A stretch of DNA of 34,272 nucleotides, from NCBI GenBank assembly GCA_020428685.1, contig JAGQMJ010000009.1, positions 1 through 34,272 on the forward strand, written 5' to 3'. Positions 1-34,272 of the stretch are shown here, piece after piece. The translations under genes and the position numbers were made by a program. Position 1 is the first letter of the stretch; every line of letters begins with the position of its first letter. Under the pieces are notes generated by a model. That model did not search any database. It saw nothing but the letters and a program-made list of their open reading frames with translations, and had not been told where the DNA came from. This DNA comes from Candidatus Kaiserbacteria bacterium (GTDB lineage Bacteria; Patescibacteriota; Minisyncoccia; Phycocordibacterales; UBA918).

Positions 1-100
1 GGCCGTTTTCTTTCTGCACCTCCCACAAAATGAAATAAACACTAAGTTTACGGAGTAATATATGTTAAAATAGAGGTATTAAAATAATATTGTATTGTTT

Positions 101-685
101 ATGGACTTAAATTGGATTTTGGTAGGCATCATAGCAGCAGCAGTTTTTTATGTAATTTTTGCTTACAACAGATTTGTAAAACTCACCCAGCAAGCTAAGG
201 AGGCGTGGGCAGATATTGATGTACAACTAAAGCGCCGTTACGACTTGATCCCAAACTTGATTGAAACAGTTAAAGGTTATGCGGCCCACGAAAGAGAAAC
301 TCTAGACGCAGTTACAAATGCCCGAGCAGCCGCTACTCAGACTCACATTGACCCTTCAGGCATCACTCCAGATCAAGTGGCAGCTATGGCGGGAGCCGAA
401 TCAGCTTTGACTGGCGCTCTTGGTCGTCTGATGGCAATCTCTGAAAATTACCCAGATTTGAAAGCAAACACAAACTTCCTGGAGCTACAGCGTGAACTTT
501 CTGATACAGAAAACAAGATCCAAGCTTCACGCCGTTTCTACAATGGTAATGTACGTGATCTCAAGATTGCTCTACAGTCATTCCCGTCAAATGTAATTGG
601 AACAATGTTCAACTTTACAGCTGAAGAATACTTCGAACTAGAAGAAAATAGTGAGCAGCGCGAGCCAGTTAAAGTTAGTTTCTAA
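101..685 (+). CDS. lemA: LemA family membrane protein
   Basis: The protein has about 194 residues. One N-terminal membrane segment (about residues 3-22) is followed by a long helical domain. The family hallmark RYDLIPNLIETVKGYAAHE sits near residue 50, and the end carries the usual LemA pattern of a short amphipathic stretch with FNFTAEEYFE. The exact function of LemA is not established; it is a membrane-anchored helical bundle often encoded beside HtpX-type metalloproteases, as here. An in-frame TTG lies 6 nt upstream, but the ATG at 101 is preferred. No Shine-Dalgarno is visible. A TGtTAAAAT box at 63-71 or a TAATAT at 85-90 could drive a short leader. It is the first gene of a tight cluster with the NTP pyrophosphatase, htpX and DUF3137 genes (gaps of 3 and 10 nt, then a 1-nt overlap). 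Confidence 0.93.
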   Translation: MDLNWILVGIIAAAVFYVIFAYNRFVKLTQQAKEAWADIDVQLKRRYDLIPNLIETVKGYAAHERETLDAVTNARAAATQTHIDPSGITPDQVAAMAGAESALTGALGRLMAISENYPDLKANTNFLELQRELSDTENKIQASRRFYNGNVRDLKIALQSFPSNVIGTMFNFTAEEYFELEENSEQREPVKVSF

Positions 686-688
686 CAC

Positions 689-1072
689 ATGTCTGAAATT
701 AATCGAGTCTATTACAACAAGCTTGTAAGAGATAATATTCCAGCCAAAATTGAAGCCAAGCACGAGCAGTGCGAGGTGAGAAATATTACTGATGTTCAAG
801 AGTTGCAGCAGGAATTGTTCAAAAAAGTCCAGGAGGAAGCCGCGTCGCTCTCAATGTCACGCACAAAGGAAGAGTTTCTTGAAGAATATAGTGATTTGAT
901 GGTTGTTTTAGAAACCCTAATTAAGCAACTTGAAATCCCGAGAGAAGATTTGATTGCTGCTCGCAAGGATAATCTGCTCAAGAAAGGAGGATATAAACAT
1001 GGTTATTATCTGCACTGGTCGGCAGATGTAAACTACCGTTCAAATGAAAGCGTGCAAGGAATACCACTCTAA
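689..1072 (+). CDS. All-alpha NTP pyrophosphatase (MazG-like, COG4997 type)
   Basis: This 127-residue protein begins with the pattern YYNKLVRDNIPAKIEAK, typical of predicted house-cleaning nucleoside triphosphate pyrophosphohydrolases of the all-alpha (MazG/phosphoribosyl-ATP pyrophosphohydrolase) superfamily. The acidic helix pair expected to bind Mg2+ is present: QEEAASL near residues 48-54 and EEYSDLMVVLE near 64-74. The C-terminal KKGGYKHGYYL is also typical of this group. Such enzymes hydrolyse non-canonical NTPs to NMP and pyrophosphate in the cytosol; the substrate here cannot be told. The gene starts 3 nt after lemA and ends 10 nt before htpX, so it is probably co-transcribed with them. 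The family assignment is firm at superfamily level and the specificity is unknown. Confidence 0.8.
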   Translation: MSEINRVYYNKLVRDNIPAKIEAKHEQCEVRNITDVQELQQELFKKVQEEAASLSMSRTKEEFLEEYSDLMVVLETLIKQLEIPREDLIAARKDNLLKKGGYKHGYYLHWSADVNYRSNESVQGIPL

Positions 1073-1082
1073 TAATCCCTAA

Positions 1083-1982
1083 ATGTCGACACTGTATACA
1101 CAACAATCTAGTAATGTTTTAAAGACGTACGCTCTCATGACGACGTTTTTAGTGTTTGCGATTGCGATTGCTTACGGTGCTTCTTGGTATTTAGGTAATC
1201 CAACGATTCTATACATTGGTGTAGCCTTGTCCTTTTTTACCAGTATTGGAAGTTACTGGTTTTCAGACAAGATTGTCCTTAGGATGACCAATGCCAAGCA
1301 GATTTCTAAGGAGCAGGCACCCGAGTTGTACAATATTGTAGAGAATCTTTCTATCACTGCCGGTTTACCAATGCCAAAGGTATTTATTGTTGAAGATCCT
1401 TCACCCAATGCCTTTGCGACAGGCCGAGACCCAGAACATGCTGTGGTGGCGGCCACTACGGGTCTGTTGCAAATACTTGATAGAACAGAATTAGAAGGAG
1501 TGATGGCGCATGAGTTGTCGCATGTTGGTAATCGAGACATGCTTGTGATGACGGTCGCGGTTGTCTTGGCTGGTTTTATTGCTATCGTGGCAGACTTTTT
1601 CACTCGCATGATGATGTTTGGCGGAGGCGACAACCGCGACCGCCATCCAGCCTTCTTGATTTTGGGAGTTATTGGCATCATCTTGGCACCAATCGCCGCC
1701 AAGATGATACAGCTGGCTATTTCTCGTAAGCGTGAGTATCTAGCAGATGCTTCTGGCGCCTTGCTTACTCGCTATCCTGAAGGTTTGGCTTCAGCACTTG
1801 AAAAAATAAACAACAGTCATACTCCGATGCGAAACGCTTCACATGCTACAGCTCATTTGTTTATTTCTGATCCGTTCAAAGACGAAAAGAAGGGCATTAT
1901 GCAAAAAATCAGCGGCCTATTCCAAACTCATCCGCCGGCCCAAGACAGAATTAACCGCCTTCGTAACATGGGGAGTGAATAA
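1083..1982 (+). CDS. htpX: HtpX-type M48 membrane metalloprotease
   Basis: The 299-residue protein carries the M48 zinc motif HELSH at residues 143-147 and the third ligand in KREYLAD (E218). It has two N-terminal membrane segments (about 14-35 and 40-60) and two more around 155-175 and 191-210, the classic HtpX topology. The family degrades misfolded membrane proteins on the cytoplasmic side. The length is normal for HtpX. It follows the NTP pyrophosphatase gene by 10 nt and shares one base (TAATG) with the DUF3137 gene, which implies translational coupling. Proximity to lemA is a recurrent arrangement. All catalytic residues are intact. Confidence 0.95.
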   Translation: MSTLYTQQSSNVLKTYALMTTFLVFAIAIAYGASWYLGNPTILYIGVALSFFTSIGSYWFSDKIVLRMTNAKQISKEQAPELYNIVENLSITAGLPMPKVFIVEDPSPNAFATGRDPEHAVVAATTGLLQILDRTELEGVMAHELSHVGNRDMLVMTVAVVLAGFIAIVADFFTRMMMFGGGDNRDRHPAFLILGVIGIILAPIAAKMIQLAISRKREYLADASGALLTRYPEGLASALEKINNSHTPMRNASHATAHLFISDPFKDEKKGIMQKISGLFQTHPPAQDRINRLRNMGSE

Positions 1983-2986
1983 TGAGCAATCGGTCAAAAT
2001 TCACACTTTCAAACGAGGCTGAGCTAAAAGCAAAACTAAACTCTGTTCTAAAAACAAGCTTGCCAAATTTTATCGCGTCGACAAATTCGCGCCGCGCAAA
2101 AGTCTTGTCCAATAGAAAATCAGCTCTAATAACTCTAGCTCTTGCCTTGGGTGTTTTATTTATTTTATTTCAGGCTGTCGATTCAAATATCGGAGCCTGG
2201 TCATTCAATACGCTTTTAGTTACCTCGATCATCTGGATTGTGGTGGTGATTATTTTTTTTAGACAGTGGATGAAGAATGATCATCTGCTGGCTCGAGAAA
2301 TAAACATGGCCTTAGTTCCTACTTTTACAAATGTGCTTGATAGATTGGTTATGTACACCCATGACTCAGCTCACCGAGTAAAGACAGCTGAGCTTTTAAA
2401 GGAGTCAGCCCTTCTTACGTCAGAAGGGCTGGATATTGAAGCAGATGACACCTATACAATCTACGGAGAAAATGAGGTGTCGGTTAGGGAGCTGTTTGTG
2501 ACCAAGCTGGTTTCAAATGGAAAAAGCACTTCCAGAGTAGAGGTTTTTAAAGGAGTTTTTGTTGTGGCTGACTTAGGTAAGGGTCATGAGGCTGAAACAT
2601 ACATCTCAACTGATGGTGACAGAAGCGGCTTTGCTCACAGAACTTTCTGGTCGGATTTGGTTGAGAGCGGGGAGGTGAAAGAAACCGTCTTGGAGTGGAA
2701 TGAATTTGAAAAAGAGCTTCATGTCGCCACCACAAATCCGACCAAAGCCAGAGAAATCCTCACCCCTGACTTTATGCAAGATGTTTACGAATGGTGGAAA
2801 GAGCATGAATTAAACATGAGAATAGCGTTTAAAGGCAGCAAGCTCTATTTGCTTTTGCCAGAGGAGACAATCAAAATTGGAACCAGCACCACATCAATTG
2901 ATTCAAAAAAAATCGAATCTTACGCTCATTCGCTCCTCCGTCCTATTTGGCGAAGTGTAAAATTGGTTGAGGATGTGTACTCATAG
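1982..2986 (+). CDS. DUF3137-like membrane protein
   Basis: The 334-residue protein has two adjacent membrane segments (about 48-68 and 73-94) followed by a soluble domain. The C-terminal half contains the DUF3137 signature, with FEKELHVATTN followed by AREILTPDFM and later FKGSKLYLLLP, which line up with the known FEK...ILTP...GSKLYIAI pattern of that family. Its function is unknown; members are often encoded next to LemA. It starts on the last base of the htpX stop codon and is the last gene of the lemA cluster. No clear intrinsic terminator follows it. Assignment rests on recognised motif spacing, not on a search. Confidence 0.75.
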   Translation: MSNRSKFTLSNEAELKAKLNSVLKTSLPNFIASTNSRRAKVLSNRKSALITLALALGVLFILFQAVDSNIGAWSFNTLLVTSIIWIVVVIIFFRQWMKNDHLLAREINMALVPTFTNVLDRLVMYTHDSAHRVKTAELLKESALLTSEGLDIEADDTYTIYGENEVSVRELFVTKLVSNGKSTSRVEVFKGVFVVADLGKGHEAETYISTDGDRSGFAHRTFWSDLVESGEVKETVLEWNEFEKELHVATTNPTKAREILTPDFMQDVYEWWKEHELNMRIAFKGSKLYLLLPEETIKIGTSTTSIDSKKIESYAHSLLRPIWRSVKLVEDVYS

Positions 2987-3067
2987 TTTTGTGATATATT
3001 TTGTTGGTTGTTTGTTAGGTCGGCATGTAGAAGCAGGGGACTGAAAGGAGTAGCAGAGTAAATAAAT

Positions 3068-3084
3068 GGAGAGATGGCAGAGTG
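3068..3084 (+). repeat. 17-bp copy of the tRNA-Ser 5' end
   Basis: GGAGAGATGGCAGAGTG is identical to the first 17 bases of the tRNA-Ser gene at 3182-3198. The rest of a tRNA does not follow: no matching 3' acceptor arm (TCTCTCC) lies within 100 bp. It looks like the remnant of a duplicated or deleted tRNA gene in the 195-bp gap between the DUF3137 gene and the intact tRNA. Confidence 0.75.
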
Positions 3085-3181
3085 CTCAATGAAGAAAGGA
3101 GCTTTGCGACTATTCTGAATTAGTGTTTAATATTCCAACGCCAAACAGACGAATGTGCAGTAACGATAATCAAATTCAAAC

Positions 3182-3268
3182 GGAGAGATGGCAGAGTGGC
3201 TGAACGCGCATCCTTGGAAAGGATGTATACGAGCAATCGTATCGGGGGTTCGAATCCCCCTCTCTCCG
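3182..3268 (+). tRNA. tRNA-Ser (anticodon GGA)
   Basis: The acceptor stem GGAGAGA (3182-3188) pairs with TCTCTCC (3261-3267), with discriminator G at 3268. The anticodon loop reads TTGGAAA, giving anticodon GGA (serine UCC/UCU). A long variable arm (TACGA-GCAA-TCGTA) is present, as required for a class II serine tRNA. The T-arm GGGGGTTCGAATCCCCC is perfect. The CCA end is not encoded (the next bases are CAT), so it must be added by a nucleotidyltransferase. Confidence 0.97.
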
Positions 3269-3273
3269 CATCA

Positions 3274-3287
3274 TCGTGCTAGCACGA
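3274..3287. other. 14-bp perfect palindrome after the tRNA
   Basis: TCGTGCTAGCACGA is its own reverse complement and begins 6 bp after the tRNA discriminator base. There is no T-run, so it is not a standard terminator. It could be a dimeric protein site or affect 3' processing of the tRNA or expression of the gene at 3299. Confidence 0.5.
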
Positions 3288-3298
3288 GACAGTTAATT

Positions 3299-3715
3299 AT
3301 GAATTCAGATGAAACTAAGATTGAACTAAAAAGTTTACTAAATAAAGTAAATGATTTAAGGGGGTATCAAAAGGAAATTAAAAATCTGGTTAAGTCTAAT
3401 CAATCCAATACCTTTTTCTTATTCACTGGTCTATATCTAGGTATAATTGGTGGGGTTGTTGGTAGCTTAGTTGATAAACATCTTATTGATGCGAGTACCA
3501 AAAATATTATTATTGCATTTGTTTTATTTGGATTAGGGTTTGTCGTAGTCTTTGTAAGAAGCAGAAGAATTCGCTCCGACTCATTGGAAGGTCTTAACTT
3601 ACTTAAGAATAGATTAGACGAATACGATGATGAACTAAATCGCCTATATAAAGATTGGAGCCCATATGATGTCAGTGCCCGAGACATTATTAAATCAGAA
3701 TTTGAAAATAAATAA
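3299..3715 (+). CDS. Hypothetical two-TM membrane protein
   Basis: This 138-residue protein is of no recognised family. It has an N-terminal charged helix (about 1-35) with coiled-coil character, two hydrophobic segments (about 37-58 and 69-86), a basic RSRRIR stop-transfer stretch, and a C-terminal acidic/basic helix. The reading frame is open back into the tRNA (to 3188), but translation there would read the tRNA itself, so the ATG at 3299 is taken as the start. No Shine-Dalgarno or strong -10 box precedes it. A membrane-embedded hairpin with cytosolic helical ends is the likely form. Confidence 0.6.
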   Translation: MNSDETKIELKSLLNKVNDLRGYQKEIKNLVKSNQSNTFFLFTGLYLGIIGGVVGSLVDKHLIDASTKNIIIAFVLFGLGFVVVFVRSRRIRSDSLEGLNLLKNRLDEYDDELNRLYKDWSPYDVSARDIIKSEFENK

Positions 3716-3865
3716 ATCGGCCAAACATGCTTGACTGCCCACGGTTTTAACTCGAGTAATCCCGAACAAATGTAGTGAGAGAAGAGGGTTTGTGATGCGG
3801 GGCGCTGTAGTGGGATTAAATCTCCTTTTTCTTCTCCTCTTATAATCAACCATAATACGTTGTTG

Positions 3866-3874
3866 TGGTACAGT
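3866..3874 (+). promoter_or_regulatory. Extended -10 promoter box
   Basis: TGgTACAGT ends 6 nt before the ATG at 3881, so transcription would start at or beside the start codon (leaderless). Confidence 0.5.
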
Positions 3875-3880
3875 ATTTGT

Positions 3881-4168
3881 ATGAAAAGAGAACTTATCAA
3901 GGACGTATATTTATTATTAGCAGTTCCTGCTGTAGTTTTGCTTACGTACCTGCTTGCCTCTTCCGAGGTGATTAGATTTCCGTATATCTATGTGTTGCTG
4001 GTGTCTATAGTCATTTCAATAATCAGTCTTTTTATCATTCCTAGATATATTAGAAAAAGTTTTGAGTCTGGTGATAAGAAAAAATTAGTGATTTCAATTT
4101 TTATTTCGATTGCGGCGGCATTACCATTTATTCTGGCCTTAATCAGTTGGCTAGATTACGCATTATAA
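3881..4168 (+). CDS. Small three-TM membrane protein, unknown
   Basis: The protein has 95 residues, almost entirely hydrophobic, with three predicted membrane segments (about 8-26, 33-54 and 70-92) and a short basic/acidic loop ESGDKKK between the second and third. No family is recognised. The frame extends 7 codons upstream, but the ATG at 3881 sits 6 nt after an extended -10 box, which supports this start. Single-gene unit; function unknown. Confidence 0.65.
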   Translation: MKRELIKDVYLLLAVPAVVLLTYLLASSEVIRFPYIYVLLVSIVISIISLFIIPRYIRKSFESGDKKKLVISIFISIAAALPFILALISWLDYAL

Positions 4169-4191
4169 AAACGTGAAATCGAAACAATGCT

Positions 4192-4200
4192 TGCTATAAT
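4192..4200 (+). promoter_or_regulatory. Extended -10 promoter box
   Basis: TGcTATAAT is a consensus extended -10 element, ending 6 nt before the ATG at 4207. No Shine-Dalgarno lies between, so a leaderless message is expected. An out-of-frame ATG at 4203 falls in the gap. Confidence 0.75.
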
Positions 4201-4206
4201 CAATGA

Positions 4207-5121
4207 ATGAAATCAGTAGAGGAGATAAAAAGACTCGCTTCAAAAGTGCCGTTTTTTGTGAATCCGTCTGTATCCTTCTTGTCCGAAGGTTATGGGAACT
4301 ATAACTATCTTGTACAAGATGAAGGTAGAAAGTACGTGTTGAGAATTAAAAAAAGCAAAGAGACACAGTTTAAGGATTCACTTGAAAAAGAGTACTCATT
4401 TCTGAAATATTTCGAGTCCCAAGGAATAAAATTTTGTCCCAAGGTGTTCTTTTATGATGATGTAGATAATTTCTTGATTGAAGAATTTTTAGAAGGAAAG
4501 GAGGTGTCGCAGAAGGATTTTACAAAAAGTCAAATTGATTTATTTGCTAGGCAGCTGCATGCCTTGTTTAGGCTGGATGTAAAAAAGTTTTCATCCTTTT
4601 GTTCTGAGAATGGATATAAGAAGTTTGGCTATGTAAATCCAGTTGATAATTTAAAAAAGTATGGATTTGGACGCTTTGAAGAGGCAAAAAAGTCTGGTCT
4701 AAATGATGCTTACTGCTACTGGATTGAGTCTAGGTTAAATAAAAATCTGTGCTACTTGGAAGCACAAGAGGAAGATGGTGAGGTTGGTTTTGCGTGGGGA
4801 GATATACAATCAAGGGTTATTATCACAGATGATGGGGTAATGTTGTTTTACGATTTTGAACACGCAGTTATTACTAAAAGTTTTGGACTAGCGTATATAA
4901 AAATACATGGGAAATTTAGTGATCAACAGTTTGATTGTCTGGTTGAGAGGTGCGCATTTCGCTTCAATAGAACAATAAATGAATTACTTGACGAGATTGA
5001 AACTGAAGAAAGAATAATAAGGACTAATGATGTGGTTTGGGCGGCGATGAAATGGGCTAAGACTAAGGATGAAAAGTTCAAAAATTTAATGTTAGAGAGG
5101 ATTAAGTTGGTTGAGGACTAG
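4207..5121 (+). CDS. APH/choline-kinase-fold protein with altered catalytic loop
   Basis: The 304-residue protein shows the layout of aminoglycoside/choline-type kinases: a glycine-rich GYGNYNYLV near residues 28-36, the ATP-lysine region YVLRIKKS at 43-50, a linker IEEFLEGKEV, the catalytic loop AWGDIQSRVI at 196-205, and YDFEHA (D216) in place of the DFG-like metal site. The Brenner motif HxDxxxxN is only partly kept: D199 is present, but the His is W197 and the Asn position is V204. It may be a weakened kinase or one with a different mechanism. The substrate is unknown. The gene stands alone, with a leaderless promoter before it and a terminator after it. Confidence 0.72.
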   Translation: MKSVEEIKRLASKVPFFVNPSVSFLSEGYGNYNYLVQDEGRKYVLRIKKSKETQFKDSLEKEYSFLKYFESQGIKFCPKVFFYDDVDNFLIEEFLEGKEVSQKDFTKSQIDLFARQLHALFRLDVKKFSSFCSENGYKKFGYVNPVDNLKKYGFGRFEEAKKSGLNDAYCYWIESRLNKNLCYLEAQEEDGEVGFAWGDIQSRVIITDDGVMLFYDFEHAVITKSFGLAYIKIHGKFSDQQFDCLVERCAFRFNRTINELLDEIETEERIIRTNDVVWAAMKWAKTKDEKFKNLMLERIKLVED

Positions 5122-5150
5122 TGCTACACGCATAAACTTAAATTGCGTTT

Positions 5151-5171
5151 CCCTTTACAAAAGGGGTTTTT
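5151..5171 (+). terminator. Intrinsic terminator
   Basis: CCCTTT (5151-5156) pairs with AAAGGG (5160-5165) around loop ACA, followed by G and five T's. It ends the kinase-like gene unit. Confidence 0.75.
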
Positions 5172-5233
5172 GTATGTATAAATTAGGGTCTAGTTTTTGA
5201 CTAGTTTGTTCTTTTTAGATACGGGAGGGCGTG

Positions 5234-5776
5234 ATGACTGAAACAGGCATGCGGGTTTTTGATAAGTTCGATTTGCCGGAATTAGATAATTGCTCTGTGG
5301 GGTATTGTCTTTCGCGGCATGATTCTGATTGTGTCGTAACCAAAGTTCCCTCAACCGTTACGGTTCATGTTTTGGCTGATGATAGCGATACTTTGGTTCC
5401 GATTGAAGTTACTCCTGATTGTTGGATGGTTGTTCAGCAGGTGGGAGAGTTTTACCCGGTTTGTGATTTTGAATCGACCTACATCCTCGGAGAAAAAGTT
5501 TCTCTCGATGAAGATGAAAGGGCGAAGCTTTTGTACGAGTTTTGGTTGGAGCGGAACTTTCAAATTGAAATGTATCGCGCTTATAAACTGACCCCAGTCT
5601 TCGTTATTGGGGTGTTGAATGAGTGCGGCATCTTCGATGTTGATGGAAGCACACAGGTGCATTTCAGAACTGGTGATTTGCTTTTAAAAACCTTTGGTGA
5701 AACTGGAAGAATTGAGCCAATCACCAAAGATAAATTTCTTGAGCACTTTGGTTGGGTTGGTCCTATCAAGCTCTGA
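5234..5776 (+). CDS. Hypothetical acidic cytosolic protein
   Basis: The protein has about 180 residues, no signal peptide and no membrane segment, and is acidic. The C-terminal part (about residues 105-178) reads as mixed alpha/beta with TGDLLLKTFGETGRIEPITKD (quoted in part: GDLLLKTFGETG), loosely similar in layout to small PGDYG-like proteins, but I do not recognise it with confidence. A GTG lies 3 nt upstream of the ATG; the ATG at 5234 is preferred because GGGAGGG at 5223-5229 then acts as a Shine-Dalgarno with about 5 nt spacing. This is one of the few genes in the window with such a site. It ends with UGA, so UGA is a stop in this genome. Confidence 0.6.
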   Translation: MTETGMRVFDKFDLPELDNCSVGYCLSRHDSDCVVTKVPSTVTVHVLADDSDTLVPIEVTPDCWMVVQQVGEFYPVCDFESTYILGEKVSLDEDERAKLLYEFWLERNFQIEMYRAYKLTPVFVIGVLNECGIFDVDGSTQVHFRTGDLLLKTFGETGRIEPITKDKFLEHFGWVGPIKL

Positions 5777-5792
5777 TCCAAAAGCGTATTTG

Positions 5793-5823
5793 ACCCGAGG
5801 TGTATACCCCGGGTTATTCTTTT
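5793..5823 (+). terminator. Probable intrinsic terminator
   Basis: ACCCG-A-GG...CC-CCGGGT forms a stem with one mismatch around a TGTATA loop, followed by a T-rich tract (TATTCTTTT). Confidence 0.55.
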
Positions 5824-5876
5824 GTCTGGCAAATTTTTCCCTGTAAGGTACACTGATTTGAGATAAGGAGATTGAT

Positions 5877-6341
5877 ATGAAAAAAACTACATTATGTTTT
5901 TGCATCGATGGCGATAAGGTCTTGCTAGGTATGAAAAAGCGCGGCTTTGGAGCTGAAAAGTGGAATGGCTTTGGCGGCAAGGTTAAGAATGAAACTCCTG
6001 CGGCGGCTACCATAAGAGAGCTAAAAGAGGAGTCTGCTCTGGTGGCAAAGGTAGAAGATTTGAGCTTGGTGGCAAAGGTGGAGTTTAGTTTTGCTGGCGA
6101 GCCTTTTACGGAGTGTTGGGTTTATTTACTTGAAGTTTGGCAAGGCGAGCCAGCTGAAACGAAGGAAATGAAGCCTGACTGGTTTGATGTGGCAGATCTG
6201 CCGTTTCAAAAGATGTGGGCCGCTGATGCTAAGTGGCTACCGGTGGTGCTTTCTGGAAAGAAAATCACAGCTAAAGTAGATTTTTCTACCGATGGTAATG
6301 AAGTGAATAGTTTTGCTTGGGAAGAAGCTTTGTTTGATTAA
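5877..6341 (+). CDS. MTH1-like NUDIX hydrolase (8-oxo-dGTP diphosphatase type)
   Basis: In this 154-residue protein the Nudix box is complete apart from the last glycine: G33-x5-E39-x7-R47E48-L-x-E51E52-x-A54. Flanking sequence follows animal MTH1/NUDT1 closely: WNGFGGKV before the box, GEPFTE, an EMKPDWF stretch, and PFQKMWAADAKWLPVVLSGKK at the end (quoted in part: PFQKMWAAD). MTH1-type enzymes remove oxidised purine dNTPs, so a role in cleaning the nucleotide pool is likely. A Shine-Dalgarno AAGGAG (5865-5870) lies 6 nt before the ATG. The stop codon overlaps a strong terminator hairpin. The fold is certain and the substrate is inferred from similarity. Confidence 0.88.
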   Translation: MKKTTLCFCIDGDKVLLGMKKRGFGAEKWNGFGGKVKNETPAAATIRELKEESALVAKVEDLSLVAKVEFSFAGEPFTECWVYLLEVWQGEPAETKEMKPDWFDVADLPFQKMWAADAKWLPVVLSGKKITAKVDFSTDGNEVNSFAWEEALFD

Positions 6342-6370
6342 ACGGCCGAACACTACGTGTTCGGCCGTTT
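6340..6370 (+). terminator. Strong hairpin terminator overlapping the NUDIX stop
   Basis: A 14-bp perfect stem, AAACGGCCGAACAC (6340-6353) with GTGTTCGGCCGTTT (6357-6370), closes a TAC loop. The stem starts inside the TAA stop codon. Confidence 0.85.
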
Positions 6371-6460
6371 CCAATCAAAATCCATCGCAAAAGCATAGAC
6401 TTTTTAAAATATAGTGTAATAATGTTTACAGCTTTTATTTAAAGGATAATTTTTGATTGT

Positions 6461-6847
6461 ATGTTTGGATTTGGCGAAAGACCTAAGGTTGAGAAACGAG
6501 GAGACCTGACAGCTGGCGAAAAAGCATGGCAGGGCCAGGTGAACTCTGGCGCAGAAGAGAGTTCGACAGCTTCTGATGAAGGGATTGATCCAGTGGGTCT
6601 TTCTCAGGGTTATCAAGGTTTTAATCATGGTGGCGTTGAAAATAATGTGTCCGAAGTAGATGGAAAAAGAGTGGCTGATGTTGAGCCTAGTATTGAGAGA
6701 GTACTTGAATTAGATAAATTGAACAGTCTGTTGCAGGCGGCTCAAGAATCTCTGGCTAGGGGAGATGAGGGTGCAAAGGAGCAAGTCGAAGTAATTGAGG
6801 GTATGCTAGCTGAGCATCACGAGCATTACGGGACTAATGCAGAATAA
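6461..6847 (+). CDS. Hypothetical acidic protein, likely partly disordered
   Basis: The 128-residue protein has no Cys, no signal peptide and no membrane segment. Residues 1-75 are low in hydrophobics and rich in Gly, Glu, Ser and Asp, so probably disordered. Residues 78-125 form a predicted helix pair (ERVLELDKLNSLLQAAQESL, then an acidic helix). No family is recognised. A GATAAT at 6445-6450 lies 10 nt before the ATG and could be its -10 box. A terminator follows directly, so it is a single-gene unit. Confidence 0.6.
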   Translation: MFGFGERPKVEKRGDLTAGEKAWQGQVNSGAEESSTASDEGIDPVGLSQGYQGFNHGGVENNVSEVDGKRVADVEPSIERVLELDKLNSLLQAAQESLARGDEGAKEQVEVIEGMLAEHHEHYGTNAE

Positions 6848-6865
6848 CTGGTGGTTAAAGAAAGT

Positions 6866-6895
6866 AATCAGGTTGAAAAACCTGGTTGCTTTTTT
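6866..6895 (+). terminator. Intrinsic terminator
   Basis: AATCAGGTT (6866-6874) pairs with AACCTGGTT (6879-6887; one G-T pair) around GAAA, followed by GC and six T's. Confidence 0.85.
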
Positions 6896-6943
6896 GTTAT
6901 AAAAAGGCGATATTTGTCTTGGCAAGTTCAATGGAGGTGTATC

Positions 6944-7222
6944 ATGCGAATGTTGGCCATTGCAGCAGGTTTGATGATGCGGGAGTTTCATCCAGTTTTC
7001 ATTATCTATCCGTACGGTATCAGTTTGTATGGATCACCTGGAGTTCTGAGAGAGTACTCTGATCAAAGAGGCTATGGCTGTTTGGCTAAGTCTGGTGTCC
7101 GGCGTGGTAGTTTTAAGCGCGGTTTTCGTAATCGTGGAAAAAAGAACGATAGCGGTTATCAGGCGAGACAAAATTCTAGAAAGTTCCCAAAGTCTAGAAA
7201 GGCTCCACACAAAACTTGGTGA
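6944..7222 (+). CDS. Hypothetical basic protein (uncertain frame)
   Basis: This is a 92-residue open frame with a hydrophobic N-terminus (LAIAAGLMM) and a very basic, Gly/Arg/Ser/Lys-rich C-terminal half. It is supported by an excellent Shine-Dalgarno, GGAGGTG at 6934-6940, a few nt before the ATG, and by its TGA stop lying just before a terminator hairpin. The frame is open further upstream (to 6851), but that part reads through the previous terminator, so it is rejected. A second frame (ATG 7074 to 7310) overlaps the 3' half and encodes a TM-plus-amphipathic-helix peptide that also looks protein-like; a frameshift or an overlapping gene is possible. No family is recognised. Confidence 0.45.
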   Translation: MRMLAIAAGLMMREFHPVFIIYPYGISLYGSPGVLREYSDQRGYGCLAKSGVRRGSFKRGFRNRGKKNDSGYQARQNSRKFPKSRKAPHKTW

Positions 7223-7226
7223 AATA

Positions 7227-7270
7227 GGCCGGCAGAAATGGAAGCGAAGCTTCCATTTCTGCCGGCCTTT
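7227..7270 (+). terminator. Long hairpin terminator
   Basis: A perfect 19-bp stem (7227-7245 with 7249-7267; arms begin GGCCGGCAG and end CTGCCGGCC) closes a GAA loop and is followed by TTT. Confidence 0.85.
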
Positions 7271-7291
7271 AATGTCTCTGGTAAACTTCGA

Positions 7292-7300
7292 TGATATAAT
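7292..7300 (+). promoter_or_regulatory. Extended -10 promoter box
   Basis: TGaTATAAT ends 6 nt before the ATG at 7307 and lies 25 bp after the previous terminator stem. Leaderless start predicted. Confidence 0.75.
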
Positions 7301-7306
7301 GTTCGC

Positions 7307-7822
7307 ATGAAGAAACAGGATATTCTGAGTATTTTTATTACTGGCACAGTTGGTTTTATGATTGGAGCCTATTTGTATCTGACTCAATTCGCTGGTTTTT
7401 GGGAAAAAGACGTGGTACCAACTGAGAGCAGCTTCGCAGAATTTTCTGTTACTGGTGAAATGTATGGAGGGTGTAGGAATAGCTGCTCCTCCTTCCAGAT
7501 TTTAAAGAATGGTACTTATCGATATCTGTATTCGCCAACAGTCGGCGCTGATCCGGTAGTTAGGCAAGGCAATCTACCTATCGCACTAAAGCGAGATTTG
7601 AGTAAGTCACTACTGAAGTCAGAGCTAGTGGCTCAGTCTAAAGCTACAAATCCAAAATCTTGCAACTCGCACAGTGATGGTATTGATGCTCGCTACACTA
7701 TTACGGTAGATGGCAAGGAGTACCTGATTGACTCTTGTGGCACGGCTGTGGATGGCGAAGGTGCAATCTGGCTAGCTTTCAACGAAATCTGGAAATACCT
7801 CCAAACCTACCCAAATAATTAG
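7307..7822 (+). CDS. Membrane-anchored exported protein, unknown
   Basis: The 171-residue protein has one N-terminal membrane segment (about 8-27) followed by an extracytoplasmic domain with four or more cysteines (two in CRNSC near residues 56-60, later SCN and SCG) that could form disulfides. The body contains a beta-rich stretch NGTYRYLY and TITVDGKEYLIDSCG, a layout seen in small uncharacterised Patescibacteria envelope proteins, but I assign no family. It starts 6 nt after a consensus extended -10 box. Confidence 0.65.
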   Translation: MKKQDILSIFITGTVGFMIGAYLYLTQFAGFWEKDVVPTESSFAEFSVTGEMYGGCRNSCSSFQILKNGTYRYLYSPTVGADPVVRQGNLPIALKRDLSKSLLKSELVAQSKATNPKSCNSHSDGIDARYTITVDGKEYLIDSCGTAVDGEGAIWLAFNEIWKYLQTYPNN

Positions 7823-7965
7823 TTTTTGCTATTGAAAAAAGTGGTTGTTGTTACCTAGTGAGAATTTTTGTAATAAGAGTTTGTTTAAGTCGTAATAAAA
7901 GAAGCAAGACGGTTGTTTTGCATTGGATTACTTTGAATTTAAACAAATAAACGATTAAATCATTT

Positions 7966-8553
7966 ATGCAATCGAAATCTTTACTTATTGCAGTGGCTGC
8001 TTTTGCTCTCACAGCAACAGGTGTGCACGCATATGGAGGAAGCGTTCTTAGTCGGGCTGGGCTATCAGAAAAACAAGTTAGCGCTATTCAGGAAGCTCAA
8101 CATTTACGACAGGAAGGAGATTTAAAAGCCGCGCGTGACTTACTGGCAGAAGCGGGTATTACTGAAGAGGTGCTGATGTCTATTCATCAAGCCGCGAAGG
8201 AGGTGCGTTCAGAAATGAGACAAGCGCTGATTGATGGTGACTGGGAAGCTTTTAAGGTGGCGACAGAAGGAACTTCACTTGGTGATAGTATTTTGGATGA
8301 AGATGACTTCAAGCTGTTTCAAGAAGCTCATGCACTTCGAATGAATGGTGAATGGGAAGAAGCGGCAGATATCCTAGAAGAAATCGGGGTTGATGTCGAT
8401 AAGAAATATCATTACCAAAGAAAAGTTCGAAAGGGTTTTCTAGATCAGCTTTCTGATGAGCAGAGGGCCGCCTTGCAGGTAGCAAGACAAGCCAATGACA
8501 GGGCGACAATGCAGGCTATTTTCGATGAAGCGGGAATTGTGAATCGAGGTTAA
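7966..8553 (+). CDS. Secreted helical-repeat protein
   Basis: The 195-residue protein has a clear signal peptide (residues 1-22, ending VHA). The mature part is all-helical and carries at least three copies of a motif of about 33 residues: LSEKQ...QEGDLKAARDLLAEAGI (about 33-66), LDEDD...NGEWEEAADILEEIGV (about 112-145) and LSDEQ...NDRATMQAIFDEAGI (about 162-192). A weaker copy lies around 70-105. The shared core is an amphipathic helix, then GDxxAAxxxLxEAGI. It is not a standard TPR. It may be a periplasmic chaperone-like or binding protein; the function is unknown. TTAAAT at 7955-7960 may be its -10 box, 5 nt before the ATG. Confidence 0.7.
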   Translation: MQSKSLLIAVAAFALTATGVHAYGGSVLSRAGLSEKQVSAIQEAQHLRQEGDLKAARDLLAEAGITEEVLMSIHQAAKEVRSEMRQALIDGDWEAFKVATEGTSLGDSILDEDDFKLFQEAHALRMNGEWEEAADILEEIGVDVDKKYHYQRKVRKGFLDQLSDEQRAALQVARQANDRATMQAIFDEAGIVNRG

Positions 8554-8566
8554 GAGGATTGATGGG

Positions 8567-8615
8567 AACGGCGCCGCACCAAATTTCTATGCAGAAAAAG
8601 GTGTGCGGCGCCGTT
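8567..8615 (+). terminator. Hairpin terminator with long loop
   Basis: AACGGCGCCGCAC (8567-8579) pairs with GTGCGGCGCCGTT (8603-8615) over a 23-nt loop. The T-run is weak. The next promoter begins about 7 bp later. Confidence 0.7.
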
Positions 8616-8621
8616 TGCATT

Positions 8622-8630
8622 TGCTATTAT
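8622..8630 (+). promoter_or_regulatory. Extended -10 promoter box
   Basis: TGcTATTAT ends 7 nt before the ATG at 8638. Confidence 0.65.
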
Positions 8631-8637
8631 ACTACTA

Positions 8638-9300
8638 ATGAAATACCTCCTATTTTTATTGCTCGCACCGCTGGCTTTTGCCTTTCCGGCTGAGGCTTTC
8701 AGTCCGATTGTTACGGAGGTGAGTGTTCCGTATCAGATTGTGAGCATTGATGAGTACGCAGATAGTCGGCACGACTTTTTGGGTGAGCTGAAGGACTATC
8801 CAATAATGTATGAAATCTCGGTCGACGAAGAGGCTGATTTGCAGGTGCAGATTTCACAGAGATTTGTCTCTGAGGCAGAGCCAATTCCTTTCTCACTAAT
8901 CGTGGTGAGAAAAAACGACCGCGGTGGAGGAGTTAAAGAAGTGGTGCGTCAAAAGCTAAGTTCTGAAGATTGGGCGGTAGAAAAGAATAGTATGCTGGGG
9001 ATGGATTTTTGGCAGGGGCCAGTCTTGAGTGAGTCGGTCCAGGCTGGAACTTATCGAATTGAAATCAGTACTCCCAAAAATGAAGGTCGTTACATGCTTT
9101 CTTTCGGCTCTCTTGATTCAGTAGATATTGGTTTTTTTGACAGCTTGTCTAGTATCAGAACAACACAAAAGTTTTTTGGACATTCATTCTTTAGGATGTT
9201 CGTTTCCTCGTATGTTTACTGGCCTTTGGGGATAGCAGTATTGGGTTTTTTGGCTTACAGACTGTGGTTTTACCGCAAATTATTTACGCATGTGGATTAA
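8638..9300 (+). CDS. Exported protein with C-terminal membrane anchor
   Basis: The 220-residue protein has a signal peptide (1-20, ending AEA), a beta-rich extracytoplasmic domain with many acidic residues (about 21-165), and one C-terminal membrane segment (about 188-207) followed by a short basic tail, WFYRK. No family is recognised; the stretch AGTYRIEISTPKNEGRYMLSFG (quoted in part: EGRYMLSFG) resembles a beta-sandwich edge as in pre-peptidase or jelly-roll domains. The start is supported by an extended -10 box 7 nt upstream. A 27-codon membrane ORF overlaps its last 11 nt. Confidence 0.65.
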   Translation: MKYLLFLLLAPLAFAFPAEAFSPIVTEVSVPYQIVSIDEYADSRHDFLGELKDYPIMYEISVDEEADLQVQISQRFVSEAEPIPFSLIVVRKNDRGGGVKEVVRQKLSSEDWAVEKNSMLGMDFWQGPVLSESVQAGTYRIEISTPKNEGRYMLSFGSLDSVDIGFFDSLSSIRTTQKFFGHSFFRMFVSSYVYWPLGIAVLGFLAYRLWFYRKLFTHVD

Positions 9301-9373
9301 GGCAATAGTAATTATAATAGCTGGTTTGGCGTTTGCTTACTTCGCAAACCTTGCTTTTCTTGGTTTGCTGTAG
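9290..9373 (+). CDS. Possible 27-residue membrane miniprotein
   Basis: An ATG inside the end of the preceding gene opens a 27-codon frame whose product starts MWIKAIVIIIAGLAFAYF and is one continuous hydrophobic helix, ending at TAG 9371-9373. It overlaps the preceding stop by 11 nt, an arrangement typical of translational coupling. Both aromatic/basic ends and a single perfect transmembrane length argue for a real peptide, but such a short frame can arise by chance. Confidence 0.4.
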   Translation: MWIKAIVIIIAGLAFAYFANLAFLGLL

Positions 9374-9525
9374 ACAAAACTCAAAAAAGTCAGTATTCTA
9401 GCTGGGTTCGTGGCACCTAGTAGCTACTATTTTTTATAGTACTAAATCTCTGTAGTTCAGGGAGTGCGTTTTCTATTTTTTGGAGAAGTCTCGAATAGTG
9501 TTTTATTATCTTACTAATTTTATTT

Positions 9526-11307
9526 ATGTCACAAGAAATTCGCAATATCGCTATCATCGCTCACGTGGACCACGGCAAAACTACTTTGACCGACGGTTTG
9601 ATGGAATTTACAGGTTCACGAGACGGTGATGCGTCAATGGATAACAACGCTCTAGAACAAGAGCGAGGTATTACTATTTATGCCAAAAATACCTCAGTGA
9701 CTTATAAAGACACTAAGATCAACATCGTGGACACTCCAGGCCATGCCGACTTTGGTTCTGAAGTTGAACGTGTTTTGCGTTCAATTGACTCAGTGCTGTT
9801 GGTGGTGGACGCTCAAGAGGGTCCGATGCCGCAGACTCGGTTCGTTCTCAAGAAGTCCCTAGAGCTTGGTCTCAAGCCTATCGTTATTATCAATAAAATC
9901 GACAAGCCAGCGGCTGATCCAGATAGGTGTGAAGAGCAAGTGCTAGAGCTTTTCTTGGAGCTCGGCGCTTCAGATGAGCAATCAAACTTCCCGGTGGTAT
10001 ATGCGATTGGGCGAGACAAGGTAGCTAAGATAAAGATGGATGATGAACTAAAGGATTTGTCTCCAGTTTTGGATACTGTTTTGGCTCATGTTCCACCAGC
10101 TAAGGGTTATGTAGAAGGTGAGAGTTTGCGAGCGCAGGTTTTCAATCTCGGTTACGACAACTTCTTGGGTAGATTGGCCGTAGCACGTATTTATGATGGA
10201 AAGGTGACAAAGGGTCAGCAAGTTTTGGTAAAGGCTGAAGGAGAAGAAACAAAGAAAGGAAAGATTGTAAAACTGTCTGGTTATGTCGGAGTTAGTCAGG
10301 TTGAGCTAGAAGAAGCTTTTGCCGGAGATATTGTATTGATTGCTGGATTGGAAGATATCAATATCGGTGAAACTATCACTGACAATGAAGACTCAGAGCT
10401 TCTGCCAGCCATCGCTATCGATGAGCCAACAGTGGGAATGCAGTTTTTGGTAAACTCATCTCCGTTTGCTGGTCGAGAAGGTAAGTATGTTACTTCACGA
10501 CAAATTGGCGAAAGACTGGAGAAGGAGCTAGAGATCAACGTTGGTTTGCAGGTAGAGTCTGCCGGCGGTGATGCTTATGATGTCTATGGACGTGGAGAAA
10601 TGCATATCGCGATTCTGCTAGAAAATATGCGACGTGAAGGTTATGAATTGTCAGTCTCTCAGCCAAAAGTAATCATAAAGGATATTGATGGAGTTAAGTC
10701 TGAACCGTTTGAAGAAGTGACAGTTGATATCCCTTCAGAATTCCAGGGTCCAGTTATTGAGCGGTTGTCTAATCGTGGCTTCATCATGCAAAATATGATT
10801 CCTCATGAAAACCAAGTTCGACTTCTCTTTGAAGGGCCGACACGAGGCTTGCTTGGGTACAAGAATCAGTTTGTGATTGATACCAAGGGTGAAGGTATTT
10901 TGGCTTCACGATTCCTTGAGTTCCGAGCTTACGCAGGAGAAATCAAGAAGCGAAAGACTGGTTCAATGACGTCTATGGCGACAGGAAAAGCTTTGGCATT
11001 TGCGTTGTTTGGTCTGCAGGATAGAGGAGAACTGTACATTGGTGCTGGTGTTGAAGTGTATGAAGGTATGGTTATCGGTAATACAAACAAGGGTGAGGAA
11101 ATGGTTGTAAATCCAACTAAAGGTAAGCAATTAACCAACATGCGAGCATCTGGTTCTGATGATGCAGTTACTTTGGTTCCGCATAGAGCTTTGTCTATCG
11201 AGATTGGTCTTGAGATTATGCTTGAGGATGAGTATCTAGAAGTGTGTCCAAAGTCTATCCGACTACGAAAGCAGGGTTTGACTGAAAGTAGTCGAAAGAA
11301 GAAGTAG
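9526..11307 (+). CDS. typA: Translational GTPase TypA/BipA
   Basis: The 593-residue protein is close to the usual length of about 600. GTPase motifs are intact: G1 AHVDHGKT (12-19), switch I ending ERGITI (46-51), G3 DTPGH (69-73) and G4 NKID (123-126). EF-G-like domains follow, including GRGEMHIAILLENMRREGYE in the C-terminal half and the TypA-specific end with RASGSDDAV and LEDEYLEVCPKSIRLRK. TypA binds the ribosome and supports large-subunit assembly and translation under stress. A TATTAT at 9504-9509 lies 16 nt before the ATG, implying a leader of about 9 nt with no Shine-Dalgarno. A strong terminator follows, so the gene is monocistronic. Confidence 0.97.
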   Translation: MSQEIRNIAIIAHVDHGKTTLTDGLMEFTGSRDGDASMDNNALEQERGITIYAKNTSVTYKDTKINIVDTPGHADFGSEVERVLRSIDSVLLVVDAQEGPMPQTRFVLKKSLELGLKPIVIINKIDKPAADPDRCEEQVLELFLELGASDEQSNFPVVYAIGRDKVAKIKMDDELKDLSPVLDTVLAHVPPAKGYVEGESLRAQVFNLGYDNFLGRLAVARIYDGKVTKGQQVLVKAEGEETKKGKIVKLSGYVGVSQVELEEAFAGDIVLIAGLEDINIGETITDNEDSELLPAIAIDEPTVGMQFLVNSSPFAGREGKYVTSRQIGERLEKELEINVGLQVESAGGDAYDVYGRGEMHIAILLENMRREGYELSVSQPKVIIKDIDGVKSEPFEEVTVDIPSEFQGPVIERLSNRGFIMQNMIPHENQVRLLFEGPTRGLLGYKNQFVIDTKGEGILASRFLEFRAYAGEIKKRKTGSMTSMATGKALAFALFGLQDRGELYIGAGVEVYEGMVIGNTNKGEEMVVNPTKGKQLTNMRASGSDDAVTLVPHRALSIEIGLEIMLEDEYLEVCPKSIRLRKQGLTESSRKKK

Positions 11308-11328
11308 GGGTGAATAGGATGGTTTTAT

Positions 11329-11359
11329 AAAGGGCGGCCAGCTTTGCTGGCCGCCCTTT
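11329..11359 (+). terminator. Strong intrinsic terminator after typA
   Basis: A perfect 14-bp stem, AAAGGGCGGCCAGC (11329-11342) with GCTGGCCGCCCTTT (11346-11359), closes a TTT loop. Confidence 0.9.
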
Positions 11360-11369
11360 GTAAAACTAA

Positions 11370-11378
11370 TGTTACAAT
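11370..11378 (+). promoter_or_regulatory. Extended -10 promoter box
   Basis: TGtTACAAT ends 6 nt before the ATG at 11385. Confidence 0.65.
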
Positions 11379-11384
11379 ATTTAT

Positions 11385-11909
11385 ATGTTTGGATTAATAT
11401 CAATTATATTGGCAGTGTTCATTGGAGGTTGGTGGATGATTTCCTCCATGGGAGCCGTTTATGATGAGACGGGGCTAAAGGTAGATACTTCAACGGAAGA
11501 AATATTGGATTTGTCTCGCGAGGCGGCAGAAAAAATAGCCGAGTCGGCGAGTGGTAGTCAGCCTGTGCCGGTCTATGACGGAATTACTATTCCGAGTCAC
11601 GCCAGAGAGGTGAATCTCTCAGGTCGAGGTCTTACTGGTTCTCTCAAGGCGGAAATAAGATTGCTTTCAGAGTTGCGCGAACTAAACATTAGCAACAATA
11701 ATTTTACTGGTTTACCAGCCGAAATCGGTCAGCTTTCCGAACTTAGAGTTTTAAATCTATCAAACAACCCTATTACTGGTCTGCCACACGAACTAGGCAA
11801 CCTAAGTAAGTTGGAAGTTCTAAACCTAAAAGGTACCAATTATTCAGAATTTGACCTAAATGTCATAAAAGAAAAGTTGTCAGCAAGTGTGCAGGTGGTC
11901 ACAGAGTAG
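11385..11909 (+). CDS. Membrane-anchored leucine-rich repeat protein
   Basis: The 174-residue protein has an N-terminal membrane segment (about 3-23) and a short helical linker (38-57). Three to four leucine-rich repeats follow (about 75-155), of the 23-residue plant-extracellular/Shoc2-like type: REVNLSGRGLTGSLKAEI, LRELNISNNNFTGLPAEIG, LRVLNLSNNPITGLPHELG and LEVLNLKG. There is no clear C-terminal cap. A ligand-binding role outside the membrane is inferred. The start is fixed by the extended -10 box 6 nt upstream. In bacteria such short LRR proteins usually act in protein-protein binding; the partner is unknown. Confidence 0.8.
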   Translation: MFGLISIILAVFIGGWWMISSMGAVYDETGLKVDTSTEEILDLSREAAEKIAESASGSQPVPVYDGITIPSHAREVNLSGRGLTGSLKAEIRLLSELRELNISNNNFTGLPAEIGQLSELRVLNLSNNPITGLPHELGNLSKLEVLNLKGTNYSEFDLNVIKEKLSASVQVVTE

Positions 11910-11913
11910 GTTT

Positions 11914-11968
11914 TATTATCTGAAAATAAGCGTACAATTAAATTACTATTAGATAATAATACGCTTAT
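11914..11968 (+). other. Interleaved complementary segments across the DUF1761 start
   Basis: TTATTATC (11914-11921) is complementary to GATAATAA (11952-11959), and ATAAGCGTA (11927-11935) is complementary to TACGCTTAT (11960-11968), which includes the first two bases of the ATG at 11967. The order (A, B, A', B') permits an H-type pseudoknot or two hairpins that sequester the start codon in a read-through transcript. GATAAT at 11952-11957 may also serve as a -10 box. Confidence 0.5.
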
Positions 11969-12353
11969 GGAAACATTAATTTTAGATGTTAATTGGATGG
12001 CGGTATTTATCGGTACAGCGGCTTCTTTCTTGTTGGGATGGCTCTGGTACTCACCAAAGATGTTTGGAGTAAAATGGGCCAAAGGGGTTGGTGTCGATAT
12101 CGAGGACAGCTCAGGGCCTCAAAAAATGGCTATGGCCGCTCAGCTCGGAAGTACTTTTCTGCTAGCTTGGGTAATCGGTGTGACAGAAACTACTGACTCC
12201 CTTGTCCTGGCTGTTCTGGTGATTTTGATGGCCGCAGGCCTTATAAAGGCCAATGGGCTATTTGCTCAAAAGAGTATCTTCGCGATTGGGGTTGAAACTA
12301 TGTATATAATAGTAATGGGTGTAGTAATGATAATGACACACGCCTTTATTTAA
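11967..12353 (+). CDS. DUF1761 membrane protein
   Basis: The 128-residue protein has four predicted membrane segments. The N-terminal pattern VNWMAVFIGTAASFLLGWLW followed by YSPKMFG matches the DUF1761 signature (N..AV...A....G..WYSP..FG..W). The role of this family is unknown. The start codon lies inside an interleaved complementary structure (11914-11968), and a GATAAT box ends 9 nt before it. The next gene starts 5 nt after the stop, so the two are probably co-transcribed. Confidence 0.82.
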   Translation: METLILDVNWMAVFIGTAASFLLGWLWYSPKMFGVKWAKGVGVDIEDSSGPQKMAMAAQLGSTFLLAWVIGVTETTDSLVLAVLVILMAAGLIKANGLFAQKSIFAIGVETMYIIVMGVVMIMTHAFI

Positions 12354-12358
12354 AGTTT

Positions 12359-12694
12359 ATGGAAAGAGCGCCACATTCATTTGAGTCGAAAAGAAACATA
12401 GATGAAGCTGAGGAAATCGAAGCTATCACTAAAGACGAACCAGCAGCGATTATGTACGGAGATCAGATTTTTCGTGGCACATCACACATGTTGGCCATGA
12501 TGAAGCTAAAGGCTGAGCTACCAGATTTTGATGATTTTTCTAGCCTAGTAGATGGCTTTATCACAACTCAAGGAAGATTTGTAGATAGGGAAGAGGCGGA
12601 AGTTTTGGCTGAAAAGGCTCATCAGTTAGAGGGGGATTCAATTGGTTATAATGGTGATGAAAGATCACTCGATTCTAAAGATCTTATCCATTAA
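12359..12694 (+). CDS. Small protein with phage-like GFITxxGRFVDRxEA motif
   Basis: This 111-residue soluble protein has no signal or membrane segment. The middle reads EPAAIMYGDQIFRGTSHMLA and then VDGFITTQGRFVDREEAEVL, a pattern I know from uncharacterised small proteins of phages and bacteria (input of a short substrate-like region, then GF(I/V)T..GRFV.R.EA). The function of that family is not known. It follows the DUF1761 gene by 5 nt and precedes the MBL-fold gene by 8 nt, so the three look like one operon. Confidence 0.6.
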   Translation: MERAPHSFESKRNIDEAEEIEAITKDEPAAIMYGDQIFRGTSHMLAMMKLKAELPDFDDFSSLVDGFITTQGRFVDREEAEVLAEKAHQLEGDSIGYNGDERSLDSKDLIH

Positions 12695-12702
12695 TTAGAA
12701 AC

Positions 12703-13479
12703 ATGATGAGTTTAGATAAGAAGATCGGCATTGTTTTGTTGTTTGCAACGGCACTATTTTTTGTAGTTTATATTTTCAATAATGAAACAAGTGACGATGA
12801 AATGGTGGAAGAGGATTTTAAAGTTTTTCCAATTGAACACGCTTCGTTTTCTATGAAGCTGGGTGATGTTGAGATTCTCAATGATCCAGTAGGGAAGCTG
12901 GAGTTATACGAGCGGTACAAAAACCCAGACTTGATTCTCTTTGGCTCTGATAAGGTTGATCATTTCAATGTTGAGTTGCTGGAGGAAATTGTGAGTAATA
13001 AAACCATGATTATTGCGCCAGCATTTGTGGTCGATACTTTGCCTGAAGATCTTCAAAAACAAACTGTCGCCATGGGTAGTGGAGATGTTCATCATGTGCT
13101 GGGGATTGAAATTAAAGTTATTCCTGCGTATGAACTAAGTGAGCTGCAAAGTGAAAATACAGGCGTCGCTTCTTTAGGGAATGGATACTTACTGACAAAA
13201 GATGATTTTTCAGTCTATATTGCTGGTGATACAGAGGATGTGCCGGAAATGCGAACGCTGGAAGATATTGACGTAGCCTTTATTCCGATGAGTCTGCCAG
13301 ACACTATGGATGTAGATGTGGCTGCCGACGCGGTTTTAGATTTTTCACCTGTCACCGTTTATCCTTATCATTATTTGGGTCAGTCTGGTTTGTCTGATGT
13401 AGAGGAGTTCACTAGGTTGGTTAAAGCAGCCAATTCAGATATCGAGATTGTGGAACTGGACTGGTACCTCGGTTTGTAG
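12703..13479 (+). CDS. Membrane-anchored MBL-fold protein with lost HxH motif
   Basis: The 258-residue protein has an N-terminal membrane segment (about 8-25) and a metallo-beta-lactamase-fold domain of the COG2220 (UlaG-like) type. Family landmarks are visible: IEHASFSMKLGDVEILNDPV (44-63), VIPAYE (139-144), GYLLTKDDFSVYIAGDTEDVPEM (quoted in part: YIAGDTEDVPEM), DVAFIP and YPYHYLG. The HxHxDH metal motif, however, reads S82-D-K84-V-D86-H87, so both first-site histidines are gone while DH, the GDT aspartate and the last PYHY histidine remain. It may bind one metal or none. ATG 12703 and ATG 12706 are adjacent alternatives. Confidence 0.78.
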   Translation: MMSLDKKIGIVLLFATALFFVVYIFNNETSDDEMVEEDFKVFPIEHASFSMKLGDVEILNDPVGKLELYERYKNPDLILFGSDKVDHFNVELLEEIVSNKTMIIAPAFVVDTLPEDLQKQTVAMGSGDVHHVLGIEIKVIPAYELSELQSENTGVASLGNGYLLTKDDFSVYIAGDTEDVPEMRTLEDIDVAFIPMSLPDTMDVDVAADAVLDFSPVTVYPYHYLGQSGLSDVEEFTRLVKAANSDIEIVELDWYLGL

Positions 13480-13533
13480 GGTTGGATATTATCTATTGAA
13501 AAATAAGGTCGGATGTGTTCTAATAACGGTCAA

Positions 13534-13545
13534 ATTTGATCAAAT
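13534..13545. promoter_or_regulatory. 12-bp palindrome just before the CNNM/CBS start
   Basis: ATTTGATCAAAT is self-complementary and ends 2 bp before the ATG at 13548. It could be an operator or a hairpin that hides the start; there is no direct proof. Confidence 0.4.
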
Positions 13546-13547
13546 AA

Positions 13548-14510
13548 ATGGAATACTTAATATCCCTGGTCCTAGTGATCTTATCAGGACTCTTCTCGGG
13601 TCTAACACTAGGACTGCTCTCACTCGATACGCACTCATTGCGTCGGAGAGCCAACCATGGCGACAAAAACGCCGAAGCAATTTATCCAGTTAGAAAAAGA
13701 GGTAATTTATTACTGACGACTCTTTTGTTGGGTAATGTAACCGTCAACACAACTCTATCTATCTTTCTTGGTAGTATCGCTTCGGGTCTCATGGCGGGTC
13801 TTATTGCCACCTCACTTATCGTACTGTTTGGAGAAATTATTCCGCAGGCGGTTATTTCTCGGTATGCGCTGTGGTTTGGGGCGAAAACGCTTTGGTTCAC
13901 TAAGTTGGTGATTGTTTTGTTTTATCCGATTTCTTGGCCAATTGCTAAGATTTTGGATCATTTTCTTGGTTCAGAGTTGCCGACAACATATTCCAATCGT
14001 GAATTGATGGATATTATTTCTGAACATGAAGATTCAGAGCATAGTCCGATTGATGCCGATGAAGAAAGAATTGTTCATGGTGCGTTGCAGTTTTCACATA
14101 TGACAGTTAGGGAAGTGATGACTCCGGCTGATGATGTAGTAATGTTTGATGAAAATCAGCGCTTGAATCATGAATTCTTGACTGAAATAAACGACCATGG
14201 CTATTCAAGGCTTCCAATCTTTAGTGGAAATCGCTCCAATGTGGTCGGGATTCTGTATGTTAAGGATTTGATTGTTGAAGATGACGATATCTCTATCCAT
14301 CAGACAGAAGAAGCGTTTGAAAGAGGCTTTATGCAAGTAAAAGGTGGAGAAAAGCTTGATGTGGTGTTGGGTAAAATGCTTAAAACCAAGCAGCATATTG
14401 CGATTGTAAAAAACCGCAATCAGCAATTTGTGGGAGTGATATCTCTCGAGGATATTATCGAAGAAATCATTCAGCATGAGATCGAGGATGAAGATGATGA
14501 GGATGAGTAG
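13548..14510 (+). CDS. CNNM/CBS-domain (CorC/HlyC-like) membrane protein
   Basis: The 320-residue protein has an N-terminal DUF21/CNNM domain with three to four membrane segments (about 1-20, 50-75, 80-105 and 115-135), including SGLFSGLTLGLLSLD and the conserved FGEIIPQ. A cytosolic CBS pair follows: MTVREVMTPADDVVMFDE (about 185-202), GYSRLPIFSG, VVGILYVKDL, and QFVGVISLEDIIEEII near the end. The protein stops after an acidic tail (EDEDDEDE) and lacks the CorC_HlyC C-terminal transporter-associated domain. Family members are linked to Mg2+ or Co2+ handling. It is a monocistronic unit ending in a shared bidirectional terminator. Confidence 0.92.
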   Translation: MEYLISLVLVILSGLFSGLTLGLLSLDTHSLRRRANHGDKNAEAIYPVRKRGNLLLTTLLLGNVTVNTTLSIFLGSIASGLMAGLIATSLIVLFGEIIPQAVISRYALWFGAKTLWFTKLVIVLFYPISWPIAKILDHFLGSELPTTYSNRELMDIISEHEDSEHSPIDADEERIVHGALQFSHMTVREVMTPADDVVMFDENQRLNHEFLTEINDHGYSRLPIFSGNRSNVVGILYVKDLIVEDDDISIHQTEEAFERGFMQVKGGEKLDVVLGKMLKTKQHIAIVKNRNQQFVGVISLEDIIEEIIQHEIEDEDDEDE

Positions 14511-14519
14511 GGGGAGGTA

Positions 14520-14553
14520 AAAAGAAGGGCCGGCTAAAGCCGGCCCTTCTTTT
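14520..14553. terminator. Bidirectional terminator between convergent genes
   Basis: A perfect 16-bp stem (14520-14535 with 14538-14553) has a GGGCCGGC core, A's on the left and T's on the right, so it can work on both strands for the CNNM gene and the pseudouridine synthase gene. Confidence 0.9.
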
Positions 14554-15266
14554 TATTTATTTAAACCCAAACTTTTCAGTAGTGTAGTCAATTCATCGCC
14601 TTGTATCTTTCGGTATTGATTTGGTTTTAGCTTTTCAAGCTTTACATTCATGATGCGAACACGCTTGAGGTTTTGAACCTGATAGCCGAGAGCGGCGCAC
14701 ATGCGTCTAATCTGATGCTTTTTTCCCTCAGTAATGATAAGTGTGAACCGCTTTTCGTTTCTTTGGTTGGCTTCAATGGTGGCTGGTTTGGTGCGGTAGC
14801 CTTCTATGTCTACACCAAGTTCCATAGCCTTTTTAAACATTCCCGAGATAGGTTTGTCTACCAATACGTCATATTCCTTCTCGTGGTTTTCTTCAGGATC
14901 CAGTAGTGGTCCTGTAATACGACCGTCGTTTGAAAGGATGATGAGACCTTCTGAGTCTTTGTCTAGCCGGCCGACTGGCGCCACGTGTGTGATGCCATAG
15001 TCTGTCGCCAGTCGGCCGGCAATATCAACCTCTCCTTCAGCCGGAGAGTGAGTAATAATGCCACGGCCCTTGTAGTAGGCTAAATATGACTTAGCTTTGG
15101 TTTTTCCTTTGATTTCAACGACGTCAGACTCCACGACCTGTTGCCCCATAGTTGCCTTTTTGCCATTAATAATTACTTTCCCTTGTTCAATTAGGGTGTC
15201 AGATTCACGACGAGAAGCAACGCCGGTGTGGGCGAGGTACTTATTGATGCGCATAGGGAATTCCAT
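14553..15266 (-). CDS. rluF: 23S rRNA pseudouridine synthase, RluF type
   Basis: The protein has 237 residues from the chosen start. An N-terminal S4 RNA-binding domain (about 4-50, RINKYLAHTGVASRRESD) is followed by a RsuA/RluB/E/F catalytic domain with GRLDKDSEG, in which D102 is the catalytic aspartate. NGKKATMGQQV, HEKEYDVLVDKPI and RVRIMNVKL match RluF rather than RluB or RsuA. It lacks the long basic tail of E. coli RluF. The frame opens 7 codons earlier, but that region holds a TATAAT box (complement of 15276-15281) 9 nt before ATG 15266, so the later start is preferred. Confidence 0.88.
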   Translation of the reverse strand: MEFPMRINKYLAHTGVASRRESDTLIEQGKVIINGKKATMGQQVVESDVVEIKGKTKAKSYLAYYKGRGIITHSPAEGEVDIAGRLATDYGITHVAPVGRLDKDSEGLIILSNDGRITGPLLDPEENHEKEYDVLVDKPISGMFKKAMELGVDIEGYRTKPATIEANQRNEKRFTLIITEGKKHQIRRMCAALGYQVQNLKRVRIMNVKLEKLKPNQYRKIQGDELTTLLKSLGLNK

Positions 15267-15275
15267 AAGGCGCTG

Positions 15276-15281
15276 ATTATA
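15276..15281 (-). promoter_or_regulatory. -10 box of the pseudouridine synthase gene
   Basis: On the minus strand this reads TATAAT and ends 9 nt before the ATG at 15266. It rules out the longer upstream start. Confidence 0.65.
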
Positions 15282-15319
15282 ACACAAAGAACATTGTTTG
15301 ACAATGTTTTCAGTGTCTA

Positions 15320-15835
15320 CTAAAGGCTTGGAGTGATGTAGTACTGAAGCTCTGATGGATTCAGCTGGGCTGGGAGGTTGTTACCATCAATCACCATAGT
15401 GAATGGCAGATGGCTTACTCTCAGTGCTAAATCTTGTTCCTTTGAGTCTGCTGGTAGTGTGACTAAGGTAACTAAAGAAAAACGAGCGCTCTCACCAGCC
15501 GGTAAAAAGTATTGATTGTTTTTTATTTCCACATCCTCGCTCTCAGTCAGAATGATTCCAGCTGAAGTGCCAAGTATAGATGCTTCGTTATCACTGTCTA
15601 CAAATTCATATTCGATGTATGGAGATGCTTCGTCTGTTGTATCGCGTATGGCTCCGATAGGCATGACGAGATCACGAGTTGGAAAACCAAAATCAAAACT
15701 GATTGTATACAAGGCGGTGTTGTCGGTAATTCTGGTAGCAGTTTGACTGGTTGTAAAATATGCTTCAGAACTGATTGGTAGCAAAAAGATTAAGGCTGAA
15801 AAAAGGGCTGTTAGTTTCATTTTATTCGTATTCAT
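15320..15835 (-). CDS. Exported beta-rich protein, unknown
   Basis: The 171-residue protein has a signal peptide (about 1-25, ending SEA) and a mature part that is probably a single beta-sandwich: YTISFDFGFPTRDLVMPIGA, then IEYEFVDSDNEAS, then a C-terminal FTMVIDG stretch. It contains no Cys. No family is recognised. It is divergent from the ECF sigma gene, with its TAAAAT box overlapping the sigma -10 box, so the pair may share control. It does not show a sortase or lipoprotein signal. Confidence 0.68.
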   Translation of the reverse strand: MNTNKMKLTALFSALIFLLPISSEAYFTTSQTATRITDNTALYTISFDFGFPTRDLVMPIGAIRDTTDEASPYIEYEFVDSDNEASILGTSAGIILTESEDVEIKNNQYFLPAGESARFSLVTLVTLPADSKEQDLALRVSHLPFTMVIDGNNLPAQLNPSELQYYITPSL

Positions 15836-15841
15836 GTCAGT

Positions 15842-15851
15842 ATTTTACTAT
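15842..15851. promoter_or_regulatory. Overlapping divergent -10 boxes
   Basis: TAAAAT on the minus strand (complement of 15842-15847) is 6 nt before ATG 15835, and TACTAT on the plus strand (15846-15851) is 4 nt before ATG 15856. The two boxes share two base pairs, so the two promoters should exclude each other at any one moment. Confidence 0.55.
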
Positions 15852-15855
15852 ATTC

Positions 15856-16440
15856 ATGGAACAACCACTACAATTACCTCCGAGTGATGAGGAGCTGGTA
15901 GTAAAAACTCTGACTGACAAGAGCTATTTTGGTGAACTGGTTGATCGCTACGAGGCAAAGTTGTCTCGCTACGTAACTAGGCTGGGTGTCAATAATCCCG
16001 ATGACAAGCTAGATGTTCTCCAAGATATTTTCTTGAAAACTTACAGAAACTTAAATAGTTTCGACACCTCTATGAAATTCTCGTCATGGATTTATCGCAT
16101 TGCTCACAATGAAACAATTAGCTGGTATCGCAAGAAGAACGTCAGGCCGGAAGGTCACTTGATTGCTGAGAGTGATGAACTAATATCATTCTTGTCTTCC
16201 AGTGAAGAGGCGGCAGATATTAGTTTTGATAAAACCAAAAATGCCGAGGTGGTTGGTAAGGCTCTGGGAGAACTGGACGATAAGTATAGACAAGTTATCA
16301 TCCTGCGCTTTTTTGAGCACAAGGAATATGAAGAAATATCAGATATTTTAAAGGTGCCGGTCGGGTCGGTCGGTACCTTGCTGCACCGCGGGAAGAAGCA
16401 ATTAGCATCTGTCCTAAATCAGGATGAAATACGTATATAA
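15856..16440 (+). CDS. ECF-type sigma-70 family sigma factor
   Basis: The 194-residue protein has a sigma region 2 at about 25-95 (DVLQDIFLKTYRNLNSFD, then FSSWIYRIAHNETISWYRKK) and a region 4 helix-turn-helix at about 132-185 (LGELDDKYRQVIILRFF, then YEEISDILKVPVGSVGTLLH and RGKKQL). There is no region 1.1 or 3, as expected for an ECF sigma. The frame is open 27 codons upstream, but the ATG at 15856 fits the promoter spacing. A three-TM protein follows at once and is likely its membrane anti-sigma factor. Targets may include the giant surface protein downstream; this is inference. Confidence 0.92.
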   Translation: MEQPLQLPPSDEELVVKTLTDKSYFGELVDRYEAKLSRYVTRLGVNNPDDKLDVLQDIFLKTYRNLNSFDTSMKFSSWIYRIAHNETISWYRKKNVRPEGHLIAESDELISFLSSSEEAADISFDKTKNAEVVGKALGELDDKYRQVIILRFFEHKEYEEISDILKVPVGSVGTLLHRGKKQLASVLNQDEIRI

Positions 16441-16453
16441 AACATTGACACTT

Positions 16454-17386
16454 ATGAATCAAGAACCACAACAAAAAAATAACTCGCTCAAAGAATCACT
16501 GCTTAAACGCATTGAGTCTGAAGGTGTCTGCCCACGCTCAAGGCTATTTTTTACTTGTCAGGAGTGCTTCATCTGGTCTATTTGGCTCTTGTCGGTTGTG
16601 GTGGGTGCCTTTGCAGTCGCTGTTTCATTGTTTGTGGTAACTCATCATCAGTATGCTTTGTATGAAGCTACTCATGAAAACCTATTTACATTCATGGTTG
16701 AGGTGCTGCCATACATATGGATGGTTGTGTTTGGAGCGATGGTTTATTTGGCAGTCTTCAATCTGCGTCATACAAAGCGAGGTTACCGGTACTCCTTAGC
16801 TAGAATCCTTCTCAGTAGCTTAGTCTTAAGCTTTGCTGGCGGTTCGGCGATGCAGTTTTTTGGACTTGGATACTCGGTAGACAATATTCTTGGTCAGCAA
16901 ATGCCTGTCTATGTTTCTCAGGTAAAGCTAGAACAAAAACTCTGGCAGTGTCCAGATGAAGGGCGACTTATTGGAAAGATGGTCTTTTCTACAGTAGCTA
17001 CTGCGACAGCCCCAGCAAAAATAATTTTTGAAGATATGTATGGACAGCGCTGGGACATGGATATTAGCGAGCTGTCTGAGAGAGATGTAGCACTACTTAA
17101 TTCAAATCAGTCCGTCAGACTACTGGGTGAGATTAAGAATGAAAAGCTCAAGTCATTTCATGCTTGCGGCGTTTTCCCGTGGATGGTTAGCAAAGATGTG
17201 ACAATGGAAGACATGAGTCATGAGCGAGAAATGTTTATTGAGAGTGTGTACGATCATATGAAAAAGGCAGACGAAAGATTGGAGCTGCTTGAAAACGAAA
17301 CCTACTCGTCATCATCGCTAAAAAATGAAAGTGTTTGTGCAAATATTGCCGCGGTAAAACGCATGCCCGAAAAGTCTTCAAACTAG
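16454..17386 (+). CDS. Three-TM protein, putative anti-sigma factor
   Basis: The protein has 310 residues from ATG 16454 (an alternative ATG at 16424 overlaps the sigma gene by 17 nt). A cytosolic N-terminal stretch of about 35 residues contains TCQEC. Three membrane segments follow (about 37-62, 80-105 and 115-138), then an extracytoplasmic domain of about 170 residues with a predicted helical C-terminus. No HxxxCxxC zinc anti-sigma motif is present, and no family is recognised. The role is proposed only because it directly follows the ECF sigma gene and has a membrane topology suited to signal relay. Confidence 0.6.
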   Translation: MNQEPQQKNNSLKESLLKRIESEGVCPRSRLFFTCQECFIWSIWLLSVVVGAFAVAVSLFVVTHHQYALYEATHENLFTFMVEVLPYIWMVVFGAMVYLAVFNLRHTKRGYRYSLARILLSSLVLSFAGGSAMQFFGLGYSVDNILGQQMPVYVSQVKLEQKLWQCPDEGRLIGKMVFSTVATATAPAKIIFEDMYGQRWDMDISELSERDVALLNSNQSVRLLGEIKNEKLKSFHACGVFPWMVSKDVTMEDMSHEREMFIESVYDHMKKADERLELLENETYSSSSLKNESVCANIAAVKRMPEKSSN

Positions 17387-17421
17387 AATTCAAGGCTTGC
17401 TATTGCCAAAATCATATTTTA

Positions 17422-17439
17422 TTGCAATTACTTGCAATT
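17422..17439 (+). repeat. TTGCAATT direct repeat with 10-bp period
   Basis: TTGCAATT occurs at 17422-17429 and 17432-17439, exactly one helical turn apart, about 90 bp before the giant surface protein. Each copy contains the palindrome TTGCAA. A candidate binding site for a regulator. Confidence 0.4.
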
Positions 17440-17524
17440 CAAATTCATAGGAGTACCATTAAAAGAACACGACAATTTGGGTGGCGTGGTTATTGGTGTA
17501 CTTAATAGTTTAAGACCATTTACT

Positions 17525-20500
17525 ATGAATATTTTATCGATTACTCAAAATAGGTTCACGGCGCAATTTTTTGCTGTGCTAACTATTTTTTCTTTATTAA
17601 TGACCGCTTTTCCAGTGGCCTTTTTTGTAGCTGAGGCCGCCAGTACCGGTGTCACAATCAATAAGACTACTGAAACAACTCCAGTGGACGTGCAGGCAAA
17701 CTTTGTAGTTTCGTCTATCACAAGTGGGCCAGCGACGCCTGATACTGTTTTTTCGGTATCTGACGGAGGTAATGGTGGTTCGTTTTACAACGGTACAGTT
17801 GGAGGTGCTTGTAACTCAGTCTCAGCTGACTCAAATAATTACTTTGATATCAATCAAAACCAAGGTGTCTGCTACGCCAACTCGACTCCCGGAGTCTACA
17901 CAATAACCGTTCAACTATTTGATGCGATTGGTGGAAATGCAATCGGCGAACCAAAGACTCTCGAGATTACTGTCACAGAAGGAGTGGTTGAAGATGAGAG
18001 AAAGGTTGATATTTGTCACGCAACTGGCAATGGATTCAATTTCCAGAATGTAAATCAAAATAGTATTGGAGTTGCGCACGGCTCAGCTGGTGCCAACGAT
18101 GGCGACATTATTCCAGTGATTCCTGATTTCTACGACGGTCAAAATCTCGCTACTATGTATGGCGCACATACTGGAGCTGAACTTCTGGCTTTTGGTTGTG
18201 TGCCACCAGTTATCAACCATAACGACATCAAGTTACTTACAGCTTGTAAGGTAGATGAGACTGAAGAGCCGATTTCTGGCTGGGAAATGACTTTCACAAA
18301 CAGTGCTGATGTTTACACTTTAGAGACTGGTGCTGATGGTTGTGTATCTAAAGAAGTGAATGTGTTTGCTGGTCCATGGTTTGTTATTGAAGAGTCTAGA
18401 GAAGATTGGGTGCAGGAAGATGTGTACACATATTTTGGAGAAGTTGTTGATATGCAAGGTTATGACGCTTGTAAGTTCTTCGACATAACTAAAGTTACCA
18501 CCAACCAATCTCAATCAATCATTGCTGAGCCAGACTACACCTGCTTCTTTATGAACTCAGAGGTGATTGAAGAGCCGATTTGTGAAAACCTGCTTGATAA
18601 TGGCTCGTTTGAAGCAGATGTTGTGACAAATGCTTCTAAGTGGCAAAAATTCCTCAATGTCACTGGATGGCTGACTCAAAAAACAGCTGATGATTCAGCT
18701 ACCACTCTAGAAATCCATCGTGACTGGAGCAGTAATGAGGCGGCTGATGGAGCGCAGTATGTAGAATTGGACGGCGACCACTCAACTAAAGTGCTACAGA
18801 CAGTGGCTACTATCCCTGACGCTACTTATGAGTTGTCTTGGGCTTTTGCGCCACGGCACGGTATTGCTGCAGAACAGAATCATCTTTCGGTCCAAGTGAA
18901 TGGAGTAGAAAAAATGTCGGCTGGTCCAGCAACTGGAAGTGCTGGTTTGGATGCGGCCGATTGGTCAAGAAATTCTATTGGCTTCGTAGCTGATTCAGCT
19001 TCGACCGAGATTTCTTTCGCAGACATTGGTCCGAGCAATTCATTTGGAACTTTCCTCGATGATGCTCAGTTGTGTCTAGTGCGAAAGCCAGACCCAAAGC
19101 CACCGGTTTGTACTATTACTCTCACCAGCGATGACACAAACACAGTAGAAGAAAAAGGTGGTGCGTTTGCAAAGATTTTAAGCTTCATCCATCCAAACTG
19201 GACTACAGCACTAGCTGGCGCAAGTTGGATTTGGGGTGATGACGGAGTAGTTGCTCCGACAACTGACGAAACTCAGACTTTTGTAAATCAGTTTGGTTGG
19301 GGTCTGGCTTCGGTTACACACGCCACTTTGACCATCGCGGCTGATAATTCATTTTCAGCTGACCTAAACGGTGGTTTGGCAGGTGAAGACCTGGGCGAGT
19401 TCAATTTCTCAGCGACCAAGAGCTATGATGTGACGAGTTTGGTAAATAGTGGCAATAATGAGTTGATGGTGAAGGTGAAGAATTTTGGTGGTAGTTCAAA
19501 CCCAGCACAAAATCCAGCCGGTCTATACTACAAGCTAGAAATATCTGGTGAGGGAGAAGGTTGTGATATTCCTTACGAAGAAGAACCTGTTTATGGTTGT
19601 ATGGACCCCTTAGCGACCAACTACAACCCTGCAGCGACAGAAGAAGGTGAGGTGGTTTGTGAATATGCGCCAAAGTACGGTGATTACTGTGGTGATGACG
19701 AGATAAATCAGGTATGGGAACAGTGTGATGGTGCTGACGTAGCTGAGGGTGAACAGTGTACAGATTATTGTACTTTGGCCAATCAATGTTCAATGGAGCA
19801 GCTGGTCAAGATTACGCTAGATGATAATGCGCCAGCTTCATATTCATTTGATGGAGAAATCTACCTTGGCTCAGCAACCAATCCGATTCCAAATGGAACG
19901 TGGTTCAACTTTGCTGAACTAGGAGACGCAGCCGTAAATACGATTGCAAACGCAGCTGATGGACTGGCTGTAGAGCGAAAAGCTGATGAATTGCGTCTGG
20001 CTGTAAAGGGTGGAAATTCTAGAACTAAGTTCGATTATGCTTTTGGTAAGATTGAAACAAAGGGGATTGAGCTCGGTACAATCGACAAGCAGCCAATCGC
20101 TGGCTGGCCACTTGAAACTTCAGGAAGTTACCCTGATGTCTTTAGCAAGGATGGAAATGAAGGTATTGATTTCAAATTATGGATGACAACCGGTAATGAT
20201 TCTGTGGCCGTGAAGGTGAATCAAGGTGAGAAGTATGACTGTGATGAATGTAAGGCTGAGGTTGAGGCGCGTATCGTGGTGAGAGATTCTGATGGCGCAG
20301 AAATCACCAATGGTGGTCTCGGTAACCTGCTACCACAAGTAATCCTAGGAGACGGCAGTACGGTAGCTTTTGGTGACTGGTTTAAGGTGTCTGAAGTATC
20401 GACTGGTACTTCTGCAGTTTGGATTGATGACGCTGAAACTGTAACCAACTTCAGTAATCCAGCTACTAAAGAAGGTTTGTTTGTGAGTCGAGAAGGTGAC

Positions 20501-21712
20501 GGAAAAGTAAAGATTGCTCTCTACGGCTTCCATAATCCTGGCGGAGATACAAACTTCGAGTCTTTGCGAGCAACGATAGAATTCAACGACGCAAAGATTG
20601 TTGGTGGAGCGACAACTCAGCTACCAAGTAACTACAAGCTAGAAAATCACTCAGAAACAGATGCTGTAAATTCAAATGATAACTTTGATTCATTTAGTGA
20701 AGCAGCCAATCTCGAGTCAGTAGACTTTGATTTCTGGGTAGATACAGCTGCAGACGGTATCACTATTACTCTAGATGAAGACGAGGTGGCTACCTGTGAC
20801 GATGATACTGACCCTAAAGATCCAGTTGATCCGGAGCCAAAGACTTACACAATTGAAGGTTACAAGTACGTAATGTCTAGTACCACAAGTGCTGTGCCAT
20901 ACGCTGGCTGGACTATCTATGCTTCAAATGGAGTAGATGACCCACTTAGTACGACAACCGACAGTAATGGTAGGTACTACTTTGAGGTTGAGGCAGGGAG
21001 CTGGACTGTAAGTGAAGAAATGCCAGAAGGTTGGCATCAAGTACAGGTTCATCAGAGTGATTACATTACTTTGACTGATGATGAGCCGTTGGTTTGTGAC
21101 TTTGTAGTTGCAGACCATGAGCCAGTACAGTACTTGCGAATCTCAGAAGCGATTGATCAAGATGAGTTGGTTGATTGGTTTGAAGGCTACAGCTGTAGCT
21201 TCTACAACGAAATGGACGAGGAAGACTCAGTTGATCCAGAAGAGGAGCCAGAGAATCCAGTTGTTACTACAAACAATGGAGGTCGAAGTTCAGGTGGTCG
21301 CCCTAGACAGGCTGCACCAACTCCATTGGTCTTGGGTGCTGCTACAACCAACTTCTGCCCGTTCTTGGTAGATTACATGCAGATGGGAGCAAATAATGAC
21401 AGGATTGAAGTGATGAAGTTGCAGATGTTCCTAAATATCTTTGTCGCTCCAAATCCAGTCACAGGAGTATTTGGTGAAATCACAAGCACAAACGTAAAGA
21501 CTTTCCAGGAGAAGTATCGAACTGAAATTCTAGACCCGTGGTTCAATCTAGGAATCGTGCCACACAATCGTCCTACAGGGTTTGTTTACAAGACGACTCT
21601 ATGGAAGATAAATAGCATCGTGTGTCCAGATTATGCAACTTTGCCGCAGTTTGAAGGGGAGAGCCTTTCATCAAATGTGGCTCTAAACTTGAGTACATCA
21701 ATTAGCGATTAA
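17525..21712 (+). CDS. Giant multi-domain cell-surface protein
   Basis: The protein has about 1395 residues from ATG 17525, where a signal peptide begins (1-40, ending AEAAS); an upstream TTG start at 17432 is rejected. Visible parts in order: a beta domain; a CHATG segment (about 163); a DUF642-like domain from NLLDNGSFEAD (about 353); a jelly-roll-like domain starting ASWIWGDDG (about 565) and ending NPAGLYYKLEI; a GCMDPLATNYNPAA calcium-type repeat (about 691); a Cys-rich CGDDEINQVWEQCD segment; two tandem homologous beta modules (nt about 19800-20240 and 20256-20805); an SdrD-B/SpaA-like domain (about 1107-1240); a disordered linker; and the Patescibacteria-type peptidoglycan-binding-like domain (about 1277-1372). 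Likely an adhesin or stalk protein. It follows the sigma/anti-sigma pair. Confidence 0.85.
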   Translation: MNILSITQNRFTAQFFAVLTIFSLLMTAFPVAFFVAEAASTGVTINKTTETTPVDVQANFVVSSITSGPATPDTVFSVSDGGNGGSFYNGTVGGACNSVSADSNNYFDINQNQGVCYANSTPGVYTITVQLFDAIGGNAIGEPKTLEITVTEGVVEDERKVDICHATGNGFNFQNVNQNSIGVAHGSAGANDGDIIPVIPDFYDGQNLATMYGAHTGAELLAFGCVPPVINHNDIKLLTACKVDETEEPISGWEMTFTNSADVYTLETGADGCVSKEVNVFAGPWFVIEESREDWVQEDVYTYFGEVVDMQGYDACKFFDITKVTTNQSQSIIAEPDYTCFFMNSEVIEEPICENLLDNGSFEADVVTNASKWQKFLNVTGWLTQKTADDSATTLEIHRDWSSNEAADGAQYVELDGDHSTKVLQTVATIPDATYELSWAFAPRHGIAAEQNHLSVQVNGVEKMSAGPATGSAGLDAADWSRNSIGFVADSASTEISFADIGPSNSFGTFLDDAQLCLVRKPDPKPPVCTITLTSDDTNTVEEKGGAFAKILSFIHPNWTTALAGASWIWGDDGVVAPTTDETQTFVNQFGWGLASVTHATLTIAADNSFSADLNGGLAGEDLGEFNFSATKSYDVTSLVNSGNNELMVKVKNFGGSSNPAQNPAGLYYKLEISGEGEGCDIPYEEEPVYGCMDPLATNYNPAATEEGEVVCEYAPKYGDYCGDDEINQVWEQCDGADVAEGEQCTDYCTLANQCSMEQLVKITLDDNAPASYSFDGEIYLGSATNPIPNGTWFNFAELGDAAVNTIANAADGLAVERKADELRLAVKGGNSRTKFDYAFGKIETKGIELGTIDKQPIAGWPLETSGSYPDVFSKDGNEGIDFKLWMTTGNDSVAVKVNQGEKYDCDECKAEVEARIVVRDSDGAEITNGGLGNLLPQVILGDGSTVAFGDWFKVSEVSTGTSAVWIDDAETVTNFSNPATKEGLFVSREGDGKVKIALYGFHNPGGDTNFESLRATIEFNDAKIVGGATTQLPSNYKLENHSETDAVNSNDNFDSFSEAANLESVDFDFWVDTAADGITITLDEDEVATCDDDTDPKDPVDPEPKTYTIEGYKYVMSSTTSAVPYAGWTIYASNGVDDPLSTTTDSNGRYYFEVEAGSWTVSEEMPEGWHQVQVHQSDYITLTDDEPLVCDFVVADHEPVQYLRISEAIDQDELVDWFEGYSCSFYNEMDEEDSVDPEEEPENPVVTTNNGGRSSGGRPRQAAPTPLVLGAATTNFCPFLVDYMQMGANNDRIEVMKLQMFLNIFVAPNPVTGVFGEITSTNVKTFQEKYRTEILDPWFNLGIVPHNRPTGFVYKTTLWKINSIVCPDYATLPQFEGESLSSNVALNLSTSISD

Positions 21713-21725
21713 TCAATAATCGTGT

Positions 21726-21760
21726 CAAGAAAGACCCTATACACAGGGTCTTTCTTGTTT
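21726..21760 (+). terminator. Intrinsic terminator
   Basis: CAAGAAAGACCCT (21726-21738) pairs perfectly with AGGGTCTTTCTTG (21745-21757) around ATACAC, followed by TTT. Confidence 0.88.
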
Positions 21761-21764
21761 GCTA

Positions 21765-21793
21765 TTGACAAAACGTCAAATTATTACTTAAAT
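21765..21793 (+). promoter_or_regulatory. Promoter of the CAP-domain gene
   Basis: A consensus -35 TTGACA (21765-21770), a 17-bp spacer and a -10 TTAAAT (21788-21793) end 7 nt before the ATG at 21801. This is the best full promoter in the window and again predicts a leaderless start. Confidence 0.72.
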
Positions 21794-21800
21794 ATAGGTA

Positions 21801-23003
21801 ATGAACCCAGAAAATGAAATGGAAGAGGGGAGTCGCTATGCTTTAAGTAACCTGCAAAAGCTGGCTATGTCTATCATGTCCGTGTTGGCGGTTATTACTT
21901 TTCTGGGTGCAAATCTACAGGCTATTTTTTGGCAATCATCTGATTGGCTAGTTTCTACAGTTTTACCAGCTGTGGTAGTTGATTTGACCAATGATGAAAG
22001 AGCTGAAAATTCGGCTCAGCCTTTACGACGCAATTCTACTTTAGATGCAGCAGCCAAAATGAAGGCTGAGCATATGGCAAAGAACGAATACTTTTCTCAC
22101 TTTAGTCCTGCTGGAGTTTCGCCTTGGCATTGGTTTGATGAAGCTGGTTATGTCTATGCTCATGCTGGTGAAAACCTCGCTATCCATTTTACAGATTCGT
22201 CTGAGGTGGTTGAGGCATGGATGAAGTCTCCAACCCACAGACAAAATATAGTCAGTGGTTTGTATACTGAGATTGGAGTTGGTACAGCCAAAGGAAAATA
22301 CGAAGGTTATGACACGGTTTATGTGGTGCAGTTGTTTGGTGCGCCAGCGGTAGTACCGGTGGTTAAAGAACCTGAGTCTACTGAGGTAGCTGTAGCAGAG
22401 CCTGCGCCAACTCCAGCTGTAGTCACGCCTGCAGTGACAGAGATTGCATCAGAAGCCTCTCTAGAAGGCGTTGAGATTTTACCTGAAGTAGCAGGTGAGC
22501 TGGCTTTATCAAATGTGTCGTCAGAAGTGGTGCTTGAGTCTGAATTGGAATCTGAAGCAGTTGCGGATGATTCTTTGGAGATATTGGTCGAAAATGAAAC
22601 TCAACTCCCCCAGCCTGTTTTTGAAATAAATGAAGCTGAAAGTGTTGTTGTGCCTGAAGCAGACATTGCGCCGCAACAAATCAGTGTAGATGATGATGTG
22701 GTTGTGGTTGAGTCTCCTATCATTTCTACTTCCTCTGGTCTGGCAGTGGCGCAGATTACGACTCCAAATGATGGTCATGCAGGAGCGACAGTAGCTTCTG
22801 TGGCTACGCAGCCAAACTTACTCTTGCAGTCAGTCTACATGGTGCTTGGGGTTTTGGTTCTGATTTTGCTTAGCATTTCTATTGTTATGGAAGCCCGTCG
22901 TTTTCACTATATGCAAGTGGCCTATGGTTTTATGTTGCTTTTCGGTATGGGTGGACTATGGTTTGTTCATACGCTCCTGACTTCAGGCGCTGTGATTGTG
23001 TAG
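21801..23003 (+). CDS. CAP-domain (SCP/YkwD-like) membrane protein
   Basis: The 400-residue protein has an N-terminal membrane segment (about 22-42) and an extracytoplasmic CAP domain (about 59-181) with the conserved residues of the CAP cavity: H100 in YFSHFSP, E124 in GENLA and H146 in SPTHRQNI. A long Val/Glu/Pro-rich linker (about 185-330) and two C-terminal membrane segments (about 347-363 and 370-395) follow. CAP proteins bind lipids, glycans or peptides, and some are proteases; the activity here is unknown. The gene has its own TTGACA/TTAAAT promoter just after the terminator of the giant surface protein. Confidence 0.88.
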   Translation: MNPENEMEEGSRYALSNLQKLAMSIMSVLAVITFLGANLQAIFWQSSDWLVSTVLPAVVVDLTNDERAENSAQPLRRNSTLDAAAKMKAEHMAKNEYFSHFSPAGVSPWHWFDEAGYVYAHAGENLAIHFTDSSEVVEAWMKSPTHRQNIVSGLYTEIGVGTAKGKYEGYDTVYVVQLFGAPAVVPVVKEPESTEVAVAEPAPTPAVVTPAVTEIASEASLEGVEILPEVAGELALSNVSSEVVLESELESEAVADDSLEILVENETQLPQPVFEINEAESVVVPEADIAPQQISVDDDVVVVESPIISTSSGLAVAQITTPNDGHAGATVASVATQPNLLLQSVYMVLGVLVLILLSISIVMEARRFHYMQVAYGFMLLFGMGGLWFVHTLLTSGAVIV

Positions 23004-23032
23004 TTGGTCTCTAGCACTCTGGCTTGTATACT
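23004..23032 (+). promoter_or_regulatory. umuD promoter
   Basis: TTGGTC (23004-23009), 17 bp, TATACT (23027-23032), then 9 nt to the ATG at 23042. No clear LexA operator is seen. Confidence 0.55.
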
Positions 23033-23041
23033 GAGTGTAAT

Positions 23042-23488
23042 ATGAAACCAACCAAAGAAACCATTGTGCGCTCCGTTTCTCCTGCTCAGTCTGGCAGTAA
23101 GCTTTCTCAGCCATTGTACGCTTCTCAACCAGCGGCTGGTTTTCCTGCACCGGGAGATGATCTGGTTGAACAGCCTTTGGATTTGAATGACTTATTGATA
23201 GATAATCCCAGTGCTACTTTCTTCGTGCGTGTAGCTGGTGACTCTATGGAAGGTGCCAAAATCTTCGACGGCGATATTTTGGTGGTTGATCGTTCGGTAG
23301 AAGCTGTGGCTGGAAAGATAGTGGTGGCGGCTGTCTATGGTGAATTGGTGGTAAAGCGCCTCCAAAAAACCAAGTCTGGTCTGGCACTAGTTTCCGAAAA
23401 TGAATCCTACTCTCCTATCTTCATTGATGATGTGGAAGAATGTTACGTCTGGGGCGTAGTAATTGGTGGTGTCAGAGTGCTGTCGTAA
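23042..23488 (+). CDS. umuD: UmuD-type S24 peptidase (pol V subunit)
   Basis: The 148-residue protein is like UmuD and has no DNA-binding domain, so it is not a LexA repressor. The self-cleavage site is A32-G33 in AAGFPAPGDD, followed by LVEQPLDLNDLLIDNPSATF, which matches UmuD closely. Catalytic S68 lies in VAGDSM and K105 in VVKRLQ. In E. coli RecA-stimulated self-cleavage gives UmuD', which joins UmuC to form DNA polymerase V. The upstream in-frame TTG/other codons at 23024 are rejected in favour of the ATG at 23042, which follows a TATACT box by 9 nt. umuC lies 1.75 kb downstream and is not in the same operon. Confidence 0.92.
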   Translation: MKPTKETIVRSVSPAQSGSKLSQPLYASQPAAGFPAPGDDLVEQPLDLNDLLIDNPSATFFVRVAGDSMEGAKIFDGDILVVDRSVEAVAGKIVVAAVYGELVVKRLQKTKSGLALVSENESYSPIFIDDVEECYVWGVVIGGVRVLS

Positions 23489-23518
23489 GATTTTGAACTC
23501 AAGACCGTCTTAGGAGTT

Positions 23519-24718
23519 ATGGTAAGCAACATTCAGACTAATCCACTTTTATACGCATACGTCGGGCTCATTATGCTGGGCTTTTTCTTTGTACCAGCGG
23601 TAGCTCAAGGTGCGAGTCAGGATGTCGGTGTCTGGATACCTTGGTGGTCTGAAGAAGCTGGTGTTAAAAGCGCCTCAAAAAATATTTCTGATATTGATAT
23701 TATTTACCCATTTGTTTTTGAGGTAAACAGCGATGGAAGCTTACGCAATCGTGTAGATTTTACTGATAGTCACTGGAAGAATTTACTTAAAAAAGCCGAT
23801 AAAAAGCGAGTAGATGTCATCCCTACTGTGGCCTGGTTTGATGGTGGTGCTATTCATGCGGTATTGAGTGACAAAAAGTCTAGAGAAAAGCATGTTAAAG
23901 AGATTGTTGAAATGGTCGACGAATATGATTTTGACGGGGTGAACATTGATTACGAATCAAAGCTCGGTGAGACGATAGATTATTATTCCGATTTTTTGGA
24001 GGAGCTAGAAGATGCTTTAGGTCGCCGTGATTTGACTTGTACAGTAGAAGCTCGTACTCCCCCAGAATCACGCTGGAAAGAAGTGCCTAAAGATATAAAA
24101 TACGCCAACGACTACAAAGCTATCAATAAGCATTGTGACTGGGTTGAGATTATGACCTACGACCAGCAAAGGGCTGATTTGAAGCTAAACGAAGAGCGTC
24201 GAGGGGTGCCGTACATGCCGGTGGCTGATATTGATTGGGTGGAAAAGGTGGTTGATTTGGCGCTCGAGGATTTTGATAAGGATAAGGTGATGCTTGGTGT
24301 CGCTACTTATGGACGTGCTTGGGATGTGACGGTTGCGGCCGATTGGTACAAGGATTATAAGTCCGTAGCTTCGCTCAACCATCCACGCATATTAGAGCTG
24401 GCCAAGAAATATGACGCACCAATCGGCCGCACCGAAGCCGGAGAAGCGGTGATAACCTACTTCCCTGAAGATTCTCCATGGAAAATATTCAATCAATTAC
24501 CAACTCCAAAAGGTACTCCAAAAGGTTTTGAGGCAGCTGCAAAAGCGCTCATGGTAGCAACATATGCCGATATAGAAATCCCGGTTCGATTCGTTTCTTG
24601 GAGCGACGCGGAGGCGATTGAGAGCAAGGTTGATTTGGCCAAAAAACTTAAACTAAAAGGAGTGGCGGTGTTTAAGGTAGATGGAGAAGAGGATAGCGAT
24701 TTGTGGAAAGTTATCTAA
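23519..24718 (+). CDS. Glycoside hydrolase family 18 protein (YaaH-like)
   Basis: The 399-residue protein has an N-terminal membrane segment or uncleaved signal (about 11-31) and then a GH18 TIM-barrel. The catalytic strand reads FDGVNIDYE (138-146), with E146 as the acid/base residue and N142 replacing the usual Asp of the DGxDxDxE motif, as in the spore-cortex enzymes YaaH/SleL. MTYDQ near 215 and GVATYGRAWD near 265 are further GH18 marks. It probably hydrolyses a GlcNAc-containing polymer such as peptidoglycan, outside the cell. The stop overlaps the stop of the convergent NUDIX gene by 4 nt. AGGAG lies only 2 nt before the ATG, too close for a normal ribosome binding site. Confidence 0.87.
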   Translation: MVSNIQTNPLLYAYVGLIMLGFFFVPAVAQGASQDVGVWIPWWSEEAGVKSASKNISDIDIIYPFVFEVNSDGSLRNRVDFTDSHWKNLLKKADKKRVDVIPTVAWFDGGAIHAVLSDKKSREKHVKEIVEMVDEYDFDGVNIDYESKLGETIDYYSDFLEELEDALGRRDLTCTVEARTPPESRWKEVPKDIKYANDYKAINKHCDWVEIMTYDQQRADLKLNEERRGVPYMPVADIDWVEKVVDLALEDFDKDKVMLGVATYGRAWDVTVAADWYKDYKSVASLNHPRILELAKKYDAPIGRTEAGEAVITYFPEDSPWKIFNQLPTPKGTPKGFEAAAKALMVATYADIEIPVRFVSWSDAEAIESKVDLAKKLKLKGVAVFKVDGEEDSDLWKVI

Positions 24719-25200
24719 TTTACTTTCAAAATTTTTTCAAAAAAGTACGTCTCGAGTTCTCGATAGACGTGCTTTTTTAAATCATCTGTCACGGAGATAG
24801 CTTCAGGAAAAGTGACCCACTTAAAGTCTGAAGCCTCATCCTCAGTAGCTCTCGTTAGGTCAATGTCGGCGTCTTCTTTCAGCTCCAAAAAGTACCATTT
24901 GTGGGCTTGTCCAAACCTTGACTTGCTGACATCGTCGACAGAATTTGTATCTTGGTAAATAGTCCAGTTTGGCATTTCAGTTACGCTGGAAAAGTCATCT
25001 TTAGTCAGACCAATCTCCTCCCTCAGTTCTCTCCAAAGGGTGGCTTCAGGTGACTCGTTCAAATCAATGCCGCCTTGCTGAAATTGCCAGATACCGATGG
25101 GGTACTGGGAGCGCTCAAACAAGACCACTTCGCCAGCCTGGTTGTAAATAACTGTACCGACTCCAGCTCTGAAAAAGCGAGTATCAATTTCTACTTTCAT
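24715..25200 (-). CDS. NUDIX hydrolase, RppH/Ap4A-pyrophosphatase-like
   Basis: The protein has 161 residues from ATG 25200 (a GTG 9 nt upstream is less likely). The Nudix box is complete: G43-x5-E49-x7-R57E58-L-R-E61E62-I-G64-L. The preceding WQFQQGGID is the sequence typical of RppH/IalA-type enzymes, which remove pyrophosphate from 5' mRNA ends or cleave dinucleoside polyphosphates. The rest (KWYFLELKEDAD, DFKWVTFPEA) fits this group. It is divergent from umuC, with a TATCAT box (complement of 25210-25215) 9 nt before the ATG, and its end overlaps the GH18 gene. Whether it acts on mRNA or on free nucleotides is unknown. Confidence 0.85.
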   Translation of the reverse strand: MKVEIDTRFFRAGVGTVIYNQAGEVVLFERSQYPIGIWQFQQGGIDLNESPEATLWRELREEIGLTKDDFSSVTEMPNWTIYQDTNSVDDVSKSRFGQAHKWYFLELKEDADIDLTRATEDEASDFKWVTFPEAISVTDDLKKHVYRELETYFFEKILKVN

Positions 25201-25209
25201 AAGGTCCAC

Positions 25210-25232
25210 ATGATAGCACGTCTTGGTATAAT
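25210..25232. promoter_or_regulatory. Divergent promoters for NUDIX gene and umuC
   Basis: Plus strand: TGgTATAAT ends at 25232, 6 nt before the umuC ATG. Minus strand: TGcTATCAT (complement ending at 25210) is 9 nt before ATG 25200. The two -10 boxes are only 11 bp apart. Confidence 0.6.
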
Positions 25233-25238
25233 CATTGT

Positions 25239-26501
25239 ATGGAAAATACTTGGGTCGGATTACTGGATTGTAATAATTTTTTCGTTTCTTGCGAGCGGCT
25301 GTTTAGGCCGGATTTGGTAGGGAAGCCGGTAGCAGTTCTTTCTAGTAATGATGGTTGTGTCGTGGCTCGCTCTCAGGAAGTAAAGGACATGAATGTCCCA
25401 ATGGGTGTCCCTTATTTTCAGATAAAGGACATTTTAAAAAAAGGCTCTGTTACAACGTTTTCTTCACATATATCTTTGTATCGTGATATCTCTAGAAGAG
25501 TGTTTGAAGTGATGAAAAGGGAGATGGGCCAAGTAGAGCAGTACTCGATAGATGAAGCATTTTTCATCTGCAAGGGCAGTTTTGCAGAGGTGGAAAATAT
25601 GATTGAGCAACTAAAAAACGTGATTGAAATGGAAGTTGGAATACCGGTTTCGATTGGTTTGGCGCACTCAAAAACACAAGCAAAATACGCTGCCTCTATG
25701 GCAAAGAAAAGTGCTGGGGTAAAGGTGTTAAACATGGAAGAATGGTCGACCATTATCACCGATATTCCTCTAGCCAAGATCTGGGGGGTCGGAGGTCAAA
25801 TGGAGCTAAAATACAAGGCAAATGGACTAGTGACAGTAGCTGATTATTTGGCATCGGACAAGCAAAGACTGGGAGCTATTTTTGGGGTCGTAGGTCAGAG
25901 ATTGTATGCAGAATTATCTGGCTATGCTAGCCCATCATTGGGCAGCAGTTCTTCAGCGCAGAAGAGCTTGATGAGCTCCAGATCTTTCAAAAACCCAACA
26001 GAAAACATCGATGTTTTAGCTGACGCCATTGCTTACCATGTACGCCATGTAGCGGCTGATTTACGTCGACTCAAGCTCAAAGCAAGCCTTATCAGGGTGA
26101 GTATAAACACTAGTAGACATGGTGATTTTATCCTTCGTGGAGGCACGCTCGACGTTGCTTTTAATGACTCAACCAATGATACTTTTAAACTGATGGCGGC
26201 AGCACAGAAGCTACTAAAACAACTATATGAAAACGATGTGCCGTATAAAAAAGTAGGTGTAGTGGTCAGTGATCTTGTTGATTCTAATGGTCAGCAGGGC
26301 AGCCTATTTGTGGAGGAAGAGGTTACAAGAAAGCAGGATAGACTGATGGAAATTATTGATAATTTAAATACAGGCAAAAATAAGAATCTGGTGAAGCTGG
26401 GAACAAGGCTCCGAGCAAAAGAATGGCAGGGAAGACAAGACTCTTGTTCTCCCTCCTATACGACGCGCTGGTCCGATGTGGCTAGAGTGTCTGCAAAATA
26501 G
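25239..26501 (+). CDS. umuC: DNA polymerase V catalytic subunit UmuC
   Basis: The protein has 420 residues, the same length as E. coli UmuC. Y-family polymerase catalytic residues are present: D10 in LLDCNNFFVSCERLF, and D105/E106 in YSIDEAFF. The steric-gate region is F14-F15. GVGGQMELKYKANG (helix-hairpin-helix of the thumb) and the little-finger domain (SSSAQKSLMSSRSF onward) are complete. It performs error-prone translesion synthesis with UmuD'. It has its own leaderless promoter (TGgTATAAT). The gene is separated from umuD by a GH18 gene and a NUDIX gene, which is unusual. Confidence 0.94.
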   Translation: MENTWVGLLDCNNFFVSCERLFRPDLVGKPVAVLSSNDGCVVARSQEVKDMNVPMGVPYFQIKDILKKGSVTTFSSHISLYRDISRRVFEVMKREMGQVEQYSIDEAFFICKGSFAEVENMIEQLKNVIEMEVGIPVSIGLAHSKTQAKYAASMAKKSAGVKVLNMEEWSTIITDIPLAKIWGVGGQMELKYKANGLVTVADYLASDKQRLGAIFGVVGQRLYAELSGYASPSLGSSSSAQKSLMSSRSFKNPTENIDVLADAIAYHVRHVAADLRRLKLKASLIRVSINTSRHGDFILRGGTLDVAFNDSTNDTFKLMAAAQKLLKQLYENDVPYKKVGVVVSDLVDSNGQQGSLFVEEEVTRKQDRLMEIIDNLNTGKNKNLVKLGTRLRAKEWQGRQDSCSPSYTTRWSDVARVSAK

Positions 26502-26806
26502 TAATAGACATTTGTACTTGAATCTCCCTAAGCGCCATGTCCTCAAATAATCATTTTCACTATCTAAAACAACGATTTTATTAAGGAACAAAAGTCACAC
26601 GAGAAAGGTTATCAACAGCACATTTCGGACAGATGCTCAAAGACTTAGTATTATGTATTTAGATCGATTGAAGTGATGAATCTTACAAGGCTGAGTTTTT
26701 CTCAAATACGTAAACCAATTCATCATCTCCACAGAAACTTCAATCGATAGTTACTTCTACATTTTGGTAAAAGTAAGATTAGTTATTTAAAATAATATAT
26801 ATAAAC
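26502..26806 (+). other. 305-bp intergenic region before the major surface protein
   Basis: There is no ORF of note. It contains no obvious terminator for umuC. From 26626 on it holds a promoter-like pair (CGGACA at 26626-26631, 17 bp, TATTAT at 26649-26654), then a complex inverted repeat (26663-26748), a second hairpin (26751-26776), and an AT-rich stretch with a TAATAT box at 26793-26798, 8 nt before the ATG at 26807. Confidence 0.6.
26661..26776 (+). ncRNA. Candidate structured leader or small RNA
   Basis: The outer stem ATCGATTGAAGT (26663-26674) pairs with ACTTCAATCGAT (26737-26748). Inside it GATGAAT (26675-26681) pairs with ATTCATC (26718-26724), TTAC (26683-26686) with GTAA (26710-26713), and TGAG (26692-26695) with CTCA (26701-26704) around a T5 loop. 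A 12-nt bulge lies at 26725-26736. A second hairpin (TTACTT-C-TAC with GTA-A-AAGTAA) spans 26751-26776. A TATTAT box ends 6 nt before 26661. It may be the leader of the surface-protein message or a separate RNA. Confidence 0.45.
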
Positions 26807-27946
26807 ATGTTCGCAAATCCAACAAGTGTTGGCATTTCGCAACGAGTGGTCGCGACACTTGTTGCATGTGCGGTAGTGCTATTCTCAATCGGAGTTTACA
26901 CAACAGCACAAGCAGCTAACCTAACAGACATAAGTGACACTTTGTCAGACTCTGATGTTAGTGTGGTGTCAGATCACACCATCGCCTTCACAGTTCCAGC
27001 CGGATCACCAGGCTTACTGGCAACTGAGACCCTTACTATCACCTTCCCAGCAGGGTTCAATATGGGTTCGGTAGCATTCGGCGATGTTGACTTTAGTATT
27101 AACGCAGGAGACCAAACTCTTGCAGCTGCTCCATCAGGAGCAACTTGGGGAGCAGCAGTTGCTGGTCAAGTACTTACTATTACATCTGGAACCGGCGTTC
27201 TTAGTGCTGGTGATGTAGTAGAGATTCAAATTGGTACTAACGCAGCTGGTGGTTCAAATCAAATCACTAATCCAACTGCAGGATCATACGAGATTGTAGT
27301 TACAGCGGGGGCAGCAGACACTGGTCGCACACGTGTCGCTATCATAGATAATGTGTTAGTGACAGCAATTGTAAATACGTCTTTCGACTTCACTATCACA
27401 GGTCTAGCAACCTCAACTGCAGTAAACGGAACCTCAACTACTGGCTCAACTTCACCAACAGCAATTCCTTTCGGAGTTCTGACAGCTGGTGAGATCAAGT
27501 CACTAGCACAACGGTTAAATGTTTCTACAAACGCTCGTAACGGCTTCGTAGTAACAGTTGAAAGTGACGGAGATCTACAGTCATCTACAGGAGCTATCAT
27601 TGATAACTTTGATGACGGGTCAGACGTGTCTGATACAGGTACTGTCTGGAATGCTCCAGGTAACCTGATCGGTGATGAGACTACATGGGGTCACTGGGGT
27701 CTTACCTCAAATGACTCTGACCTAAACTCATTAGGCGGATTCTATTCTGGAGAATTTGGTGCCAACGAATTCGTTGCAGCATCAACTAGTCCACGAGCAG
27801 TCTTCCATCATGATGGTCCATCTGACGGAACAACAGCAAACATTGGTCAGTCTGATGTCTTGTACCAGGTAGAAATCACAGCTCTTCAAGAAGCGGCCGA
27901 TGACTACAGTACAACATTGACTTACATCGCTACTCCAACTTTCTAA
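26807..27946 (+). CDS. Probable major surface (S-layer-like) protein
   Basis: The 379-residue protein has a signal peptide (about 1-35, ending AQAA) and an otherwise Thr/Ser/Ala/Gly-rich, Lys- and Cys-poor beta protein with no membrane anchor. The first module (about 38-175; DTLSDSDVSVVSDHTIAFTV then TLTITFPAGF) is the Parcubacteria-type surface module also found at the N-terminus of the dockerin protein at 29637. The second half has SFDFTITGL, then NARNGFVVTVESDGDLQ, and ends TTLTYIATPTF. Codon use (AAC, TTC, GCA, ATC) is more biased than in neighbours, as in highly expressed genes. It has its own structured upstream region and a very strong terminator. Confidence 0.68.
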   Translation: MFANPTSVGISQRVVATLVACAVVLFSIGVYTTAQAANLTDISDTLSDSDVSVVSDHTIAFTVPAGSPGLLATETLTITFPAGFNMGSVAFGDVDFSINAGDQTLAAAPSGATWGAAVAGQVLTITSGTGVLSAGDVVEIQIGTNAAGGSNQITNPTAGSYEIVVTAGAADTGRTRVAIIDNVLVTAIVNTSFDFTITGLATSTAVNGTSTTGSTSPTAIPFGVLTAGEIKSLAQRLNVSTNARNGFVVTVESDGDLQSSTGAIIDNFDDGSDVSDTGTVWNAPGNLIGDETTWGHWGLTSNDSDLNSLGGFYSGEFGANEFVAASTSPRAVFHHDGPSDGTTANIGQSDVLYQVEITALQEAADDYSTTLTYIATPTF

Positions 27947-27956
27947 GTTGACTAGC

Positions 27957-27990
27957 AACAAAAAACCTCCTTCGGGAGGTTTTTTGTTTT
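27957..27990 (+). terminator. Very strong UUCG-loop terminator
   Basis: A perfect 14-bp stem, AACAAAAAACCTCC (27957-27970) with GGAGGTTTTTTGTT (27975-27988), closes a TTCG tetraloop and is followed by more T's. Typical of a highly transcribed gene. Confidence 0.95.
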
Positions 27991-28083
27991 GCTTAAACAA
28001 ATTATTGTGTACATAACATCAAAAATTATCTGCCTAAGGATGATATTATTGAAAGGTTAATTTAATTTATTGTGTTCAGATAT

Positions 28084-29169
28084 ATGCATACCTTCTCTAC
28101 TTCCCGGATGACAGCCGTAAAAGCTCTGTCTGCAATCATTGCTTTAGTTGGCCTTTTTGCTTCTAGTTTCTATGTTGCGTTTGCACAAGAGACTGGAATA
28201 AGTATTACTCCAGCTACCATTGAGGAGACTTTGGATCCGGGTGTAGAGAAGCAGTATAGTGTTTCTATCCAGAACTTGAACAAATCTGAGCAGACGTTTT
28301 ACTTATTCACCAGAAACATCTCTGGTGTGAGAGATGGAGGTATGCCTGTCTTTGCGCCGGACAATGGTGAAAAAACTGGCTACGAGCTGTCTGACTGGAT
28401 AAAGTTGCCTGTTACTGAGTTGCAAGTTCCTGGAGGCGGAGCTACTACCATGAACTTCACTTTGTCTGTGCCTGAGAACGCTTCACCGGGAAGTCACTTC
28501 GGCGGTATCTTTATTTCAGTCGATCCACCAAAGATTGAAAACAGTGGTGCGGCTGTAGGTTATCAGGTCGCAAACATTATAAGTATTCGTGTTTCTGGTG
28601 AAGCGGTTGAAAAAGCAAGCATTCGTCAGTTTTCAACCTCAAGATTTCTTTACGGTTCTCAAAATGTAGAATTCTTAGTTAGAGTAGAGAATACCGGTAA
28701 TGTGTTGGTGAGGCCAATGGGTCCACTTGAAGTGTTCAACATGCTCGGCAATAAAGTCGGCACAGTGATGTTTAATGAATCTCAATCGGGAGTTTTTCCG
28801 AATGACACAAGAGAGTTTGGTGGTATTAAATGGATGGGTGACTCTGTCGGTTTTGGGCGCTACGAGGCAATCTTGAGTCCTGTGTATGGAGACAGTGGTG
28901 CCAAGAAAACTATGTCCAGCACGGTTACGTTCTGGATTCTACCAATGAGCATTATTGGTCCGGCCCTCGGGGTGTTGGCTTTCATTTTGATATTTGCTTT
29001 TATATTTGTCCGAGTATATATCAAGCGTTCACTAGCTCATTTGAATCAGGGTAGGAGAGTGGTGCAGAGAAGGAGAAAGGGTGGATCTTCTGCGACTCTA
29101 CTGCTGGTGGTTGTGATGCTGACTGTGACTGCACTATTCCTCATTGTTTTGCTGGCATTGTTTGCTTAA
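28084..29169 (+). CDS. DUF916-like membrane surface protein
   Basis: The protein has 361 residues from ATG 28084 (a GTG at 28072 is in frame). A signal peptide (about 8-36, ending AFAQ) is followed by two Ig-like domains: ISITPATIEETLDPGVEKQY, then NLNKSEQTFYLFTRNI, and PENASPGSHFGGIFIS; the second around 165-275. This is the layout of DUF916/WxL-interacting proteins. A membrane segment (about 289-312), a basic cytosolic loop (RRVVQRRRKGG) and a final membrane segment (about 338-361) end it. Such proteins bind partner proteins or peptidoglycan at the surface. A TGaTATTAT box at 28041-28049 may be the promoter. First gene of the cohesin/dockerin group. Confidence 0.72.
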   Translation: MHTFSTSRMTAVKALSAIIALVGLFASSFYVAFAQETGISITPATIEETLDPGVEKQYSVSIQNLNKSEQTFYLFTRNISGVRDGGMPVFAPDNGEKTGYELSDWIKLPVTELQVPGGGATTMNFTLSVPENASPGSHFGGIFISVDPPKIENSGAAVGYQVANIISIRVSGEAVEKASIRQFSTSRFLYGSQNVEFLVRVENTGNVLVRPMGPLEVFNMLGNKVGTVMFNESQSGVFPNDTREFGGIKWMGDSVGFGRYEAILSPVYGDSGAKKTMSSTVTFWILPMSIIGPALGVLAFILIFAFIFVRVYIKRSLAHLNQGRRVVQRRRKGGSSATLLLVVVMLTVTALFLIVLLALFA

Positions 29170-29175
29170 AATCGG

Positions 29176-29181
29176 TACACT
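29176..29181 (+). promoter_or_regulatory. -10 box of the coiled-coil protein gene
   Basis: TACACT ends 8 nt before the ATG at 29190 and has no Shine-Dalgarno after it. Confidence 0.4.
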
Positions 29182-29189
29182 TTATAAGT

Positions 29190-29591
29190 ATGAAAAACTC
29201 AAACTACCATCGTGTGCTCAGAGTATCTGCGGTTGTTTGTGCCTTGGCTCTGGTATTTGAAAGTGGTCTGATAAACAGTTCGACTGCTCAGATATCTCGG
29301 GGTACTCATGCTTACTTGGCTAATGCTATCGGCATGTCTGCTTCTGTACAACCGACCGAACTCAATACTCTTACAGCGGCACTTACAGCAAAAGAGAGAG
29401 AATTGGCGGCAAGAGAGGCAGCACTGAGGGAGCGAGAAATATCAGTCGATTCTTCATCTGGTGGAATAGATAATTCTAACGCCACCTACATCATGGCTAC
29501 GATACTTTTTATCCTTCTGGTTTTGATTTTGCTAAATTACGCTCTTGATTATCTGCGGTCACGTGAACCGATGAGAATTAAAACTGTGTAA
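29190..29591 (+). CDS. Small exported coiled-coil membrane protein
   Basis: The 133-residue protein has a signal peptide or first membrane segment (about 10-33), a short extracellular part, a strongly amphipathic coiled coil (about 62-90, TAKERELAAREAALREREI), and a C-terminal membrane segment (about 100-118) with a basic tail. No family is recognised. The coiled coil suggests self-association or pairing with the coiled-coil tail of the cohesin protein, but there is no direct evidence. It lies between the DUF916-like and dockerin genes with short gaps (20 and 45 nt). Confidence 0.6.
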   Translation: MKNSNYHRVLRVSAVVCALALVFESGLINSSTAQISRGTHAYLANAIGMSASVQPTELNTLTAALTAKERELAAREAALREREISVDSSSGGIDNSNATYIMATILFILLVLILLNYALDYLRSREPMRIKTV

Positions 29592-29624
29592 TGCTCCTAA
29601 AAAGCAGTTATCGACAAGGTACAA

Positions 29625-29630
29625 TATAGT
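29625..29630 (+). promoter_or_regulatory. -10 box of the dockerin protein gene
   Basis: TATAGT ends 6 nt before the ATG at 29637; an overlapping TACAAT (29620-29625) is an alternative. Confidence 0.45.
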
Positions 29631-29636
29631 TACATT

Positions 29637-31544
29637 ATGAAAGCGGTGTACGAACAGTGGACACTGATATTAGGTATTTTGGCCTGCTTGTCTTTGGCGG
29701 TATTTTTTGCACTTTCTCCCAAGCTGACGATGGCTTTGAATATAATCGAGTACAAAGACGTCTTGAGTGACTCTGGTCCCGAGCATCAATCCAATCACAC
29801 TTTTGCTTTCAAAATTAACACAGACTTGTCACCTGGGTCAGTTATTGAAATAACTCCTCCAGCTGGTTTTGAAGTCTTGGCCACTACGACGTTTGGTATC
29901 AGGAATGTTGAGTTGTGGGTCGATGGTTCTCCTCGACCGGCGGCCACTACTGCCGCATCGGGTATTGATCAGGTGGAGATTACGACTGGCTCGCCTGGAT
30001 TTTTCCGTTACACATTGGCTCCTGATAGTGGTATTAGTTCCGGCAGTAGACTAGAGATGAGAATTGGTGAGCATACAACCGGCTCACTAGATCCGGTCAC
30101 GACTTTCAGTACAACTACTGGGACCACCACGTCGCAAGCAGACACTGAGCCAATAGTGAACTCTTCAGTGCTTGGTAAGCATGATGTTAAAATGGAAATT
30201 TATGACGGTGGCCTGGTGGCTAGTGCCGGTTTCGTTGTCTTCCTAAATGAGAAAGTGAAGTTGCCAAATATCGACACAACTGAAGAGATACCTCCGTATC
30301 GTTTCAATGGTTCGCCAACTAGTACGGTTGGTGGTACTACATTGAGTGTGGAGATATCGCTTGAGACAAATGAGTTTGCTATCTGCAGATACGCAACCTC
30401 CCCTGACGTTGCTTACGGGTCGATGACTCAGACGTTTTCAAATACTGGTTTAATCTTCCACTCTACGGTAGTAGCCGTGACACCTAATTCTCTTGCTCAG
30501 TTCTATGTTCGCTGTATTGACGATGAGGGTAACTTCAATATCGATGATTACTTGATTATGTTTACCGTTAATGATGTTCCGTCTGGTACATCAAACACGG
30601 ATGGAGACGTGAGTGGAGATGGATCCGGAAGCGGTAATGATGGCTCTGGTTCTGGTGACGGAGGAGGTGGAACTTCCGGGGTGGCTGATGGTGTAGCTCC
30701 ACTCGAAGGTGGTAGCAGTGGATCAGGTGGCTCCGGTGGAGGAGGAGGGGGAGGTTCTGGTGGGGATGCTGGCTCTGAGGCTGGAGGAGGTTTTGAGTCA
30801 GCTGATGCTCCCTACAGAAGTGGGGATGGTAAGGTGATTATTAATGGTTATGCGTACCCCCAAGCTGAGGTGGTGATTTTGGTGGATGGTAAAGAAGCAG
30901 CTACTACCAAGGCTGGTTCGACTGGTTCGTACTCGATTACTCTTGATGCGATCGCGCGAGGTGCTTATACTTTCGGGGTTTATGCCAAGGGTCCAAATAA
31001 GGTTAAGTCATCAACTTTTAGTACATCATTTACTGTTACAGGTGCACGAGCTTCAACTCTGTCGAATATCAATATTTCACCTTCAGTATTGGTTTCGCCA
31101 GATCCAGTCAACCCCGGCGAAACACTCACTGTGTCTGGATACGCACTGCCAAACGCAGTAGTGACGATTGAAAATTCAAAGATAAACACTCCTAGTACAA
31201 AGTTGCTGACAATTGATTCAAACAGTTCAGGAGCCTGGATAACTACTATCGATACAGGAGCATTTACAAAAGGTACTTACCAGATAAGAGCCAAGTCCGC
31301 TCAGGAAGGAGGGAAGTCAACCAACTTTTCTAACTACACATTCTATGGTGTGGGGCAGGAGGCTGATTTGCCGATAAATGCGGATTTGAATCGTGACGGG
31401 AAGGTGAACCTGGTGGACTTCTCGATTCTTCTTTTCTGGTGGAACACAAATGGGGGAGATTCAAATCCGCCAGCAGACATCAATCGTGACGGAAAAGTTA
31501 CTCTGACCGACTTCTCGATTCTATTGTTCAACTGGACCGGATAG
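29637..31544 (+). CDS. Surface protein with C-terminal dockerin
   Basis: The 635-residue protein has a signal/membrane segment (about 9-30) and an N-terminal surface module (KDVLSDSGPEHQSNHTFAF, EITPPAGFEV) homologous to the start of the protein at 26807. A beta domain (about 205-315), a Gly/Ser-rich linker (about 318-390) and two Ig-like modules (about 400-470 and 478-570) follow. It ends with a type I-like dockerin: two calcium-loop F-hands, DLNRDGKVNLVD (583-594) and DINRDGKVTLTD (614-625), each followed by FSILLF. All calcium ligands of both loops are present. Dockerins bind cohesins; a cohesin protein is encoded 550 nt downstream. Confidence 0.88.
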   Translation: MKAVYEQWTLILGILACLSLAVFFALSPKLTMALNIIEYKDVLSDSGPEHQSNHTFAFKINTDLSPGSVIEITPPAGFEVLATTTFGIRNVELWVDGSPRPAATTAASGIDQVEITTGSPGFFRYTLAPDSGISSGSRLEMRIGEHTTGSLDPVTTFSTTTGTTTSQADTEPIVNSSVLGKHDVKMEIYDGGLVASAGFVVFLNEKVKLPNIDTTEEIPPYRFNGSPTSTVGGTTLSVEISLETNEFAICRYATSPDVAYGSMTQTFSNTGLIFHSTVVAVTPNSLAQFYVRCIDDEGNFNIDDYLIMFTVNDVPSGTSNTDGDVSGDGSGSGNDGSGSGDGGGGTSGVADGVAPLEGGSSGSGGSGGGGGGGSGGDAGSEAGGGFESADAPYRSGDGKVIINGYAYPQAEVVILVDGKEAATTKAGSTGSYSITLDAIARGAYTFGVYAKGPNKVKSSTFSTSFTVTGARASTLSNINISPSVLVSPDPVNPGETLTVSGYALPNAVVTIENSKINTPSTKLLTIDSNSSGAWITTIDTGAFTKGTYQIRAKSAQEGGKSTNFSNYTFYGVGQEADLPINADLNRDGKVNLVDFSILLFWWNTNGGDSNPPADINRDGKVTLTDFSILLFNWTG

Positions 31545-31586
31545 TAAAACTGTGGGTAACAACACGTATTAAAAATAAATTCTCAG

Positions 31587-31592
31587 TATAAT
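31587..31592 (+). promoter_or_regulatory. -10 box of the Hsp20 gene
   Basis: A consensus TATAAT ends 8 nt before the ATG at 31601. Confidence 0.6.
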
Positions 31593-31600
31593 AATTAAGT

Positions 31601-32074
31601 ATGTCCTTTCTACAGAGACTAAAAGGTAAAGGTGTCAGAAGCGGTGAAGCATCACTGCAGTCTGATGCCGAAGAAACAGCTGTAGATAAAGTTGCTCAGC
31701 TTCATGTCGATGTGTATCAAACCGAACGCATGATTGTGGTCTACGCTCAATCAGCGGGAGCGGATATGAATGATGTGCATGTTTCGATTGAAGGTGATGC
31801 TGATATTGTTTTGATTGAGGGTAAGCGTGTCCGACCTGAGTATATTGTTTTCCCGAAGAAAGTAGTCCGCGGTTCGTTTGTGGCTGAAGAATGTGTATGG
31901 GGAGATTTTTATCGACGCATTATTTTGCCAGAGAGTGTAAATATTGATAAAGCTGAAGCAAAGATTAAGAATGGTGTTTTGATATTGATTCTTCCACTAT
32001 TGAAGCCAAACGAAAAAGAAAAAGTCCAATTGAAAGTTACTGGCGGCCGCGCCGCTCCGAAGCGAGGAGGTTAA
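31601..32074 (+). CDS. Hsp20/alpha-crystallin small heat-shock protein
   Basis: The 157-residue protein has no signal peptide, so it is cytosolic. The alpha-crystallin domain spans about 33-148: LHVDVYQTERMIVVYAQSAG at the start, then VSIEGDADIVLIEGKR, YRRIILPESVNIDKAEA and the family-typical NGVLILILPLL. The basic GRAAPKRGG tail lacks a clear IxI motif. Small heat-shock proteins hold unfolded proteins in an ATP-independent way. Its place between the dockerin and cohesin genes is odd; it may aid folding of surface proteins before export or simply be unrelated. Confidence 0.85.
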   Translation: MSFLQRLKGKGVRSGEASLQSDAEETAVDKVAQLHVDVYQTERMIVVYAQSAGADMNDVHVSIEGDADIVLIEGKRVRPEYIVFPKKVVRGSFVAEECVWGDFYRRIILPESVNIDKAEAKIKNGVLILILPLLKPNEKEKVQLKVTGGRAAPKRGG

Positions 32075-32090
32075 TTTATTTTTAGTTCTT

Positions 32091-33614
32091 ATGTTGTACC
32101 TTACCCACCGATCTTTCCAACTCATAGCCGCAATATTTTTTGCGAGTCTGGCGCTACTTCTGCCAACTGCTTTTGCATCGGCAGCTGACTTGGTGTTGTC
32201 ACCGGGTACGGGGTCATACTCTGTCGGTCAGACTTTCACTGCTACGGTAAGAGTTGTTCCTGGTGGAGATAATGTAAATGCAGTCGAAGCATCTCTAAAC
32301 TTTGATAAATCTGTTTTGTCTGTTGTTAGTGTAAGTAAGGATGGTTCAGTTTTCTCACTCTGGACAACCGAGCCTACATTTTCAAATAGTGCCGGTACAA
32401 TTAGTCTTGGCGGGGGAAGTCCAACTCCTTTTACTACTACTTCCAATATCCTCAATGTCACATTCCGTACTTTGAAGGAGGGTGCTGGTACCGTTTCGTT
32501 TGGCGATGCTTCTGTTTTGGCAGCTGACGGTAGAGGAACTGATGTTTATAAAAAATCTACCGGTGCATCATATACGGTTGCTGCGGCTACTACACCGACC
32601 CCAACACCAACCCCAAAGCCTACTACTCCAACTCAAGAAGATGACAGTGAAGAAGCGATTATCTTTGGAGATCCGCCAAGACCGCCAGAGATTGGTTCTC
32701 AGACTTTCTTAGACCCGAATACTTGGTACAAGGAAACAAATGGTTTGTTTACTTGGACGCTGCCATTTGACGTTACTGCTGTAGCGGTTGAAGTGTCTGA
32801 TGATTCAGAAAATGTTCCTCAAGATAATGAAGACGCAATTATTGACCCACCTGAGGAAGAGTTCTCGATTACTCCAGATATCGTTAAGGATGGTGTTCAG
32901 TATGTAAGTGTGAACTTTAAAAACCAGGTAGGTTGGGGTGCGGTCACAAATCGTAAGTTGCAGATTGATACCACATCTCCAGAGCCGTTTGCTATAAATG
33001 TCCGAGCCGGCACATCTCAGAATTCATTCCCACTTCTAAACTTTGAAGCAGTTGACGTCACGTCTGGAGTGGCCTACTACGACATGACAGTGGCTTCCAA
33101 TGAACCACTAAGAATTACTCCTGATGAGGCTCGTCTAGGCTACATGCTGAAAGACCTGGAGGACGGAACGTATACTGTAAAGGTTGTTGCTACTGACAAG
33201 GCAGGAAATGTACGAGAAAGTAGCGTGGCAGTCTTGATTACAGCTGGGTGGACAAAGCCAGTAGAGGTCGTCGATGAGGGTTCATTCTGGGACTTCTTCA
33301 CAGCCGTCAATCTGTTCATATTCTTCCTAATTGTTATAATTATCCTACAAGTAATTTACTTCTGGTACGAGCATAAGCAGATTAAGGAAAAGGAAGAAAA
33401 ATTACGCCGAGAGACACGAGAAATTCAAGATCAAATGGAGAAAATATTCTCCGCTCTCCGAGATGAAATTTACGACCAGATCAACACGATTACTAAGAGA
33501 AAGAGACTGTCTGCCAAGGAAAAAGAGGCGGTAGAAGGTCTAACTCAAGCACTCGAAGTCTCAGAGACCTTGATAGAAAAGGAAATCAATGATGTGAAAT
33601 CAATTTTGAAGTAA
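32091..33614 (+). CDS. Membrane-anchored cohesin-domain protein
   Basis: The 507-residue protein has a signal peptide (about 8-32, ending ASAA) and an extracellular cohesin-like domain (about 33-165): LVLSPGTGSYSVGQTFTATV, VNAVEASLNFDKSVLSVVSV, AGTISLGGGS and LNVTFRTLKEGAGTVSFGD. A Thr/Pro linker (168-182), an acidic stretch, two Ig-like domains (about 205-390), one membrane segment (about 405-426) and a charged cytosolic coiled coil (about 427-507) follow. Cohesins bind dockerins, so this is the probable anchor for the dockerin protein at 29637. It starts 16 nt after the Hsp20 gene, in the same direction. Confidence 0.85.
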   Translation: MLYLTHRSFQLIAAIFFASLALLLPTAFASAADLVLSPGTGSYSVGQTFTATVRVVPGGDNVNAVEASLNFDKSVLSVVSVSKDGSVFSLWTTEPTFSNSAGTISLGGGSPTPFTTTSNILNVTFRTLKEGAGTVSFGDASVLAADGRGTDVYKKSTGASYTVAAATTPTPTPTPKPTTPTQEDDSEEAIIFGDPPRPPEIGSQTFLDPNTWYKETNGLFTWTLPFDVTAVAVEVSDDSENVPQDNEDAIIDPPEEEFSITPDIVKDGVQYVSVNFKNQVGWGAVTNRKLQIDTTSPEPFAINVRAGTSQNSFPLLNFEAVDVTSGVAYYDMTVASNEPLRITPDEARLGYMLKDLEDGTYTVKVVATDKAGNVRESSVAVLITAGWTKPVEVVDEGSFWDFFTAVNLFIFFLIVIIILQVIYFWYEHKQIKEKEEKLRRETREIQDQMEKIFSALRDEIYDQINTITKRKRLSAKEKEAVEGLTQALEVSETLIEKEINDVKSILK

Positions 33615-33644
33615 AAAAGCTTCAGAATCCACATAAAATGAAGA

Positions 33645-33680
33645 ATACCGCGCGACTCAGATAGAGTCGCGCGGTATACT
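33645..33680 (+). terminator. Intrinsic terminator abutting the next promoter
   Basis: ATACCGCGCGACTC (33645-33658) pairs perfectly with GAGTCGCGCGGTAT (33664-33677) around AGATA, followed by ACTTTAT. A TATAAT box begins 5 bp after the stem. Confidence 0.85.
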
Positions 33681-33681
33681 T

Positions 33682-33715
33682 TATAATAGGTACGGATTAT
33701 GTCTGGACCGGAGGT
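33682..33715 (+). promoter_or_regulatory. -10 box and Shine-Dalgarno of the last gene
   Basis: TATAAT (33682-33687) is followed by GGAGGT (33710-33715), 8 nt before the ATG at 33724. This gene is one of the few with a strong Shine-Dalgarno. Confidence 0.65.
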
Positions 33716-33723
33716 AATTTCTA

Positions 33724-34272
33724 ATGATACAAGTAGCTAAGACAAGAAAAAAGCTGTTGATTTTCTCAATATTTTCAACACTGATACTGCTCAGTGCGTA
33801 TTTGGTGAATGCACAGTTTTTTGCTGACTCTTATGTCGTTAGAACGGTACACGTTTTTCCTTCACAGATTGAAGCTAAAGGTTGGAATAATCCAGAAACT
33901 TTAACCTTTCAAAACCTGAAGGAATACGCCCTTATCCAAGAGTTTAATGAAATCAACTCAGCTACGATTGATCCGGCGAGAGTAAATTTGCTGAGTGAAG
34001 ACGAGACGCAGATTTCTGAAGCAAGTGCTGAAGATTTGGAGGTTGAGCCTAATGCAGAATCTGCTTCATCATCTGAAGTGGTGACTTCGCCAGAAGCTTC
34101 AACTTCTACCGATGAGCTACTAGAGGCTGGGTCTGCCGAACAGGTCGCCGAACCAAAAACTCTTCTGGGAACTACTTCTACCACTACGGTTAAGAAGGTA
34201 GATTTTTCGCTGTCCTTACCAGAAGTGATTATAAATAGTTTTAAGCCATCTCAAGCTACGCAAACTACAACT
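33724..34272 (+). CDS. Partial exported protein, cut by the window end
   Basis: An open frame of 183 codons runs to the end of the window without a stop. It has a signal peptide or anchor (about 10-31, ending VNAQ), then SYVVRTVHVFPSQIEAKGWN and a region rich in Glu, Ser, Ala and Thr (about 95-160) that is probably a flexible linker, then VDFSLSLPEVIINSF. No family is recognised. The start is supported by GGAGGT 8 nt upstream. By its position after the cohesin gene and its composition it is likely another surface or envelope protein. Confidence 0.72.
   Translation, partial: MIQVAKTRKKLLIFSIFSTLILLSAYLVNAQFFADSYVVRTVHVFPSQIEAKGWNNPETLTFQNLKEYALIQEFNEINSATIDPARVNLLSEDETQISEASAEDLEVEPNAESASSSEVVTSPEASTSTDELLEAGSAEQVAEPKTLLGTTSTTTVKKVDFSLSLPEVIINSFKPSQATQTTT

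Follow-up and report, generated by a model that had tools for sequence, protein, structure and literature searches.

The slp1 locus and the fold of leader 1

The window, meaning the whole 34,272-nucleotide stretch of DNA that was analyzed, is a contig (C64) of a 0.8 Mb draft genome, in which an inverted repeat sits between a umuC-type polymerase gene (25239-26501, Pfam IMS match) and slp1 (26807-27946, plus strand), a surface-protein gene encoding an exported protein of 379 residues. The next gene after slp1 (28072-29169) has a sub-threshold WxL-interacting-protein match. A plain protein scan of the genome contigs gave no confirmed relative; an alignment-based scan gave Candidatus Kaiserbacteria and other Patescibacteria. 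The umuC gene adjoins slp1 in nearly all readable slp1 loci, and in the window the polymerase, which carries DUF4113, is close to an S24 peptidase gene (23024-23488). Most slp1 genomes carry a paralogue, slp2, in another surface-gene cluster. Both proteins weakly match the NCBIfam model CPR_Pam_pilin_C (E about 0.001 and 19 bits versus a cut-off of 55; for slp1, E 0.0011, below the cut-off) and, judged by these matches, may be distant Pam-type pilins. Our literature search found no paper on a Pam-type pilus or pilin in Patescibacteria.

The repeat, here called leader 1, proved to be built and placed as the initial annotation had described, with a 12-bp outer stem, nested stems, and a 12-nt stretch, all on the plus strand. 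The two arms of the outer stem, P1 (26663-26674 and 26737-26748), are 100% complementary over their 12 bp and are defined by fold and covariation. The inner stem, P2 (26675-26681 and 26718-26724), is defined by fold, covariation, and arm permutation, and encloses two nested stems, 26683-26686 with 26710-26713 and then 26692-26695 with 26701-26704. The 12-nt stretch (26725-26736) lies outside these stems, and the MFE structure puts a weak 3-bp hairpin there. Two motifs are conserved: GGCUGAG (26689-26695) in the terminal loop region and UCUCCAC (26726-26732) in an unpaired bulge. Each is proposed below to form a helix in trans with the leader of slp2 (leader 2), H1 with UUCAGCC and H2 with GUGGAGA. 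Farther downstream are a second hairpin, P4 (26751-26776), variable in sequence and conserved in position, and AGTTATTTA (26781-26789), a conserved element upstream of the start codon that emerged from the alignment of leader 1 regions. The segment from 26655 to 26785 folds at -29.2 kcal/mol versus -19.2 ± 3.3 kcal/mol for dinucleotide shuffles (z -3.0), 2 of 200 of which were as good. At the Rfam gathering threshold only a tRNA matched in the window, and leader 1 fell into no family. The matches returned in evalue mode were sub-threshold snoRNA and plasmid models, which we took as chance, none being a plausible candidate.

Promoter and predicted transcription start

Upstream of the stem is a plus-strand promoter-like site (26626-26654) composed of a -35 hexamer, CGGACA (26626-26631), a 17 bp spacer, and a -10 hexamer, TATTAT (26649-26654), which together fit 9 of 12 consensus positions. 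The hexamers alone are weak because two sites of this quality were found in a 600-bp region where 1.4 are expected by chance. The promoter given in the initial annotation is thus poorly marked by its hexamers and gains its credibility from its placement, which is conserved in 26/26 relatives. In all 26 of their leader 1 loci the stem begins 6-9 nt after the end of a -10 element (a TATAAT-like hexamer), a spacing that agrees with the start predicted two bases before the stem.

A TTATCAACA box, a DnaA-box-like 9-mer 54 nt upstream of the stem (26609-26617, plus strand), is the sole exact TTATCMACA in the window, and a TTATNNACA box is found 52-56 nt upstream of the stem in 26/26 leader 1 loci. 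Because box, -10 element, and outer stem keep their spacing in all 26 relatives, leader 1 RNA is predicted to start at the stem. The TTATNNACA box is also present upstream of leader 2, in reverse orientation, in 16 of 20 loci. Since both promoters share it, slp1 and slp2 are probably co-regulated at the level of transcription as well. Upstream of several slp homologues from more distant families, we noted TTATCCACA. Terminator-like sites were absent from the region 26400-27000, including the interval between stem and slp1.

Conservation and covariation of leader 1

A DNA search of 49 genomes of the family located the leader 1 region in congeners, where it lies between umuC and slp1 wherever both are readable. 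Leader 1 could be read in 27 of the 49 genomes, 20 of them by true matches to a covariance model (the model matched 21 genomes, the match at G033:C7 being false) and seven by synteny (G004, G011, G021, G022, G025, G033, and G048). It was not recovered in G003, G027, G028, and G044 because no complete umuC-to-slp1 stretch is assembled there; a pattern search of these genomes gave nothing recognizable by eye.

The stem sequences vary widely among these genomes while pairing is maintained. In an alignment of 19 sequences, which leans toward structure because it was fitted to the model, 93.1% of P1 cells were paired with double compensatory changes at 9/10 pairs, and 66.1% of P2 cells were paired with such changes at 6/6 pairs. 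Covariation in the same 19 sequences was compared with that in 500 shuffles, none of which reached it on four of five measures (6/500 on the fifth). An alignment-free test on 26 genomes (G030 was left out of the stem statistics owing to an insert in its leader) gave the same picture: P1 arms taken from one genome paired at a mean of -13.4 kcal/mol versus -6.2 kcal/mol across genomes, and P2 arms at -4.6 versus -1.7 kcal/mol, with 0/5000 permutations as good in either case. Compensatory change in relatives, by which the initial annotation would have had the stems judged, is therefore present in the form of double changes at 15 of 16 pairs. The P4 hairpin has z below zero in 22 of 23 genomes (mean z -2.7), G015 showing none, and the order of elements is P4, then AGTTATTTA in most genomes, then the start codon.

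Ten umuC loci lacking slp1 were examined by eye; in the seven that are readable downstream (L220-L225 and L229) the element is absent, which argues that leader 1 belongs to slp1 as its 5' leader. Its gene context is one surface-protein family only, and it lies directly before a gene in every locus that can be read through. It is practically certain that the inverted repeat makes up the 5' domain of a structured mRNA leader, one that is conserved in Kaiserbacteria. The initial annotation had offered a stabilizing 5' leader of the surface-protein message as one reading. The leader part of it stood, given that the stems covary, that the predicted start is at the stem, and that element and gene are present or absent together (except in G048); stabilization itself would fit a 5'-terminal stem.

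The G048 genome has lost slp1, and there leader 1, still preceded by umuC, stands immediately before the homologue of the gene at 28072. The fold of this leader 1 is retained, and it carries a compensated loop that matches the leader 2 of G048. Retention of leader 1 with a compensated loop after loss of slp1 points to a function beyond slp1, and a role in trans is likely. Leader 1 of G015 has lost CUCCAC, and neither leader 2 nor the slp2 upstream neighbor was found in that 84% complete assembly. Counting against a pairing of the two leaders, both motifs persist in leader 1 of G029, G042, and G047 although no leader 2 or slp2 upstream neighbor was found in these draft genomes.

Order-wide searches with the RNA models of leader 1 and leader 2 (397 genomes each) gave clear matches in the genus of the window only; weak leader 1 matches were seen elsewhere in the order in G137, G172, G378, and G058 (E 0.001-0.009). 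In the literature, we found no RNA motif described for Kaiserbacteria and no S-layer untranslated region described for Patescibacteria.

slp2 and leader 2

Leader 2, located upstream of slp2, is a closed domain with three hairpins plus a further hairpin, a fold unlike that of leader 1. In its domain 1, 94.9% of cells were paired and double changes occurred at 19/29 pairs (15 sequences). Two of its hairpin loops carry UCAGCC and GUGGAGA, and the stems of both hairpins covary, with 0/5000 permutations as good (22 genomes). The leader 2 model matched 21 of the 49 genomes of the family, and we accept 20 of these, each with a single credible match, the one in G041 being rejected; weak second matches in G031 and G045 were not considered credible, and the leader 2 sequences of G003, G004, G011, and G022 were added by eye. 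Leader 2 gave no Rfam match above threshold. The first loop reads UUGCC in G027, UUAGCC in G044, and GCAGCC in G003.

Several other features of these regions were noted. The leader 2 sequences of G027 (L144) and G044 (L146) are without the GUGGAG hairpin and have an ACAACG-like sequence there instead. AAGGAGGTAATCA, a nearly perfect complement of the 16S rRNA 3' end, occurs near the 5' end of leader 2 (L088, G000:C44, 36199-36284, minus strand), but it is partly within a hairpin and some 200 nt away from the slp2 start codon, on its upstream side. Just upstream of the slp2 start codon is a conserved ACAACGTAGAG (L088, L093, and others), and several leader 1 RNAs carry a similar UACAACG in P4. 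In G029 and G042, the upstream region of a third family of homologous genes was read and showed no leader of this kind.

Complementarity of the two leaders

Within the leader 1 fold, GGCUGA and UCUCCAC are the only runs of at least six conserved bases (conservation in 80% of 23 rows), and the leader 2 loop sequences UCAGCC and GUGGAGA are their exact complements. When all conserved 6-mers were compared, those of the promoter boxes included, the 10 of leader 1 and 14 of leader 2 formed three reverse-complement pairs, which fall at two sites, versus 0.034 pairs expected with equal base use. Identity, reversal-only, and complement-only controls on the 6-mers of the two leaders each gave 0 matches. 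With 5-mers there were five reverse-complement matches versus one each for the reversal and complement controls. In the predicted ensembles, all but one of the four motifs are unpaired most of the time. UCUCCAC has a mean unpaired probability of 0.87; the exception is GGCUGA, unpaired only about half the time (0.49), which counts against the proposed contact.

In five genomes (G012, G019, G031, G032, and G046) leader 1 and leader 2 share a strand at a distance of 32-45 kb, and otherwise they are on separate contigs; any contact between them must thus be in trans. The partners must be either two mRNAs or an mRNA and a processed leader.

Covariation between the leaders

Both leaders were available from 21 genomes, G003, G027, and G044 having been left out for want of leader 1 and G015, G021, G029, G035, G042, and G047 because leader 2 was not found. 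The first six pairs of H1 are all formed in 15 of the 21 genomes and all seven pairs of H2 in 19. Within genomes, 263 of 273 trans pairs are formed versus 257.3 ± 1.6 when partners are permuted; 24/20,000 permutations were as good (139/20,000 without G011, which was left out because it may share a change with G004), in a test that ignores shared ancestry and in which most genomes carry the commonest sequences. Taken separately, the observed score was reached by 317/20,000 permutations for H1 and by 1,893/20,000 for H2.

Compensatory changes in trans were found in three lineages. In G048, position 5 of H1 has gone from G-C to A-U (GGCUA with UAGCC); in G004 and G011, position 6 of H1 has gone from A-U to U-A (GGCUGU with ACAGCC); and in G022, position 1 of H2 has gone from U-A to A-U (ACUCCA with UGGAGU). 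These lineages lie on separate branches of a umuC tree whose backbone is poorly resolved. Uncompensated H1 mismatches are present in G039, G033, G025, and G045 and at one further position each in G022 and G048, and position 1 of H2, at the helix end, is mismatched in G019 and G032. In our view the strong evidence is the exact complementarity at both sites, and the covariation adds moderate support, since some mismatches are uncompensated and the permutation test disregards shared ancestry. The complementary segments with covariation that characterize an mRNA-mRNA pairing system are thus found here, the covariation being partial.

Discussion

Given the two folds, the placement of the promoter, and the exact complementarity of both motif pairs with its partial covariation, all of which come from computation, the best explanation in our judgment is that the slp1 and slp2 mRNAs kiss in trans through their leader loops and that this couples their stability or output, which we think is probably so. 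Transcription would start at the first pair of P1, leaving the 5' end of the mRNA held in a helix. The fold of leader 1 would then present unpaired GGCUGA and UCUCCAC, and the slp2 mRNA, encoded elsewhere, would present UCAGCC and GUGGAGA in two hairpin loops of leader 2. Through the loop-loop helices H1 and H2 the two mRNAs would contact one another, and the contact would couple their stability or translation and so keep production of the two surface subunits in step. We infer that the contact forms in cells; on the sequences at hand, contact between leaders 1 and 2 is likely, and coupled stability or output is a first guess at its effect. The start codons lie outside both interaction sites, and this would favor an effect on stability, co-localization, or leader refolding rather than a direct block of translation. 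That the two leaders, unrelated in fold, evolved as a matched pair by which the mRNAs dimerize via two kissing helices, tying together their stability, translation, or location, is a statement to which we would give an even chance.

Regulation could also run in one direction, with leader 1, or an sRNA processed from it, acting on slp2 via leader 2, a scheme that overlaps with mutual kissing of the two mRNAs and that we hold to be possible though doubtful. Leader 1 is a compact RNA, and in G048 it has outlasted slp1, its loop matching the leader 2 of that genome. However, no terminator (0 sites) separates leader 1 from the gene, it directly precedes a gene in all readable loci, and P4 and AGTTATTTA run on toward the start codon. 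The independent small RNA suggested in the initial annotation meets the same obstacle in the missing terminator, but the element outlives slp1 in G048, which makes a role in trans likely. A leader that acts only in cis as a 5' stabilizer slowing the decay of a surface-protein mRNA, its loops binding a protein or ligand and its match to leader 2 coincidental, seems to us rather unlikely. The stem does begin 6-9 nt past the -10 element in 26/26 loci, and stabilizing 5' stem-loops are known for ompA (excerpts of PMC7509114) and proposed for Lactobacillus slpA (excerpts of PMC6482533), but such a role leaves unexplained the exact complements of both loop motifs in leader 2, the compensatory trans changes, and the persistence of leader 1 without slp1 in G048.

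Two readings of other kinds are still less probable. The loops might be the binding pocket of a leader of a new class, either a riboswitch or an autoregulatory element of the ribosomal-protein type. A covarying scaffold that holds two short stretches of conserved, unpaired bases is typical of such elements, and a new class would agree with the lack of an Rfam match at the gathering threshold and of a plausible evalue-mode candidate. We nevertheless consider it improbable, because no alternative terminator is seen, the gene context is one surface-protein family only, and the exact complementarity to leader 2 goes unexplained. The repeat could finally be an element of the DNA rather than of RNA, such as a protein-binding palindrome or a recombination or replication site, given its nearly palindromic arms and the DnaA-box-like 9-mer 54 nt upstream of the stem. 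This is very improbable, as the stem letters change freely with pairing kept whereas the unpaired motifs are conserved, the fold begins at the predicted +1, and the repeat occurs in company with slp1 and not with umuC.

If trans kissing of the slp1 and slp2 mRNAs is correct, it would constitute a conserved docking of one mRNA on another through their structured 5' leaders, in bacteria of which the gene regulation is barely known. It would also open to study, at the sequence level, how such reduced and uncultured bacteria might keep two surface subunits in balance when their genes lie far apart.

The kissing antisense pair RNAI/RNAII of ColE1 has 6-7 nt hairpin loops with exact complements in the partner, and these complements are automatic because one locus, transcribed from both strands, yields the two RNAs. 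Leaders 1 and 2 likewise have hairpin loops with exact complements in the partner RNA. Unlike RNAI and RNAII, they have unrelated folds and come from separate loci, with 32-45 kb between them where both were matched on one contig (five genomes). In the hly-prsA2 system of Listeria monocytogenes, attributed to Ignatov et al. 2020 in the excerpts of PMC8079631 and PMC7821165, the mRNAs of functionally linked exported proteins pair and one protects the other from decay. Here too, two protein-coding mRNAs would base-pair in trans. As those excerpts describe it, hly-prsA2 pairs a 3' UTR with a 5' UTR, whereas the present contact would involve two structured 5' leaders of paralogues and two short loop-loop helices, in a leader pair whose conservation appears to extend over one genus and two of its sister genera.

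The resemblance to the ompA leader (PMC7509114) and to the Lactobacillus acidophilus slpA leader (PMC6482533), in the portions of those papers available, is a stem at or near the 5' end of a major surface-protein mRNA; leader 1 differs from both, so far as they are described there, in having conserved loop motifs that match another leader. Candidate RNAs from comparative genomics (PMC2864571 and PMC8632094) are, in the portions available, also covarying 5' leaders with no known ligand, and what sets leader 1 apart from those described there is a dedicated RNA partner that can be named.
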